From Mycobacteroides immunogenum (GTDB lineage Bacteria > Actinomycetota > Actinomycetes > Mycobacteriales > Mycobacteriaceae): 64,000 nucleotides of DNA. A program made the translations under genes and the position numbers. A model generated the notes under the pieces. That model did no database searches. It saw only the letters and a list, made by a program, of their open reading frames with translations, and was not told where the DNA came from. Where the stretch lies: the NCBI RefSeq assembly GCF_001605725.1, contig NZ_CP011530.1:4030001-4094000 (forward strand). Reading direction: 5' to 3'. This document shows positions 1 to 64,000 of the stretch, in pieces; positions within the stretch are counted from its first letter, which is position 1; each line of letters begins with the position of its first letter.

Positions 1-890
1 CCCTGCCCATGCGGCGCGGCGCGCGAGACCGCGAATCGCTCCAGGTGCAGCAGCTCGGAAAGACCGGCGTCGGCCCACGTCCGCTGCGCGTCGTCGAGCA
101 TGCCTTCTGGCCCACAGGCCCAGGTTTGGCGTTGCGCCCAGTCCGGAACCTCAGATACCAGCGACGAGAGATCCAGTCGTCCTTGCGTTTTCGTGGTGCG
201 CAGGCGGTAGTGATACGACGGGTGCGCCGCGGAGAACTCCGCCAACTCGGCGGCGAACATGACGTCGCGCTCGGTGGGCGCCGAGTGCAGATGCACCACA
301 TCGGGCAGCGGCAGGCCTGCCGCCGCCGACCGCCGCACCAGGGTGCGCAGCATCGACATGATCGGGGTGATGCCACTGCCCGCGGTGAGGAACAGGATCG
401 CGGGGGGCGCGGGATCGTCGAGCACGAAGTTGCCCTGCGGAGCGGCCAGCCGCACGATCGTGCCCGGCTCCAGGCCGTTGACCAGGTGCGTCGAGAGAAA
501 TCCCTCGGGCATGGCCTTGACGGTGATGGTGATGGTGCGCCCCGAACCGCCGGCATGCACCGGCGCCGAGGTCAGTGAGTACGAACGCCAGCGCCACCGG
601 CCATCGATGAGCACGCCGATGCCGACGTACTGACCGGGGTGGTAGTCGAAGTGGAAGCCCCAGCCCGGCTTGATCTCCAGGGTTGCGGAATCGCTCGTTT
701 CCTTGCGCACGCTGACCACCCGGCCACGCAGCTCACGTGCCGACCACAGCGGGTTGGCCAGGCTCAGGTAATCGTCCGGCAGTAGCGGCGTGGTGATGCG
801 GGAAGCCAAGCCGCGCAAGATGTTTACCGCCGCATGACGTGACTTGGGTGCGCCCGAGGCGGACGCGTCGAGCCAAGAAGCCAGTTTCAC
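1..890 (-). CDS. Ferredoxin reductase-type flavoprotein (Rv3230c-like), 3' end off the window
   Basis: This is an FAD/NAD(P)H-binding reductase of the ferredoxin-NADP reductase superfamily. In mycobacteria the homologue hands electrons to the stearoyl-CoA desaturase DesA3. The FAD-binding motif RSYS is at about residues 102-105, and the nucleotide-binding loop [16 protein letters not shown] at about 166-181. About 296 codons are visible. The C-terminal 2Fe-2S ferredoxin domain usual for this type would lie beyond the left edge and cannot be confirmed. I chose the GTG at 890 because GGAAGG lies about ten bases upstream; an in-frame GTG 36 bases earlier has no ribosome-binding site. A strong palindrome sits just upstream (935-954). 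The role with DesA3 is inferred from family and neighbourhood. Confidence 0.85.
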
Positions 891-934
891 AGCCGATGAC
901 CTTCCATTGATGAAGGAGACGCTCACGGTGGCGC

Positions 935-954
935 AACCTACGCTACCGTAGGTT
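935..954. promoter_or_regulatory. Palindromic operator in front of the ferredoxin reductase gene
   Basis: AACCTACGCTACCGTAGGTT is a perfect inverted repeat with 8-base arms around CTAC. It lies in the 100-base gap upstream of the reductase gene. On the minus strand TTGGCC is followed after 18 bases by TACGGT, so the palindrome would cover a plausible -10 element. The size and symmetry fit a TetR-type repressor site. Which repressor binds is unknown. Confidence 0.55.
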
Positions 955-990
955 ACTGGTCAGGAACAGGCCAATCGGCCACGTCCCCGC

Positions 991-1497
991 CTACAGCAGA
1001 TCGAGCAGGAACGGCAGTTCTTGCGTCGCGTACCAGGCCAGATCATGGTCTTGTGCGTCGCCGACCACCAGCTCGGCGTCCTCGTCCCCCAGGTCCGCGG
1101 CGTCGATCACCTCGGCCGCCCGCACTACATCCGACTCGGCCTGCGCCAGGTCGATGTGTGCAGCCACCACCGCGGATATCGGCACCGCACCCGCCAGGCG
1201 CACCACCGCGTCGTCCAGATCGGGGCGCAGCTTCGCCTCCTCGGCGTCGGCAACCAGCACTGCCCGCCGGGCGGGCAACCCGTCGTCACCGTCCTCGTTG
1301 GCCAGCAGCCGCAGCGAGGCCAGCGCGGCCTCGCGCATCGCCACCTCGGACAGCTCATCCTCATCGCCGGCGGAGTAGGCCTCGCGCAGCGCCGGCGTCA
1401 CGGCGAACGCGGTACCGTTCACCGGCCACAATTCTCCGTCGGCCACCAGACCGCGCAGCATCGACAGCGTCACCGGGATATACACCTGCATGGGCAT
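991..1497 (-). CDS. DUF6912 family protein (Rv3231c-like)
   Basis: A 168-residue, acidic, soluble protein of a conserved actinobacterial family without known function. It begins MPMQVYIPVTLSMLRGL and ends ATQELPFLLDLL; the tail with its aspartate/glutamate-rich stretches and the tryptophan-containing end are family features. No signal peptide or membrane segment is seen. Its ATG shares a base with the TAA stop of the WS/DGAT gene upstream (TAATG), so the two are probably translated in a coupled way. The conserved pairing with the WS/DGAT gene is the only hint of function. Confidence 0.75.
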   Translation of the reverse strand: MPMQVYIPVTLSMLRGLVADGELWPVNGTAFAVTPALREAYSAGDEDELSEVAMREAALASLRLLANEDGDDGLPARRAVLVADAEEAKLRPDLDDAVVRLAGAVPISAVVAAHIDLAQAESDVVRAAEVIDAADLGDEDAELVVGDAQDHDLAWYATQELPFLLDLL

Positions 1498-2906
1498 TAC
1501 TGCGCGGCCTCCAACAATTCATCGAGCGCCTCGGTGATCAGCACCGGGAGCATGTCGGCATCGGGCATCGCCTCACGGTCGGCGTTGATCCCGTAGTACA
1601 CGGCTCCGTTGTACGAAGTCAGCCCAATCGACAGCACCTGATTACGCAGGAGCGGAGGCACGGGATAGATCTCCGCCAGCCGTGCGCCACCCAAATACAT
1701 CGGGGCCTGCGGCCCAGGCACATTCGTAACCAGGAGGTTGAACAAGCGGTTCGGCAGTGTGCTCGCGACGCGGGCTGCCAACGCGTGCATGGTAGGCGGC
1801 ACGAAACCGGAGAGCGCCGCCATGTTCGGCACATCCACCAAACTGAATGCCGCGGAATGTGATTCAGTGGCATGAGCAATCTGGGACAGCCGCACCACGG
1901 TGTTGCCCTCGCCTACCGGAAGATCGACCAAGAACGGCGATACCTCGGTGGTCGCGGCACCCTCGCCGCCCACATCCAGGTCACCGTCCCGGTACACCGA
2001 CATGGGCACCATCGCCCGAATGGTCGAAGCGGTGGTCACCGGCTCCCCCCTACTCATCAACCAGTTCCGCAGTGCCCCAGCGATTGTTGCCAGAACCACG
2101 TCGTTGACATCGCAGTCGTACTTGGCGCGCACGCGGCGGTAGTCGGCCAGCTTCGTGCTCACCACACCGAACCGGCGGCTGCGTGACACCCGTTGGTTGA
2201 GCGGACCTCGTGGGGCGGCGCCGCGAGCCGCCGTGCGCACCACCTTGACCATGCGCTCACCCAATTCACCGATCTCGCCGGTCAGCGACGCGGCGTCGGC
2301 CACCGTGTTGCGCACCGCTTCCAGGCGGGCGCCGGGACGCGCCAGCCATTCCGCGACGGCCCCGGCCACGAGCTCGCTGGTGCTCGGCTCATGCTCGGGC
2401 ACCCAGATGTCTTCCCCGAAATCCGGTGTGCGCGCGGTCCTGTCGAAGATGACCTGCCCCAGGCTGAGCGCGGAATTTCCGTCTACCAGCGCCTGATGAG
2501 TCTTGGTGTAAATAGCCAGCCGATTCTTGGACAGCCCCTCCACCAGATACATCTCCCACAGCGGGCGCGACCTATCCAGTGGACGAGATGTCAAGCGGGC
2601 CACCAGATCTTGCAGTTGCCCTTCGGAGCCCGGCGACGGCAGCGCCGAGCGCCGGATGTGATAAGTGATATCGAAGTCGACGTCATCGAGCCAGACCGGG
2701 CGGGCCAGGCCGAATCCGATCTCCTTGACCTTCTGCCGGTAGCGGGGAACTTGCGGTAGGCGGCTCTCCACCAGGGCCAGCAACTCCTCGTAGGTAAAGC
2801 CACCGCGCGGCCGGCGAATGATCGCCAGCCAGCCGACGTGCATCGGCGTCGAGCTGTCCTCGCTGGAGTAGAACGATGCGTCGAGCGCGGACAATCTGCT
2901 CACCAC
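1497..2906 (-). CDS. Wax ester synthase/diacylglycerol acyltransferase (WS/DGAT), Tgs3-like
   Basis: A 469-residue member of the mycobacterial WS/DGAT family, which transfers acyl groups from acyl-CoA to diacylglycerol or long-chain alcohols to make storage lipid. It begins MVSRLSALDASFYSSEDSSTPMHVG, the family's standard N-terminus, and has the conserved NVPGP motif late in the protein. The catalytic HHxxxDG box is altered: it reads HQALVDG (about residue 137), so the second, catalytic histidine is replaced by glutamine. Activity may therefore be weak or changed. By position it matches Rv3234c (tgs3). Either GTG at 2906 or the next GTG codon at 2903 may be the start. Confidence 0.85.
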   Translation of the reverse strand: MVSRLSALDASFYSSEDSSTPMHVGWLAIIRRPRGGFTYEELLALVESRLPQVPRYRQKVKEIGFGLARPVWLDDVDFDITYHIRRSALPSPGSEGQLQDLVARLTSRPLDRSRPLWEMYLVEGLSKNRLAIYTKTHQALVDGNSALSLGQVIFDRTARTPDFGEDIWVPEHEPSTSELVAGAVAEWLARPGARLEAVRNTVADAASLTGEIGELGERMVKVVRTAARGAAPRGPLNQRVSRSRRFGVVSTKLADYRRVRAKYDCDVNDVVLATIAGALRNWLMSRGEPVTTASTIRAMVPMSVYRDGDLDVGGEGAATTEVSPFLVDLPVGEGNTVVRLSQIAHATESHSAAFSLVDVPNMAALSGFVPPTMHALAARVASTLPNRLFNLLVTNVPGPQAPMYLGGARLAEIYPVPPLLRNQVLSIGLTSYNGAVYYGINADREAMPDADMLPVLITEALDELLEAAQ

Positions 2907-3081
2907 AATCCGCGCCGCCTTCCCCTAAAAATCTCGCCACTTGCACCCAGCGGCACCGCCGTGTCGATTGTCCTGCCAACCGTACCCTGGCGTCCTGGAC
3001 ATCTGTTGTGCGATCATGATCCGCAATGATCTGCGACTCTCCAGCAGAGCAAATGAGGGGGCTCATTCACTGGAGGGGAAC

Positions 3082-3552
3082 ATGTCTCATCGCTACATCA
3101 CCCGGGTTGCCGACTACGAACCGGCGCCCGTGCTGGCCAGCCTGCCTGCGGCCTGTCACACACCGCGGCCCGCGAGGTTGCACCAATCCCGGGCCCGGCC
3201 GACGGGCATCGAACGCCAAACACATCCGCGCGAACAGTCGCCGTCTCCTCTGGCGGTTGCGTTCGCCGACGCCGCAATGCGCCGAGTCTTGGAAGTCATG
3301 GACCGGCGCCGGCCCATAGCGCAACTGCGGCCACTACTCGCCGATGGACCGCTCAGTGCGGTGATGGCGCGATCGTCCCGCGCCCCCGCCACCACCGCGG
3401 CACGGCTCAGCAAGATACGGGTGCGCCGTTGCACGGACGACACCGCGGAGATCTTCGGGACATTCGAGCGCGGCGGCCGCGTCAAGGCGTTCGCCGGACG
3501 CATCCACTCCGTGCGCGGCGACTGGCTTGTGGTCGCGTTGCAGCTCGGCTGA
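3082..3552 (+). CDS. Rv3235 family protein (DUF6459)
   Basis: A 156-residue basic protein of the Rv3235 family, encoded next to secA in most actinobacteria. The ATG at 3082 has GGAGGGG just upstream; the reading frame is open further 5' but without a comparable site. The N-terminal half is proline- and arginine-rich and probably disordered. The conserved part is the C-terminal half, running from VAFADAAMRRVLEVMDRRRP to GDWLVVALQLG. It is convergent with secA1 and only three bases separate the stop codons. The constant link with secA suggests a role in export or in SecA control, but this is inference. Confidence 0.75.
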   Translation: MSHRYITRVADYEPAPVLASLPAACHTPRPARLHQSRARPTGIERQTHPREQSPSPLAVAFADAAMRRVLEVMDRRRPIAQLRPLLADGPLSAVMARSSRAPATTAARLSKIRVRRCTDDTAEIFGTFERGGRVKAFAGRIHSVRGDWLVVALQLG

Positions 3553-3555
3553 CGC

Positions 3556-6345
3556 CTAGCGCTTGCGGCGGGACTTGGTCGGCTTGGGGGTACGGCCCGC
3601 GTTGCGCGCCGCTTCGCGACGCTCACGCCGGGTGCCACCACCCGATGCCGAGGACGCGCCGCCCTCATGACGGGACTGTGCCGATCCGTCCTCGGCCGGA
3701 CCCGAGTAGGTCAGTTCCGGGGTCGACTCGTCAAGTCCCTTGGCCTTCAACTCTCCGTGAGCGGCCTGCGCTGCGGCAGAAGCGAACTCGGCTAGACCCT
3801 CCGGCGCTGCCTGCGGGGCGACTGCGCTGCCCTCCGGCTGCTGGACCTCGACGTTGATGTTGAACAGGAAGCCGACCGACTCCTCCTTGAGGCCGTCAAG
3901 CATCGCGGTGAACATGTCGAAGCCCTCGCGCTGGTACTCGACCAGCGGATCACGCTGCGCCATGGCGCGCAGGCCGATGCCTTCCTTGAGGTAGTCCATC
4001 TCGTAAAGGTGCTCGCGCCACTTGCGGTCGATCACACTGAGCAAGATGTTGCGTTCCAGCTGACGCATCGAGCCCTCGCCCGCCAACCCGTCGATCTCGG
4101 CTTCCCTTGTCTTATAAGCTTTCTTGGCGTCGTCCAGCAGGGCTGCCTTGAGATCGTCGGGGCTCAGCTCATCGGCCTCGCCGTACTCGCTGGACGCGAT
4201 GAGCTCTTCAGGCTTCACACTCACCGGGTACAGCGTCTTGAGCGCGGTCCACAGTGCGTCGAAGTCCCAGTCCTCGTGGTAGCCATCGGCGGTGGCGCCA
4301 TCGACATAGGCGGCAACGGTGTCGGTGATCATCTCCTGGATCTGTGGCTGCAGATCCTCACCGTCGAGGATGCGGCGGCGCTCGGCATAGATGACCTTGC
4401 GCTGCTGGTTCATCACCTCGTCGTACTTGAGAACGTTCTTACGAACCTCGAAGTTCTGCTGCTCGACCTGGGTCTGTGCACTCTTGATGGCATTGGTCAC
4501 CATCTTGGCTTCGATCGGCACATCGTCCGGGACGTTCATGCGCGTCAGAATCGTTTCCAGCGCAGCACCGTTGAAGCGCCGCATCAGTTCGTCTTGCAAC
4601 GACAGGTAGAAGCGAGACTCACCCGGGTCACCCTGGCGGCCGGAGCGTCCACGCAGCTGGTTGTCGATACGGCGCGACTCGTGACGTTCGGTGCCCAGCA
4701 CGTACAGGCCGCCGGCCTCTTGGACCTCCTTGGCCTCGGTCTCGGCGGCGTCCTTGAACTTCTGCAGCGTCTCGTCCCAGGCCTCCTGGTATTCGTCGGG
4801 TGTTTCCACCGGATCCAGGCCCTGATCACGAAGATGCTTGTCCGCCAAGAAGTCCGGGTTACCACCGAGCACGATGTCGGTACCACGGCCGGCCATGTTG
4901 GTGGCCACCGTGATGGCGCCGCGGCGACCGGCCTCGGCGATGATGCCGGCTTCCTGTTCGTGGTACTTGGCGTTGAGGACGTTGTGGGGAACGCGCCGCT
5001 TGGTGAACTGCCGCGAAAGATATTCGGAGCGTTCAACACTCGTGGTACCGATGAGGACGGGCTGCCCCTTCTCGTACCGCTCCACCACGTCGTCGACGAC
5101 GGCGATGTACTTGGCTTCCTCGGTCTTGTAGATGAGGTCTGACTGGTCCTTGCGCACCATCGCCCGGTTGGTCGGTATGGACACCACACCCAGCTTGTAG
5201 ATCTCGTTGAGCTCGGCCGCCTCGGTCTGGGCGGTACCGGTCATGCCGGCGAGCTTCTCGTACAGACGGAAGTAGTTCTGCAGGGTGATGGTGGCCAGGG
5301 TTTGGTTCTCGGCCTTGATCTCCACCCGTTCCTTGGCCTCGATGGCCTGGTGCATGCCCTCGTTGTAGCGGCGGCCCATCAGCACACGGCCGGTGAACTC
5401 GTCGACGATCAGCACCTCGCCCTCGCGCACGATGTAGTCCTTGTCGCGGGTGAACAGCTCCTTGGCCTTGATGGCGTTGTTCAGGTAGCTCACCAGCGGC
5501 GAGTTGGCCGCCTCGTACAGGTTGTCGATGCCCAGCTGGTCCTCGACGAACTCGACCCCCAGCTCGTGCACACCGATGGTGCGCTTGCGGATGTCGACCT
5601 CGTAGTGGGTGTCTTTGTCCATCAGCGGCACGATCCGCGCGAACTCGGTGTACCAATTGGACGCGCCGTCGGCCGGACCCGAGATGATCAGCGGGGTACG
5701 GGCCTCGTCGATGAGGATGGAGTCGACCTCGTCGACGATGGCGAAGGCGTGCCCGCGCTGCACCAGCTCGTCGAGCGAATGGGTCATGTTGTCGCGCAGG
5801 TAATCGAAGCCGAATTCGTTGTTGGTGCCGTAGGTGATGTCGGCGTTGTAGGCATCGCGGCGCTCCAGCGGAGTCATCTGCGACAGGATCACCCCGACCT
5901 CCAGCCCCAGGAAGCGGTGCACGCGACCCATCCACTCCGAGTCACGCTTGGCCAGGTAGTCGTTGACGGTGACGACGTGGGTGCCCTTACCGGCCAGCGC
6001 GTTCAGGTATGCGGGCAGCACACAGGTGAGGGTCTTGCCTTCACCCGTCTTCATCTCGGCGATGTTTCCGGCGTGCAGCGCGGCGCCACCCATGACCTGC
6101 ACATCGAAGTGCCGCTGGCTCAGCACACGCCACGAGGCCTCCCGCGCGACGGCGAATGCCTCGGGCATCAGGTCGTCGAGCGTCTCGCCCTTTTCCAGGC
6201 GCGCCTTGAACTCGCCGGTCTTGGCCTGCAACTCGGTATCGGAGAGCTTCTCGACATCGTCGGACAGGGTGTTGACGTAATCGGCCACGCCCTTGAGACG
6301 CTTGACCATGCGACCTTCACCAAGGCGCAGCAACTTCGACAGCAC
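3556..6345 (-). CDS. secA1: Preprotein translocase ATPase SecA1
   Basis: The essential motor ATPase of general protein export, acting with SecYEG at the membrane. The 929 residues include Walker A MKTGEGKT (98-105), Walker B DEVD (205-208), the helicase-type block [13 protein letters not shown], and the preprotein-binding and scaffold regions. The C-terminus is basic (ending TKSRRKR) and lacks the cysteine-rich zinc motif of the E. coli protein, as is normal in mycobacteria. Its full length and start [12 protein letters not shown] identify it as SecA1, not the shorter accessory SecA2. It starts at GTG 6345 and is divergent from the amidase gene. Confidence 0.97.
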
Positions 6346-6497
6346 GTCAATATCCCCTGTACTCGTTAGGAGTTGTCAGATTCAGCGAGTCCCATCGTAG
6401 GCGTCGCCCCAAGCCGCACCGTCCCATGTCTGCCCAGTGTGCGCTTCGGCGCACGCTGAGCCGGAATAAGTGGACCCCACTGGGCGCTCTCCAGCGC

Positions 6498-7940
6498 GTG
6501 ACAGAACTGTGGGAATTGACGGCAATAGAGGTCGTCAACGGCATCCGTGGGGGCGAATTCCTGGCTGTCGATGTCTTGACCAGCGCCTTGGCCCGGGCAG
6601 CTGCCGAATCCGACCTCAACGCGTTCATCGCGGTGGACGGCGACGCCGCACTTCGCGCCGCGGCCGCGGTGGATCAGGCACGGGCCGCCGGGCGCGCGCT
6701 GCCTCCGCTGGCCGGACTGCCGATCGTCATCAAGGACAACATCGACCTGACGGGCTGGCCGACCACCGGCGCCACCCCCGCGCTACGGCAGGCGCGACCC
6801 GCCGAAACCGCCCCGACGGCCCAGGCCCTGCTGACGGGCGGTGCCATCGCGATCGGCAAGACCAACCTGCATGAGCTGGCGCTCGGCTTCACCACCATCA
6901 ACGACGGCGCGCCCGGCTCACCGCGCAATCCGTACCGTCGCGACCACATCACGGGCGGCTCCTCCGGCGGCACGGCCGCGGCGATCGCGGGCCGCATCGC
7001 CCCTGCGGGGCTGGGCACCGATACCGGCGGCTCGGTCCGGGTTCCGGCCGCCCTGTCGGGGCTGGTGGGCCTGCGCCCGTCGGTAGGCGACGGCACCACC
7101 GACCGCCGCTATGCCACTGAGGGCGTACTCCCCATCACCTTCACCCTGGACACCGTGGGACCGCTGGCCAGGACCGTCGCCGATGTGGCACTGCTCGACG
7201 CGACCATCACGGGTGCGGCACACGGCCCGGCCGCGAAGCTGGCGGACGTGCGCCTGGGGATCCCGCGTCAGTTCTGGGCGGGGCTCGACGCCCGGCTGGA
7301 GGCGGCGGCCCGGTCTGCCCTGGACGCCCTGACCGCAGCGGGAGTCACAGTGGTCGACGTCGACTTCCCCGAGGCCATCGCGGCGCGGGAAGAGTGGTTC
7401 CCCGCCGTGCTGCCCCTCGAATGGCGCGCGGCGGTACAGGCCTACCTTGAGGCCTCCGCCATCGCGGACGTGACACCGGACCGGATTGCCGCCGAGGCCG
7501 TGAACCGCAATGTGCGTGAGCTGCTGGCGTCGGCAGTCGCGGCACAGCCCGATCCCGACGGCCCGGAAGTCCTCACCACACATCGACCGCGGCTGCAGCG
7601 CAGGTATCGACAACTTGCCGACGAGCATGGCCTGGACGCACTGATCTTCCCCACCACGGCCCTGCCCGCGGAGTCGTTCGATAACTTGGCCGGGCACCCG
7701 AGCCAAGCCCGCGAGATGCAGTACGGCCGCAACACTGTTCCGGGTGCACTGGCCGGAGTACCCGGCCTGTCACTGTTCGGCGGAACAACACACGACGGGC
7801 TGCCGATCGGCCTTGAGCTGGACGGGCCCATCGGTTCTGACGGCAGATTGCTCGCCATCGGGTTGGCCGTCGAGGAAGTGCTGGGACGGGCGCCACTGCC
7901 TCCTATCGCCCAGCCGCCCGGTCACCGCGCAGCGTCATGA
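6498..7940 (+). CDS. Amidase signature family hydrolase
   Basis: A 480-residue amidase of the Ser-cisSer-Lys type, which hydrolyses carboxylic amides. The catalytic lysine is K79 in VIKDN, the cis-serine pair lies in GGSSGG (153-158), and the nucleophile is S179 in GTDTGGSV. The overall sequence resembles indoleacetamide hydrolases and the AtzF/allophanate hydrolase group, but the substrate cannot be read from the sequence. The GTG at 6498 gives the normal N-terminus TELWELTAIE; an upstream ATG at 6426 would add unrelated residues. The end overlaps the convergent thioesterase gene by 38 bases. Confidence 0.85.
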   Translation: MTELWELTAIEVVNGIRGGEFLAVDVLTSALARAAAESDLNAFIAVDGDAALRAAAAVDQARAAGRALPPLAGLPIVIKDNIDLTGWPTTGATPALRQARPAETAPTAQALLTGGAIAIGKTNLHELALGFTTINDGAPGSPRNPYRRDHITGGSSGGTAAAIAGRIAPAGLGTDTGGSVRVPAALSGLVGLRPSVGDGTTDRRYATEGVLPITFTLDTVGPLARTVADVALLDATITGAAHGPAAKLADVRLGIPRQFWAGLDARLEAAARSALDALTAAGVTVVDVDFPEAIAAREEWFPAVLPLEWRAAVQAYLEASAIADVTPDRIAAEAVNRNVRELLASAVAAQPDPDGPEVLTTHRPRLQRRYRQLADEHGLDALIFPTTALPAESFDNLAGHPSQAREMQYGRNTVPGALAGVPGLSLFGGTTHDGLPIGLELDGPIGSDGRLLAIGLAVEEVLGRAPLPPIAQPPGHRAAS

Positions 7941-8325
7941 CGGTGCTGGTCACCGAGGCCACCGCTTTCCCGTCGCCGCGGGTCACCTCGCAGATGTAGT
8001 GGGTGATGGTGCGGCCCGAGTGCGACGGGCGCGCCGTCGCCATCAGGGTGTCGGCCCAGACCGGCCGCAGGAAGGCGGCACGGATATCGATGCTGGTGAA
8101 TGTCTCCCCCGGCGCCATCAGGGTGGAATGCGCGGTTCCGATCGCGGCGTCGGCCAGTTCCACCAGAAATCCGCCGTGCACGGTGCCCTGCTGGTTGCCG
8201 TGCCTGGCCGGATCCGTCTCCACGCGCACGGAGGCGGTACCGGTGTCGGCGGCAACGATCTCGAAGTCGAGGAACTGCGAGATGGCCGTCGGGTAGCGCA
8301 TGTGGCTCGGGAATTCGATCGTCAC
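7903..8325 (-). CDS. PaaI-type hotdog-fold thioesterase
   Basis: A 140-residue hotdog-fold protein of the PaaI/YbgC acyl-CoA thioesterase group, which releases CoA from acyl or aryl thioesters. The family motif is HGGFLVELADAAIG at about residue 56, with the aspartate of LAD as the likely catalytic residue. The start is uncertain: GTG at 8325 and ATG at 8301 are both possible and neither has a good ribosome-binding site. It converges on the amidase with 38 bases of overlap and is divergent from the MocR regulator. The substrate is unknown. Confidence 0.75.
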   Translation of the reverse strand: MTIEFPSHMRYPTAISQFLDFEIVAADTGTASVRVETDPARHGNQQGTVHGGFLVELADAAIGTAHSTLMAPGETFTSIDIRAAFLRPVWADTLMATARPSHSGRTITHYICEVTRGDGKAVASVTSTVMTLRGDRAAGR

Positions 8326-8391
8326 GCGTCGACGGTAGGTGGGTAAATTAGTGCAATCAACAAATTGTCCTAACCACAATTGGGAGACCGC

Positions 8392-9717
8392 GTGCGCGTT
8401 CAACGTCATGCCACGGTTGCCGACGAGATCGCCCAGCAGATCCGGACCGGGGCGTTGCCCCCGGGAACCCGGCTGCCGACCCATCGCGCGCTCGCCACCC
8501 GGTACGGCATCGCTGTCGCCACCGCCAGCAGGGTCTACCGCGACCTGACGGCGGCCGGGCTCGTCGTAGGCGAAGCCGGACGCGGCACATTCGTCCGCGA
8601 TCTCAGCGGTTTCGCCGGGCCCGAGCCCACCCGGATCGCGGCCGGCCGGCGCACCGCGGATCTTTCCTTCAACCAACCACTATCGGAGGGACAGGACGAC
8701 GAGCTACGGCAAGCCCTGCGCGGGCTCGCCGCCGAGGGCGCCCTGAGCAGCCTGCTGCATCAGCAGCCGCCGGGCGGGCGCAGTCGCGACCAAGCCGCGA
8801 TCGCCACCTACCTGCTCGATCGCGGTATCGATGTGGCGCCGCACAGCGTGCTGATATCCGGTGGGGCACAGCAGGGGCTGGATGCTGTCCTGGCGGCCCT
8901 GACCGACCCGCGCGCGGTCGTGGCCGTCGACGCACTCACCTACCCGGGCATCAAACTGCTGGCCACCGCCCGCCGACTCGAGCTGGCCCCGGTGTGCACC
9001 GGCGACACCACCGGCATGGACCTGGACCATCTGGAATGGCTGTGCGGGCAGCGACCGGTCTCCGTGCTGTACCTCATTCCGACACTGCACAATCCGCTGG
9101 GCTACACGCTGAGCACGAGCGCACGTGAACACATCGCCGTGCTGGCCGCGCGTCACGACTTCCTGATCATCGAGGACGCGACATACGCGTTTCTGGAGCC
9201 CGAGGCGCCCGCACCCGTGCAGACCATCGCTCCGGAGCGCACGTTCTACGTCGGCAGCATGTCCAAGAATCTCGCCTCCGGGCTGCGCATCGGATATGTC
9301 GTTACTCCCGAGGCCCAGCGCCCGGCGCTGATCCGATCGCTGCGCGCGACGAGCTGGGGCGCTTCGACCATCGCCAGTGCACTGACCACCCGCTGGCTGA
9401 CCGATGGCACGGTCACGCGGCTGGAGAAACTGCGCCGCGAGGATGCCCGCCTACGGCAGCTCATCGCCCGAACCGAGCTGGCGGGGCTCGACTACCGGGC
9501 CCATCCCTCGTCGTATTCCGGTTGGCTCGTGCTGCCCGAGTACGCACGCCGTGACGTCGTGGCCCGCGAACTTGCCGAGCGCGGCATCATGGTGTCGACG
9601 GCCGACGCGTTCTCGACCACGCCGCATGCGCCGAACGCACTACGGCTCGCGCTGGCCACCCCCGCGGTATCCGATCTTGCCGAGGCGCTACGCCAAATCC
9701 GCACCGCGACAACCTGA
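8392..9717 (+). CDS. MocR/PdxR-type GntR regulator with aminotransferase domain
   Basis: A 441-residue regulator that joins an N-terminal winged-helix GntR DNA-binding domain (about residues 1-75, with the helix region RLPTHRALATRYGIAVATAS) to a class I aminotransferase-like domain. The PLP-binding lysine is in SMSKNLASGLRIGYV, and HNPLGYT and IEDATYAF are cofactor-contact motifs. Members sense PLP or amino compounds and act mostly as transcription factors. The GTG at 8392 follows GGGAG at short distance; a TTG at 8380 is an alternative. It is followed by a strong terminator. The target may be the divergent thioesterase, but no operator was recognised. Confidence 0.85.
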   Translation: MRVQRHATVADEIAQQIRTGALPPGTRLPTHRALATRYGIAVATASRVYRDLTAAGLVVGEAGRGTFVRDLSGFAGPEPTRIAAGRRTADLSFNQPLSEGQDDELRQALRGLAAEGALSSLLHQQPPGGRSRDQAAIATYLLDRGIDVAPHSVLISGGAQQGLDAVLAALTDPRAVVAVDALTYPGIKLLATARRLELAPVCTGDTTGMDLDHLEWLCGQRPVSVLYLIPTLHNPLGYTLSTSAREHIAVLAARHDFLIIEDATYAFLEPEAPAPVQTIAPERTFYVGSMSKNLASGLRIGYVVTPEAQRPALIRSLRATSWGASTIASALTTRWLTDGTVTRLEKLRREDARLRQLIARTELAGLDYRAHPSSYSGWLVLPEYARRDVVARELAERGIMVSTADAFSTTPHAPNALRLALATPAVSDLAEALRQIRTATT

Positions 9718-9732
9718 CCGCTCGCGCTACGA

Positions 9733-9771
9733 AAAATCCCCGCACCGGTTGCGGTCCGGTGCGGGGATTTT
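9733..9771. terminator. Bidirectional terminator between the MocR gene and hpf
   Basis: Perfect 16-base arms, AAAATCCCCGCACCGG and CCGGTGCGGGGATTTT, enclose TTGCGGT. The GC stem is flanked by A-run and T-run, so it can stop transcription in both directions. It sits between the convergent genes for the MocR regulator and the hibernation factor. Confidence 0.92.
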
Positions 9772-9792
9772 CTGCGCGGTGACCGCGCGCCC

Positions 9793-10464
9793 TTACTCCC
9801 CGAGGCGTATCAGGCCGTAGTCATACGCGTGCCTGCGGTACACCACCGATGGGCGACCGGACGACTCGTCGTGAAAAAGGAAGAAGTCGTGACCGACCAA
9901 TTCCATCTCGTACAGCGCGTCGTCCACTGTCATCGGCTTGGCCGGGTGTTCCTTGGTTCGCACGATGTGGCCCGGGCCCTGCCCGTCATCGAGCTCGGCG
10001 CCGTTGTGACTGTGCGCGCCGTTCACCGCGCTGGGCGGGGCAAAGGCATCGGCCGGCAACACCGACGTGGCCTCGGCGAGCGATACCGGTGTCTTGTCTC
10101 CGTAGTGCACCTTGCGGCGGTCGAGCCCTCTGCGCAGCCGGCTTTCCAGCTTGGCAACGGCGGCTTCGAGTGCGCTGTGGAATGTGTCGGCACATGCCTC
10201 GCCCCGGACAACCGGTCCGCGGCCCCGCGCGGTGATCTCCACGCGCTGACAACTCTTCTTCTGGCGACGATTGCGTTCGTGTTCGAGTTCTACATCAAAG
10301 AGGTAAAGGGTCTTGTCGTAACGTTCCAGACGGGACAGTTTGTCGTTCACAAAGATTCGGAAGTGGTCGGGGATCTCTACGTTTCGGCCCTTGACCACGA
10401 CATCGGCTTGGGCTGTCCGTTCCCCGTCTTCGAGTACAACGGATGCCTTTGATGTGCTTGACAA
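9793..10464 (-). CDS. hpf: Ribosome hibernation promoting factor, long form (Rv3241c/MPY-like)
   Basis: A 223-residue long-type hibernation factor (MPY in mycobacteria), which binds the decoding centre of resting 70S ribosomes. The S30AE-type N-terminal domain covers about residues 20-125, with the basic stretch ERNRRQKKSCQRVEITARG. After a variable linker comes the C-terminal dimerisation domain, PMTVDDALYEMELVGHDFF to AYDYGLIRLGE. The start appears to be TTG at 10464, because GGAGG lies six bases upstream and the reading begins SSTSKASVV; an ATG four bases before it is in another frame. A 307-base gap with a hairpin precedes it. Confidence 0.93.
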   Translation of the reverse strand: MSSTSKASVVLEDGERTAQADVVVKGRNVEIPDHFRIFVNDKLSRLERYDKTLYLFDVELEHERNRRQKKSCQRVEITARGRGPVVRGEACADTFHSALEAAVAKLESRLRRGLDRRKVHYGDKTPVSLAEATSVLPADAFAPPSAVNGAHSHNGAELDDGQGPGHIVRTKEHPAKPMTVDDALYEMELVGHDFFLFHDESSGRPSVVYRRHAYDYGLIRLGE

Positions 10465-10771
10465 CTCATACCTCCGGTACTGATTGTGCGCTTGCGCTGA
10501 ACCCGTCCGCTAGGGACTAAAGATATTGGCGGCGCGCATGTTTGATATTTGAAGTACGCCGGAGTCGCCTGAAACGCTGAGACGGCAGCCCGCCGGCGCT
10601 GGGGTTGGCAACCACCTCCTCCGCGCTACGGGAAGCAGGCGTTCCGAGTTTGGAGGGAGGTTTGACCACCCTCACGCGGAACGTTCATAGCTTGTTGGCC
10701 CCGACGGTAGTCCGTGTTCACTCGCCTTGCCACCGATTCGTGAGAGTCGTTTCGAGATCGTCATACGATCT
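10465..10771 (-). other. Intergenic region between comF-like gene and hpf, with an imperfect stem-loop
   Basis: No convincing gene lies here. The main feature is a nested inverted repeat at 10640-10683. The outer arms are CGTTCCG (10640-10646) and CGGAACG (10677-10683). The inner stem pairs GAGGG and GGT (10653-10661) with ACC and CCCTC (10665-10673), with one A/A mismatch and a TTG loop. There is no T-run, so it is more likely a leader or operator structure of hpf than a simple terminator. No known riboswitch was recognised. Confidence 0.4.
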
Positions 10772-11395
10772 TTAGGAGTACGTCAGCGTGAGCACGGCAG
10801 CGACTCGAAATCCCGCCGATTTCAACACTCTGACCGATTCGGTAACAGTGGCGCCGGTGGTCACGACATCGTCCACCAGCACCAATTCCGTGTCCGGTTT
10901 CCGGGCCCGGCGCAACGCGACGCGTCCGGACACATTGCGCTGCCGGGCGGAAATGGACAGTCCAACCGAATCCCGTGCGCCCATCTTCATGCGCAGCAGA
11001 GAGGCCACCCGCACTCCCGCAATCCGGGTGGCGACGGTGGCCACGGCGGTCACCGGATCTCCGCCGCGGCCGCGTGCGGCAGCCCATCGCGTGGGAGCCG
11101 GCACCAGCGTCACCGGACACTCGATCAGCTGCCACTGCAGAAGCTGCGCCACTCCCCGCGCAAGCGCCATTCCGAGCGGATCCGCGAGATCGCGGCGGCC
11201 GCGCTCTTTCATCGTCACGATCGCATGCCGTCGGGCCCCGGCGTACCTTCCGAGCGACAGGACCGGCACACCGGGATCGACCCGTGTCGTGACCACCACG
11301 GGCTCTGCCGCAAACGCAACCGCACACGCCTCACACCAGCGGACCGACGGTGCACCGCAACCGCCGCAGACCAGTGGGAGCACCAGATCGAGCAT
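10772..11395 (-). CDS. ComF family phosphoribosyltransferase-like protein (Rv3242c-like)
   Basis: A 207-residue ComF-family protein. The N-terminus has a zinc-ribbon-type set of cysteines (CGGCGAPSVRWCEAC, residues about 10-24), and the C-terminal half carries the PRPP-binding loop VLVDDVVTTGATVTE of type I phosphoribosyltransferases. In naturally competent bacteria ComF takes part in DNA uptake; in mycobacteria no role is settled. I start it at ATG 11395; the frame stays open further upstream, but that region codes for the 3' end of the TetR gene in another frame. No good ribosome-binding site is visible. Confidence 0.8.
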   Translation of the reverse strand: MLDLVLPLVCGGCGAPSVRWCEACAVAFAAEPVVVTTRVDPGVPVLSLGRYAGARRHAIVTMKERGRRDLADPLGMALARGVAQLLQWQLIECPVTLVPAPTRWAAARGRGGDPVTAVATVATRIAGVRVASLLRMKMGARDSVGLSISARQRNVSGRVALRRARKPDTELVLVDDVVTTGATVTESVRVLKSAGFRVAAVLTLTYS

Positions 11396-11450
11396 GCGAT
11401 CACTGTGCGCGTGGGGTCCGACATTCCTTCCCCGCTGTGCCGACCCAGTG

Positions 11451-12143
11451 CTAAAGCGCCGCGACCAGCGTTTCGATCTGGCCGCGGTCCAGCACCTCGA
11501 TCGTTCCGTCCGGCAACCCGAGAATCCGATCGGTAGCGATGCCGTAGAGACGCTGCCGCAGGACCGCGGCATCAATCACCTCGGACCGCGTTTGTGCGTC
11601 CGGCGCCTCCAGGATCCGCTGCACGGTGGTGCCCATGGTGGCCGCCAGGCCCTGGATCATGTCCCCGACGCCCTCGGGATCGAACGTGTCGAACACTCCC
11701 TCGCTGACACCCTGAGCGATCACCTCGGTGAGCACCGGACGGAACTTGCTCTCCCATATCGCCGAGATCCTGCGCAACAGCGACTGATTTTCCGGGCGCA
11801 TCATCGAGGCCATCGCCGCGATGCTCTCGGGCGCGCCGAGCGCCAGTTTCACTTCGTAGCTGGCGCGCAATCCGGAATTCAGCCGCTCCAGCGCGCCCTT
11901 GCCCTGTTGCGTGAAGACTGCCCGCAATACCTCGAACGCCTGGTCCGCACTGCGCTCGGCGAGCGCGGATACCAGCGCTTCCTTTGACGAAAAGTAATGG
12001 TAAAAAGCGCCTTTCGACATTCCTGAGGTTGCGATCAGATCGTTCAGACTCACTTTGTCGTATCCGCGCTCCAAGAACAGGGCCAGCGCCAGATCGAGTA
12101 CCTCGGCCCGGCGCAGGTCCGGATGTTTCACCACACGCGGCAC
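11451..12143 (-). CDS. TetR family transcriptional regulator
   Basis: A 230-residue TetR repressor. The helix-turn-helix lies at about residues 10-60 and includes GYDKVSLNDLIATSGMSKGAFYHYF; the rest is the ligand-binding helical domain. The GTG at 12143 is two bases after the stop of the membrane protein gene and has AGGAAG upstream, so the two genes form an operon. Two identical-spaced palindromes (12597-12634) stand at the head of that operon and in front of the divergent acyl-CoA oxidase-like gene. The likely reading is autoregulation plus control of fatty-acid oxidation by an acyl-CoA ligand, which is inference. Confidence 0.87.
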   Translation of the reverse strand: MPRVVKHPDLRRAEVLDLALALFLERGYDKVSLNDLIATSGMSKGAFYHYFSSKEALVSALAERSADQAFEVLRAVFTQQGKGALERLNSGLRASYEVKLALGAPESIAAMASMMRPENQSLLRRISAIWESKFRPVLTEVIAQGVSEGVFDTFDPEGVGDMIQGLAATMGTTVQRILEAPDAQTRSEVIDAAVLRQRLYGIATDRILGLPDGTIEVLDRGQIETLVAAL

Positions 12144-12145
12144 GG

Positions 12146-12568
12146 TCAGCGCTTCCTGATCCAGCCGACGTAGGTCAGGTACAGACCGACCAACGCCATG
12201 AACAGGAAGAAGCCACGAACCGCGCCGACGGCGGGCACCGACGCGTCCACCCCTGCCTGCATCACGTGCGGAAACGCCAGCAGCACGAATCCCCGCAATG
12301 CCAGAAACCAGCCGAACAACGAGATGATCACCGCCGCCGCCCCGCGCCAAAACTGATGGAAGGCGACGATCATCAGCCCGCAAAACAGCAGCAGGGCGCC
12401 GAACAGCCACGACCACATCGGCTCCCTGAAGAAGCTGTCACCCAGAAAGCTGAGGTCCGCCGCACGCGCCGCGATGATCGCGGTGACGATGGCAACGAAT
12501 GGCCCGATGACCCGCGCAAACGCACGGGTACGCGACGACGGATCGATGACGGCGGACGCAGTATTCAT
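12146..12568 (-). CDS. Small four-helix integral membrane protein, unknown function
   Basis: A 140-residue protein with four hydrophobic segments, at about residues 20-37, 52-70, 75-97 and 115-135. There are no recognisable catalytic motifs or cysteine pairs. I do not recognise a named family. It is the first gene of the operon with the TetR regulator and shares its control region with the divergent acyl-CoA oxidase-like gene, so it may serve uptake or membrane adaptation to a fatty-acid-like compound. The start ATG at 12568 has AAGGAA upstream. Confidence 0.7.
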   Translation of the reverse strand: MNTASAVIDPSSRTRAFARVIGPFVAIVTAIIAARAADLSFLGDSFFREPMWSWLFGALLLFCGLMIVAFHQFWRGAAAVIISLFGWFLALRGFVLLAFPHVMQAGVDASVPAVGAVRGFFLFMALVGLYLTYVGWIRKR

Positions 12569-12596
12569 GCCGCGAGTTCCTTCCCTGAAAGCCCAA

Positions 12597-12634
12597 TTAG
12601 ACCATCGGTCGGTATGTTAGACCAGTGGTCGGTA
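12597..12634. promoter_or_regulatory. Tandem TetR-type operators, 20-bp period
   Basis: Two 18-base copies, TTAGACCATCGGTCGGTA (12597-12614) and TTAGACCAGTGGTCGGTA (12617-12634), differ only at two central bases. Each contains the palindrome GACC-N3-GGTC. Their starts are exactly 20 bases apart, close to two helical turns, as expected for two repressor dimers on one face of DNA. They lie between the divergent membrane protein-TetR operon and the acyl-CoA oxidase-like gene. Confidence 0.85.
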
Positions 12635-12695
12635 AATGCAAGGAGGATGCCGCAGAACGCCGGGGAGTCGACCGGCCTTGGCTAGGCTCGTATTC

Positions 12696-14645
12696 ATGGA
12701 GACCCGGACAGCACCTGCCGATCCCGAAGTTCTCACCTCAAACCTGCGCGTCGCGCTCGACGGACGATTCGGTCCGATCCGCGACGCCGCACGCGAGTAC
12801 CTCAACCGCTCCGACCTACTCCCCGACCCATCACTGACTCTCGAAGAATCACGCGCGCGATCACTGCGGATCATGCGAGAACTGGTGCCACATGGCCTGC
12901 CACACGCGGGATTCCGCAAGGAGCACGGCGGCACCGGCGATGTCGGGGCCGCGATCGTCGGCATCGAGATGCTCGGATACGCAGACCTCTCGCTCATGGT
13001 GAAGGCGGGTGTGCAGTGGGGCCTCTTCGGTGGCGCGATCGAAAACCTAGGCACCGCAGCCCATCACGAGCAGTATGTGGTCCCCCTGATCAATCTTGAC
13101 GTGCTCGGTTGTTTTGGCATGACCGAGACCGGCCACGGCTCCAATGTGCAGGCCCTACAGACCGTCGCCACCTACGACGCTAAGACGGGAGATTTCATTC
13201 TCAACTCCGAGGGCTCGCTGGCACGCAAGGACTACATCGGTGGCGCCGCCGAGCATGCCACCGTGTCAGCGGTTTTCGCGCAGCTCGTCACCGGTGGCCC
13301 CGGCGAGGAGGCGACGGGGCGCGGCGTGCATTGCTTCGTGGTGCCGATCCGCGACGCCGACGGCAACGATCTGCCCGGCATCACCACCAGCGACTGCGGT
13401 TACAAGGGCGGGCTCGCCGGAGTGGACAACGGGCGCATCGTGTTCGACAACGTGCGGGTCCCACGCGCCAACCTGCTCAACCGGTATGCCGACGTCGCCG
13501 AGGACGGCACCTACAGCTCACCGATCGAGAATGAGAACAAACGCTTCTTCACCATGCTGGGCACCCTCATCCGCGGCCGGGTGAGCGTCGCGGCCACCTC
13601 GGGCGCGGCCGCCCGCAAGGCGCTGACCATCGCTTCAAGGTATGCCCTGGTCCGCAAGCAGTTTGACACCCCGGATAGCGACGACGAGGTGATCATCGCC
13701 GACTATCTGGTGCATCAGCGCAAGCTACTGCCCCTGATCGCCCGCTCGTACGCGCTGGCCTTCGCGCAGAACGAGCTCACCGAAGAGCTGCACGAGGTGC
13801 AGACCGCCGATGAGGTGGACGCGGATCGGCAACGCCAACTGGAAAGCGCCGCAGCAGGTTTGAAGGCCATGACCAGCTGGCATGCCCAGCACGCCATCAC
13901 CGTATGTCGCGAGGCGTGCGGTGGCGCCGGCTACCTCGATGCCAACCAGCTCACCATCCTGCGCCGCGATATCGACGTGTTCACCACCTTCGAGGGCGAT
14001 AACACGGTGCTCACCCAGCTGGTGGCCAAGGAACTCCTGTCGGCCTACGCCGAGGACGTGCGCGGTCTCAATGCGGTGGGCTGGACCCGGTTTATCGCCG
14101 GCATGGCCCGCGACGTGATCCTGGAACGGTCCGCGGCCCGGCAGGTCATCCAGACCATCCTGGACTCGTCCGACGAGGACGTGGAGGAATCCGATCTGAG
14201 CAACAGGGGCACCCAGCTGCGGCTGCTGCGCAACCGTGAAGATCATCTGTTGCGCACGGCGGCCACCCGAATGCAACGCGCCCAGTCCGATGATGAGGAC
14301 CCCTTCGAGGTCTTCAACTCCGCGCAGGACCACATCCTCAAGGTGGGCTCGGCGCACACCGAGCGAGTGGTGCTGGAAGCCTTCATCGAGGCGATCGACA
14401 GCTGTGACAGCAAGTCGGCACAGGAGCTGCTGGAGAAGCTGTGCGACCTGTTTGTCTACAGCGCGCTAGAAGCCGACCTGTCGTGGTTCCTCATGCACCG
14501 GCACGTCTCGACCGAACGGGCGAAGGCGATCCGGCGCGGCGTCAACCAGCTGTGCGAAGAACTGCGCCCGCACCTGGCAACCCTGGTGGACGCGTTCGGA
14601 ATTCCCGAGGCGCTGCTTGTCACGGAGATGATCCCCGACAACTAG
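12696..14645 (+). CDS. Acyl-CoA oxidase-like acyl-CoA dehydrogenase family protein
   Basis: A 649-residue flavoprotein. The length, the extended C-terminal helical domain after residue 450, and the motif [11 protein letters not shown] with the putative catalytic glutamate are those of acyl-CoA oxidases, not of the 380-400-residue FadE dehydrogenases. FAD-contact motif [11 protein letters not shown] is at about residue 145. It should introduce the alpha-beta double bond into an acyl-CoA, possibly passing electrons to oxygen. Start ATG 12696 begins [13 protein letters not shown]; an upstream start would run through the operator region. The last bases overlap convergent lpqB by four. Control by the nearby TetR operators is likely. 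Confidence 0.85.
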
Positions 14646-16396
14646 CCGGTAAGCACCGGAATCGTCTGGGGCATCATGAGCGGACGCACCTCGATCCACC
14701 GCTCCTCGGGGGTACCCAACCCCGTCAGCTGCAGCACGCCGCGTGTGTCGGCGATGTAGATGATCGACGGCGAGGCCACGATCGTGGATACCGGCGTCAA
14801 CAGGTTGCGGTCGTCCAGATCGGAGTTCACTCCGTCAAGGTTCACGTTGGCTACCAGGTGCGATCCGTCGTTGCGGGCCACGGCGATATCGTCACCTGTC
14901 CGCCACGCCAGCGACACCGCCGAATTGCCCAGGCCGTAACCCAGGCGCCGCGGATGCACCAGGGCATAGTCACCGCTGTCGGTCTGCACCACCGTCGCCA
15001 GAATCACCTGGCCGTCAATGATCATGGCGGCCCGGGTGCCATCGCGCGATAACGCCAGCTCGGTGATCAATCCCTTGTACTTCTGTGCCACTGCCGAGGA
15101 TTCCACCGGGAGCACCGCCACCATGGACGTGGTGGCTTCCTGGATGACCCTGACCACGCGCCCACCATCGATGACCACCCACACCGCGTCATCGAGCGCC
15201 CAGGTCGGGCGGGTCAACGTCTTGCCGCCGACCGCCTCGCTGCCGTTGGCACCATTGGCGCCCACCCACATCGACATCTGCGGGTCATCACCGGCCTGCA
15301 CCCGTACCACCGAGGCCACCTGACGGCCACTGCGTGACAGCGCCGCCGAAACCTGGTTTCCCACTTGACCAAACGATCCGCGTACCGGCACTGCCGTATC
15401 GCGATCAACGGACACCAGCGATCCGTTCAGCAGCCCGTAGAGGCCCACCCCCGCACCTTCCGACGCGCCCGGGTCCGTTGATGCGACATTCTGCGTGCTC
15501 CAGCCCTGCGCCAGCTGCTCATCAAGCGGAGCCCCATTGACCTGCAGCACATACGGTCCGGCGATGCCGGCCCGCGATAACGTCCAAATTACCTGCGCGG
15601 CAAGGAATTGCCGGGTCCGCTGGTCGGGTGTCAAGTCACCTTCAAGCTCCACCCGCACGCCGCCGTAGCCACGGCCCACATCGACCCGGCTGCCATCGGC
15701 GCGAGTCACCGGGCCGCGCAGCCGCAGGCCGCTCAGGTGATTACGCACCGCGCCACTGAGTTCCGGGCGCGGGCCGGACAGCAGTTTGTACACCAGCTCG
15801 GTGGCCAGCAGGTCGGGATCGGCGACCGCGACATACCGCGGATCGGGCACCACGGTGCGGCCGGCCGGGTCCGCGAAGTACACGGTGTAGCGACGATAGG
15901 TGGTCTGGAACTGCGCCCAGTCCAGAAACACCCCATTGGGCAGCGAGTCGATTCGCCACTCCCCGTTGACCTTTACCAACGTGAACTGCGGATCCTGCAC
16001 GTCGCCCTGGGCGGTTTCGAAAACCCCGACATCGGACAGGGTGCCCAGTTTGTTCGCGCGCACATTGATGGTCCACCGATCGACGCCGCGCTGGTCGGCG
16101 AACACCGGCGACTCGATCAGCACCGCGTCACCCGCGTCATCCCATGTCCGCGAACCCGATTCGGTGAGAAACTGGCGTGCGGCCCGGTGCCTGTTGGACG
16201 GTTCGGCGGTGGCCTTCAGGAACTCACGAAGCACCGTCTCCGGTTCCATACCCGGCGTGGGGGCCGGCACCCCGGGCGGCAACGGGCGCTGCACCGTGCC
16301 GATGGCCTGCGGCGACGACGAGGTGGGCACCCCCGCACAGCCGGACACCACGAGCGCCACCGCGGCCAGGATCGCGGCCACCTTGCGGCGCATCAC
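14642..16396 (-). CDS. lpqB: Lipoprotein LpqB
   Basis: A 584-residue exported lipoprotein that interacts with the sensor kinase MtrB and modulates the MtrAB response. The lipobox LVVSGC places the lipidated cysteine at residue 20. The N-terminal part after about residue 60 matches the GerM-like fold of the family, and the C-terminal half is a beta-propeller-like region. Its ATG overlaps the mtrB stop (ATGA), so mtrA, mtrB and lpqB form one coupled operon, as in all mycobacteria. The 3' end overlaps the convergent oxidase-like gene by four bases. Confidence 0.96.
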
Positions 16397-18126
16397 GATG
16401 GATCTCCCGTCCGGCCGCCCGACGACTCCCGCACACGCTCGATCTTGGGACTCGAGGTGCGCATCGGTGTGGTCTCTTGTTCGCCGGGATGAGGTCCTCC
16501 CCGTGAAGTCGCGCGGCGCGCTGTCGAACTCGGCCGGCTGGTCGGGTTCAACGGCAGCGGGCTCGTCGTCACCTTATGTCCGCGTACCAACGGCACCGTC
16601 AACCGGAACAACGCTCCATTGCCGGGTTCACCCCACGCCTCCAGACGGCCCTGGTGCAATCGGGCGTCCTCGACACTGATGGCCAGGCCCAGCCCGGTGC
16701 CCCCGGAATGCCGCTTGCGCGACGGGTCCGCGCGCCAGAACCTGTTGAACACCAGCTTTTCCTCGCCGGGCCGCAGGCCGACGCCAAGATCGCGCACGGT
16801 GACCGCCACGCTGTCGATATCGGCGGCCATTCGGATAGTGACTGGCTTGTGCTCGCTGTGATCGATCGCGTTGGCTACCAGGTTGCGCAGGATGCGTTCC
16901 ACGCGACGGGGATCCACCTCGGCGATGATCTCTTTGTCGGGCATGTCCAGCACGACGGAGGTGTCCAGCTCGTCGGCCAGATGCTGCACGGAGGCCACCA
17001 CTGCCTTCACGGTCTCGCGCAGGTCCACCTGTTCCACCGCCAGCTCGGCCACACCGGCGTCGTGCCGCGAGATTTCCAGCAGATCGGCTAGCAGCGTCTC
17101 GAACCGATCGAGCTCGTTGACCATCAACTCGGCCGAACGCTGCAACGCGGGGTCGAGCTCTTCCCGGTTGTCATAGATCAAGTCGGCCGCCATCCGCACG
17201 GTGGTGAGCGGTGTGCGCAGTTCGTGGCTCACGTCAGAGGTGAAGCGGCGCTGCAGATTTCCAAACTCTTCCAGTTGCGTGATCTCACGCGACAGGCTTT
17301 CGGCCATGTCGTTGAACGACACCGCGAGCCGCGCCATGTCGTCGACGCCGCGCACCGGCATGCGTTCGGACAGATGCCCTTCGGCGAATCGTTCGGCGAT
17401 GCGCGACGCCGACCGCACCGGCAACACCACCTGACGAGCGACCAGCAGCGCCGCTGCGGCCAGCAGTACCAGCAGCACCACACCACCGGTGACGATGGTG
17501 CCGCGCACCAACGAGATGGTGCTTTCCTCATTGGACAGCGGGAAGACCAGATACAGCTCGAGCGCGGTCACCTTCGAGGTCGTTGGAGAGCCGATGACCA
17601 GCGCCTTGCCCGAGAAGTTCTCGGTGTGGACGGTCGAATACTGGTAACTGACCTGGCCGGCCTTGACGAATTCACGCAGTGGGCCCGGAATCTGGGTGGC
17701 CGGCCCCGCCGAGGTCGCCTCGCGAGGACCGTCGCCGGGAACCAACAGCACCGCGTCAAACGCCCCGGCGCCGCCGCCTTCGGACCCCTTGCTGCCGTTC
17801 AGCAACTGATTGCGAGCCAACTCCAGGCTGCTTTGCAGCGACCGCGTTTCCTCGCCGCCCACATCGTCACTGACGATGACCCGCGCGCGTTCCATCTCCT
17901 CGGTGGCGACACGGATCTTCGACTCCAGAATGCGGTCGGTGACCTGGCTGGTGAGCACGAATCCCAGAATCAGGATGACCAGAGAGGACAGCGCCAGGTT
18001 GGACACCACCACCCGCACCTGCAGGGAACGGCGCCAGGTGAACCCGACCGCTCGACTCAGTGCCTTCAGTCCGCGTACCAGTGGTGCCGATCGCCGCTGA
18101 ATGCGCCGCTTCGAGCTGAAGATCAC
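16393..18126 (-). CDS. mtrB: Sensor histidine kinase MtrB
   Basis: A 577-residue membrane kinase that phosphorylates MtrA and links cell division and envelope state to transcription. Transmembrane helices lie at about residues 38-62 and 209-232, enclosing an extracytoplasmic sensor domain. A HAMP linker follows (about 233-285), then the H-box VSHELRTPL with phospho-accepting His301, the N-box [12 protein letters not shown], and the G-boxes DLGVGLR and GGTGLGL. The proline-, threonine- and serine-rich C-terminal tail is longer than the kinase core. Both ends overlap neighbouring genes by four bases. Confidence 0.97.
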
Positions 18127-18809
18127 GGGGGTCCGGCCTTATATCCCACTCCTCGAACGGTCAACACCACGGTCGGATTCTCCGGGTCCTTCTCCACCTT
18201 GGCCCGCAGACGCTGCACGTGGACGTTCACCAGCCGGGTGTCGGCCGGGTGCCGGTAACCCCACACCTGTTCGAGCAGCACATCTCGAGTAAACACCTGG
18301 CGAGGTTTGCGTGCCAGCGCCACCAGCAGATCGAACTCCAGCGGGGTCAGCGAGATCTGCTCGCCCTCGCGCGTGACCTTATGCGCAGGTACGTCGATGT
18401 CGATGCCCGCGATGTTCAGCAGCTCGGCGGGCTCATCGTCGTTGCGGCGCAGCCGGGCACGGATGCGAGCGACGAGTTCCTTGGGCTTGAACGGCTTCAT
18501 GATGTAGTCGTCGGCGCCGGACTCCAGGCCCAACACCACGTCCACGGTGTCGGTCTTGGCGGTGAGCATGACGATCGGCACACCAGAGTCGGAGCGCAGC
18601 ACACGGCACACATCGATACCGTTCATCCCGGGCAGCATGAGGTCCAGCAGGACCAGATCGGGACGCAGCTCCCGGACCGCGGTGAGCGCCTGGGTGCCAT
18701 CGCTCACAACTGCCGTCTCGAAGCCCTCCCCGCGCAACACGATGGTGAGCATCTCGGCCAATGACGCGTCATCGTCGACAACAAGGATCCTTTGCCTCAT
18801 AGAGCCCAT
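18123..18809 (-). CDS. mtrA: Response regulator MtrA
   Basis: The OmpR-class response regulator of the essential MtrAB system, 228 residues, which is the usual mycobacterial length. The receiver domain has acidic pocket D12-D13, phospho-accepting Asp56 in LLDLMLPG and the switch lysine in MKPFKPKEL. The winged-helix DNA-binding domain occupies about residues 130-225. The start [14 protein letters not shown] at ATG 18809 corresponds to the MDTMRQRIL start of the tuberculosis protein; the ATG three codons later is a weaker alternative. In M. tuberculosis tmk comes next upstream, but here an acyl-CoA ligase and mgtC are in between. Confidence 0.97.
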
Positions 18810-18860
18810 CGTGTCACTAGATCGTGACAAAACCGGGGTACCAAAGGGGCGAGTTGCGAA

Positions 18861-20390
18861 CTAGTCTCGCGCGAGCTGATCCCGGAGCTTGAACTTCTGG
18901 ACCTTCCCGGTGGCCGTTCTGGGTAGGGAGTCGACGAACTCGACTCGCTTGGGGCACTTGTATCCCGCGAGCCGGTCCCGGCAGTGCGCGATCAGATCGG
19001 ACCCGGTCGGCGAATCGAGATGAGTGACCACCACCACTACCGCGGTGACCAGCTCACCCCATTTCTGGTCGGGGACGCCGACAACGGCGGCCTCGCGAAC
19101 CGCGGGGTGCGACACCAACGCGTCCTCAACCTCGATCGAGGTGACATTCTCGCCGCCGGTGATGATGATGTCCTTCTTGCGATCCGAGATGGTCAGGTAT
19201 CCGTTGTCCACCGACCCGCGGTCGCCGGTATGAAACCAATTGCCCGCCAATGCCTCCGCAGTGGCCTGCGGCTGATCCCAATAGCCGTCGAGGTTCGTGT
19301 TCGACTGGGTGAGCACCTCACCATCCTCGGCGACGCCGACGCGCACACCGATTGCCGGGGCACCTGCGCGCCCCAACATGCGGGCCTGCTCGTGCTCGTC
19401 GAGTCCGGCCCATTCGGAGCGAAAGCGATTCATGGTAATCAGCGGCGCCGTCTCGGTGAGCCCGTAGATCTGGATGAACTCCCAGCCGAGTTCGGTACGC
19501 ACCCGGGCGATGGTGCGCGTCGGCGGTGGCGCGCCGGCAACGATGATGCGGACCCGATCGCGTCCGGGAATCGGCCCCTCCCACCGTGCCGCGGCGTCGA
19601 GCACGGAGTCGACGACCGTTGGCGCCGCACACATCACGGTGACGCCGTGCGCTTCGACACGCCGCAGAATCTCATCGCCATCGACCTTGCGCAACACAAT
19701 GTGCCGCGCGCCCATGCCGGTCGCGGCGTACGGCCAGCCCCATCCGTTGCAATGAAACATCGGCAGTGTGTGCAGCAACACATCATCGTCGCGCAAGGTG
19801 GCATGCAACCCGAATACGACGGCGTTGATCCAGATATTGCGATGCGTGAGCTGCACGCCCTTGGGGCGACTTGTCGTGCCTGAGGTGTAATTCAGAGTGG
19901 CAGTGGCCGATTCGGTACACAACCAGGGATCAGGGGTGGCAGGGTCACGCGACTCCAGCTCCCCGAATATCGCCGCATCGTCCTGCCCCAACACAAAGTT
20001 GTGTCTTGTCCGCACGGTGTCCAGCAGGCCCCGCACCTCCGGGTCGACCATCAGCACCGACGCTCCCGAATGTTCGACGATGTACTCGATCTCGGCGGGG
20101 GCCAACCGAAAGTTGATGGGCACCAAGATGCGTCCCCATCCGGAGACCCCGAAGAACGAGGCAAGCAGCCGGGCGCTGTTCTGCGAGACAATCGCCACCC
20201 GCTCCCCCGGTCCGACCCCGAAACTGTCAAGCACGGCGGCCTGTCCACGTGCCCGCGCGGCGAGCTGCCGGTAGGTCACCTCCCCCCAGGACTGCGCCGG
20301 TTGCACCGGCTCGTCGACAACACCGATGCGGTCGGGGTACACCAGCTCCGCACGGTCCAGAAAATCTCGCACGCTCAGATCGAAGAACAC
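18861..20390 (-). CDS. Fatty acid-CoA ligase (FadD-type AMP-binding enzyme)
   Basis: A 509-residue ANL-superfamily adenylating enzyme that would activate a carboxylic acid with ATP and CoA. The phosphate-binding loop is YTSGTTSRPKG (about residue 167), followed by YGLTETAP, the hinge region TGDRGSVDNGYLTISDRKKDIIITGGEN, and the C-terminal catalytic lysine in RTATGKVQKFKL. It resembles medium- to long-chain fatty acid ligases; the substrate cannot be fixed. Start GTG 20390 has AGGA about ten bases upstream. It stands between mtrA and the divergent mgtC, an addition relative to the tuberculosis gene order. Confidence 0.87.
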   Translation of the reverse strand: MFFDLSVRDFLDRAELVYPDRIGVVDEPVQPAQSWGEVTYRQLAARARGQAAVLDSFGVGPGERVAIVSQNSARLLASFFGVSGWGRILVPINFRLAPAEIEYIVEHSGASVLMVDPEVRGLLDTVRTRHNFVLGQDDAAIFGELESRDPATPDPWLCTESATATLNYTSGTTSRPKGVQLTHRNIWINAVVFGLHATLRDDDVLLHTLPMFHCNGWGWPYAATGMGARHIVLRKVDGDEILRRVEAHGVTVMCAAPTVVDSVLDAAARWEGPIPGRDRVRIIVAGAPPPTRTIARVRTELGWEFIQIYGLTETAPLITMNRFRSEWAGLDEHEQARMLGRAGAPAIGVRVGVAEDGEVLTQSNTNLDGYWDQPQATAEALAGNWFHTGDRGSVDNGYLTISDRKKDIIITGGENVTSIEVEDALVSHPAVREAAVVGVPDQKWGELVTAVVVVVTHLDSPTGSDLIAHCRDRLAGYKCPKRVEFVDSLPRTATGKVQKFKLRDQLARD

Positions 20391-20530
20391 ACACCAATCC
20401 TGCCGTCCCGTGTGGAGTGCGGTGTGGAATATCCACGAAGCGACGGGACATCTTGCCGCTCGCTGGTGGCGGGTGTTTAATGATGGCGTTTTGTTCAGCA
20501 GTGATTCATGTGCGCTTTGCGCCTACGACT

Positions 20531-20617
20531 AGGAGGTGACGCGACTATGACCGATAGTCAACCTCCGAGTATGCACCGCGCCTTCTAAACGCAGACCTGG
20601 GTCGCGCCCGAAGGCGC
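20531..20617 (+). promoter_or_regulatory. Structured mgtC leader with sequestered ribosome-binding site and downstream hairpin
   Basis: A near-perfect ribosome-binding site AGGAGGTGA starts at 20531. GGAGGT (20532-20537) can pair with ACCTCC (20561-20566). Inside this, GACTAT (20543-20548) pairs perfectly with ATAGTC (20554-20559) around a GACCG loop that contains the end of the leader ATG. A second hairpin follows: GCGCC (20604-20608), CGAA loop, GGCGC (20613-20617), then TCTTGTTG. The arrangement resembles a translation-coupled attenuator in front of mgtC. Confidence 0.6.
20547..20588 (+). CDS. Putative 13-residue mgtC leader peptide
   Basis: The ATG at 20547 opens MTDSQPPSMHRAF and stops at TAA 20586-20588. 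GGAGG lies ten bases upstream, the best ribosome-binding site in the region and better than that of mgtC itself. The peptide has two adjacent prolines. In Salmonella, proline-containing leader ORFs control mgtA and mgtCBR by ribosome stalling; whether this one acts likewise is inference. The start codon is inside an inverted repeat. Confidence 0.55.
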   Translation: MTDSQPPSMHRAF

Positions 20618-20675
20618 TCTTGTTGCACCGACTTTTGTGCACCTCGAAATCACTGCAAGAGAACAGGACCCCGTC

Positions 20676-21398
20676 ATGAGCCATTGGGATGTCATCATCC
20701 GCATCGCCCTCGGATTCGGCTTGGGTTGCGCCATCGGGATCGAACGTCAGTGGCGCGCCAAAAACGCCGGTCTGCGCACCAACGCGCTGGTGTGCCTGGG
20801 TGCGGCACTATTCGTCATCATGGGCGCATACAGCTTCCACGGCCCCGGCGCCGATCCCACTCGCGTTGCGGCGCAGATCGTTTCGGGTATCGGTTTCCTC
20901 GGCGCCGGCGTAATCATGAAGCAAGGGGCCACCATCACCGGCCTGAACACCGCCGCCACCATGTGGGCGACCGCCGCGGTCGGCGCGTTGGCCGGCGGCG
21001 GCATGTACGAGGTCGCGGTCCTCGGCGCGGTGGCCATCGTGCTGGCCAATCTGCTGCTGCGACCGCTGGGTCATCTGCTTGACCGTCAGCCGGCGATCGG
21101 TCGCGAGTCCGACCCCGCCGCGTATCTCTTCGAGGTCACCACCACTGATGAGACCGAGGCACATATCCGGGCGCTCACCGTCCAGGCCGTGAGCCGCCCG
21201 GAGTTCGCGCTGCAATCGGTGCGCTCGTACGACGTGGAGGACGGCAAGCACGTACGGGTAGTCGCGAAGTTGAGCGCCGAGGAGCGTAACGATTCACTGC
21301 TGGAGTCCGCGGTGAGCCGGCTGTCCATGGAACCGGCGGTTTCGGCGGTGCGCTGGCACATCGATCGCGAGGAAGACGTCGAATCCAGCGAGTGGTAA
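20676..21398 (+). CDS. mgtC: MgtC/SapB family membrane protein
   Basis: A 240-residue MgtC protein, which in pathogens supports growth in macrophages and at low magnesium, in part by acting on the F-ATP synthase. The N-terminal domain has the conserved block GCAIGIERQWRAKNAGLRTNALVCLGAALF and four to five membrane helices up to about residue 130, including SGIGFLGAGVIMK. The soluble C-terminal domain (about 150-235) is ACT-like. The ATG at 20676 has AGGA upstream. A structured leader precedes it and a 17-bp inverted repeat follows it. Confidence 0.93.
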   Translation: MSHWDVIIRIALGFGLGCAIGIERQWRAKNAGLRTNALVCLGAALFVIMGAYSFHGPGADPTRVAAQIVSGIGFLGAGVIMKQGATITGLNTAATMWATAAVGALAGGGMYEVAVLGAVAIVLANLLLRPLGHLLDRQPAIGRESDPAAYLFEVTTTDETEAHIRALTVQAVSRPEFALQSVRSYDVEDGKHVRVVAKLSAEERNDSLLESAVSRLSMEPAVSAVRWHIDREEDVESSEW

Positions 21399-21422
21399 GG
21401 ACCGGACCGCTATTCGTCGAAT

Positions 21423-21468
21423 GTGAAGCTACTGCGGGAAACAGGGGGAAATCCCGCAGTAGCTTCAC
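21423..21468. repeat. Perfect 17-bp inverted repeat at the tmk 3' end, probable terminator
   Basis: GTGAAGCTACTGCGGGA (21423-21439) and its exact complement TCCCGCAGTAGCTTCAC (21452-21468) enclose a 12-base loop rich in G and A. It lies 25 bases after the mgtC stop and covers the tmk stop codon (21465-21467). With no T-run it would be a hairpin-only terminator for both convergent genes. Confidence 0.7.
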
Positions 21469-22103
21469 GCTCGGCGAAGCAGTTCGGCCGCCAACGCTTC
21501 CGGGTCGCTACCGTCGGTGACCACCCACGGCCCGCCCCAGTTGCGTTGCGCCAGATCGGCGTATGCCGCGGACACCCGCGACTGCAGATCCGCGTCACGC
21601 TCGTAGGTATCGCGGGTGCGATCACTGTCCTGCTGCTCGCGGCTACGGGCCCGCTCCCCCGCCAGCTCCGGAGAAACCTTCAGGAACACTTGCCAATCCG
21701 GATGCGACAGGCCAAAGCGCTCGTACTCCAGCTGGTAGACCCAGCGCGCCATGTCGCCGTCGCCGTCCTGGTGCAGCCGCGCCGCACCGTAAGCGGCGTT
21801 GGAGGCCACCCACCGATCCAGGATCACCAGATCGTGAGTGCGCGTCAACCCGGTCAACTCTTCCATCGCATCACGGCGATCCAGCGCGAACAGCAATCCC
21901 ATGGCGTACGCGGAAGACACAACGTCGCCGTGCCCACCTTTGAGCGACTCGGCGGCCAGATCGGCATGCACCGAGCGCCCGTAACGCGGGAAATCCAGCG
22001 TCGCAACGGATAAACCCTGGGCGGCACAGCGCGTAGTCAGCGCTCCGGTAAGCGTGCGCTTGCCCGCGCCGTCCACACCCTCGATCGCAATCAGCTGGCC
22101 CAC
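21465..22103 (-). CDS. tmk: Thymidylate kinase
   Basis: A 212-residue kinase that converts dTMP to dTDP. The P-loop is GVDGAGKRT (residues 9-17); the DRW motif is in LDRWVASNAAYGAARL, and the LID region is rich in arginines (GERARSREQQDSDRTRDTYER). The start is GTG 22103. Its stop codon lies within the inverted repeat 21423-21468. In M. tuberculosis tmk sits directly between mtrA and sahH; here it is flanked by insertions on both sides. Confidence 0.95.
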   Translation of the reverse strand: MGQLIAIEGVDGAGKRTLTGALTTRCAAQGLSVATLDFPRYGRSVHADLAAESLKGGHGDVVSSAYAMGLLFALDRRDAMEELTGLTRTHDLVILDRWVASNAAYGAARLHQDGDGDMARWVYQLEYERFGLSHPDWQVFLKVSPELAGERARSREQQDSDRTRDTYERDADLQSRVSAAYADLAQRNWGGPWVVTDGSDPEALAAELLRRA

Positions 22104-22141
22104 GGCTGGTCAGCCTAGCCGTTGGGCCCAGTCAACAGGCC

Positions 22142-22939
22142 TCACCCTCGTGAGAAGGCAATAGGAGTCATATTTTTCCAAGCCGCTGCAATGCTTACCG
22201 CGCTTGATTCGAGTTCGTTGGCGAGATACCCGGCGTCGCCGCGTGAAAGGCGAGAGGTCGGCGCGGCAAGCACTACCGCCGCAGCCTGGACACCCGCCGG
22301 ATGGTCGATCGCGACCCCCACTGCGCGGATCCCGTCTTCTGCTTCCCCGTCATTCAGCGCCCATCCACGCTCTCTAACCAGCGCCAGTTCGCGCTGCAGC
22401 CTGCGCAAAGAGCAAATCGTGCGGGCGGTGAGAACGGGCCATTCGAAGCCTTCATACAAGACATCCACATGCTCCGGCTCAAGCAGCGCTAGCAGTGCCT
22501 TACCTCCGGCGGTGGTATGCGCCGGCAGCTGTACGCCCGCGCGCGAACCTACCCGCAGGCCTCGCTCACAGTCCGCGGCGTAGAGGAAGTCCGTCACCAG
22601 CTCACGCCGCCGCACCAGGTGAGCCGTTTCCCCTGTTCGCCTTGCAAGCGCCTGTAATTCGTCAACCGCCGCCGCAGTCAAAGCCCGGTCGCGCTCCACC
22701 GTAGCGGCGGTAGCGGCAACGAATGCCGGCCCCACGACGTAACGACGACCGGTTGAGCTACGTGCCGCCATGCCTTCCTGTTCCAGTGCGGTCAACAACC
22801 GGTGAGCGGTGGATGGAGCGACCTCCAGGACACGGCTTACATCCGTCACCCTCAGCTGACCGGACTCGGCAAGCATCAGCACAAGCCGCAGCGCCCGCCG
22901 GGCGGACTGCGCCGACACAGCCGAGTCATTTTTCCGCAT
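22142..22939 (-). CDS. IclR family transcriptional regulator
   Basis: A 265-residue IclR regulator with an N-terminal winged helix (about residues 12-70, RALRLVLMLAESGQLRVTDVSRVL) and a C-terminal GAF-like effector domain (about 80-250). The ATG at 22939 is embedded in the palindrome 22931-22947, which points to direct autorepression. It is divergent from a gamma-resorcylate decarboxylase-like gene, and IclR proteins often govern aromatic degradation, so that gene is the likely target. Confidence 0.87.
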   Translation of the reverse strand: MRKNDSAVSAQSARRALRLVLMLAESGQLRVTDVSRVLEVAPSTAHRLLTALEQEGMAARSSTGRRYVVGPAFVAATAATVERDRALTAAAVDELQALARRTGETAHLVRRRELVTDFLYAADCERGLRVGSRAGVQLPAHTTAGGKALLALLEPEHVDVLYEGFEWPVLTARTICSLRRLQRELALVRERGWALNDGEAEDGIRAVGVAIDHPAGVQAAAVVLAAPTSRLSRGDAGYLANELESSAVSIAAAWKNMTPIAFSRG

Positions 22940-22947
22940 AGCGGAAA
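22931..22947. promoter_or_regulatory. IclR-type operator overlapping the regulator's own start codon
   Basis: TTTCCGCATAGCGGAAA is a perfect palindrome with 7-base arms around ATA. It covers the iclR start codon (22937-22939) and lies about 100 bases upstream of the decarboxylase-like gene. Symmetric sites with GGAAA/TTTCC halves are common for this regulator family. Confidence 0.75.
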
Positions 22948-23050
22948 TTATCCCCCCTCTCGCTGACCATGCGATGGACAGCCGTTTCGTTACGCAGGTA
23001 CCCAGGAAGAACGAACTACCACCGCGCATACACACCGACAGGACTGACAG

Positions 23051-24046
23051 ATGCTGGGAAAGATCGCGCTCGAAGAACACGTTTCCACTCCGGAGAACAA
23101 CGCGGCCTGGGACAGCCGTGGAGAGGCATCTCGGAATGGCGAGTCCTACATGAGAGAAGTCGAACAACTGCTCCTGGACACAGACAACCGAATCGCGGAC
23201 ATGGATCGCTACGGGATCGAGCGCGCAATCCTGTCGCTGACCTCGCCCGGCATACAGAGCATTTCCGATGTCGCCATTGCCTGCGCAGCCGCCCGGAACG
23301 CAAACGACTATCTACACGACGTGTACGTCGCCGCTCACCCGTCGAGATTGGGCTTCTTTGCTGCTGTCGCTCTGCAGAACCCAGTGGCTGCGGCCGATGA
23401 GCTGGAACGTGCGGTGAAAGACCTTGGTGCGCACGGTGTGCTGATCAACGGATACACCAATACCGGCACGGGCGATGAGATCCGGTACCTCGATGATCCG
23501 GCCAACATGCCTTTCTGGCAGCGGGTTTCAGACCTCGCCGTCCCCGTCTATCTTCATCCCCGCGAGCCTGTCGCGAGTCAGCGTCTGATCTACCAGGACT
23601 ATGGGTCGCTCGTCGGATCCGCCTGGGGGTTCGGTCATGAGACCGGCACGCATGCGGTGCGACTGATGCTCAGCGGGCTCTTCGACGTGTTTCCCGCCAT
23701 CCAGATCATCCTGGGGCATCTCGGTGAGGGGCTACCTTTTCTACTTCCCCGGCTCAGCCACCGGCTATGGAAGCAGCGCGAGGGAAGTGGACTCGGCGTG
23801 GCCAAGCGGCCCGTCGAGGAGTACTTCCACGAAAACTTCCACCTGACCACCAGCGGGCACTTTCACACCAATGCCCTCCTCGACGCGATCAGCGAGGTCG
23901 GCTCCGACCGCTTGCTTTTCGCTGTCGACTACCCCTATGAATCCATGGCCGAGGCCGCCGATTGGTTCGATAACGCACTATTGCCCGACGATGACAGAGT
24001 CAAGATTGGTAGTCGAAACGCTAAGGCGCTGTTCGATTTACAGTAA
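23051..24046 (+). CDS. Amidohydrolase-2 family, gamma-resorcylate (dihydroxybenzoate) decarboxylase-like
   Basis: A 331-residue TIM-barrel enzyme of the ACMSD/amidohydrolase-2 family. From its start (MLGKIALEEH) to its end (DRVKIGSRNAKALFDL) it follows gamma-resorcylate decarboxylase, which removes CO2 non-oxidatively from dihydroxybenzoates. The expected metal ligands and catalytic residues are present: E8 and H10, H169 in VYLHP, H223 in GHLGEGLP and D293 in AVDYPYE. The ATG at 23051 follows ACAGG. The true substrate could be another hydroxybenzoate. It is divergent from the IclR gene and followed by a strong terminator. Confidence 0.82.
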   Translation: MLGKIALEEHVSTPENNAAWDSRGEASRNGESYMREVEQLLLDTDNRIADMDRYGIERAILSLTSPGIQSISDVAIACAAARNANDYLHDVYVAAHPSRLGFFAAVALQNPVAAADELERAVKDLGAHGVLINGYTNTGTGDEIRYLDDPANMPFWQRVSDLAVPVYLHPREPVASQRLIYQDYGSLVGSAWGFGHETGTHAVRLMLSGLFDVFPAIQIILGHLGEGLPFLLPRLSHRLWKQREGSGLGVAKRPVEEYFHENFHLTTSGHFHTNALLDAISEVGSDRLLFAVDYPYESMAEAADWFDNALLPDDDRVKIGSRNAKALFDLQ

Positions 24047-24084
24047 ATCTTGACGAGCTTGGCCACGTCCGGACGGCCTACGCA

Positions 24085-24116
24085 AAGGCCCCCGGCACCG
24101 AGGTGCCGGGGGCCTT
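24085..24116. terminator. Bidirectional terminator between decarboxylase-like gene and sahH
   Basis: AAGGCCCCCGGCACC pairs perfectly with GGTGCCGGGGGCCTT around a tight loop, giving one of the strongest hairpins in the window. It separates the convergent decarboxylase-like gene and sahH. Confidence 0.92.
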
Positions 24117-24134
24117 GTACGAGTTTGTCGAGAA

Positions 24135-25595
<1,461 letters not shown>

Positions 25596-25622
25596 CGCCA
25601 CCTCAATCAAGTCTCTGAAGTA

Positions 25623-25639
25623 TGTCAATCCCCATGACA
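25623..25639. promoter_or_regulatory. Short palindrome upstream of sahH
   Basis: TGTCA and TGACA are separated by ATCCCCA, 28 bases upstream of the sahH start. Read on the minus strand the second arm forms a consensus-like -35 TTGACA, but no good -10 follows. It may be a repressor site, but 5-base arms are weak evidence. Confidence 0.3.
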
Positions 25640-25717
25640 CACACGGGTCCGCCACCAGGTTAGCGCGTGAGAGCAGCGGATAGTTAGATCAGGTACCGAG
25701 ATTTACGCAGGTGCAGG

Positions 25718-26392
25718 TCACGCCTTGTCGGCAAGCGCGTTGGTCTCCACGAACGGGGACAACAACCGCGCCATATCGAGCGCGACATCATGATCGGACT
25801 CCGGCGGCATCGACACATAGCTAATCGCCAGTCGCACAATCGACCTCGCGAGGATGGCCGCGTCTTCCGCACTGGCTGCCACCCAGCTGTTCGCGAACGA
25901 CTGGGTGAGCCGCGCCGACGCCGGCAGCACGATCAACGCGCTGTCGACCGTCACGAGGCGCATGAGCTCGGGCTTGGCCTCGCCGGTCAACAACGAGATG
26001 ACCATCGGGTCTGCGGCGCTCTCGGCGAAGAAGGCCGCGAACCCCTGATGTAACGCACCGTGGATATCGCCGACGTTGGCGTAGATCGCATCGTTGACGG
26101 AGTCAGCCAGACGCAAGGCCAGCCGCAGGGCGTATCCCTGGGCCAGCCCCTGCCGGGAGCCAAACTCGTTGTAGAGCGTTTGACGACTGACCCCGGCTCG
26201 GCGAGAGACAGCAGACATCGTGACCGCCGACCAATCCTGATGACGCAGCAGATCTCCGAGCGCATCCAGGACCGACTCGCGCAGCAGCGCCCTCGCGGCC
26301 TCGGCATACGGCACTCGCGGCGTCACACCGGGCAGCCTGGCAGGGGCGCTGGCCGACGTCAATGCGTCCCTGCCCGGCAGCACGTCAGTCAT
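25718..26392 (-). CDS. TetR family regulator of the alkane hydroxylase operon (Rv3249c-like)
   Basis: A 224-residue TetR regulator. The DNA-binding region is at about residues 30-80 and includes [23 protein letters not shown]. Its ATG overlaps the stop of the rubredoxin gene (ATGA), so it is the last gene of the alkB-rubA-rubB operon, as in other actinobacteria where the corresponding regulator represses alkB. The probable operator is the TGTCTAGACA palindrome in the alkB promoter (28069-28078). The link between regulator and site is inference. Confidence 0.87.
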
Positions 26393-26577
26393 GGCCGCGC
26401 GATCTCTACCATCACGAAGTCGGCCTTGGCCGCTCCGCAGTCCGGGCAGCTCCAGTCGTCGGGAATGTCATCCCACCGCGTGCCCGGCCCGATCCCGTCT
26501 TCCGGCCAACCGAGAGCCTCGTCGTACTGGAACCCGCACTGCATGCATTCGTACAGTTTGTAGTCGTCGTCACTCAT
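26389..26577 (-). CDS. rubB: Rubredoxin RubB
   Basis: A 62-residue rubredoxin, a small iron protein that passes electrons to the alkane hydroxylase. The two iron-binding pairs are CMQCG (residues 11-15) and CPDCG (44-48), with the typical [15 protein letters not shown] between them. The CxxCG spacing in both pairs is that of the AlkG2-type rubredoxins able to support alkane hydroxylation. It overlaps rubA upstream and the TetR gene downstream, each by four bases. Confidence 0.95.
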
Positions 26578-26762
26578 GAGCCCGCTCCTGATTTTGAGGA
26601 TTCAAAGACTTCGAAATCCACTTTCTCGCGCACTCCGCAGTCCGGGCAGCACCAGTCGTCGGGAATCTCCGACCAGGCCGTCCCCGCCGGGAACCCCTCG
26701 CGAGGGGCACCCTTGCTCTCGTCGTACACGTACTGACATATAGGGCAACGGTACTGCGACAT
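26574..26762 (-). CDS. rubA: Rubredoxin RubA
   Basis: A 62-residue rubredoxin. The iron ligands are in CPICQ (residues 6-10) and CPDCG (39-43). The first pair has Q instead of G after the second cysteine, the mark of AlkG1-type rubredoxins, which in other bacteria usually cannot replace the AlkG2 type. It starts one base after the alkB stop codon region and overlaps rubB by four bases, so the electron carriers are made together with the hydroxylase. Confidence 0.94.
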
Positions 26763-26763
26763 T

Positions 26764-27993
26764 TCAGGCCGCCCCTTCCGTCACGCCGTACTTGGCCAGA
26801 ATCTTTGTGCGCTTACGCGGCTGGATGTTCACCCGGGTGATATCGCCGTCGTAGTGATCGAGAACCCGATGGTCCATGACCTTGCGCCACAGCGGCGGGA
26901 AGTAGGCCAGGGTGAGCATGGTGGCGTACCCGCTGGGCAGATTCGGCGCGCCGTCCATGCTGCGCAGGGTCTGGTAGCGCCGCGTGGGGTTGGCGTGGTG
27001 ATCGCTGTGCCGCTGCAGGTGATACAGGAAGATATTGGTCACCAGGTGGTCGGAGTTCCAGCTGTGTTTGGGCGTGCAGCGCTCGTAGCGCTCGCCATTC
27101 TTCTGACGCAGCAGTCCGTAGTGCTCCAGGTAGTTCACCGTCTCCAGGAAGGTGAAGCCATAGATGGCCTGAATGATCAGGAACGGGATGACCGCGGTGC
27201 CGAAGATGGCGATGGTGACTCCGAACAGCACCACCGACATGATCCAGGCATTCACCACGTCGTTGCTCGGGTGCAGCACAAAGCGGTTCAGCCGCTTCAT
27301 ACGCGTGGCCTCCAGGTGCCACGAGGACTTCAGGCTGCCCCACACGCTGCGCGGCCAGAATCCCCAGAAGGTCTCACCGAAGCGTGAACTGGCCGGATCC
27401 TCGGGAGTCGCCACCCGCACGTGGTGTCCGCGGTTGTGCTCGATGTAGAAGTGGCCGTAGAAGGTCTGCGCCAACGTGATCTTGGAGAGCCAGCGCTCCA
27501 GCTCATCCTTCTTGTGTCCCATCTCGTGAGCGGTGTTGATACCCACACCACCGAGCACGCCGATCGACGCCGCGATACCCAGCTTGGAAATCCAGCTGAT
27601 GCCGTGATCGAACCCGATCCAGCTCAGGTCGGTGGCGGTGAAGTAGTAGGCACCCAAGAAGAAGCTCGCGTACTGGAACGGGATGAAGATGTACGTGCAG
27701 TAGCGGTAGTACTTGTCGTTCTCCAGCGCCTCCATCACCTCATCGGGCGCGTTCTCGCCGTCGGCGCCGAAGTTCAGATCCAGCAGGGGCAGGATCACGT
27801 AGACCAACAGCGGGCCGATCCAGAAGAAGATCGGCGAGAACTGCTGCCAACCGAGCTGGTTCATCGCGTAGACCAGAGCTGTCGCGATGAAGATCGCCGT
27901 GGGCGGGATCATGCCGTACAGCCACATGTAGCGCTTACGGTCACGCCACTCTGCGGCGGGCTGCACCGGGCTGGTTTCAAGGTTTGACGTCAT
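26764..27993 (-). CDS. alkB: Alkane 1-monooxygenase AlkB
   Basis: A 409-residue non-haem di-iron membrane hydroxylase that oxidises n-alkanes to 1-alkanols. The histidine clusters HEMGHKKD, HNRGHHVRVATPEDPA and LQRHSDHHANPTRRYQ are all present, along with NYLEHYGL, and six membrane helices are apparent. I use ATG 27993 because GGAG lies eight bases before it; the GTG two codons earlier is too close. The promoter with a palindrome lies upstream (28046-28078). The operon continues into rubA, rubB and the TetR gene. Confidence 0.97.
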   Translation of the reverse strand: MTSNLETSPVQPAAEWRDRKRYMWLYGMIPPTAIFIATALVYAMNQLGWQQFSPIFFWIGPLLVYVILPLLDLNFGADGENAPDEVMEALENDKYYRYCTYIFIPFQYASFFLGAYYFTATDLSWIGFDHGISWISKLGIAASIGVLGGVGINTAHEMGHKKDELERWLSKITLAQTFYGHFYIEHNRGHHVRVATPEDPASSRFGETFWGFWPRSVWGSLKSSWHLEATRMKRLNRFVLHPSNDVVNAWIMSVVLFGVTIAIFGTAVIPFLIIQAIYGFTFLETVNYLEHYGLLRQKNGERYERCTPKHSWNSDHLVTNIFLYHLQRHSDHHANPTRRYQTLRSMDGAPNLPSGYATMLTLAYFPPLWRKVMDHRVLDHYDGDITRVNIQPRKRTKILAKYGVTEGAA

Positions 27994-28045
27994 CGTCACT
28001 TCTCCTCGTCGATATCTGCGTGAGGTACGTCACCGAACAGACTTG

Positions 28046-28078
28046 ACGATAGGGCATGTTTCGTCGCATGTCTAGACA
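28046..28078 (-). promoter_or_regulatory. Putative alkB promoter with overlapping operator
   Basis: On the minus strand TAGACA (28069-28074) and TATCGT (28046-28051) are 17 bases apart, the ideal spacing for -35 and -10 elements. The perfect palindrome TGTCTAGACA (28069-28078) overlaps the -35 box, as expected for a repressor site. The TetR protein at the end of the operon is the likely ligand. Confidence 0.55.
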
Positions 28079-28148
28079 AATCAGTATGTTTTGTAAAGCA
28101 CCTGGTGGCGCGCGTCACCCACTCGGGTACACACGGGAAGAAATCGAG

Positions 28149-29624
28149 TTACTGCTCGACGGCGACGCGCTGGCCGAGCACCGAGTGCTTGCGGCTGTAG
28201 GCGAAGTAGACGATCACGCCGAGGGCCATCCAGCTCAATGCGAACACCCAGGTACGCACCGCAAGGTTGAGCATCAACCACCCACACGCCACGATCGCGA
28301 CAACCGGCAGCCACGGCACACCCGGGGTCCGGAAGCTGCGGGGCAGGTCGGGCCGGGAGCGCCGCAACACGATGACCCCGGCCGAAACCAGCACAAACGC
28401 GAACAGCGTGCCGACGTTGACGATCTCCTCCAAACCCTCGATCGGGGTGAGAGACGCGGCTATCGCGACAAGGAAGCCCACGATCAGCGTGATGCGGATG
28501 GGTGTGCCGTGCGAGCCGGTGCGCGCGAGCTCACGCGGCAGCAGTCCGTCGCGGCACATCGCGAAAATGACCCGGATCTGTCCGAGCATCAACACCATGA
28601 CCACCGTGGTCAGCCCGGCCAGCGCACCGATCGCGATCACCTTGGCCGCCCAATCGATGCCGTTGAGATGAAATGCCGTCGACAGGTTCGGGTGCGAGTC
28701 GGCCGCCCGTAGATCGCTGTATTTGACCATTCCGGAAAGCACAACCGTCACCGCGACGTACAGCACAGTGACGATGACCAGCGAGGCGATGATGCCGCGC
28801 GGGACGTCCTTTTGCGGGTTCCGTGTCTCTTCCGCGGTGGTGGCGACCACATCGAAGCCGATGAATGCGAAGAACACGATCGACGCGCCCGCCAATACGC
28901 CGAACCAGCCGTACTGACTACCGCTGCCGCCCGCGATGAAGGAGAACAGAGACTGATCCAGCCCCGTCCGGCTGGAACTACCCGCCTCCGCGGGAGGAAT
29001 GAATGGTGAGTAGTTGGCCGCCTTGATGAAGAACGCACCGACGATAATCACCAACAACACCACCAGCACCTTGATGGTCGTGATGACGAGCGACACTCTC
29101 GAAGACAGCTTGGTGCCGACGGCAAGCAGCACGGTCAGTACCGAAACAATGAGCAACGCACCCCAGTCGATCTTGACCGATCCCAGATGCACTGTGCCGC
29201 TGGATAACCCAAATACAGTGCTGAGATAGCTGGACCACCCCTTGGCCACGGTCGCCGCGCCCACCGAGAATTCCAGAATGAGATCCCAACCCAGAATCCA
29301 GGCGGCGAACTCACCGAACGTCGCATAGGAAAAGGTGTAGGCGCTCCCGGCAACCGGGATGGTCGAGGCGAATTCGGCGTAACACATCGCCGCCAGGCCA
29401 CAGCCGATCGCGGCCATGATGAAGGAGAGCGAGATCGCCGGTCCGGTGACATTGGCCGCCGTCGACGCCGTGACCGTGAAGATACCGGCACCGATAACCA
29501 CCGAGACCCCGAAAACGGTGAGATCCCACCACGTTAGGTCCCTACGAAGCTTGGTTTCCGGCTCGTCGGTATCCGCGATCGACTGCTCGACAGACTTGGT
29601 TCGCCACAATCCGCTACCTGGCAT
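28149..29624 (-). CDS. APC-family amino acid permease (Rv3253c-like)
   Basis: A 491-residue membrane transporter of the amino acid-polyamine-organocation superfamily, closest in pattern to the cationic amino acid transporters. The first helix begins TVFGVSVVIGAGIFTVTAS with the GAGIF substrate-loop motif, and FAFIGFDVVATTAEETRNPQKDVPRGI is the family's cytoplasmic signature. About 12-14 hydrophobic segments are visible. I use ATG 29624 (MPGSGLWRTK); an earlier in-frame start is possible. Substrate is not certain. It stands upstream of alkB in the same direction, with its own gap of about 150 bases. Confidence 0.88.
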   Translation of the reverse strand: MPGSGLWRTKSVEQSIADTDEPETKLRRDLTWWDLTVFGVSVVIGAGIFTVTASTAANVTGPAISLSFIMAAIGCGLAAMCYAEFASTIPVAGSAYTFSYATFGEFAAWILGWDLILEFSVGAATVAKGWSSYLSTVFGLSSGTVHLGSVKIDWGALLIVSVLTVLLAVGTKLSSRVSLVITTIKVLVVLLVIIVGAFFIKAANYSPFIPPAEAGSSSRTGLDQSLFSFIAGGSGSQYGWFGVLAGASIVFFAFIGFDVVATTAEETRNPQKDVPRGIIASLVIVTVLYVAVTVVLSGMVKYSDLRAADSHPNLSTAFHLNGIDWAAKVIAIGALAGLTTVVMVLMLGQIRVIFAMCRDGLLPRELARTGSHGTPIRITLIVGFLVAIAASLTPIEGLEEIVNVGTLFAFVLVSAGVIVLRRSRPDLPRSFRTPGVPWLPVVAIVACGWLMLNLAVRTWVFALSWMALGVIVYFAYSRKHSVLGQRVAVEQ

Positions 29625-29677
29625 TACGGCAGTCTTGCACAAGCCCCATGCTCACGACGGTTGATCACACCGGCTAG

Positions 29678-30601
29678 CTAAGAATTCGCGGCCGAACGAT
29701 CCAGATCCGGTTCCAGATAGATCACCCGCGCTATCGGTACCGCCGTGCGCACCCGCCGCTCGGCGGCGTCGATCGTGGCGGCAACCCGCGGCAGATCCGC
29801 CGTCGGCGTGATCGCTATCTTGGCCGCGACCAACAGCTCTTCCGGGCCCAGATACTCGGTACGGCAATGAATTACCCGCTCGACGTCATCGGTCCCAGCC
29901 AGCGCTTCCAGAATCGCCTGCTCCTGCGCCGCGGTCGCGCCCTCCCCGATGAGCAAGCTCTTCATCTCGACCATGAGGACGATGGCGATGATGCCCAACA
30001 GCACACCAATGGCCACGGTGCCGATCCCGTCCCACACCGGATCGCCGGTGAGAATCGTCATACCGACGCCGAACAACGCGAACGCCAAACCCAGCAGCGC
30101 ACCGGAGTCCTCCAACAGCACGACGGGCAGCTCGGGGTTGCGCGAATTCCGGATGAACTGCCACCAGGTGGCTCCGCCCTTCAGCGGCTTGGACTCCACG
30201 AAGGCGGTGCGGAAGCTGTAGCCCTCCAGCGCTATGGCCACGCCCAGGATGACCACCGCGACAATGGGCGACTGAAGATGCTCGGGAGCATGGATCTTGT
30301 GGTAGCCCTCGTAGAGCGCGAAGACCGACCCCAGCGTGAACAACACCAGCGCGACCACAAACGAATAGAAGAATCTGCTTCGCCCATACCCGAACGGGTG
30401 CAGGCGATCTGCTTCCTTGCTCGCGGCGCGCTGTCCATACAGCAGCAGGCCCTGGTTCGAGGTGTCCGCTATCGAGTGCACGGCCTCGGCGAGCATCGAT
30501 GAACTTCCGGTGATCGCGAAGCCGATGAATTTGGCCACGGCGATACCGGCATTGGCCGCCAGCGCCGCGATGATCGCCCTCTTACTGCCACCTGCCGACA
30601 T
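29678..30601 (-). CDS. Cation diffusion facilitator family transporter
   Basis: A 307-residue CDF transporter, which exports divalent metals such as zinc or manganese in exchange for protons. The six-helix domain contains the metal-site pattern in SSMLAEAVHSIADTSNQGLLLYG (His/Asp of helix II) and a matching acidic pair in helix V (EDSGALLGLAFALFG). The C-terminal cytoplasmic domain (about residues 215-305) has the usual ferredoxin-like fold length. The ATG at 30601 has AAGGAGAG upstream. It is an addition between the permease and manA relative to the tuberculosis order. Confidence 0.88.
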   Translation of the reverse strand: MSAGGSKRAIIAALAANAGIAVAKFIGFAITGSSSMLAEAVHSIADTSNQGLLLYGQRAASKEADRLHPFGYGRSRFFYSFVVALVLFTLGSVFALYEGYHKIHAPEHLQSPIVAVVILGVAIALEGYSFRTAFVESKPLKGGATWWQFIRNSRNPELPVVLLEDSGALLGLAFALFGVGMTILTGDPVWDGIGTVAIGVLLGIIAIVLMVEMKSLLIGEGATAAQEQAILEALAGTDDVERVIHCRTEYLGPEELLVAAKIAITPTADLPRVAATIDAAERRVRTAVPIARVIYLEPDLDRSAANS

Positions 30602-30633
30602 CGACTCTCCTTCTGTTCCCCGCCCGCCGGACG

Positions 30634-31851
30634 CTACGCGTCCGCGTCGACCGTTGCCATGAACACCCGGGCACCGGACTGCCCGGTCAGCGTGATGCTG
30701 CCGCCATCGGCCGGCACCCACACCGATTGCCCGGCGTGTGTTTCAAGGGCAATCCCCGAACCGTCCAGACGCACGCTGCCCTGAGTGCACAACAGGATTT
30801 GCGGTCCCCTGACCGCCACGTGCACGGGCTCGCCATCCACCAGATCGAAACGCGACAGCGCGAACTCCTTGGCGGGCGTGCAGTACCGGGTCTGCGCGCC
30901 CTCGGTGACGGTCTCAACATGCAGATGCTTCTCCGAGGCGGGCGAAAAATCCAGCACCCTAAGCAATTCGGGAACATCGACGTGCTTGGGCGTGAGTCCA
31001 CCCCGCAGCACGTTGTCCGAGTTGGCCATGATCTCCACTGCCAGGCCACGCAGATACGCGTGCAGGTTCCCGGCGGGCAGATAGATCCCCTCGCCCGGCT
31101 CCAGCGTCAGCCGATTCAACAGCAGCGAGGCCAGCACTCCCGCATCGGCGGGATAGCGCTCGCCCAACTCCAGGAGCGTGCGAGCCTCGCCGACGAAGCG
31201 CCCGTCGTCGGAGGACAAATAGCGCACCGCACCCTCAAGTACCGCGGGCACCAACACATCCAGGCTCGGTTGCGGAAGGGTGATCCAGGTGGTGAACAAG
31301 GCCCGCAGGCCATCGGCGTCGGATTGGCCGGCCAGCAGGTTCACATACGGCGTCAGCGCTTCGACATCCAGCGCACGGAACAGTTCCACGGTGTCGCCGG
31401 GATCGCGGAAACCGGCCAATGCCTCAAAACGGTCCAGTGCCACCACAAGTTCGGGCTTGTGATTGCGATCGCGATAGTTGCGCACCGGAGAGTTCAACGG
31501 CACACCCGCGGCCTCCTCACGCGCGTACCCGTCCGCGGCCTGCTGCGCACTGGGGTGCGCTTGCAAAGAAAGCGGCTCGTCGGCCGCCAGTACCTTGAGC
31601 AGGAAGGGCAGCTGGTCACCGAACTCCGCCACCGAGGCCGGCCCCAGCTGACCGGCTGGATCGGCGGCCACCACATCAAGCAATGACTCTGCGCCACTGC
31701 TGGTTTCCAGGTAGGCCGGGTCGGCCGGATGGGCACCGAGCCACAGCTCGGCCTCCGGGTGTGGTGTGGGCGTCGGGCGGCCGGTGAACTCGGCGATGGC
31801 AGTCCGCGAACCCCAGGCGTATGTCCTGATCGCCCCCCTGAGCAGATTCAC
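30634..31851 (-). CDS. manA: Mannose-6-phosphate isomerase, class I
   Basis: A 405-residue zinc enzyme that interconverts fructose-6-phosphate and mannose-6-phosphate, the entry to mannan, lipoarabinomannan and GDP-mannose synthesis. The zinc ligands are in LQAHPS, the glutamate of NHKPELVVAL, and the histidine of YLPAGNLHAYLRG. The block ANSDNVLRGGLTPKHVDV is diagnostic. The GTG start at 31851 overlaps the stop of the SIS-domain gene by four bases (GTGA), so manB, the SIS gene and manA are coupled. Confidence 0.95.
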   Translation of the reverse strand: MNLLRGAIRTYAWGSRTAIAEFTGRPTPTPHPEAELWLGAHPADPAYLETSSGAESLLDVVAADPAGQLGPASVAEFGDQLPFLLKVLAADEPLSLQAHPSAQQAADGYAREEAAGVPLNSPVRNYRDRNHKPELVVALDRFEALAGFRDPGDTVELFRALDVEALTPYVNLLAGQSDADGLRALFTTWITLPQPSLDVLVPAVLEGAVRYLSSDDGRFVGEARTLLELGERYPADAGVLASLLLNRLTLEPGEGIYLPAGNLHAYLRGLAVEIMANSDNVLRGGLTPKHVDVPELLRVLDFSPASEKHLHVETVTEGAQTRYCTPAKEFALSRFDLVDGEPVHVAVRGPQILLCTQGSVRLDGSGIALETHAGQSVWVPADGGSITLTGQSGARVFMATVDADA

Positions 31852-32915
31852 AGCCCGGATCGCCCCCCACCGAGCCGGGCATACACCGAGGCCATTTCGA
31901 GCCGCGTCGAGAGCATCATCAACTGGGCGAACTCCGAGGGCCGGGCGGCCGCGGGGCCGAGGTCGGTGGTACTCAGCAGCTCAGCCTCGTCGATACCCTC
32001 GATTCTCGCCGCGACCGATTGAAAATCGCTGTCGGTGGCAAGCGCCAGAATTCGCGGCGGACCATCGCTGCGCGGACCGTCGATGAACTCGTCATGAAAC
32101 AACGAATTATCGCTAGATCCCCTGCTCGACAAAGCATCCCGCACCGCGGCCAGTGCCTGCGAGAGCCCGCACGCCGTGGCGGTGCGCTGCGTCAGCCGCA
32201 ACAGTGTCGCCGCCGCGTGTCCGGCCAGCGCCAGCGTGGCCGGCCGGTCCCCACACAACACCGCGGGTCCACCGGTCAAGCGTGCGGCAATAGCCTTGGC
32301 GGCGTTGGTGAAGACCTCGCGCCCCACGGTGTTGCGGGACACCTCACCGTCCACCTCGTCGGCGATCGTCATCACATCGGGCGCCACCGACCTGTCCAGC
32401 ACGCCGAGCACCGCGGCACCGACCGCAAGATTGTGAGCAAGACTGAAAGTGTCCGGTACCCGCAGCCGGGGCGCGAGCGAAATCGCGCGTCCTGCACCGG
32501 AATCAGCCAGGGGCCCCTCATCGGGCGCGGCTATCACCACTCGCGCTCCCCGGCGTGTGCCCACCGACACCGCGGCGCTGAGCGCCGGGTCACCAGCATC
32601 ATCACCGGCGATCACTATGACATCGAGCGGACCCACCCACACCGGCGCCCGGGTGGCCGTCACAAACGGGAGGCTCACCGTATCCGATAGTGCCCCAGCC
32701 AAAATCGCGCCGGCCGTAGCAGCGGTGCCCCGACCCGAAATCCACACAACGGCCCGTGACCGGTCCTCCGATCGGAGCGGCTCCAACGCACCCTCCGCAA
32801 CGGCAGTGCCCACCGCACGCACCTGCGATCCGGCCATGGACGCGGCTTGCAACGACCCATCGCGGTCCGCCGCCAAGAGCGCCTCGGCGTCGTCCAGATC
32901 GATGGTGGCGTTCAT
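31848..32915 (-). CDS. SIS-domain TobH-like protein (Rv3256c-like)
   Basis: A 355-residue protein that resembles the SIS sugar isomerase fold of the bifunctional phosphoglucose/phosphomannose isomerases, but with weak active-site conservation. It lies between phosphomannomutase and mannose-6-phosphate isomerase and overlaps both by one to four bases. This placement is conserved in actinobacteria and suggests a role in the mannose-phosphate branch, either as sugar-phosphate binding partner or as regulator. There is no signal peptide. The exact reaction is unknown. Confidence 0.78.
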   Translation of the reverse strand: MNATIDLDDAEALLAADRDGSLQAASMAGSQVRAVGTAVAEGALEPLRSEDRSRAVVWISGRGTAATAGAILAGALSDTVSLPFVTATRAPVWVGPLDVIVIAGDDAGDPALSAAVSVGTRRGARVVIAAPDEGPLADSGAGRAISLAPRLRVPDTFSLAHNLAVGAAVLGVLDRSVAPDVMTIADEVDGEVSRNTVGREVFTNAAKAIAARLTGGPAVLCGDRPATLALAGHAAATLLRLTQRTATACGLSQALAAVRDALSSRGSSDNSLFHDEFIDGPRSDGPPRILALATDSDFQSVAARIEGIDEAELLSTTDLGPAAARPSEFAQLMMLSTRLEMASVYARLGGGRSGL

Positions 32916-34315
32916 CAGGTGCCGGCCTCTGTCCGATCAACCAATTCCGTGACGCGCGCAACCACCGCGGCCACATCTTCATCGGTGCGCGCCTCGACGT
33001 TGAGTCGCAGCAGGGGCTCGGTGTTGGATGTCCGCAGATTGAACCACGTTCCCGCACCGATATCGACGGTGACGCCGTCGAGATGATCGATCGAAACTAT
33101 CTGTGTGCCAAATGACTTCAGCACTTCATCGATACACGCTTTGGCATCGGAGACGCGGAAGTTGATCTCGCCGGACGATGCGTATCGTTCGTAATCGGAC
33201 ATGAGATCCGACAGCGGCCGGTCTTGTTCGCTGAGCGCCGCCAGTACATGCAGAGCCGCCAGCATGCCGGAGTCCGCGCCCCAGAAGTCCCGGAAGTAAT
33301 AGTGAGCGGAATGCTCGCCACCGAAGATCGCGCCCGTCTCTGCCATCAACGCCTTGATGAAGGAATGGCCCACCCGCGATCGCACCGGAGTTCCGCCATG
33401 CTCCACCACTAGCTCGGGGACTGCGCGCGAGGTGATCAGGTTGTGGATGATGGTGCCGCCGATTTCCCGGTCCAACTCTCGCCGCGCCACCAAAGCGGTT
33501 ACCGCGGAGGGCGAAACGGCACGCCCGCGCTCATCAACCACAAAACACCGGTCGGCGTCGCCGTCGAAGGCAAGACCGATATCAGCGCTCTCCGTGGCGA
33601 CAAATGCCTGCAGATCCCGCAGATTCTCGGGATCGAGCGGATTGGCCTCGTGGTTGGGAAAGTTGCCGTCCAACTCGAAGTACAAGGGCGACAGCGTGAT
33701 CGACGAAATCGCGCCCAGTACCGCGGGTGTCGTGTGCCCGGCCATGCCGTTACCGGCATCCACCGCGACCCGAAGTGGGCGCGCCCCGCTCAGCTGGACC
33801 AGCGACCGCAGGAACTCGCCGTACTCGGCCAGCACATCGCGCTCGGTGACGGCGCCCACCGAACCGTCGTAGGCCGGCACGCCGTTGATGAGCTCATCGC
33901 TGATGACGGACAGGCCGGTGTCCTTGCCCACCGGCTTGGCGCCCGCGCGGCACAGCTTGATCCCGTTGTACGCGGCCGGATTGTGACTGGCCGTGAACAT
34001 CGCGCCCGGGCAGTCCAACAATCCGGAGGCGAAGTACAGCTGGTCGGTGGACGCCAGCCCGATCTGCACCACATCCACGCCCTGGGCGGTGACGCCCTCG
34101 GTGAATGCCTGCGCCAAGGAGGGCGAGGAGTCCCGCATATCGCGGCCCACCACTACGCGCAGCGGCGCGGACGAATCCGGTTGTTCAGCCTTGACCAGGC
34201 GCGCGAACGCGGACCCCACGTCGAAGACAAAGGACTCATCGATCTGCTCGCCCAATAGTCCACGGACGTCGTACGCCTTGATGACAGCGTGGACAGCGTC
34301 GGCGGACCGGGCCAT
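32915..34315 (-). CDS. manB: Phosphomannomutase/phosphoglucomutase (Rv3257c-like)
   Basis: A 466-residue alpha-D-phosphohexomutase that interconverts mannose-6-phosphate and mannose-1-phosphate. The phosphoserine loop is TASHNPAAYNG (about residue 106), the magnesium loop GDADRC, the sugar-specificity loop GGEHSAHYYF, and the phosphate loop RTSNTEPLLRLNVEA. The GEHS form is typical of enzymes that accept both mannose and glucose phosphates. It heads a three-gene operon with the SIS gene and manA. Start ATG 34315. Confidence 0.95.
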   Translation of the reverse strand: MARSADAVHAVIKAYDVRGLLGEQIDESFVFDVGSAFARLVKAEQPDSSAPLRVVVGRDMRDSSPSLAQAFTEGVTAQGVDVVQIGLASTDQLYFASGLLDCPGAMFTASHNPAAYNGIKLCRAGAKPVGKDTGLSVISDELINGVPAYDGSVGAVTERDVLAEYGEFLRSLVQLSGARPLRVAVDAGNGMAGHTTPAVLGAISSITLSPLYFELDGNFPNHEANPLDPENLRDLQAFVATESADIGLAFDGDADRCFVVDERGRAVSPSAVTALVARRELDREIGGTIIHNLITSRAVPELVVEHGGTPVRSRVGHSFIKALMAETGAIFGGEHSAHYYFRDFWGADSGMLAALHVLAALSEQDRPLSDLMSDYERYASSGEINFRVSDAKACIDEVLKSFGTQIVSIDHLDGVTVDIGAGTWFNLRTSNTEPLLRLNVEARTDEDVAAVVARVTELVDRTEAGT

Positions 34316-34522
34316 GACGAGAGCACTCCTATTGGTCTGTGGAAAATTCGGACGTTAGGTCTCGCTGGCCAGCCTAGTGGTCGGTGCGTGCCCAACGTGA
34401 ACGTCCGGCGAGAGGCTACAGAATGTAATCAGGCCGCGCCGAAAGTACCTAATCACAGCCGCTCGGTATCGGCGCTGACATGCACCGCCCGCACGCAGGT
34501 TGATTGTTCTTTCGGACCGGGC

Positions 34523-34933
34523 TCACTCGGACGGATCAGGCAGAACTCTCAGGTGACCGCGGCGGCGGCCCACCGGAGCGGGATGCACGGGGCGTGGGGC
34601 CGCGTTGGGCGCCGGGCTGCTGACATCGAGCGCAGGCTCACTGAATCCCGCCGCGGCCACCCGGACCGCGGTGGGCTCGCGTACCGCGTCGGCCAGGGCA
34701 ACCAGGTCATCGTCCTCTGGATTCGACGGCAAGGGGCCGTTGTAGCGGACCAGCTCCCATCCGCGGGGCGCGGTGATCCGGCTCGCGTGCTGCGCGCACA
34801 GATCCCACGAATGCGGCTCGCTGGATGTGGCCAGCGGCCCGACCACGGCCGTCGAATCCGCGTAGACGAACGTCAACGTCGCCACGGCGGAATTCGGGCA
34901 CCCGGGTCGACAGCAGCGACGGGGGGCTCTCAC
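34523..34933 (-). CDS. DUF3499 protein (Rv3258c-like)
   Basis: A protein of about 136 residues with the family start RRCCRPGCPNSAVATLTFVY and WDLCAQHASRITAPRGWELVRY. Four cysteines and the histidine in LCAQH suggest a small metal-binding (zinc-ribbon-like) site. The C-terminal third is proline-rich and variable. I place the start at GTG 34933, just before the conserved block; the frame is open to 35032 but the extra residues do not resemble the family. It is divergent from the Rv3259-like gene. Function unknown. Confidence 0.72.
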   Translation of the reverse strand: MRAPRRCCRPGCPNSAVATLTFVYADSTAVVGPLATSSEPHSWDLCAQHASRITAPRGWELVRYNGPLPSNPEDDDLVALADAVREPTAVRVAAAGFSEPALDVSSPAPNAAPRPVHPAPVGRRRGHLRVLPDPSE

Positions 34934-35063
34934 AAACGTTGAGGCTAGCGTGCGCAAACACGTTCCGACCCGCAGACACGCGCTGTACGCGCACCGAGAC
35001 CGTCCGGTGACCGGCTCGTTGTGATTCGTCAATCACAGCAGTCACACCGTTACCATCACTGGT

Positions 35064-35564
35064 ATGTCACGTGACGGACGGCGCGGCGGCTCTGCGGGCG
35101 GGCCGAGTTCGCAGGGCTCGCGGCGGGGGCGCGATTTCCGCGGACCCCTGCTGCCGCCGACCGTGCCCGGCTGGCGCTCACGTGCCGAGCGCTTCGATAT
35201 GGCCGTGCTGGAGGCCTACGAACCGATTGAACGGGCGTGGCAGTCCCGGCTAGCCGGCTTAGATGTCGCCGTCGATGAGATTCCACGCATCCAGCCCAAG
35301 GATCCGGATTCGGTGCAGTGGCCACCGGAAGTGATCGCGGACGGACCGATACCGCTGGCGAGGCTGATTCCTGCCGGCGTGGACACCCGGGGTAACACCA
35401 CCCGGGCGCGGATTGTGTTGTTCCGCAAGCCGATCGAATTGCGCGCGAAGAAATCTGGGGATTTGGCGGATCTGCTGCACGACTTGCTGGTCGCGCAGGT
35501 TGCCACCCACCTGGGGGTGGAGCCGTCGGTGATCGACCCGACCATCACCGACGAGGGCGACTAA
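35064..35564 (+). CDS. Zincin-like metallopeptidase family protein (Rv3259-like), degenerate active site
   Basis: A 166-residue protein of the small zincin-like family (DUF1025/minimal metalloprotease). In active relatives the C-terminal helix carries HExxH. Here the same place reads LHDLLVAQVATHLGV, so the glutamate is replaced and the histidine spacing lost; it is probably not a peptidase. The N-terminus is rich in glycine and arginine and likely disordered. It faces whiB2 convergently with only 22 bases between the stop codons. Confidence 0.72.
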   Translation: MSRDGRRGGSAGGPSSQGSRRGRDFRGPLLPPTVPGWRSRAERFDMAVLEAYEPIERAWQSRLAGLDVAVDEIPRIQPKDPDSVQWPPEVIADGPIPLARLIPAGVDTRGNTTRARIVLFRKPIELRAKKSGDLADLLHDLLVAQVATHLGVEPSVIDPTITDEGD

Positions 35565-35586
35565 CCGCGCCCGGCCGAACGGGGAG

Positions 35587-35943
35587 TCAGATGATGCCCC
35601 GCTTCAGGCGACGGCGCTCACGCTCGGAAAGCCCTCCCCAAATGCCGAACCGCTCGTCATTGGCCAGTGCGTATTCGAGGCACTCGTCCTTGACTTCGCA
35701 ACCCTGGCAGATGCGCTTGGCTTCACGAGTCGACCCACCCTTTTCGGGGAAGAACGCCTCGGGGTCGGTCTGTGCGCACAGCGCCTTCTCTTGCCACTGA
35801 TCGTCAGCGACAGCGGCAAGCGCGTCAAAATCGTTCTGTACCAACGTCAGATGCGGACGTGCGGGCGACAAGCCCATCGCACCCGTGCTAACGCCGGAAG
35901 TCAGCTCGTCGCGTACGCCGAATTCATTGTGCCCGAACAGCAT
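35587..35943 (-). CDS. whiB2: Transcriptional regulator WhiB2 (WhmD)
   Basis: A 118-residue iron-sulfur regulator needed for septation and cell division in mycobacteria. The four cluster cysteines are in ALCAQTD, ICQGCEVKDEC (C-x2-C-x5-C), the turn motif is GIWGGLSERERR, and the DNA-binding tail RRRLKRGII follows. The N-terminal extension (MLFGHNEFGVRDELTSG) is like that of the longer WhmD-type forms. The ATG at 35943 has GAGGCGGG upstream. A 287-base divergent region separates it from fbiA. Confidence 0.95.
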   Translation of the reverse strand: MLFGHNEFGVRDELTSGVSTGAMGLSPARPHLTLVQNDFDALAAVADDQWQEKALCAQTDPEAFFPEKGGSTREAKRICQGCEVKDECLEYALANDERFGIWGGLSERERRRLKRGII

Positions 35944-36099
35944 CGTCCCGCCTCCTCACTGTTCCTGTCGCATCCCAATGCAACTCGTATTGCCCGGTTT
36001 CGTGCCCACAACTGTGTTTCCCGGCCATTCCATTCGAACATTTGATCGAATCCCGGTCTGCGCCTGTGCCTTACAAACTCAGGCCGAGGAATGACACTG

Positions 36100-36113
36100 G
36101 TGTGATTACACAC
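36100..36113. promoter_or_regulatory. Palindrome in the whiB2-fbiA divergent region
   Basis: GTGTGATTACACAC has 5-base perfect arms around ATTA. It lies 131 bases before fbiA and 157 bases from the whiB2 start, in a 287-base gap that otherwise shows no gene. TGTGA is also a half-site of the mycobacterial CRP consensus, but the second half does not fit. The factor is unknown. Confidence 0.35.
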
Positions 36114-36230
36114 GTGTTCGCTGCCGGGGTCAAGCGAAGGACGAAAATTCATACCATCTACGACCGACAAAACCGGCGTGGCGCCCGCGTGGCGTGTCGC
36201 GCCATTGCCGGCGCACTAGTGTCGGTCAAC

Positions 36231-37199
36231 GTGAAAGTCACCGTCCTCGTCGGCGGCGTCGGCGGAGCGCGCTTCCTCCTCGGCGTCCAACGCTTGCTCG
36301 GGCCAGATCCCAGCAAGCATCAGATAAACGCCATCGTGAACATTGGCGACGACGCCTGGATGCATGGTGTCAGGATCTGTCCTGACCTGGACACCTGCAT
36401 GTACACCCTGGGCGGCGCGGTCGATCCGGAGCGCGGCTGGGGGCACCGCGGCGAGACGTGGAATGCCATGGAGGAGCTGGCGGCCTACGGAGCGCAACCC
36501 GACTGGTTCTCGCTCGGCGACAGGGACCTGGCCACTCACCTCATACGCAGTCAAATGCTGCGAGCCGGTTACCCGCTATCGGCGGTCACCGAAGCGTTAT
36601 GCAATCGATGGCAGCCCGGAGTCCGGCTGTTACCCGCCAGCGACGACCGCTGCGAAACCCACGTGGTGATCACCGACCCCTCCGACGGCGAGCAGCGCGC
36701 CATCCATTTCCAGCAGTGGTGGGTACAGCACCGCGCGCAGGTTCCCACGCACAGCTTCGCGTTCGTCGGCGCCGACGAAGCAAAGTCCGGACCCGGTGTC
36801 GCCGAGGCCATCGGCGAGGCCGATGTGGTCTTGCTGGCGCCCTCCAATCCGGTGGTGAGCATCGGGGCCATCTTGGCCGTCGGCGGAGTTCGCGGAGCGC
36901 TCCGCACGACCTCCGCTCCCGTCATCGGGTACTCGCCGATCGTGTCCGGCAAGCCGCTGCGCGGAATGGCCGACGAATGTTTGCGCGTGATCGGTGTCGA
37001 GGTCACCTCGCAGGGTGTGGGAGAACACTTCGGCGCACGCGCGCACACCGGAATCCTCGATGGCTGGCTCATCGACGAGGGTGATGTCGCTCACATCGAA
37101 GGTGTTCGGGTACGGTCGGTTCCGCTACTCATGACCGACCCGGACGCCACGGCAGAGATGGTGCGTGCGGGACTCGACCTGGCCGGAGTCACGCTATGA
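36231..37199 (+). CDS. fbiA: Phospho-lactate/phosphoenolpyruvyl transferase FbiA (F420 biosynthesis)
   Basis: A 322-residue enzyme that joins the riboflavin-derived precursor Fo to the guanylylated phosphoenolpyruvate or lactate donor, giving (dehydro-)F420-0. The N-terminal nucleotide loop is [14 protein letters not shown] (residues 4-17); [26 protein letters not shown] and [16 protein letters not shown] are conserved family blocks. Start is GTG 36231. The stop overlaps the fbiB ATG (ATGA), so the two F420 genes are coupled and followed by a coupled Nudix gene. Confidence 0.95.
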
Positions 37200-38560
37200 A
37201 TTCCCCCACACCGGAACATGGTTCCGCCCGGCCGATAGAGATCCTACCGGTAGCGGGACTCCCCGAATTCCGCCCCGGGGACGACGTCGCGGCGGCCATC
37301 GCGGAAGCGGCTGCCTGGGTGCGCGACGGCGATGTGATCGTCATCACCAGCAAGATCATTTCCAAGGCCGAAGGCCGAATCGTCGCCGCACCGACCGATC
37401 CCGAGGCCCGGGACGCCCTGCGGCGCAAGCTCATCGAGTCCGAATCGGTACGGGTGCTGGCACGCAAAGGCAAGACGCTGATCACCGAGAACACCATCGG
37501 TATCGTGCAGGCCGCCGCGGGAATCGACGCGTCCAACGTCGACACCGCCGAACTGGTTCTGCTGCCCACCGACCCGGATGCCAGCGCGGCCGCGGTCCGG
37601 AGCGCGCTGGCACAGCGCCTGGGCGCGAATGTCGCGGTGGTGATCACCGACACCATGGGGCGCGCCTGGCGTAACGGCCAAACCGATGCCGCCATCGGCG
37701 CGGCCGGCATACCTGTCCTGTACGGCTATGCCGGAGCAAAAGACAAGCACGGCAATGAACTTCAGGTCACCGAGGTCGCCATTGCCGACGAGATATCTGC
37801 CGCCGCCGACCTGGTCAAGGGCAAGCTCACCGATGTACCCGTAGCGGTGGTACGTGGCCTGGATCTGCCCAATGACGGCAGCGCGGCCCGCGATCTACTC
37901 CGCTCGGGGCCGGACGACCTGTTCTGGCTCGGCACCAACGAGGCCCTGGAACAAGGACGGCGCGAAGCGGTACTCGTGCGTCGCTCCATCCGGCAATTCG
38001 CGGATGCCGCAGTCGATCCCGATCTGCTGAGAGAGGCCATCGGTGAGGCACTCACGGCTCCGGCGCCCCATCACACCCATCCGGTTCGATTCGTCTGGGT
38101 GCGTGATCGTGGGGTGCGACGCGCACTACTGGACGCCCTGAAAGACGCCTGGACCGCCGACCTCACCGCCGACGGCCGCACCCCGGAGTCCGTGCGCAAG
38201 CGGGTAATGCGCGGACAAATCCTCTACGACGCACCAGAAATCGTGATCCCATTTCTGGTACCCGATGGCGCGCACGACTATCCGGACGCACGCCGCACCG
38301 CGGCAGAGCGCACCATGTTCACCGTCGCGGTCGGCGCGGCGGTGCAGGCACTCCTTGTCTCGCTCGCCGCACGCCAAGTGGGGAGCTGCTGGATCGGATC
38401 CACCATTTTCGCGGGGGACGTCGTGCGCCGAACGCTGGCGCTGGATTCCTCATGGGAGCCCATGGGCGCCATTGCCATCGGCTATCCCCACGGCTACCCC
38501 GAGGAGGGGCTGGACCCGCGCACTCCCCTGCCACCCGGCCAGATGCTGGTGGAACTGTGA
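37196..38560 (+). CDS. fbiB: Bifunctional F420:gamma-glutamyl ligase / dehydro-F420-0 reductase FbiB
   Basis: A 454-residue two-domain enzyme that completes coenzyme F420. The N-terminal CofE-like domain (about residues 1-245) adds the glutamate tail; its conserved blocks include [18 protein letters not shown] and [21 protein letters not shown]. The C-terminal nitroreductase-like FMN domain (about 260-454, starting [17 protein letters not shown]) reduces dehydro-F420-0. Translation is coupled to fbiA at the front and to the Nudix gene at the end (GTGA). Confidence 0.96.
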
Positions 38561-39102
38561 CCAGCCTGCTGCGCGAATCCACGGTGGAGCTGCTCTCCTC
38601 CTGGGACGCACCCGACGCCGAACAAGACAGCCTGCGGCACTCGGTGCTGGCGTTTCTCGACGCCAACCCCGATGCCTGCCGCCGCCGTAGCGCCGCCGGT
38701 CACATCACTGCCTCGGCGCTTGTTGTCAGCCACGACGGATCGCAGGCGCTACTGACCCTGCATCCACGGGTTGGCAAGTGGCTACAACTGGGCGGTCACT
38801 GTGAAGAGGAAGACGCCACCATCCGGGCCGCCGCCCTGCGGGAGGCCACCGAAGAATCCGGCATCAAAGGCCTGGTTCTCGAGCCGAATCTTCTTGGTAT
38901 ACACGTTCATCCGATTACCTGCTCGCTAGGCGTGCCAACCCGGCATCTCGACCTGCAGTTCCTGGCGCGCGCACCGAAGGGCGCGCGGATCACCGTCAGC
39001 GACGAATCACTGGACCTGCGCTGGTGGCCCATCGACCAAATTCCCGATGAGGATCACTCGGTGGTGGTGCTGGCCCAGCGCGCACAAGAGCGTTTGCGCT
39101 AG
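38557..39102 (+). CDS. Nudix hydrolase coupled to fbiAB
   Basis: A 181-residue Nudix hydrolase, a magnesium-dependent pyrophosphatase of nucleoside diphosphate derivatives. The Nudix box runs from [20 protein letters not shown] to EESGI and fits GX5EX7REUXEEXGU. Its GTG start overlaps the fbiB stop (GTGA), so it is the third gene of the F420 operon. This replaces the tuberculosis arrangement, where another gene follows fbiB. A housecleaning or turnover role in F420 or its guanylylated precursors is possible but unproven. Confidence 0.85.
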
Positions 39103-39554
39103 TGCCCTTCCACACGCACAAAGATGCGTGATCTTCCCGAGGCCAGCTCACCGGTGAAGACACTGATTCCGTACATGCTGTCCGCGACCCCGTAACGCGC
39201 GTTTGGCATGTCACAGCTGAACCCGGCTTTCAACCAGTCCGGATCTGTCCGTTGCGGTATGTGGTCACAGGGCACCGGTTCAGTCCGGATCGGACTGTCT
39301 CGCACCAGTATCGGCGCCGGTGGCGAGGTCGGTGACTCGAAGGCTCCCGAACGCCATCCCTGACCGACGAACGGATCCGGGAAGTACGTCATAGAAACCA
39401 GGCTGTACGAGTCCGGAATGGTGAGTTCGACCTTCTTGAGATTGTCGCGGGCACGTTGCAGATCCTGCGCCTGCTGCTCATGATCAATCTTTTTCGAGCA
39501 GCCCACTAGTGCGAGAAATATTGTCCCGCAGGCGATCAGACCAATGCCACGCAT
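39099..39554 (-). CDS. Putative secreted lipoprotein, unknown function
   Basis: A 151-residue protein with a signal peptide and lipobox LALVGC (lipidated cysteine at residue 19), followed by a charged stretch with a possible short coiled coil (SKKIDHEQQAQDLQRARDNL) and a globular part with two cysteines (PCDHIPQ and GFSCDMP) that could form a disulfide. I do not recognise a family. It is convergent with the Nudix gene with four bases of overlap, and may be co-transcribed from a start just after the GDP-mannose pyrophosphorylase gene, whose stop is three bases upstream. Confidence 0.75.
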   Translation of the reverse strand: MRGIGLIACGTIFLALVGCSKKIDHEQQAQDLQRARDNLKKVELTIPDSYSLVSMTYFPDPFVGQGWRSGAFESPTSPPAPILVRDSPIRTEPVPCDHIPQRTDPDWLKAGFSCDMPNARYGVADSMYGISVFTGELASGRSRIFVRVEGH

Positions 39555-39557
39555 CCG

Positions 39558-40652
39558 CTAGACGTCCGATGAGTACCTGATGCCGCCGTCGGGAATCGTG
39601 ATACCGGGCCACACCCGGGCACCGCGCAGCAGCTCGCAGCGCGCACCGATATCGGCACCGTCACCGATCACCCCGTCGCGCACCAGCGCACGCGGCCCGA
39701 TCCGGGCTCCGAATCCGATGATGGAGCGTTCCACCACGGCACCCGCCTCGATGCGCGCACCGTCGAACACAACCGCGCCATCAAGCCGGGCCCCCGGACC
39801 GATTTCGGCACCCCGGCCCACCACGGTGCCGCCGATAACCAGCGCACCCGGCGCCACCGAGGCACCGTCGTGCACCAAAGCCTCGCCCGGATGCTCGGGA
39901 ATGGCCGGTGAGGGGGCGATACCGCGGACCAGGTCGGCCGACCCGCGCACAAAGTCCTCCGGGGTGCCCATATCGCGCCAATAGCTGGTGTCGACGTACC
40001 CGCACACCTTGGCTCCGCCGCTCAGTAAGCCCGGGAAGACTTCCCGCTCAACCGAAACCGGCCGGCCCGAAGGGATCTGCTCAATCAGCTCGCGCCGGAA
40101 GACATAACAGCCGGCATTGATCTGGTCGGTGGGCGGGTCCTCGGTCTTCTCCAGGAACGCGGTGACCCTGCCATCGGAATCGGTAGGTACACAACCGAAA
40201 GCACGCGGGTCGCCGACTCGCACCAGGTGCAGTGTCAGATCGGCCTGAGTCTGTTCATGCTGTGCGAGAAGATCCCTCAGATCCAGACCGGACAGCACAT
40301 CACCGTTGAAGATCAGCGCGGTGTCATGGCGCAGGTGGTCCAGCACATTCCGGATGGCACCGCCGGTGCCCAACGGCTCTTCCTCGTACACATAAGTGAT
40401 CTGCAGACCCAGCCCGGAGCCGTCGCCGAACTCCGACTCGAAGACCTCGGCCTTGTAGGAGGTGCCGAGCACCACGTGATCGATCCCTGCCGCGGCCACC
40501 CGCGACAGCACATGAGTAAGAAAAGGGAAACCCGCGATCGGCAGCATCGGTTTGGGCGCCGACAGCGTCAGTGGACGCAACCGGGTGCCCTGCCCGCCCA
40601 CCAAGATGACGGCATCGGCTTTCACGGTGCCAGAAACGATTCCCTCAGGCAT
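39558..40652 (-). CDS. GDP-mannose pyrophosphorylase / sugar-1-phosphate nucleotidyltransferase (Rv3264c-like)
   Basis: A 364-residue nucleotidyltransferase that makes a nucleotide sugar, by family GDP-mannose from mannose-1-phosphate and GTP. The N-terminal catalytic domain holds LVGGQGTRLRPLTLSAPKPM and NGDVLSGLDL; the last about 100 residues are left-handed beta-helix hexapeptide repeats (for example GALVIGGTVVGRGAEIGPGA). The ATG at 40652 has AAGGAG six bases upstream; the ATG six bases earlier touches that site and is less likely. It overlaps the end of wbbL by eight bases. Older annotation calls the homologue manB or rmlA2. Confidence 0.93.
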   Translation of the reverse strand: MPEGIVSGTVKADAVILVGGQGTRLRPLTLSAPKPMLPIAGFPFLTHVLSRVAAAGIDHVVLGTSYKAEVFESEFGDGSGLGLQITYVYEEEPLGTGGAIRNVLDHLRHDTALIFNGDVLSGLDLRDLLAQHEQTQADLTLHLVRVGDPRAFGCVPTDSDGRVTAFLEKTEDPPTDQINAGCYVFRRELIEQIPSGRPVSVEREVFPGLLSGGAKVCGYVDTSYWRDMGTPEDFVRGSADLVRGIAPSPAIPEHPGEALVHDGASVAPGALVIGGTVVGRGAEIGPGARLDGAVVFDGARIEAGAVVERSIIGFGARIGPRALVRDGVIGDGADIGARCELLRGARVWPGITIPDGGIRYSSDV

Positions 40653-41568
40653 GCCCATCTCCTTGCTTGTCCCGGCGCCGATTGGCGCGGATGGCCGCGC
40701 GCACCACGATCGCAGATCGAGCCGCCAATGCGCCCCGAATGCTCCAGCGCAAGGGCGCCTGCCACCAGTGTGGATGCCGGTCGGATTGGAAAATATAGAC
40801 GCTGTCGTGATGAGCACCCAGGCTCCGCGCCGGATCGCGGCCGGCCGCATGGCCTTTGGCGTGCACAACCTCAGCGGTGGGTGCGTACACGTTCTGCCAG
40901 CCCGCACGCGCCAGCCGGTCCCCCAGATCAACATCCTCCATGTACATGAAGTAACGCGGGTCGAATCCACCGATGGCGTCGAAGGCCTTGCGCCGAAGCA
41001 GCAAGCAGGACCCCGAGAGCCAGCCGACGACGCGTTCGGATGGTTCCATCCGGTCCTGACGGTATGCCGCGGTCCAGGGATTGGCCGGCCAGACCGAACC
41101 CAGCAGTGCGTGCAGCGCACCGCCGGTCAGGGTCGGGATCACGCGCGCCGAGGGATACACGGTGCCGTCCGGCTCCCGGATCAGCGGCCCCAGCGCTCCG
41201 GCCGCCGGCCAGCGCTGCGCGACTTCCAGTAGCGCATCGATACTGCCCGGACCCCACTGCACATCCGGGTTGGCGATCACAATCCATTCGGCCGCGGGAT
41301 CTATCTGGGCGACGCCCAGGTTGGCGGCCTTCCCATAACCGACATTGCCCCCGGTCCGCAGCAGCTCCACATCGGGCTCCTCCGCGGCCGCCTCGGGGGC
41401 ACCGTCCGTCGAGCCGTTGTCGGCCAGGATCACCCGCAGCGGGAGCTCCGTGGCGTGGCGCAGCGTCCGCAGGAAGCGGTCCAGGTGCTCGCCGGGCGAA
41501 TAGGTCACCGCCACCACCGCGATCTGATCGATCACCGAGGAGTCGCTTGGGCGATGAGGATCCAGCAC
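40645..41568 (-). CDS. wbbL: Rhamnosyltransferase WbbL (arabinogalactan linker)
   Basis: A 307-residue GT2 glycosyltransferase that adds L-rhamnose from dTDP-rhamnose to GlcNAc-PP-decaprenol, forming the linker between peptidoglycan and arabinogalactan. The nucleotide-sugar motif is DNGSTDGAPEAA, followed by ANPDVQWGPGS and the acceptor-side motif FMYMEDVDLGDRLARAGW. The C-terminal part is basic and probably membrane-associated. It follows rmlD, which makes its donor, by 21 bases. Start GTG 41568; the ribosome-binding site is poor. Confidence 0.94.
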   Translation of the reverse strand: MLDPHRPSDSSVIDQIAVVAVTYSPGEHLDRFLRTLRHATELPLRVILADNGSTDGAPEAAAEEPDVELLRTGGNVGYGKAANLGVAQIDPAAEWIVIANPDVQWGPGSIDALLEVAQRWPAAGALGPLIREPDGTVYPSARVIPTLTGGALHALLGSVWPANPWTAAYRQDRMEPSERVVGWLSGSCLLLRRKAFDAIGGFDPRYFMYMEDVDLGDRLARAGWQNVYAPTAEVVHAKGHAAGRDPARSLGAHHDSVYIFQSDRHPHWWQAPLRWSIRGALAARSAIVVRAAIRANRRRDKQGDGHA

Positions 41569-41589
41569 GGTGCTAGAGGGTACCTACCC

Positions 41590-42438
41590 CTAGTTTGTGG
41601 CCAGCGCCTCAGCCAGCGCCTCCCGCCACGGACGCAGCGGCGTCAAACCCACATCGGCCCAATGATCACCGTCGAGCGCGGTGTATGTCGGCCGCGGCGC
41701 GGGCCCCGGGAAGTCCACCGAGAGACAGGGCTGCAATCGCGAAGTGTCCGCTCCTACCAGTTCGAACACCGCCTTCGCCCATTCAAACCGGGTCACCTCA
41801 CCGCTGCCGGCCGCGTGCAGGAACGGTTCCCGGACGTCCGAGGCCGCCAGGTCCAGCAGCGCCTCGGCCAGGTCTGCGGCGTATGTCGGAGATCCGGTCT
41901 GATCGGTCACCACTCGCACCGGCCCGTCGCCTGCCGCCAACCGCCGCATGACGCCGACGAAGTCACCGTCGACACCGGTGTACACCCACGCGGTACGCAC
42001 CACCTGCGCTGTCGGCAGCACCTCGTGCACGGCGCGTTCCCCGGCGACCTTGGTGCGCGCGTACACACCCGTTGGCGCTGTCGCGTCCCCCGGGCGGTAC
42101 GGACGAGGGCTGGCGTCGCCGAATTCACCGTCGAACACGTAGTCGGTGGAGATATGGATCAGCCTGGCGCCAGCTTCGCGGCAAGCCTGTGCGACCCTCT
42201 CGGCGCCCTCGGCGTTCACCGCAAACGCCCTGGCCTCGTCGTTTTCCGCCGCGTCCACGGCGGTATAGGCGGCGCAGTTGATGACGATATCGCCCTCAGC
42301 AATCACACCGTCCGGCGGACTATCGTGCGTAATATCCCAATCAGCCGACGTCAGAGCGCGAATAGGGAGGTCGCGAAGCATGGCGCGAGCAATGAGGTGG
42401 GTGCCCAACTGGCCACCCGCTCCGGTGATAACAAGCAC
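41590..42438 (-). CDS. rmlD: dTDP-4-dehydrorhamnose reductase RmlD
   Basis: A 282-residue short-chain dehydrogenase/reductase that makes dTDP-L-rhamnose, the last step of that pathway. The NADPH loop is ITGAGGQLGTHL (residues 4-15), the catalytic pair YxxxK is YARTK, and STDYVFDG is a family signature. It heads the rmlD-wbbL-pyrophosphorylase gene set, putting donor synthesis and transfer together. Start GTG 42438. Confidence 0.95.
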   Translation of the reverse strand: MLVITGAGGQLGTHLIARAMLRDLPIRALTSADWDITHDSPPDGVIAEGDIVINCAAYTAVDAAENDEARAFAVNAEGAERVAQACREAGARLIHISTDYVFDGEFGDASPRPYRPGDATAPTGVYARTKVAGERAVHEVLPTAQVVRTAWVYTGVDGDFVGVMRRLAAGDGPVRVVTDQTGSPTYAADLAEALLDLAASDVREPFLHAAGSGEVTRFEWAKAVFELVGADTSRLQPCLSVDFPGPAPRPTYTALDGDHWADVGLTPLRPWREALAEALATN

Positions 42439-42518
42439 ACCTAGAGTCTGGCACGCCGAGTTCGCTTCCGAGGGATGGGCATCACCCCGACGTAGCCTGA
42501 ACCAGGCCTGCGCCTGTT

Positions 42519-42568
42519 GCCGGGCTCATTGCCCGGCCGGAGAGGAAATGGACCGATATCGTGACTGA
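42519..42568 (+). promoter_or_regulatory. Leader hairpin and six-codon ORF overlapping the LCP gene start
   Basis: GCCGGGC (42519-42525) pairs with GCCCGGC (42531-42537) around TCATT. GGAG (42539-42542) then stands five bases before an ATG (42548) that opens MDRYRD and stops at 42566-42568, beyond the GTG start of the LCP gene at 42561. The mini-ORF is therefore better placed for ribosome binding than the main start. This could couple or limit translation. Confidence 0.35.
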
Positions 42569-44066
42569 CCCGCACGCTCGACGCGCGAGCGGCTCGTCGC
42601 AGACCGAGCCGCCACGTCCGCTGTGGCGGGGAATCGCGATGGTGGCGGCGCTCGCCGTCATGGTGATCACCGGGGCGGCCTGGGGAAAGATCGGCAACAT
42701 CGACCCGAACATCGCCCGGTTTGATCTACCCGGTCTGTTTGGCAACGCAGGTAGGCCCAGCGACGGTGCCATCGACATTCTGATGGTGGGCGTCGACAGC
42801 CGTAGCGACGCGCACGGTAACCCGCTCTCGCAGGACGAGCTGTCGATGTTGCGAGCCGGCGACGAGACCGCCACCAACACCGACACCATCATCCTCATCC
42901 GCATCCCCAACAACGGGAAGTCGGCCACCGCGATATCCATCCCGCGTGACTCCTATGTCACGGTGCCGGACGGCACCAAAGGGAAGATCAACGGCGTCTA
43001 CGGCGAGGCCAAGGAGACCGACAGACGCAAGCGCGTCGAGTCGGGCGAATCGCTGGAGGCCGCCGAACGAGAATCCGTGGATGCCGGGCGGTCGGCGCTC
43101 ATCCAGACCGTCGGCAAGTTGACCGGCGTCACCGTCGATCGCTACGCCGAGATCAGCATGCTCGGATTCGTCCTGATGACCGACGCCCTCGGTGGCGTGA
43201 ACGTATGCCTCAACGAAGCGGTCTTCGAACCGATGTCGGGTGCCGACTTCCCCGCCGGCCCGCAAACGCTCGACGGCCCGAACGCATTGAGCTTCGTGCG
43301 CCAGCGCCATGACCTGCCGCGCGGCGACCTCGATCGCGTGGTCCGGCAGCAGGTCGTGATGTCGTCGCTGGCGCATTCCGCGCTCTCCGGTGGCACCCTG
43401 ACCAACCCCACCACGCTGGGCAAGCTGCGCGACGCGATCACCCGCACCGTGGTGCTGAGCCAGGGCTGGGATGTCATGGACTTCATTCAGCAGCTGCAGA
43501 AGCTGTCCGGAGGCAACATCGCCTTCGCCACCATCCCGATCCTGCGCGAGGATGGCTGGACCGAAGACGGCAGCCAAAGCGTGGTCAAGGTGGACCCGGA
43601 TCAGGTGCGCAATTGGGTTTCCAGCCTGTTGGATCAACAGGAACAGGGCAAGGTCGAAGAGGCCACCTACTCCAAGGATCAGACCACCGCCGACGTCGTG
43701 AATGAGACTCAGATCAACGGGCTGGCCGCCGCGGTATCGGAACTGTTGACGGGCAAGGGATTCACCGCCGGCAAGGTCGGCAACAACGAGAGCGATCACG
43801 TCGGCAGCAGCCAGGTTCAGGCTGCCCAGCAGGATGATGTGGGCGCCAAGGCGGTCGCTGAGGCGCTGGGACTCCCGGTGGTCGAGAAGCAAGGCATCCC
43901 CGAGCACACCGTGCGGGTGGTGCTGTCCAAGGACTACCACGGTCCTGGTTCTGGCCGCGAAACCACGCCCGCCGCTTCGGAAGCCGGCTCAACCGAGGAA
44001 GACGCACCGCCCCCTCCCCCGTCGCCGATTTTCACGGCCGCCAACGGTCCGCGGTGCGTCAACTGA
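42561..44066 (+). CDS. lcp1: LytR-CpsA-Psr family ligase (Lcp1/Rv3267-like)
   Basis: A 501-residue LCP protein; the mycobacterial homologue attaches arabinogalactan to peptidoglycan. A short cytoplasmic N-terminus precedes one membrane helix (about residues 25-43). The LCP domain (about 75-260) has the pyrophosphate-binding acidic and arginine residues in ILMVGVDSRSD, SIPRDSYV and VRQRHDLPRGDLDRVVRQQ. A LytR_C domain follows (about 355-460), ending in a proline-rich tail. It stands opposite the rmlD-wbbL genes that make the linker it would join. The start GTG 42561 is chosen for the reading VTDPHARR. Confidence 0.94.
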   Translation: MTDPHARRASGSSQTEPPRPLWRGIAMVAALAVMVITGAAWGKIGNIDPNIARFDLPGLFGNAGRPSDGAIDILMVGVDSRSDAHGNPLSQDELSMLRAGDETATNTDTIILIRIPNNGKSATAISIPRDSYVTVPDGTKGKINGVYGEAKETDRRKRVESGESLEAAERESVDAGRSALIQTVGKLTGVTVDRYAEISMLGFVLMTDALGGVNVCLNEAVFEPMSGADFPAGPQTLDGPNALSFVRQRHDLPRGDLDRVVRQQVVMSSLAHSALSGGTLTNPTTLGKLRDAITRTVVLSQGWDVMDFIQQLQKLSGGNIAFATIPILREDGWTEDGSQSVVKVDPDQVRNWVSSLLDQQEQGKVEEATYSKDQTTADVVNETQINGLAAAVSELLTGKGFTAGKVGNNESDHVGSSQVQAAQQDDVGAKAVAEALGLPVVEKQGIPEHTVRVVLSKDYHGPGSGRETTPAASEAGSTEEDAPPPPPSPIFTAANGPRCVN

Positions 44067-44749
44067 TGACAACGCTGGCCGCACTCCTGCTGGGCGATAT
44101 GAACAACCCCGCCCCACGGATCACCTACTACGACGACGCCACCGGCGAGCGCATCGAGCTCTCGACGGTGACACTGGCCAACTGGGCCGCCAAGACCGCC
44201 AACATGCTGCGCGACGAGATGGGCGCGGGGCCCGGGTCCACGGTGGCGGTGCGCCTGCCGGCGCATTGGCAGACTGCGGGCGTGCTGCTCGGAATCTGGT
44301 GGGCCGGCGCCGAAGTGGTGTTTCATGACGACACCACCGACGTCGCGTTCTGCACACTCGGCGACGAACCCGACGCCGACGAGGTGTGCGTGCTGTCCCT
44401 CGACGCATTCGGGCGCCCGGTGCCCGATCTGCCGCTCGGGCTTACCGACTATTCGACGGCGGTGCGGGTGCACGGCGACCGGTTCGTCCCCGCCGGTGCC
44501 GGACCCGCGATGGATGGCCGCAGCGTCGACGAAATCGCTGCCGGTGCGCGGGAAAGCGCTGCGGCACAAGGCATCACGTCACAGGACCGGGTGTTGAGCT
44601 CGGGCGCGTGGGACTCTCCCGAGGCGCTGACCAGCACTCTGCTAGCGGTGCTCATCACCGGGGCGTCGCTGGTTCAGGTGGCCAATCCCGATGCCGCCGC
44701 ACAGGAACGGCGGCTCGTATCCGAGAAGGTCACCCGCACGCTCTCCTAG
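44066..44749 (+). CDS. TIGR03089 family protein (Rv3268-like), truncated AMP-binding-like
   Basis: A 227-residue member of a mycobacterial family that matches only the N-terminal part of acyl-adenylating enzymes. It has the LxxWAAKTANML and GAGPGSTVAVRLPAHWQTAGVLLGIWWAGAEVV pattern of that fold, but no ATP-binding P-loop and no C-terminal domain, so adenylation is not expected. Its ATG overlaps the LCP stop by one base (TGATG), so it is translated with the LCP ligase. The function is unknown; a link to cell-wall assembly is suggested only by the coupling. Confidence 0.8.
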   Translation: MTTLAALLLGDMNNPAPRITYYDDATGERIELSTVTLANWAAKTANMLRDEMGAGPGSTVAVRLPAHWQTAGVLLGIWWAGAEVVFHDDTTDVAFCTLGDEPDADEVCVLSLDAFGRPVPDLPLGLTDYSTAVRVHGDRFVPAGAGPAMDGRSVDEIAAGARESAAAQGITSQDRVLSSGAWDSPEALTSTLLAVLITGASLVQVANPDAAAQERRLVSEKVTRTLS

Positions 44750-44832
44750 CCCCTTCCACAGGCGCGTGAAAGTGGGTGTCCCCATCACTGTCGATGACGT
44801 ACGGCGCCATCCGCACGAGCTTGTCGCACGTA

Positions 44833-46017
44833 TCAACGCCCATCTGGGTCACCACGCCGCGTGAGCAGCGCGCGACTCATCACGACGCGCTGAATCTGGT
44901 TGGTGCCCTCGTAGATCTGGGTGATCTTGGCGTCGCGCATCATGCGCTCCACCGGGAAGTCGGTCGTGTATCCGGCGCCACCGAACAGCTGCACGGCGTC
45001 GGTGGTGACCTCCATGGCCACATCGCTGGCGAAGCACTTGGACGCCGACGAGATGAAGCCCAGGTTCTTCTCGCCGCGCTCGGCGCGGGCGGCGGCGGTG
45101 TAGACCATGAGGCGCGCGGCCTCGACCTTCATCGCCATATCGGCCAGCATGAACTGCACGCCCTGGAAGTCGCTGATGGACTTGCCGAACTGTTTGCGGT
45201 CCTTGGTGTACGCGATGGCCTGATCCAGCGCGCCCTGGGCGATGCCGAGCGCCTGGGCGCCGATGGTCGGGCGGGTGTGGTCGAGCGTCTGCAGCGCCGT
45301 CTTGAACCCGGTGCCCGGCTCGCCGATGATGCGATCGCCCGGGATGCGGCAGTTCTCGAAGTACAGCTCGGCGGTCGGCGAGCCCTTGATGCCCAGCTTG
45401 TGCTCCAGCGGGCCGACGGTGAATCCCTCGTCGTCCTTGTGCACCATGAACGCCGAGATGCCGTTGGCCTTCTTCTCTGGGTCGGTCACCGCCATGACGG
45501 TGTACCAGGACGACTTTCCGCCGTTGGTGATCCAGCACTTGGAACCATTGATGATCCAGTCGTCGCCGTCGGCCTTCGCACGGGTGCGCATGCTCGCGGC
45601 ATCACTGCCCGCCTCTCGCTCGGACAGCGCGTAGGAGGCCATGGCCTCTCCGCTGGCGATCGAGGGCAGCACCTGCTTCTTCAGCTCATCGGAGCCATTG
45701 AGGATCAGACCCATGGTGCCCAGCTTGTTGACGGCGGGGATCAGCGAGGACGAGGCGCAGACGCGAGCCACTTCTTCGATGACGATGCAGGCGGCCACGC
45801 TGTCCGCGCCCTGACCGTCGTACTCCTCGGGCACGTGTACGGCGTTGAACCCCGAGGCCACCAGCGCGTCGAGGGCCTCTTGGGGGAAACGGGCCTTCTC
45901 GTCGACATCCTTGGCGTGCGGGGCGATCTCTTTCTCGGCCAGTCCCCGGATCGCCGCACGCAGTTCGTCGTGCTCTTCGCCCAACTTGAACAGGTCAAAC
46001 GACGGGTTCCCAGCCAT
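44833..46017 (-). CDS. fadE25: Acyl-CoA dehydrogenase FadE25
   Basis: A 394-residue acyl-CoA dehydrogenase of the short/medium-chain type, introducing the trans-2 double bond with FAD. Conserved blocks are YALSEREAGSDAASM and WITNGGKSSWYTVMAV for FAD and substrate binding, and IYEGTNQIQRVVM with the catalytic glutamate near the C-terminus. The ATG at 46017 has GGAGG five bases upstream; a GTG one codon earlier is too close. Convergent with the TIGR03089 gene. It lies downstream of purEK as in M. tuberculosis. Confidence 0.93.
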   Translation of the reverse strand: MAGNPSFDLFKLGEEHDELRAAIRGLAEKEIAPHAKDVDEKARFPQEALDALVASGFNAVHVPEEYDGQGADSVAACIVIEEVARVCASSSLIPAVNKLGTMGLILNGSDELKKQVLPSIASGEAMASYALSEREAGSDAASMRTRAKADGDDWIINGSKCWITNGGKSSWYTVMAVTDPEKKANGISAFMVHKDDEGFTVGPLEHKLGIKGSPTAELYFENCRIPGDRIIGEPGTGFKTALQTLDHTRPTIGAQALGIAQGALDQAIAYTKDRKQFGKSISDFQGVQFMLADMAMKVEAARLMVYTAAARAERGEKNLGFISSASKCFASDVAMEVTTDAVQLFGGAGYTTDFPVERMMRDAKITQIYEGTNQIQRVVMSRALLTRRGDPDGR

Positions 46018-46074
46018 CACAGCCTCCAGAGTCGATCAGAGTTAGTCGCCGTTAACTGTACTTCACGGTCAAAT

Positions 46075-46575
46075 CTAGTCCTCCAACAGTCTGCGCCGCA
46101 GGGCCTCGTCTTTCTCCAAAACGGTGGCTTCCATGCTCGCCTGGAAAGCAACGACCTTGTCGCGCAGCGCGGTATCGGAGACCCCAAGGATGCGCGCGGC
46201 GAGCAGTCCGGCGTTGCGGGCGCCGCCGATCGACACCGTCGCGACCGGCACACCGGCGGGCATCTGCACGATCGACAGCAGCGAGTCCAGGCCGTCGAGC
46301 CGGGCCAACGGCACCGGAACGCCGATCACCGGCAACGGTGTGGCCGAGGCCACCATGCCCGGCAGATGTGCCGCCCCGCCGGCACCGGCGATGATGACCT
46401 CGATCCCCCGCCCGGCCGCCGACTGTGCGTACTCCAGCATGCGCCCCGGCGTACGGTGCGCCGAGACCACGCCGACCTCGAACGGAATCTCGAACTCCGC
46501 CAAGGCGTTCGCGGCATCCGACATCACCGACCAGTCACTGTCGCTGCCCATGATCAGGCCGACCCGTGCGCTCAC
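46075..46575 (-). CDS. purE: N5-carboxyaminoimidazole ribonucleotide mutase PurE
   Basis: A 166-residue PurE that converts N5-CAIR to CAIR in purine synthesis. The active-site loops are IMGSDSDW (residues 8-15), SAHRTPGRM with the catalytic histidine, and [13 protein letters not shown]. It starts at GTG 46575, three bases after the purK stop, so purK and purE form the usual operon. Confidence 0.96.
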
Positions 46576-46578
46576 GTT

Positions 46579-47823
46579 CTAGTGTCCTTCCCATCCATCG
46601 GTCCATACCGCGTGCGACAACCAGTGCGCGGCACGCTCGGCGCGCTCACGCACCTCTGCCACGTATTGGCGATCGGCCAGCGAACCATCCTCGCGGCCTT
46701 GGATATTCACGTGCCCAAGCTTGCGGCCGGGACGCTCGCCCTTGCCATACAGGTGCACCTTGGCCTCCGGAATGCGGCCCATCAGATGGTGCATGCGTTC
46801 GTCGAGCGACATCGCGGGCGTCTGCGCTGCGCCCAATACGTTCGCCATCACGGTGACGGGGGCCAGCGGCGCGGTGGAACCGAGCGGGTAGTCGAGGACC
46901 GCGCGCAGGTGCTGCTCGAACTGCCCGGTACGCGCGCCATCCATGCTCCAGTGCCCCGAATTGTGCGGCCGCATCGCCAATTCGTTGACCAGCAGCCGGC
47001 CATCATTGGTCTCGAACAGCTCCACCGCCAGGCAGCCCGTCACGCCGAGCTCGTCGGCGATCCGCAGTGCGAGCTGCTCGGCCTGCAACGCCAGCTGCTC
47101 GGGTAGCTCCGGTGCGGGTGCGATCACCACGGCGCAAATGCCGTCGCGCTGAACGGTTTCCACCACGGGCCAGGCGGCACCCTGCCCAAAGGGCGAGCGG
47201 GCCACCATGGCCGAGAGTTCGCGGCGCATGTCGACGCGTTCCTCGGCAAGCAGATCGACACCCGCCGCCAACTGCTCGGCGGCGATGGTGCGGGCCTCGT
47301 CCAGGCTGTCGGTGATCCATACGCCCCGGCCGTCATACCCGCCGCGTACCGCCTTCAGCACAACCTGGCCGCCCGTCTCGGCAGCGAATCGCTCGACATC
47401 GGAGACGTTCCGAATATCGGCGAATCCGGGAACTGGTGCGCCGATATCCCGCAGTTTGCGGCGCATGAACGTCTTGTCCTGTGCATAGATGAGGGCCGAC
47501 GGCGGCGGCTGCACGTTGACGCCCTCGCCCTGCAGAGTTTCCAGAAACGCGGTGGGAACATGCTCGTGATCGAAGGTGACCACGGTGGCATCCTTGGCCG
47601 CCCGGCGCAGATCATCCAGGTCGGTATGGGAACCGAACACGACATCGGGGGTTACTTGGGCCGCCGGTTCATCGGCGGCGTGGGCCAGAACCCGCAGGGT
47701 CTGACCCAGAGCGATCGACGCCTGATGGGTCATCCGGGCCAGCTGGCCGCCACCGATCATGGTGACCACTGGGGTCGCGGACACGGGTGAGCCGCTCGCG
47801 CGAAGACCATCAGACACAGACAT
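46579..47823 (-). CDS. purK: N5-carboxyaminoimidazole ribonucleotide synthase PurK
   Basis: A 414-residue ATP-grasp ligase that makes N5-CAIR from AIR, bicarbonate and ATP, the substrate for PurE. The N-terminal loop is IGGGQLARM; ATP-grasp blocks include VLKAVRGGYDGRGVWI and LAVELFETNDGRLLVNELAMRPHNSGHWSMDGA. The ATG at 47823 adds about 18 residues before the conserved start; an internal GTG is possible. In M. tuberculosis the GtrA-like gene is its divergent neighbour, but here three extra genes intervene. Confidence 0.95.
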   Translation of the reverse strand: MSVSDGLRASGSPVSATPVVTMIGGGQLARMTHQASIALGQTLRVLAHAADEPAAQVTPDVVFGSHTDLDDLRRAAKDATVVTFDHEHVPTAFLETLQGEGVNVQPPPSALIYAQDKTFMRRKLRDIGAPVPGFADIRNVSDVERFAAETGGQVVLKAVRGGYDGRGVWITDSLDEARTIAAEQLAAGVDLLAEERVDMRRELSAMVARSPFGQGAAWPVVETVQRDGICAVVIAPAPELPEQLALQAEQLALRIADELGVTGCLAVELFETNDGRLLVNELAMRPHNSGHWSMDGARTGQFEQHLRAVLDYPLGSTAPLAPVTVMANVLGAAQTPAMSLDERMHHLMGRIPEAKVHLYGKGERPGRKLGHVNIQGREDGSLADRQYVAEVRERAERAAHWLSHAVWTDGWEGH

Positions 47824-47851
47824 ATGTTGTCATGCTGGCTCCGCTGCCCGG

Positions 47852-48727
47852 TCAGAACGGTCGGTCTCCGCAAATACCTGCTCGTTCCATCTTGCGCACG
47901 GCGGGCCAATAGTCCTGAACCGCATAGTGTTGCGTCGACCGGTTGTCCCAGATCGCGACGCTGTTGGGTGTCCAACGCCACCGCACCTGGAATTCCGGGA
48001 CCCCGGCCTGACGAATCAGGTACTGCAACAGCTCCGCTGCGCCGGGCGCATAGTCGATGCCGAAGCGCACGTTCTCCGGGCGGTGGTAGTTCACCAGGTG
48101 CGTGGTGAACGAGTTCACAAACAAGATCTCTTCGCCGGTTTCCGGATGAGTACGCACTACCGGATGCTCGGCGTCCGGGTATCGCTCATGCAGTTCGTGA
48201 CGCTGGCGCATCGAAAGGGCAGCGCCGAAGCTGGCCTCGATCGAATGACGGGCGCGCAGGTCACGGATGTGCTCACGCACGGCCACGGGCAGCCGTCGGT
48301 ACGCCTCCGCCATGTTCACCCAGATGGTGTCGCCGCCCACAGCTGGCGTTTCGACGCAGCGCAATACGCATCCCATCGGCGGGCTTTCCCGCCAAGTCGC
48401 GTCGCAGTGATAGGAGTTCTCGTAATGCTCTGGAACACTGTCGATCTCCTTGTAGATCCGCACCAATCCCGGGTGATCGGGATCGCTCCCCGCGACGGGG
48501 TGGTCCTCCAGCGGCCCGAATCGCTGCGCCAGCGCCACGTGTTCGGCCCGGGTGATGTTCTGATCACGCAGAAACAGCACCTTGTGTTCCAGCAGTAGCC
48601 GCCGGATCTCATCGAATAGCACGTCACTGCGCGAAGCCTCGGCCAGATCGACATCGAACAGTTCCGCGCCGATAGTGCACGTCAATGGCTGTACCCGGAT
48701 CCCGCTCAGCGGGGCAACACTATTCAT
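47852..48727 (-). CDS. TauD/TfdA family Fe(II)/2-oxoglutarate dioxygenase
   Basis: A 291-residue dioxygenase of the TauD/TfdA family, which couples 2-oxoglutarate decarboxylation to oxidation of a substrate such as a sulfonate, sulfate ester or aryloxy acid. The facial triad is HCD in YHCDATW and the distal histidine in NRSTQHYAVQDY; the oxoglutarate-binding arginine follows in RKMERAGI. ATG 48727 is chosen because GGAAAGGA is seven bases upstream. It is transcribed with the quinone oxidoreductase gene. The substrate is not known. Confidence 0.88.
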   Translation of the reverse strand: MNSVAPLSGIRVQPLTCTIGAELFDVDLAEASRSDVLFDEIRRLLLEHKVLFLRDQNITRAEHVALAQRFGPLEDHPVAGSDPDHPGLVRIYKEIDSVPEHYENSYHCDATWRESPPMGCVLRCVETPAVGGDTIWVNMAEAYRRLPVAVREHIRDLRARHSIEASFGAALSMRQRHELHERYPDAEHPVVRTHPETGEEILFVNSFTTHLVNYHRPENVRFGIDYAPGAAELLQYLIRQAGVPEFQVRWRWTPNSVAIWDNRSTQHYAVQDYWPAVRKMERAGICGDRPF

Positions 48728-48750
48728 GACGAAGTCCTTTCCGTAGCGGT

Positions 48751-49725
48751 TCATAGCGAGAAGATGGATTGACCGACGGTCGCGCCCGATTCAAGATCGC
48801 GATGAGCCGCCACCGCATCCTGAAGTTGGTAGCGCCGCCCGATGTCAACGCGAATCCGGCCCGCGGCAACATGCCCGAACAGCTCGCCCGCCAGTTCCGC
48901 GCGCTCGGCGGGGTCGGCAATGTAGTCGGCCAGCGCGGGCCTGGTCACGAACAGTGATCCCTTGGCCGCCAACTGCATCGCGTCGATGGGTGGCACCGGC
49001 CCCGACGCGGTACCGAAGCACACCAGCAGACCCCGGCGCGCCAATGAATCGAGCGACGATTGATAGGTGGTCCGGCCAATACCGTCGTAGACGACGGCGA
49101 CACCGGCCCCATCCGTGAGTTCCCGTACCCGCCCGGGCACATCGTCGCGTGGGTAGATCAACACATGGGCACAGCCGTTGGCCCGCGCGATCTCTGCCTT
49201 TTCTTCACTGGACACCGTGCCAATGACGTTGACGCCCAGCAGATTCGCCCATTGCAGAAGAAGTGATCCGACACCGCCCGCCGCCGCGTGCAGCAGCACC
49301 GTGTCCCCGGCACGCAGCGGATGGATGCGACGCAGTAGGTATGCGGTGGTCAGCCCCCGCATGGTGATGGCCGCGGCGGCATCACACGAGATGCCGTCGG
49401 GCAGAGCGATCAGATGCTCGGCCGGCATGACGCGTTCGCTGCTGTAGGCACCCAGCGGGCTTCCCGTGTACGTGACACGATCGCCCACCGCGAACTCCAT
49501 CACCCCGGGCCCGACGGCTTCGATGACCCCCGAGGCCTCCACCCCCATGCCCGCGGGCAGCGCGACCGGGTACACACCCGTACGGAAATACGTGTCCGCG
49601 AAATTCAGCCCCACGGCGTGATGGCGAATCCTCACCTCGCCGTGATCGGGCGCACCAATCTGGATGTTCTCGCCACGAAGAACCTCGGGTCCGCCGATCT
49701 CGTGGATCCGTACTGCGTAGGCCAT
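48751..49725 (-). CDS. Zinc-independent quinone oxidoreductase (zeta-crystallin type)
   Basis: A 324-residue MDR-family NADPH:quinone reductase of the Qor type, of standard length. The coenzyme loop is HAAAGGVGSLLLQWANLLG (about residue 145), and the N-terminal pattern IHEIGGPEVL and NFADTYFRTGVYP are family marks. No zinc ligands are present. It is 23 bases upstream of the dioxygenase gene and divergent from an AraC regulator, so the two enzymes probably act on one compound. The start ATG 49725 follows AAAGGCGGG. Confidence 0.9.
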   Translation of the reverse strand: MAYAVRIHEIGGPEVLRGENIQIGAPDHGEVRIRHHAVGLNFADTYFRTGVYPVALPAGMGVEASGVIEAVGPGVMEFAVGDRVTYTGSPLGAYSSERVMPAEHLIALPDGISCDAAAAITMRGLTTAYLLRRIHPLRAGDTVLLHAAAGGVGSLLLQWANLLGVNVIGTVSSEEKAEIARANGCAHVLIYPRDDVPGRVRELTDGAGVAVVYDGIGRTTYQSSLDSLARRGLLVCFGTASGPVPPIDAMQLAAKGSLFVTRPALADYIADPAERAELAGELFGHVAAGRIRVDIGRRYQLQDAVAAHRDLESGATVGQSIFSL

Positions 49726-49797
49726 GGCCCGCCTTTCGTTTGATCGGGTGTTCATCTCCGACGCTAGGCAGGCGACATAGCGCATAATTATCTCTAC

Positions 49798-49828
49798 GGG
49801 ACAGATTTATATTCATTTAGGGACAGAT
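49798..49828. promoter_or_regulatory. Direct repeats upstream of the AraC gene, probable regulator site
   Basis: GGGACAGAT occurs at 49798-49806 and again at 49820-49828, 22 bases apart. Direct repeats at about two helical turns are the classic layout of AraC-family sites. The second copy overlaps the start codon of the AraC gene, which would give autoregulation. The divergent quinone oxidoreductase operon starts within 75 bases. Confidence 0.6.
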
Positions 49829-50846
49829 GGACATCCGGCTGGTTAGGTTCGCGGCGTTGAGCGGGTACGTCGACGTCGCCAACGCATCGGGCCTGGATCC
49901 GGCCCACTTGCTGCGCGAGCACGGATTGGACCCAGCGGGCATCGCCCAGCCCGACAGATGGGTGACCGCCAGCGCCATCAGTGCGTTGCTGGAAGCATCC
50001 GCAGCCGCCAGCGGTCTGGATGACTTCGGCCTCAGGCTGGCCGAACGACGCAGGCTGTCCAACCTCGGTCCGCTCAGCCTGGTGCTGCGAGAGCAGCCCT
50101 CGGTGCGCGATGTGGTCGCGATGTTGCGCCGGCACGAATCCATGTACAACGAGTCACTGCGGATCCGGGTCATCGAACGCGACGGAATCGCCACCATCCG
50201 CCTGGCCCTCGACGGGAGTGCGTCCGACAGCATCCAGTCGACAGACTTGGCGATGGCGACGCTGGTCGGAGTGCTGCGAACCTTCCTGGGCCACACGTGG
50301 CGCCCCCTGCGGGTCAATCTGCGCCGGCCAGAGGCCGCTGCCCCCGCTACGCATCACCGAGTCTTCGGGCCAGGTGTCGCATTCACCCAGCAGCTCGACG
50401 AGATCGTCATATATACGTCCGACCTAGACCGCCAGAACGAGAGTTTTGACCCGCTGCTGCGTCAGTACAGCCAGACGGTTCTCGAATCGCAGGAACATCC
50501 CCACGGCACGACGACGGTCGACCGTGTCCGAGATCTCATCGAGGTGCTGTTGCCGGTCGGACGCTGCTCTGTCGATCAGGTCGCGCGGAGCCTCGGAGTC
50601 GACCGGCGGACCGTTCATCGGCATCTGGCCGGTGAGGGCACGAGCTTCAGTGCTCTGCTCGACGCCACCCGGATCGATTTGGCCGACCACCTCGTCTCGA
50701 ACGGCCTCCACACGCTGACCGAGATCTCCGAGATGCTGGCCTTTTCCTCACCAAGTAACTTCAGCCGATGGTTCCGCGCGCACCGCGGAATGAGCCCCCG
50801 CACCTGGCGCAACCGGCGTGCCGGGGCCAGCGCTGGCGACAGCTGA
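49827..50846 (+). CDS. AraC family regulator with arabinose-binding-like N-terminal domain
   Basis: A 339-residue regulator. The N-terminal half (about residues 15-200) matches the OruR/ArgR-like arabinose-binding domain group, and the C-terminal 100 residues form the double helix-turn-helix, with SVDQVARSLGVDRRTVHRHL and LTEISEMLAFSSPSNFSRWFRAHRGMSPRTWR. It is divergent from the quinone oxidoreductase-dioxygenase operon, the likely target. The ATG at 49827 begins MDIRLVRFAALSGYV and lies inside one of two direct repeats. Confidence 0.9.
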   Translation: MDIRLVRFAALSGYVDVANASGLDPAHLLREHGLDPAGIAQPDRWVTASAISALLEASAAASGLDDFGLRLAERRRLSNLGPLSLVLREQPSVRDVVAMLRRHESMYNESLRIRVIERDGIATIRLALDGSASDSIQSTDLAMATLVGVLRTFLGHTWRPLRVNLRRPEAAAPATHHRVFGPGVAFTQQLDEIVIYTSDLDRQNESFDPLLRQYSQTVLESQEHPHGTTTVDRVRDLIEVLLPVGRCSVDQVARSLGVDRRTVHRHLAGEGTSFSALLDATRIDLADHLVSNGLHTLTEISEMLAFSSPSNFSRWFRAHRGMSPRTWRNRRAGASAGDS

Positions 50847-50920
50847 ACAAGCGTCCAATACCCAACAAGGTCTGCCGACCGCTTCGCACTGCCCTGCCAT
50901 CTTCCGTACACTCGCCATTT

Positions 50921-51649
50921 GTGTCTTTCGCCGATGCCACCATCGCCCGGCTACCCCGGTTCATCCGGCCTGTCGCCGAGCGGCACCACGAGCTGATCAA
51001 GTTCGGCATTGTCGGCGCCACCACCTTCATCATCGACTCGGGCATCTTCTACGCGCTCAAGCTGACGGTCCTGGAATCCAAGCCCCTCACCGCCAAGATC
51101 ATCTCCGGCATCATCGCGGTCATCGCCTCCTACATCCTTAATAGGGAATGGAGCTTCCGCGACCGCGGCGGCCGGGAACGGCATCACGAGGCGCTGCTGT
51201 TCTTCGCGTTCAGCGGCATGGGCGTGATCATCGCCATGATTCCGCTCTGGGTATCGAGTTACATCTTCGAGCTGCGCGTTCCGAACGTGAGCCTGACGGT
51301 CGAGAACATCGCCGACTTCATCAGCGCGTACATCATCGGCAACCTGCTGCAAATGGCATTCCGGTTCTGGGCCTTCCGGCGCTGGGTGTTCCCCGACGAG
51401 TTCGCGCGCCATCCGGACCAGCCCGTGGCGCTGGTGACCACCGAACCCGTCGACGAGGAAGACCCCGAGAACGTCACACCGTTGCACCCGCACCCGGGGC
51501 TGCCCAACAGTGCCACCGTTCATCACGGCACCGAAGTGGGCCGCGGCCTCTACGGTTCAGCGCATCACGTGGCGGGGGGCCGTTCCCGGCCCCGACCGGT
51601 GGAGCGGCTGTCGCCCTCCTCGGAACCAAGGGTGTCGAAAACTTCGTGA
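50921..51649 (+). CDS. GtrA-like membrane protein (Rv3277-like)
   Basis: A 242-residue protein with the GtrA domain (about residues 24-150): four membrane helices, starting LIKFGIVGATTFIIDSGIFYAL, and the motif NREWSFRDRGG after helix two. GtrA proteins are thought to move or bind lipid-linked sugars. The C-terminal about 80 residues are hydrophilic and proline- and histidine-rich. GTG 50921 is chosen because the upstream part of the open frame reads as unrelated sequence. The last 85 bases overlap the convergent PH-domain gene, so the tail of one of the two is unusually placed. Confidence 0.85.
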   Translation: MSFADATIARLPRFIRPVAERHHELIKFGIVGATTFIIDSGIFYALKLTVLESKPLTAKIISGIIAVIASYILNREWSFRDRGGRERHHEALLFFAFSGMGVIIAMIPLWVSSYIFELRVPNVSLTVENIADFISAYIIGNLLQMAFRFWAFRRWVFPDEFARHPDQPVALVTTEPVDEEDPENVTPLHPHPGLPNSATVHHGTEVGRGLYGSAHHVAGGRSRPRPVERLSPSSEPRVSKTS

Positions 51650-52122
51650 TACAGCAGTGAGTGGACGTATTCCACTCGCGGTATCTCATGGAATTCCAGC
51701 GGGTCCTGTGATGCGGACTCGATGATCAGCGTGCCGGTGCGCAGAATCCGGTCCACCAGGCCATGGCGGAATTCGACACTGTTGATCCGCGCCAGCGGGA
51801 TGTCGATTCCCGAGCGGCTCAGCAACCCGTGACGGAACATCACGCGCCGGTCGGTGATGACGAAGTGTGTGGTCAGCCAGTTCAGGAACGGCCACACACT
51901 GAGCCAGCCCACCAGTACCAGCCAGACCACGCCGATGGCGATCATCACCACGTTCTTCGCCGTGGACTGCCAGTCCGTGTTGTCGACCACCGCGGCCACA
52001 AAGGCTGCGACGCCGGTGGCCAGAATCAGCACCAGCGCCGGACCGATCAGCCGTTTCCAGTGCGGATGGCGATGCAACACCACCTGTTCGTCATCGGCCA
52101 GCACATTCTCCGGATACCCCAC
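51565..52122 (-). CDS. PH-like (bPH2/YdbT-type) membrane protein (Rv3278c-like)
   Basis: A 185-residue protein with two membrane helices (about residues 25-48 and 62-83) followed by a bacterial PH-like domain with the signature HFVITDRRVMFRHGLLSRSGIDIPLARINSVE in two halves (TTHFVITDRRVMFRHG and IDIPLARINSVEF). Members are thought to be membrane scaffolds; no reaction is known. Start is GTG 52122, 11 bases downstream of birA, so the two are likely co-transcribed. The 3' end overlaps the GtrA-like gene. Confidence 0.87.
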   Translation of the reverse strand: MGYPENVLADDEQVVLHRHPHWKRLIGPALVLILATGVAAFVAAVVDNTDWQSTAKNVVMIAIGVVWLVLVGWLSVWPFLNWLTTHFVITDRRVMFRHGLLSRSGIDIPLARINSVEFRHGLVDRILRTGTLIIESASQDPLEFHEIPRVEYVHSLLYHEVFDTLGSEEGDSRSTGRGRERPPAT

Positions 52123-52133
52123 GTGCAGCGACT

Positions 52134-52928
52134 TTACTTCTCGCCCAGCGGACGCAGATGCGTAATATCGCCCGCCGTGACGGCGGTGACGGTGCCGTCC
52201 GCACTCTCGATGCGCAACTGTCCATCATTGCCCAGTCCGACCGCGACACCGACGAGCTCACGCTCGCCCGGTAGTTCCGCGCGCACCCGCGAGCCCAAGG
52301 TGACACTGCGCTCCCGGTAGTCCTGCAGCAGTCGCTCGTCCACCCCGCGGGCGGTCCGCCAATGTTCGACGCGGCCGCTGAGCTCACGCAGCACCGCCCG
52401 CGCCAACTCGTTGCGGTCGGGGTTGGCCCAGCCCAGGATCGCCAAGGACGTCGCGTTGGGGTCGGGCAGCTCGTGTTGAGTGAAGGTGGCGTTGAGCCCA
52501 AGCCCGAGCACGATGGCCTGGTGTGGGGTCGCTACCTCGGCCAGGATGCCGCACAACTTGCAGCCGTCTACCAGTACATCGTTGGGCCATTTGAGCCCTG
52601 CCTGGATTCCGCTGACCTCTGCGACCGCGTCGACAATCGCCACTCCGGCCAACAGCGGCACCAGCCCCCACCGATCCGGCGGCACGTCGCCCACCCCGAT
52701 GCCCACCGACATCGACAGCTGCGTGTGGGCGGGGGCGCCCCAGCTGCGGCCATGGCGCCCACGCCCGGCGCTCTGATGCTCGGCCAGCAGCACAACACCG
52801 TCGATGTCCTCGCCCGCCGCAGCCCGTGCCACCAGATCGGCGTTGGTAGATCCGGTTTCCTCGACGACGTCGATCCGTCGCCAGTGTGCGCCGGGGCTGT
52901 CAGTGAGAGTGAGTCTGTCTGAAGTCAC
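52134..52928 (-). CDS. birA: Biotin-[acetyl-CoA carboxylase] ligase BirA
   Basis: A 264-residue biotin protein ligase that biotinylates acyl-CoA carboxylase subunits needed for fatty and mycolic acid synthesis. The biotinyl-AMP loop is HQSAGRGRHGRSW (about residues 53-65), and KWPNDVLV is the second signature. There is no N-terminal winged helix, so it is the monofunctional class without repressor activity. Start GTG 52928. In M. tuberculosis accD5 comes next, but here an unrelated catabolic cluster follows. Confidence 0.95.
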   Translation of the reverse strand: MTSDRLTLTDSPGAHWRRIDVVEETGSTNADLVARAAAGEDIDGVVLLAEHQSAGRGRHGRSWGAPAHTQLSMSVGIGVGDVPPDRWGLVPLLAGVAIVDAVAEVSGIQAGLKWPNDVLVDGCKLCGILAEVATPHQAIVLGLGLNATFTQHELPDPNATSLAILGWANPDRNELARAVLRELSGRVEHWRTARGVDERLLQDYRERSVTLGSRVRAELPGERELVGVAVGLGNDGQLRIESADGTVTAVTAGDITHLRPLGEK

Positions 52929-53002
52929 GGACTTAGCCTAGGCCGATAGACCGCGTCTGCCTGAGATGTACTGCACAAGTTTCTCTAAATAGGGAGCACA
53001 GA

Positions 53003-54244
53003 TCACCCAGACAGATGCGTGTCCAGGAAATTCAGTATCTGCGACCACCCGTCTCCCGAAACTGCGCTGCTCGCCGTGACGCCACCTTCGACGCTCCGCG
53101 TCTGAGTCGCCTTCTCGAGAATCTGGGACGGCCAAGGGGGAAGTGACGCAACGTGATTCCCGCCGGCCAACACCACGAAGGTTACGTCCCGGCCGGCGTC
53201 AGCCAGTGCACGGTAGAGGGTGGCGCCCTGCGCAAAGGGCACGTACTCGTCCTCAGTGCCATGCGCAATAAGAAATGGCGGCCCCTCGGCGCTGACATGC
53301 AGCGCGGGACTGGCGGCCACTGCCTGATCACGACGAGAACTCACCGGACCTCCGAGGAACATTCCTTCGGGAGAATCGGCGGCCTCATGTCTCCCATCGA
53401 ACGCCGGTAACACGTCGACGACATCAGGCTCGACCTTGCCCGCGGCTATTCTCTGTGCCGCGTCCGGCAGCGCCTGCCGGTCCATGGCCGCGATATCACT
53501 GGGGGCCGACAGCACGACCACCGCGCCCACCGCCGATTCCCCATGACCTTCGGTACCCGCTACGGCCGCACTCCAGCCGCCAGAGGAATGGCCAATATAG
53601 GCAAAACGCTTGGGATCCAACGAATACTGCGCAGCATTGCGCCGCAGGAACGCCACCGCGTCCAGAGTGTCATGCTTTTGGGCCGGGAATTGCGCTTGAT
53701 AGCTTCCGCGCACAGCCACCGCGGCGACCGCGTACCCGTGCGGCAAGAGTTGCGCGGCGAACATTTCGCCGGCATCTCGGCCCGACGGTGCGGTAAATCC
53801 ACTTCCCATCGTCCATATCACCAGCGGCACTGGGCCATCGGCACCGCCGGGAAGATAGAGATCAAGCAGGTTCCCGGAGGGATCGATGGCATCGGCGGAT
53901 TCGCGGTACGCGATATCCCGGACGATGATGCCTTCCGACACTGTGTGTGTTCCTGCCCTCGCCGGCCACTCCTGCGTCCACGAAGCTCCACATGGCTCGA
54001 AGTGCCACTGGTGAGGCGGGCGTTCGCTGAGACCATCGGGAATGTCGGGTATCCGCGGCGACCACCCGACTCCGGTAGCAATCAGCACCACTCGATCATC
54101 CGCAGATCGATAAACCTCTGTTCGGCACTGGGGGTCGCGCAGAACAAACTGCGGCACTACGCTATTGGATAGCCAGGCAATGATTTGATCGGCTTTTCCA
54201 TCGATGGCTTTCGCCTCCCACATCGTGGTGCTGTAGCGGGTCAC
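53003..54244 (-). CDS. Esterase-type alpha/beta hydrolase with ABM-like N-terminal domain, in UbiD operon
   Basis: A 413-residue two-part protein. Residues about 1-85 (TRYSTTMWEAKAIDGKADQ ... RPPHQWHFEPC) look like a small ferredoxin-like ABM-type domain. Residues about 105-413 form an alpha/beta hydrolase of the BD-FAE/carboxylesterase type, with LLDLYLP, nucleophile S220 in GHSSGG, likely acid D332 in HGTEDEYVPF, and H364 in GGNHVAS. There is no signal peptide. The GTG at 54244 has AGGAAG eight bases upstream. It is the last gene of the UbiX-UbiD-subunit D operon. It could release phenolic acids from esters for decarboxylation, or bind an intermediate; both are inference. Confidence 0.8.
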   Translation of the reverse strand: MTRYSTTMWEAKAIDGKADQIIAWLSNSVVPQFVLRDPQCRTEVYRSADDRVVLIATGVGWSPRIPDIPDGLSERPPHQWHFEPCGASWTQEWPARAGTHTVSEGIIVRDIAYRESADAIDPSGNLLDLYLPGGADGPVPLVIWTMGSGFTAPSGRDAGEMFAAQLLPHGYAVAAVAVRGSYQAQFPAQKHDTLDAVAFLRRNAAQYSLDPKRFAYIGHSSGGWSAAVAGTEGHGESAVGAVVVLSAPSDIAAMDRQALPDAAQRIAAGKVEPDVVDVLPAFDGRHEAADSPEGMFLGGPVSSRRDQAVAASPALHVSAEGPPFLIAHGTEDEYVPFAQGATLYRALADAGRDVTFVVLAGGNHVASLPPWPSQILEKATQTRSVEGGVTASSAVSGDGWSQILNFLDTHLSG

Positions 54245-54303
54245 GGTGATGTCTTCCTGTTGAGTCGGGCAATATGGCGAGCCGCGCACGGCTTCCGATT
54301 GTG

Positions 54304-54552
54304 TTACCGAGCCTGGACGCGGCGCAACGGTGGGACCGATGGAACCTCCGGGGCGTTGGCAATGTCCTCGGCAGTCATCTTGAAGCTGTTGGGATACGCG
54401 TCGCGCTGGGTCCGCCGGGCAGGCTCGCTGGTGCGCCAGCAGTACAGGCACCGCTGACACTGCAACACATCCCAGATCCCCGGAACCGGCGACGCGAAGA
54501 TCTTCGCAACGGTCCCGAATGCACAACGTGGACAAATACTGTTGTCGGACAA
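54304..54552 (-). CDS. Non-oxidative hydroxyarylic acid decarboxylase subunit D (VdcD-like)
   Basis: An 82-residue zinc-ribbon-like protein. The family pattern is clear: CPRC near residue 7, CQRCLYCWRTSEPARRT in the middle and YPNSFKM after it. Subunit D proteins occur with UbiX- and UbiD-like subunits B and C in vanillate, 4-hydroxybenzoate and similar decarboxylases and are needed for full activity. The start is TTG 54552, with GAGG about ten bases upstream, and it begins 13 bases after the UbiD stop. Confidence 0.9.
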   Translation of the reverse strand: MSDNSICPRCAFGTVAKIFASPVPGIWDVLQCQRCLYCWRTSEPARRTQRDAYPNSFKMTAEDIANAPEVPSVPPLRRVQAR

Positions 54553-54565
54553 CGGAGTTACCTCG

Positions 54566-55993
54566 CTATCTATTGTTTGCAGTCAGTTGGGTGAGCTTGA
54601 CCAGCCACTCGTTCATCTCCGGCAAGTCGCGTACTTGGTTTCCATAGTTGCCACGGCGATCCGGCGCCACAGGAGTGGTGGCGTCGATGATGAGCTTGTC
54701 GACAATTCCCGCAGGACTTGCCTGAGGCGCCAGCTCCAGCACGGGCAGATTAGGGATTTGTACCAGATCGCCCGAAGGGTTCATCTTGGTTGACAGCGCC
54801 CACATCACCTGCGGGAGATTGAACGGGTCCACGTCCTCATCGACGACGATCACCGTCGCCGCGTACCCGAGGCCGTGTGGTGTGGTCAGTACCCGCAGGC
54901 CGACGCTCTTGGCGAAGCCCCCGTAACGGATCTTGGTGGACACGATCACTACCAGACCATGCGTATATGTGGCATTGACCGCGCGCACCTCGGGGAAGTC
55001 TCTCTTGAGCTGTTTGTACAGCGGGACACAGGTATTGGCAGCCATCAAGTAGTCGATCTCGGTCCACGGCATCCCCAGATAGAGATGTTCGAAAATGGGA
55101 TCGTCGCGATAGGAGATGCGATCGATCCGAATCACTGTCATGTTTCGCCCGCCGGAGTAGTGACCGGTGAACTCGCCGAAAGGCCCCTCGATCTCCCGTT
55201 TACGGCCTTCGATGACACCCTCGATCACAACCTCGGAACCCCAAGGTACCGGCAGCCCGTACAACGGAGACATCGAAATTGGCGCGGGCGCACCGCGCAA
55301 CGCGCCGGCAAGCTCGTACTCATTCTGGTCGTACTCCATAGGAGTGGAGGCCACGATCGAAATCACCGGATCGTTGCCGAGCGTGATCGCTATCGGCAGA
55401 TCCTCACCAGCCTCTTCGGCTTTGCGTAGATGCTGCGCGATGTCATGCATCGGGACAGGCTGCAGCGCAAGCTTTCTGTGCCCCTTTACCTCGATGCGAT
55501 AGATGCCGACGTTTTGTTTTCCGGAATCTTCGGGGTCCTCCGGATCTTTGGATATGACAGCAGCCTTGTCGATGTAGAAGCCTCCGTCGCCATCATTGAG
55601 CCGGATCAGGGGCAGTACCTCGAAAATGTTGACGTCGTCGCCGATTTGCGTGTTCTGCGCCCACGGCGGATCGGCCCGCAGCTCAGGTTTGACCGGAAAT
55701 TGATCCCAGCGCCGGATGAACTCGTCAACCTGCGCCTTGACGCCTGTCTCCTTGGGCAGTCCGAGCGCCAATGCGTGGTTGGCCCAGGATCCGTGCACGT
55801 TCATCGCGATCCGGGCACGGGTGAAACCCTTGACATTGTCGAAATACAAGGCCGGAGCGTTGTCACCGAGTCGTGGCGCGGCGTTAGCCGCGGCCGCGAC
55901 ATCGGGTTCGGGCATCACCTCGTCGGCGATATGCACCAATTGCCCCTCACTATCGAGGGTTTGGAGAAAGCTGCGTAAATCGTCGTACGCCAT
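54566..55993 (-). CDS. UbiD family decarboxylase, catalytic subunit C
   Basis: A 475-residue UbiD-type enzyme that decarboxylates hydroxyaromatic acids with the prenylated FMN cofactor made by UbiX. It begins MAYDDLRSFLQTLDSEGQL, the typical subunit C start, and contains the conserved catalytic block EGPFGEFTGHYSGG with its glutamate and downstream arginine, plus GLRVLTTPHGLGY. Substrate could be vanillate, 4-hydroxybenzoate, protocatechuate or gallate; sequence alone does not settle it. It lies between the UbiX-like and D subunits. Confidence 0.93.
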   Translation of the reverse strand: MAYDDLRSFLQTLDSEGQLVHIADEVMPEPDVAAAANAAPRLGDNAPALYFDNVKGFTRARIAMNVHGSWANHALALGLPKETGVKAQVDEFIRRWDQFPVKPELRADPPWAQNTQIGDDVNIFEVLPLIRLNDGDGGFYIDKAAVISKDPEDPEDSGKQNVGIYRIEVKGHRKLALQPVPMHDIAQHLRKAEEAGEDLPIAITLGNDPVISIVASTPMEYDQNEYELAGALRGAPAPISMSPLYGLPVPWGSEVVIEGVIEGRKREIEGPFGEFTGHYSGGRNMTVIRIDRISYRDDPIFEHLYLGMPWTEIDYLMAANTCVPLYKQLKRDFPEVRAVNATYTHGLVVIVSTKIRYGGFAKSVGLRVLTTPHGLGYAATVIVVDEDVDPFNLPQVMWALSTKMNPSGDLVQIPNLPVLELAPQASPAGIVDKLIIDATTPVAPDRRGNYGNQVRDLPEMNEWLVKLTQLTANNR

Positions 55994-56020
55994 GTTGGGT
56001 CCTATCTATGAGCAGGAAGT

Positions 56021-56608
56021 TCAGGAAGCGACAGAACACGTGTGGGCAGCCCGGATGCCTTCCCAGCGTTTGGCATCAGGGGCCGGAAGATCAAACTGGT
56101 CAAGGATGCGGGCCACAATGTGGTCGACGACGTCGTCGACAGTCCGCGGATGGTTGTAGAAGGCAGGCATCGGAGGCACAATCTGCACACCCATCCGCGA
56201 CAGTGCCAGCATGTTCTCCAAATGGATTTCGCTAAGCGGAGTTTCGCGTGGCACCAGGACGAGTCTGCGCCGCTCCTTCAGGGTGACGTCCGCAGCTCGG
56301 CCCACCAGTCCCTCGGCGTACCCCACCCGAATCCCGGCCAATGTCTTCATCGAACACGGTGCGATGATCATGCCGTCGGTGCGAAACGACCCCGACGATA
56401 TGGTCGCGGCCTGATCTTCGGGATGGTGCACGGTCTGCGCCAACCGGCCAAGTTCTGCGGCCGACATGCCGCATTCCAGTTCGATTGTCGTGCGGGCCCA
56501 CCGGCTGAGAACGAGATGTGTCTCCACCTCGAGCTTCGAGAGGTTCTCCAGCAGCCGGATGCCAAGCACGGCGCCGGTGGCGCCGGTGATTCCGACAATG
56601 AGTCGCAT
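56021..56608 (-). CDS. ubiX: UbiX family flavin prenyltransferase, subunit B
   Basis: A 195-residue flavin prenyltransferase that makes prenylated FMN for the UbiD partner. The FMN loop is GITGATGAVLGIRL (residues 6-19), with SSGSF and APCSMKTLAGI for phosphate and substrate binding and the glutamate-rich block LVLVPRETPLSEIHLENML. It is the first gene of the operon; 27 bases separate it from the UbiD-like gene. The 167-base upstream region is shared with the divergent AraC gene; no clear operator was found in it. Confidence 0.94.
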   Translation of the reverse strand: MRLIVGITGATGAVLGIRLLENLSKLEVETHLVLSRWARTTIELECGMSAAELGRLAQTVHHPEDQAATISSGSFRTDGMIIAPCSMKTLAGIRVGYAEGLVGRAADVTLKERRRLVLVPRETPLSEIHLENMLALSRMGVQIVPPMPAFYNHPRTVDDVVDHIVARILDQFDLPAPDAKRWEGIRAAHTCSVAS

Positions 56609-56775
56609 GATGGTCTCTTTCGGTCAGATAGCCGACCCTGGTCTTGGCCGACAATCACTGATTTCCCTCAATTCACCAGCCAAATTACCCACATTCTGCG
56701 AGGCCGCCGAGTCCTGCCGCGGACTCGGTATGGTCAAAATCGGACATATACTCCTCGAGGCGGAAAGGGGAACAG

Positions 56776-57648
56776 ATGACTGAATCCACCGTGGCTACAG
56801 TTCCGTTCCGGGAGCCCGAAGGCACCCTGCCCGGGGTGGCGGTGCTCACCTTCGCCGCACTACTCGCCCGTGCCCGTGGGCACGGGGTCAATCCCCATGC
56901 CCCGTTACGCGCCGACTTCCACCATCTGATTGTGGTGAACAACGGGAGCCTTCAAACCTTTGTCGACTTCACTGAATATGAACTGGTGTCAGAAGATTGG
57001 CTCTGGGTGCGCCCGCATCAGGTGCTCGAGTTCGGTCCGGGCCTAGAGACATCGACCGGTTTCGCCGTGCTGTTTCGTCCAGGGTTCATCGATGAGACAA
57101 CAGCCGCGGCGGTGCAGCTCGACAGGGTTGCGACCGCGAATCCGCTGATTCAGTCAGCCTCTGCCACGAGGGCTGTGAAGGTCCTCGCCGACGAATACGG
57201 TCACCGCGATGACCTGCCCTCTGATGTTCACATCGACGTCGTTCGCCGCCTGCTTGCCGTCGTGTTGTTGTGCATCACCCACGCGGGGAACACCGACTCG
57301 GCCGCCGATACCGCGTTCATGCGCTTTCGGGACGCCGTCGAGTATGAATTCACGCACAAGCATCACGTCCAGGACTATGCGCGGGCTCTCGGCTACAGCG
57401 TGCGGACGCTCACTCGAGCATGCCGAGAAGTGACGGGTCAAAGCGCAAAACAATTGATCGACGACAGGATAGTTCTGGAAGCAAAGCGTCTGCTTGTACA
57501 CACAGAGCTCTCCAGCGCCGCGATCGGGGCACGCGTCGGCCTGTCCAGCCCCACCGCCTTCACCAAGTTCTTTCGTGCGCGCACGGGCAAGACGCCCAAG
57601 GCATTTCGCGATGACGCGCGGGGACGTCGGGACTCCCTGACTGGCTAG
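56776..57648 (+). CDS. AraC family regulator of the decarboxylase operon
   Basis: A 290-residue AraC regulator with an N-terminal cupin-like sensor (about residues 15-120, including DFHHLIVVNNGSLQTFVDF) and a C-terminal helix-turn-helix pair, HVQDYARALGYSVRTLTRACR and LSSAAIGARVGLSSPTAFTKFF. It is divergent from the UbiX-UbiD-D-esterase operon and probably its activator. The ATG at 56776 has GGAAAGGGG upstream. It is convergent with the NRPS gene, with 66 bases between stops. Confidence 0.9.
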   Translation: MTESTVATVPFREPEGTLPGVAVLTFAALLARARGHGVNPHAPLRADFHHLIVVNNGSLQTFVDFTEYELVSEDWLWVRPHQVLEFGPGLETSTGFAVLFRPGFIDETTAAAVQLDRVATANPLIQSASATRAVKVLADEYGHRDDLPSDVHIDVVRRLLAVVLLCITHAGNTDSAADTAFMRFRDAVEYEFTHKHHVQDYARALGYSVRTLTRACREVTGQSAKQLIDDRIVLEAKRLLVHTELSSAAIGARVGLSSPTAFTKFFRARTGKTPKAFRDDARGRRDSLTG

Positions 57649-57714
57649 GCACGGGACTGCCCAAAGGTTCGCCGGTGCATCATGCCGCCGCAAGTCGCCA
57701 CGAGTTCAAGCCGG

Positions 57715-60700
57715 TCATTCGCTACCAACAACGCCCCATATCCGTTGCCCGTACTTGTCCGCCGATTCGTTGGTCAGCATCGCGTCATGAGCGCAATCGA
57801 CCGGCTCAATGCGAACACTTCCCGAGACATGCGGTGCCCAGGAGCGCGACAGGAACTCCGCGCGGTCATCGTGGTCACGCCGCGCCGCGAACACGGTCAC
57901 ATCGCCATCAAATACGCCCGGGCGGTGCTGTCGGTACCGCACGATGTTGTCGCTGACGTTCTCAGCGAGTAAATCGAAGACCTGCGTGTACTGGGCCACC
58001 TCGGCCAGACCCGCCTCTCGAAGCAACGCTGCCACCTGCTCATCATTCCGGGGCTCGGGTGGGACAGCGGCCCCGGACAACAGGGTCTTGTCAATGGCGG
58101 GCTGCGCGTCGAGCAGCACAAGGCTGGAGATCGTGCGCCCGCGCCGCTGCAACTCGATGGCGACCTCATGGGCGACCACCCCGCCGAAGGACCAGCCCAC
58201 CAGACGGTAGGGCCCTGTGGGGTAGGACTCTTCGATCCGGTTGGCGTAGTCGATGGCCATCTCGCGAATGGACGTCGGCCTATCCGACGGCGCTTGCTGG
58301 ATTCCGATGATCGGGCAGTTCAGGTAGCCGCCAAAGACCCGATAGGGCCAACTCACACCGCCCGCCGCATGAATGCAGAACACCGGAACACCCGGAGCCT
58401 CGTGCAAGGTCTGTATCGGAGCTATCGTCGACGCGCCGCCGCCGTCCACCCCCAGTCGCTGGCTCAGACCTCTGACCGTTGGTGTCTCGAAAATGACGGG
58501 CACCGCAAGGTCGGCATCGAGTGCGGTGTTGATGGCGGCGATCAGCCGCATCGCCGAAATACTGTCCCCACCAAGGTCGAAGAACGAGTCATCGACGCCC
58601 ACCCGGTCGACGCCGAGGATCTGTGTGTAGAGACCCGCCAAGATTTCCTCGGTGGGTCCTTCCGGCGCACGGTACTGCGCAGCGGTGTACTCGGGCGCCG
58701 GCAGCGCCCCGGTGTCGAGCTTGCCGTTGGCCGTCAGGGGCAGCGCGTCGAGCACCATCACGGCAGCCGGAACCATGTAGGCGGGCAACCGTGCACTCAG
58801 CTGGCTGCGCAACTCTGCCGGATCCGCTGCGCCGGTGACATAACCCACCAATCGCGTACCCGCGGCGGGCTCATCGGTGGCAATCACGACCGCCTGCTCC
58901 ACACCCGCCAACGCGGCAAGAGCAGCACGGATTTCGCCGAGTTCGACCCGGTATCCACGGATCTTGATCTGTTCGTCGGCACGCGCCACATAGTGCAGCT
59001 GGCCATCGGCTCGCCAGCGCACCAGGTCGCCGGTGCGATACATCCGCGACCCGAGTTCACCGAATGGGCAGGCCACATAACGCGATGCGGTCAATCCGGC
59101 GCGACGCAGATAACCCGGTCCGACTCCGCCACCCGCCACATACAACTCGCCCACGACACCGGGCGGGACCGACCGTAACCAGCTGTCCAGCACCAGCAAC
59201 GCCGCACCCGGCACCGGCGATCCGATGGGCACCGGGCCGGTCCCCGCGGTCAGCCCCGCGCTCACCGAGGCACAGATCGTGGTCTCGGTGGGACCGTAGG
59301 CGTTGATCATCACCCGCCCCGGAGCCCACCGCTGCACCAACTCGGCCGGGCAAGACTCCGCCCCGAGAACCAATGCCACCGAACCCAGCCCATCCGGCGA
59401 GAGCGCACCCGCCGCCGACGGCGTCTGGCACAGTACGCCAACGTTTTCTTCAATAACCAAGGTGCGCAGTTCTTCCGGCGAGCGCACCACCGTGTCCGGC
59501 ACCACCACCAGCCGCCCGCCGTCCAGCAAGGCACCCCAGATCTCCCATACCGAGAAGTCAAACGAATACGAGTGGCTCTGCGACCACACCGCCGCCTTCG
59601 GCAATCCGGCATCGAGCGACGTCAACAGCTGGGTGAGATTGTGGTGGGTAATGGCAACACCTTTGGGGATTCCGGTGGTACCCGAGGTGTAGATCAGATA
59701 CGCGATGCTGTCAGGATCCGGCCACGGAAGCGGCGCCGTGGACTGCAGATACACCGTGAGATCGTCGATGTCGACAACCGGCAGGTCGTGACCGCTCAAC
59801 CGATTCCGCATATCCGACGAGGTGATCGCCGCGGCCGGTGCCGCGTCGGCGAGCATGAACTCCATACGTTCGGCTGGCAACGTTTGATCGAGCGGCAGAT
59901 ACGCCGCTCCGGCTTTCAGTACCGCCAACATTGCCGCGATCGCGTGCGTCGAGCGTGGCAGCATCAGCGCCACCGTCTGTCCCGGCCTGACCCCCTTGGC
60001 AATCAGCAAGTGCGCCAGCCGGTTCGACAGGCGGTCCAGTTCCCAATACGTAGTTGAGCGGCCCTCGTGTGTGATCGCTTCGGTATTCGGGATACGCGCC
60101 ACGTGCCGCGCAAACAGCTCCGGAATGGACGCGGACGAACGCGCAGGCATAGCCAGAACCGCGCGGTTCCCCAACTCCGCCAGGCGATTATGTTCGCTGT
60201 CCGCAATCAGATCCACTGAGGACAGCCGCCGACCGGGATCGGCGACCATCTCCGTGAACGCGCGCTGCAATCGGCTGACCACCAATTCGATGCTGTCCGA
60301 ATCAAATAAATCCGTGTCGTATTCGATGCGCAGTGTGAGCCGATGTCCGGGCTGCGCCTGCACCGTCAATGGGTAGTGAGTGGACTCCCGACTGATGACA
60401 TCGGAGACGGCAAGCTCCCCATCCGACAGCGCCACTCCGGTGTCGGTGGGATAGTTCTCGAAGGCGAAGAGTGTGTCGAAGAGCTGATCGTGGCCGGTGA
60501 CGCGATGGATCTCGCTGAGCGTCAGGTGCTGATGCTCCAAGGTGTGATTGTGGGCATCTTGCAGCCGCACCAGCAGCTCACCGACGGTTGCCGTCGCGGA
60601 CAGGTTCGCGCGCACCGGCACGGTGTTGATCAACAACCCCACCATCGATTCCGCACCAGGAACCTCCGGCGGCCTCCCGGAGACCGTGGTGCCGAACGCG

Positions 60701-63700
60701 ATATCGCGCTGTCCTGTCATCGAGGCCAACACCAGCGCCCAGGCGCTCTGCATGACGGTGCTGAGGGTGGTGCGCGACGAGCGCGCCAACGCCGATAAGG
60801 CCTGCGTGGTCTGGGCAGATACCTCACAGGATCGAGTGCCACGCAACCCTAGTCCCGGCCGGTGGGCAGAGTTCACCAGAGCAGGGGTCTCGAAGTCGGC
60901 GAACACCTCGCTCCACGCGGTCCGCGCGGCGTCGATATCGCGTGCGGCGAGCCAGCTTACGTAGCCACGATAGGGTGCCGCGACCGGCAGCCGCTGCCGG
61001 TAGTACCCCGCGAAGATCTCGCCCAGCACGATGGGCATCGACCAGCCATCGAGCACAATGTGGTGGTTGGTGAGCACCAGCCGGTGCCGGTCCGGTGCGA
61101 TGCGAATCAAGGCCACCCGGAATGCGGATTCGTTGGCCAGATCACAAACGGCGGCACGCTCGATCGCGCATACGTTGAACACCTGCGCAGCGCTATCGGC
61201 AACGGTCGCATCGCCGAGGTCGACAAAGCGCCAGGCTATTACGGGATCAGCGGGAATCACCTGCACCGGTTCTTCGAACTGGTCGTAGAATCGCGCAGCC
61301 AGATTCGGATGCCGGGCGGCCATGGCCTGTACGGCCTCCTGGAGGCGACGCCGATCGAGCGGCCCGTGTAGCCCGATGTTCATCTGAACCGCATACAGAT
61401 CACTGCCCGCCCGAATGGTGTTGGCGTGGAACAGCAAACCTTGTTGCAGCGGTGTCAGCGGCAACACATCGTCAATGCGGTATTGCAGCGCAAGCCGGTC
61501 GATCTCGAGTTGACTCAGCCGGGCAGGCGCGATGTCCGACGGAGTCAACCCGCCACCGCCCGCGCGCACCAGTGTGGTGATACCCCCGAGAGCCTCAAAC
61601 CAGAGCCGACTCAGTCTCCGCACTTGGTCTTCGTCGAGAACCGAAGGTGCCCAGGTCCAGTCGGCATGCAGGTGGGGACCGTCGTCGGTGTCGATGGTGA
61701 CCGCGTTGAGCTCCACGGTGTGCATGAGCGGCATGGATATCGCCGTGGCCACCTTCGTCACGGACGATCCGTCCTGGCATATCCGCCAACCATCGCCTGC
61801 GACATCGGTGCCCGCGCCGCCCTGCCTGCCGAAGTAGTTGAAACCGATCGCCGGATCTGTGCCGTTCAGGTCGACGTTCGCGTTCAGGTAGCGCAGCACC
61901 CCATAGGTCAGCCCGTCCGGATGTGTGCGCAGCTGTTCCTTGGCGGCTTTGACAACGGTCGCCAGCGCCGCCTCCCCCGCACTGACGTGCAGCCAATCGA
62001 TACCGGCAATCGTCAGCGCCACCGGATATTTGGCGGTAAACCAGCCCACAGTACGCGAGAGATCGACATCGTGGTCGGCGAAGCCACTCAGCTCTTCCTG
62101 GCGCCCATGGCTTTCCACATCGATACCGACAGCCTCGCTACTCGTGAATTCGGTTGCGGCAAGAGCGAAGGCGATGAGCAGGATTTCGTGAATCCGGGCA
62201 TGGAACGCGGCCGGCACCTCTGTCAGCAGCGCATGGATGATCTCGGCGTCATCGAGAGTCACCGATAGCCGCCCGGCATTGGCATAGGTGTCGGCCACCG
62301 GATGCGGTGCGGGCAATACGGCAGGCGTCCGGGCGATCTGTCGCCACATGTGCTCCTGGGCAACCACTTCTGGCCGCTGGGCATGCTCGGCAAGCAGCCT
62401 GGACCAGTGGGCGAACGACGTCCTACTCCCCGGCAGCGTGACCGGCACTCCCGCGCGGTGCTGCGCCCAGGCGATGTTCACGTCCTCCAATAGGATCAGC
62501 CACGACACCGCATCGACAGCCAGATGATGAATGATCACCACCAACTGGCCTGTGGGCACAACCCACAACGCGCTGAGCATGACACCGGCCCGTGGATCCA
62601 ACAGCGAACGCGCCCGCACCACCGCCTCATCGGTCAGCTCATCGACCGACCGGAGATACGTCCGCGCATCTACGGTCCCGGGCTCGGGAACCGTCAGCGA
62701 CCAGTCTCCGGTGCCGCCATCGTCGACGCGCAAACGCAACATCGCATGCCGATCCAGCAGTGCCTGCAACACAGTCGCCACATCGTCCGCGGTAACCCCG
62801 GGCGGAGCTTGCACCATCATGGTCTGGTTGAACTCATTGATCGGGCCGTCCACGCCGCGTAGCCACGCGATGATCGGGCTCGGATTCAGTGGCCCGACAC
62901 CGTCGTCCACCGCAACGTCGGCACCGTCGCCGACCACCACGACACGGGCCAACCGCGCCACGGTCTGCTCAACAAACACATCCCGTGGCCTGCACATCAG
63001 CCCCGCGGCCCGTGCCCGGGCGACTACCTGCATCGATAAGATGCTGTCCCCGCCCAATTCAAAGAACGACTCGTCGGCGCCCACCCGCTCCAGACCAAGT
63101 ACCTGCGCATAGATTCCCGCCAGCAGCTCTTCGACGGGGGTCGACGGTGCCCGGTACTCCCCCGCCGAGTACTCCGGATTCGGCAGGGCTCGTCTATCGA
63201 GTTTCCCGTTCCCTGTCAGCGGCAACGCATCCAGCGCCACCACCGCTGCGGGAACCATGTAGCCAGGCAACCGGTCTGCCAGGGCGGCCCGCGCGGTGGC
63301 CGGATCTGCCGATCCGGTGATGTAGCCCACCAGTCGCTTGTCGCCCGGCCGATCCTCTCTGGCGATCACCACCGCCTGTTCCACCCCATCCACATCGGCC
63401 AGCGCCGAACTGATCTCACCGAGTTCGATGCGATACCCGCGGATCTTCACCTGCTCATCGACGCGGCCCAGATAGTCCAGCTGACCGTCGGTGCGCCAGC
63501 GCACGAGGTCGCCGGTGCGGTACATACGCATTCCGGCATCGCCAAACGGGCACGCCACGAATCGTGACCCGGTCAACCCCGACCGCCGCCAATATCCCAC
63601 TCCCACACCGGCGCCAGCCACATACAACTCACCCACCACGCCCGCGGGCACCGGCTTCATCGAGCTGTCCAGCACGAACAGCGCGGCGCCCGGCACCGGG

Positions 63701-64000
63701 GAACCAATCGGAACACCATGCGAGCCCGCCTTCAGCGGCGCACTGACGGCCGCATAGATCGCGGCCTCCGTGGGCCCATAGGCGTTGATCATCAACCGCT
63801 GCGAACCCCAACGGTCCACCAGTTCGGCGGGGCATGCTTCTCCGGCCACCACCAATGCCACCGAATCCAGCCCCTCCATCGGCAGCATTCCGGCGGCCGA
63901 GGGTGTTTGACTCAACACGGTGACCCGCTCGGACACCAGCAGCGCATGGAAGTCCTCGGGCGAGCGTTCCATGTCGTCCGGAACGACGACCAGGCGCCCA
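57715..64000 (-). CDS. Nonribosomal peptide synthetase, C-terminal part: A(partial)-T-E-C-A-T-TE
   Basis: About 2,095 residues are visible and the 5' end is beyond the right edge. Reading from the right: the end of an adenylation domain to about 63,130; a carrier domain with GGDSI, the phosphopantetheine serine at 63,043-63,045; an epimerisation domain with [10 protein letters not shown] and FNYFGRQ (about 62,900-61,560); a condensation domain with HHIVLDGW (about 61,510-60,200), following the epimerase and so of the D-to-L type; a complete adenylation domain with [11 protein letters not shown] (about 60,130-58,700); a carrier domain with GGDSI (about 58,570); and a thioesterase with GWSFGG (about 58,430-57,720). 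Residues at the ten code positions of the last A domain read DFWSVGAIC plus lysine, reminiscent of aromatic-amino-acid codes. The TE end separates it from the mycobacterial glycopeptidolipid synthetase, which ends in a reductase. Confidence 0.95.

What the first reader, a model, noticed from the sequence alone, without database searches (positions are those of the whole stretch)
20531..20675. mgtC leader: 13-codon ORF with both its ribosome-binding site and start codon in nested inverted repeats, then a hairpin
A near-ideal AGGAGGTGA precedes an ATG that opens MTDSQPPSMHRAF. GGAGGT can pair with ACCTCC inside the ORF, and GACTAT/ATAGTC forms an inner perfect stem around the start. A GCGCC/GGCGC hairpin followed by a T-rich stretch lies between the ORF and mgtC. 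Translation of the peptide would open the first structure. The Pro-Pro pair recalls the stalling leaders of Salmonella mgtA and mgtC. I know of no such leader described for mycobacterial mgtC.
Basis: partly seen in the sequence, partly recalled or inferred. Interest (0 to 1): 0.75.

Follow-up and report, generated by a model that had tools for sequence, protein, structure and literature searches.

The report
mgtC leader with gated upstream ORF
In Mycobacteroides bacteria the virulence-linked gene mgtC is preceded by a tiny upstream reading frame whose ribosome-binding site is locked in a strictly conserved hairpin, probably a translation-controlled switch related in spirit, perhaps by descent, to the magnesium-riboswitch leaders of other mycobacteria.

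Summary
The 13-codon ORF (20547-20588), its AGGAGGTGA and the hairpin over the SD are present in all 11 distinct Mycobacteroides leaders compared. The hairpin block varies at 1 of 40 sites, against 33 of 71 just upstream. It folds better than 200 of 200 shuffles, and its SD is more occluded than at any of 44 other GGAGGTGA-ATG sites of the genome.

The GCGCC/GGCGC hairpin is not exceptional in energy. Its right arm pairs better with the last codons of the ORF: an 8-bp helix, probability 0.88 or more in 10 of 11 leaders.

A uORF upstream of M. abscessus mgtC is already in print from Ribo-seq (PMC4974804), so 'none described' is wrong. Pro-Pro stalling is not supported: the CCT CCG codons are the anti-SD.

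M-box riboswitches, often with a similar uORF, precede mgtC homologues in other mycobacteria and related genera. Here no M-box is found, and a profile test of uORF homology failed.

Best reading: a translation-gated cis-acting leader, perhaps an M-box leader that lost its aptamer. Signal and sign are inferred.

The parts
20493..20508 (+). Conserved direct repeat GTTCAGCAGTGATTCA with 11-bp period (GTTCA-N6-GTTCA in most relatives); possible response-regulator site or none
   Evidence: Alignment; the block 20493-20511 varies at 3 of 19 sites. With one mismatch the pattern is no rarer than chance in the window: 3 found, 2.32 expected.
20531..20539 (+). Shine-Dalgarno sequence AGGAGGTGA of the upstream ORF, invariant
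   Evidence: 11 of 11 leaders identical. GGAGGTGA-N4-14-ATG occurs 47 times in the genome.
20532..20566 (+). Hairpin 1: GGAGGT (20532-20537) with ACCTCC (20561-20566) and inner GACTAT (20543-20548) with ATAGTC (20554-20559); hides the SD. A near-equal conformer pairs GGAGGTGAC with GTCAACCTCC and leaves the AUG in the loop
   Evidence: Fold z -3.05, 0 of 200 shuffles; suboptimal folds; 1 of 40 sites of 20531-20570 variable over 11 sequences. In full leaders the outer stem is 0.58 or more in 9 of 11 (0.45 in L008, 0.26 in L015), the inner stem below 0.5 in 8 of 11.
20547..20588 (+). Upstream ORF, 13 codons, MTDSQPPSMHRAF (relatives mostly MSDSQPPSIHSAF)
   Evidence: Start, frame and stop kept in 11 of 11 leaders. 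A ribosome-protected uORF upstream of M. abscessus mgtC is reported in PMC4974804; its coordinates could not be read.
20578..20617 (+). Helix A: GCGCCTTC (20578-20585, last codons of the ORF) with GAAGGCGC (20610-20617), enclosing a small stem
   Evidence: z -3.10, 2 of 200 shuffles; all 8 pairs invariant; pair probability 0.88 or more in 10 of 11 sequences, 0.20 in L004.
20604..20624 (+). Alternative small hairpin B (GCGCC-CGAA-GGCGC) with T-rich tail TCTTGTT; excludes helix A
   Evidence: Terminator-like in a pattern scan; not exceptional in energy (z -0.23); probability 0.00-0.09 in full leaders, above 0.9 in 3 of 11 when the part a ribosome at the stop would cover is cut off.
20676..21398 (+). 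mgtC, 240 aa; weak SD AGGA 20665-20668
   Evidence: Pfam MgtC 7.7e-39; the only MgtC-family match found in the genome; 96% identical, over 62% of its length, to a partial M. abscessus protein (P0024). MAB_3593 is listed as 240 aa in PMC11925935 (passage).

Best explanation
A cis-acting, translation-gated leader of mgtC. Shown from sequence: a 13-codon ORF with a very strong SD, start and stop is kept in all 11 Mycobacteroides leaders compared; the SD is predicted to lie in a hairpin closed by the ORF's own codons 5-7; and the last codons of the ORF are one arm of a second, stronger predicted helix. Inferred: hairpin 1 sets how often ribosomes enter. A ribosome that reaches the stop codon covers the left arm of helix A and unfolds it, while hairpin 1 can close again behind it, so entry resets after each ribosome. 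With the gate shut, helix A forms just before a U-rich stretch and transcription or translation of mgtC is held down (pausing, Rho or weak intrinsic termination). With the gate open, the leader is cleared and mgtC is made. The signal is probably low Mg2+ or a matching intracellular cue. The peptide is probably not functional. The sign of the effect is the least certain step.
For: ORF and hairpin sequence present in 11 of 11 distinct Mycobacteroides leaders and single copy: the 35-nt block is found once each in 10 of 396 sampled genus genomes, all 10 inside the leader-mgtC match. Hairpin 1: 1 of 40 sites variable; Fisher p 2.7e-7 against upstream 33 of 71, 2.4e-4 against the rest of the leader, 9.1e-5 against mgtC codon positions 1+2, 112 of 400. 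SD occlusion exceeds 44 of 44 matched sites. Helix A: z -3.10, 8 invariant pairs. Codons 3-8 keep even their third bases. Translation in vivo: ribosome-protected uORF reported upstream of M. abscessus mgtC (PMC4974804). M. [quoted passage not shown] L002, L008, L013), so some other element should respond. Precedent for the geometry: Salmonella mgtP. Precedent for SD masking of a uORF plus Rho in a mycobacterial Mg2+ leader: PMC12810186.
Against: Stems are invariant, so no covariation supports them. The transcription start is unknown: no sigma-70-type promoter was found by scan. The Ribo-seq dataset could not be read, so it is not proven that the published uORF is this one, and no locus named M. 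abscessus is among the leaders compared. mgtC SD sequestration (helix F) is not predicted consistently (above 0.5 in 2 of 11 full leaders, 4 of 11 with the upstream part cut off), so no direct coupling to mgtC initiation is shown. Hairpin 1's outer stem falls to 0.45 and 0.26 in L008 and L015, its inner stem is below 0.5 in 8 of 11, and helix A falls to 0.20 in L004. In Salmonella mgtP, low proline, that is incomplete translation, raises transcription, which suggests the opposite sign.
Confidence: 0.5

Rival explanations
1. M-box descendant: the leader is an M-box-uORF2-mgtC leader that lost its Mg2+ aptamer; the uORF belongs to the Rv1805A/uORF2 family, and an in-ORF anti-SD replaced the aptamer's control. 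(Compatible with the best explanation as its history.)
For: M-box and a uORF2 lie 0.2-0.6 kb upstream of mgtC homologues in L022, L024, L025, about 0.25-0.3 kb upstream in L096 and L098 and about 1.3 kb upstream in L095, other genera with MgtC 70-71% identical; L097 and L099 have the M-box but no such uORF was found. L096/L098 uORFs read (M)DDPPS after GAGGAGGTGACCACC; here MTDSQPPS after AGGAGGTGACGCGACT. The pattern GGAGGTGA-N-TG-N-GATAGTC gives 3 hits in the genome: two M-box uORF2s and this leader, control 0 (pattern chosen after seeing them). In a tree of 48 MgtC proteins, M-box-linked genes occur in three separate places, and Mycobacteroides (11 rows, one clade, 100/99) shares a weakly supported branch (84/87) with L095-L099 among others.
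Against: Profile R1 from 29 uORF2 starts finds the 3 M-box uORF2s of this genome (E 2.9e-11 to 1.7e-4) but not this leader at E 10 (150 of 2356 first-look candidates scored), nor any of 11 mgtC leaders; with filters off it gives 3.1 bits, from the SD alone. Against 44 matched sites, similarity is only in the upper ranks: 5, 3 and 3 of 44 as good by three scores. Many mgtC loci have no M-box within the stretch held: 16 of 19 Mycobacterium loci and 7 of 12 of other genera. L101, which shares the weakly supported branch, has none in the stretch held.
Confidence: 0.35
2. Amino-acid or Pro-Pro stalling attenuator in the manner of Salmonella mgtP/mgtA: a ribosome paused at Pro-Pro chooses between helix A and hairpin B.
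For: Two adjacent Pro codons in 13; ORF end overlaps a stem, as in mgtP; the GCGC and GAAGGCGC arms are invariant; terminator-like sites exceed shuffles, 4 against 0.2, B among them.
Against: The Pro codons are explained by the anti-SD; only two of them against three consecutive in mgtP; B is not stable beyond chance and exceeds 0.9 in only 3 of 11 even with the upstream part removed.
Confidence: 0.12
3. DNA operator: the inverted repeats are a protein-binding site, not RNA structure.
For: Extreme conservation of 40 bp over an inverted repeat.
Against: Outer and inner repeats are not concentric (5 nt on the left, 1 on the right), which suits an RNA internal loop and not a DNA dyad; the conserved parts coincide with SD, start and frame.
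Confidence: 0.08
4. The uORF encodes a functional small peptide and the structure is incidental.
For: Frame kept in 11 of 11; a regulatory or structural role of the peptide is hypothesised for Rv1805A (PMC12810186, section 11).
Against: Five of six counted substitutions, at codons 2 and 9-11, change the residue (T/S, M/I, H/P, R/S/G), while codons 3-8 show no change, synonymous or not.
Confidence: 0.05

Closest known systems
Ribosome-protected uORF upstream of mgtC (MAB_3593) in M. abscessus (PMC4974804; section 8 and passages read)
   Same: Same gene and genus; the text names a translated uORF in the mgtC leader. Very likely this ORF.
   Different: The text I read gives no sequence, structure, conservation or mechanism for it; Dataset S2 could not be read.
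M-box-uORF2 (Rv1805A) leader of the M. tuberculosis pe20...mgtC operon (PMC12810186; abstract, sections 4 and 11, passages read)
   Same: A Mg2+-linked leader ahead of mgtC, a strong SD of a short conserved ORF that is masked by an anti-SD, a conserved proline at position 7, control passed on to downstream genes.
   Different: No aptamer here; the anti-SD lies inside the ORF and not upstream; one uORF seen and not two; mgtC follows directly, without pe/ppe genes.
Salmonella mgtCBR leader, mgtM/mgtP tandem attenuators (PMC3641672; passages read)
   Same: Short ORF ahead of mgtC whose last codons form one arm of a stem-loop; consecutive Pro codons; stem-loops that do not resemble classic intrinsic terminators.
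   Different: One ORF seen and not two, no sequence resemblance sought or seen, 13 codons with two Pro against 17 with three; SD hidden in a hairpin; Pro codons double as anti-SD.
M. tuberculosis ilvB1 uORF attenuator (PMC13236596; passages read)
   Same: Translated uORF in a mycobacterial leader with mutually exclusive hairpins.
   Different: Senses branched-chain amino acids by regulatory codons and ends in a U-tract terminator; no SD-occluding hairpin in the passages read.

Membership tests
M-box riboswitch (RF00380) | Conserved aptamer in the leader | tested here: not met
   No Rfam match of any family up to E 10 in 20391-20700, while the same genome has 3 M-boxes over cut-off elsewhere.
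uORF2 / Rv1805A family of M-box leaders | Sequence similarity of start region to known uORF2s | tested here: inconclusive
   Profile R1 misses it; shared SD, GATAGTC and a D..PPS motif are suggestive; 3-5 of 44 matched sites score as well.
uORF2 / Rv1805A family of M-box leaders | Proline at peptide position 7 (feature named in PMC12810186) | tested here: met
   P7 in 11 of 11 leaders; weak on its own because the codon is part of the anti-SD.
Salmonella-type mgtC leader attenuator | Proline-containing short ORF whose last codons lie in a leader stem | tested here: met
   Last codons form the left arm of helix A; two Pro, fewer than in mgtP.
Salmonella-type mgtC leader attenuator | Two tandem short ORFs (mgtM, mgtP) | tested here: inconclusive
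   One conserved ORF with a strong SD is seen in the aligned leader; a second ORF without a strong SD was not searched for systematically.
Salmonella-type mgtC leader attenuator | Response to proline-charged tRNA or ATP | not testable with these tools
   Needs expression data.
Intrinsic-terminator attenuator | Stable GC-rich hairpin with U-tract, exclusive with an antiterminator | tested here: inconclusive
   Hairpin B is found by pattern but is not stable beyond chance; helix A precedes the same UCUUGUU tract.

The most novel reading that the evidence does not exclude
A riboswitch leader that lost its aptamer but kept its uORF: in Mycobacteroides the Mg2+ M-box ahead of mgtC was replaced by a self-contained switch in which the uORF carries its own anti-SD as sense codons (Gln-Pro-Pro), so that translation itself is the sensor that opens the mgtC leader.
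Probability: 0.25. Interest if true: 0.65.

Novelty: new variant of a known kind. Interest (0 to 1): 0.45.

Why it matters
mgtC of M. abscessus is reported to respond to low Mg2+ and to macrophages, and no M-box was found at mgtC in the Mycobacteroides loci scanned here, so what responds is open. A strictly conserved uORF that hides its own SD gives a concrete, testable element. If it descends from an M-box leader, it shows how riboswitch control can pass to translation-gated control while the regulated gene stays the same.

Tried and rejected
Covariation: 0 of 50 predicted pairs changed on both sides, so not usable. mgtC SD sequestration by CUUGUU:AACAGG, predicted by the consensus fold, was not adopted: above 0.5 in only 2 of 11 full leaders and 4 of 11 truncated ones, and the 3' segment is z +0.32. 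Leaders of other mgtC loci were read in 20 Mycobacterium loci plus L009 and L010; the 19-nt SD-start block occurs in none of them, and 3 of the 19 scanned have an M-box within the roughly 1.5 kb held upstream (L040, scanned, has none). Profile homology to uORF2 was negative. No sigma-70 promoter was found. A PhoP or RegX3 site is left open: the GTTCA repeat is not beyond chance by count; the GTTCACC PHO box of S. coelicolor is from PMC4415409 passages, its use by RegX3 is recalled. The GTG at 20637 as mgtC start was rejected: 10 of 11 leaders lack one base between it and the ATG. A DNA operator was rejected for the non-concentric repeats. In-print searches; of the papers listed I opened only some, and no passage I saw describes this hairpin. 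The first tree (34 rows) lacked the closer relatives found later and was replaced (48 rows).

Rows dropped: L021 left out of the trees (130 aa), L010 and the near-identical L092, L093 not entered; 2 of 35 M-box loci held (L053 cut by its contig end, L070) gave no uORF2; 4 Mycobacteroides rows of 33 left out of model R1 by design. A first regex extraction missed most loci and was replaced. Loci that repeat the same genome (L012, L016-L020) were not counted twice.

Full report
What is there. The window lies in a 5.57-Mb single-contig genome of the Mycobacteroides group: MgtC is 96% identical to that of M. franklinii, 95% to one labelled M. saopaulense, and 96%, over 62% of its length, to a partial M. 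abscessus protein. mgtC (20676-21398) is the only MgtC-family gene found in the genome. It stands between an AMP-binding (acyl-CoA-synthetase-like) gene and a thymidylate-kinase-like gene, both on the minus strand.

Conservation. Eleven distinct leaders were aligned: window, L002-L008, L013-L015. All keep SD, start, frame and stop. The block 20531-20570 varies at 1 of 40 sites; the stretch 20400-20470 at 33 of 71; mgtC codon positions 1, 2, 3 at 58, 54 and 154 of 200 each. Fisher tests give 2.7e-7, 2.4e-4 (rest of the leader) and 9.1e-5 (codon positions 1+2). The 35-nt core, with up to 3 mismatches, occurs in 10 of 396 sampled genomes of the genus, once each, all inside the ten leader-wide matches at mgtC. 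Because the stems never vary, covariation is silent.

RNA structure. Hairpin 1 is stable beyond shuffles (z -3.05) and its SD is the most occluded of 45 GGAGGTGA-ATG sites of the genome, 44 of them controls. Its inner part has two near-equal forms, and in full leaders the stem around the start codon is below 0.5 in 8 of 11, while the outer, SD-hiding stem is 0.58 or more in 9 of 11. Helix A joins the end of the ORF to 20610-20617 (z -3.10) and dominates full-leader ensembles in 10 of 11. A ribosome with the stop codon in its A site would cover the left arm of helix A but leave ACCTCC behind it free; this geometry is my inference from a footprint of roughly 26-28 nt (about 26 is given in PMC13236596 passages).

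Coding versus RNA constraint. ORF substitutions are at codon 2 (window only), 9 (window, L002), 10 (L003) and 11 (window, L004); five of the six alter the residue. Codons 3-8 show none, third bases included, against 154 of 200 variable third positions in mgtC. The anti-SD is read as Gln-Pro-Pro. This argues for RNA function and removes the reason to call Pro-Pro a stall signal. The count of changes is small.

What is known. Ribo-seq work on M. abscessus lists uORFs upstream of mgtC (MAB_3593) and mgtE (PMC4974804, section 8). In M. tuberculosis an M-box controls a conserved uORF ahead of pe20...mgtC through SD masking and Rho (PMC12810186). Salmonella mgtP is a proline-rich uORF whose last codons form a stem arm (PMC3641672 passages). 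A review states that M. [quoted passage not shown] the primary paper is not held. The library searches led to no passage describing this hairpin; I opened only part of the papers they list.

Relation to M-box leaders. The genome has three M-boxes, none in this leader, each followed by a uORF2. 33 of the 35 M-box loci I held have one. M-boxes stand upstream of mgtC homologues in L022, L024, L025 of 19 Mycobacterium mgtC loci scanned (L040 has none), and in L095-L099 of the 12 loci of other genera scanned (MgtC of these loci 57-75% identical to the window's). A third, distant MgtC group (L085-L089) also lies downstream of M-boxes, in several of these some 6 kb away as in the pe20 operon. L096 and L098 have an intervening ORF reading DDPPS after GAGGAGGTGA. 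That makes a shared history attractive. Direct tests are not decisive: the uORF2 profile recovers the genome's own three M-box uORF2s and not this ORF, and 3 to 5 of 44 matched sites are as similar. In the tree of 48 MgtC proteins Mycobacteroides is one clade (100/99) on a weakly resolved branch with L101, which has no M-box in the stretch held, and a set that includes L095-L099; it neither proves nor excludes loss of an M-box.

Mechanism and confidence. I hold a translation-gated cis leader at 0.5, with M-box descent as its possible history at 0.35. The sign (ORF translation permits mgtC) is inferred from helix A lying just before UCUUGUU and could be reversed. The link of the signal to Mg2+ is inferred only from the published induction.

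Verdict. Observation confirmed; interpretation partly supported; the existence of a uORF there was already in print; the SD-gating hairpin, its invariance, the ORF-helix overlap and the M-box context are what this analysis adds.

Noticed in passing
window 21408-21466 (+) and 21425-21490 (-): Near-perfect inverted repeat between mgtC and the thymidylate-kinase-like gene matches the Rfam family Ms_IGR-8 on both strands (47.1 bits, over the cut-off, on +; 39.7, below it, on -); looks like a two-way terminator. L008 has matches on both strands at 4369-4452, away from its mgtC.
   Followed up: partly
window 20493-20508: Direct repeat GTTCA with 11-bp period, conserved in relatives, resembling the GTTCACC PHO box of Streptomyces; possible OmpR-family regulation of mgtC.
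   Followed up: partly
window 20640-20645: Second anti-SD-like CACCTC upstream of mgtC that could also pair with the uORF SD; altered in L002 and L008 and one base short in L005.
   Followed up: no
L041, L042, L043 (other parts of the same genome): Three M-box riboswitches, each followed by a uORF2 with GGAGGTGAG and an N-terminus like MxSG(D/G)SP; what lies further downstream was not annotated.
   Followed up: partly
L097 1195-1366, L099 1212-1381: M-box placed directly ahead of mgtC in other genera, without a GGAGGTGA-led uORF found: a simpler M-box-mgtC leader.
   Followed up: partly
L024 2158-2326 (-) and 2822-3004 (+); L025 756-924 (+) and 211-393 (-): Two divergent M-boxes in one neighbourhood next to mgtC.
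   Followed up: no
window 20452-20473: Terminator-like inverted repeat upstream of the leader repeat, about where a promoter might be expected.
   Followed up: no
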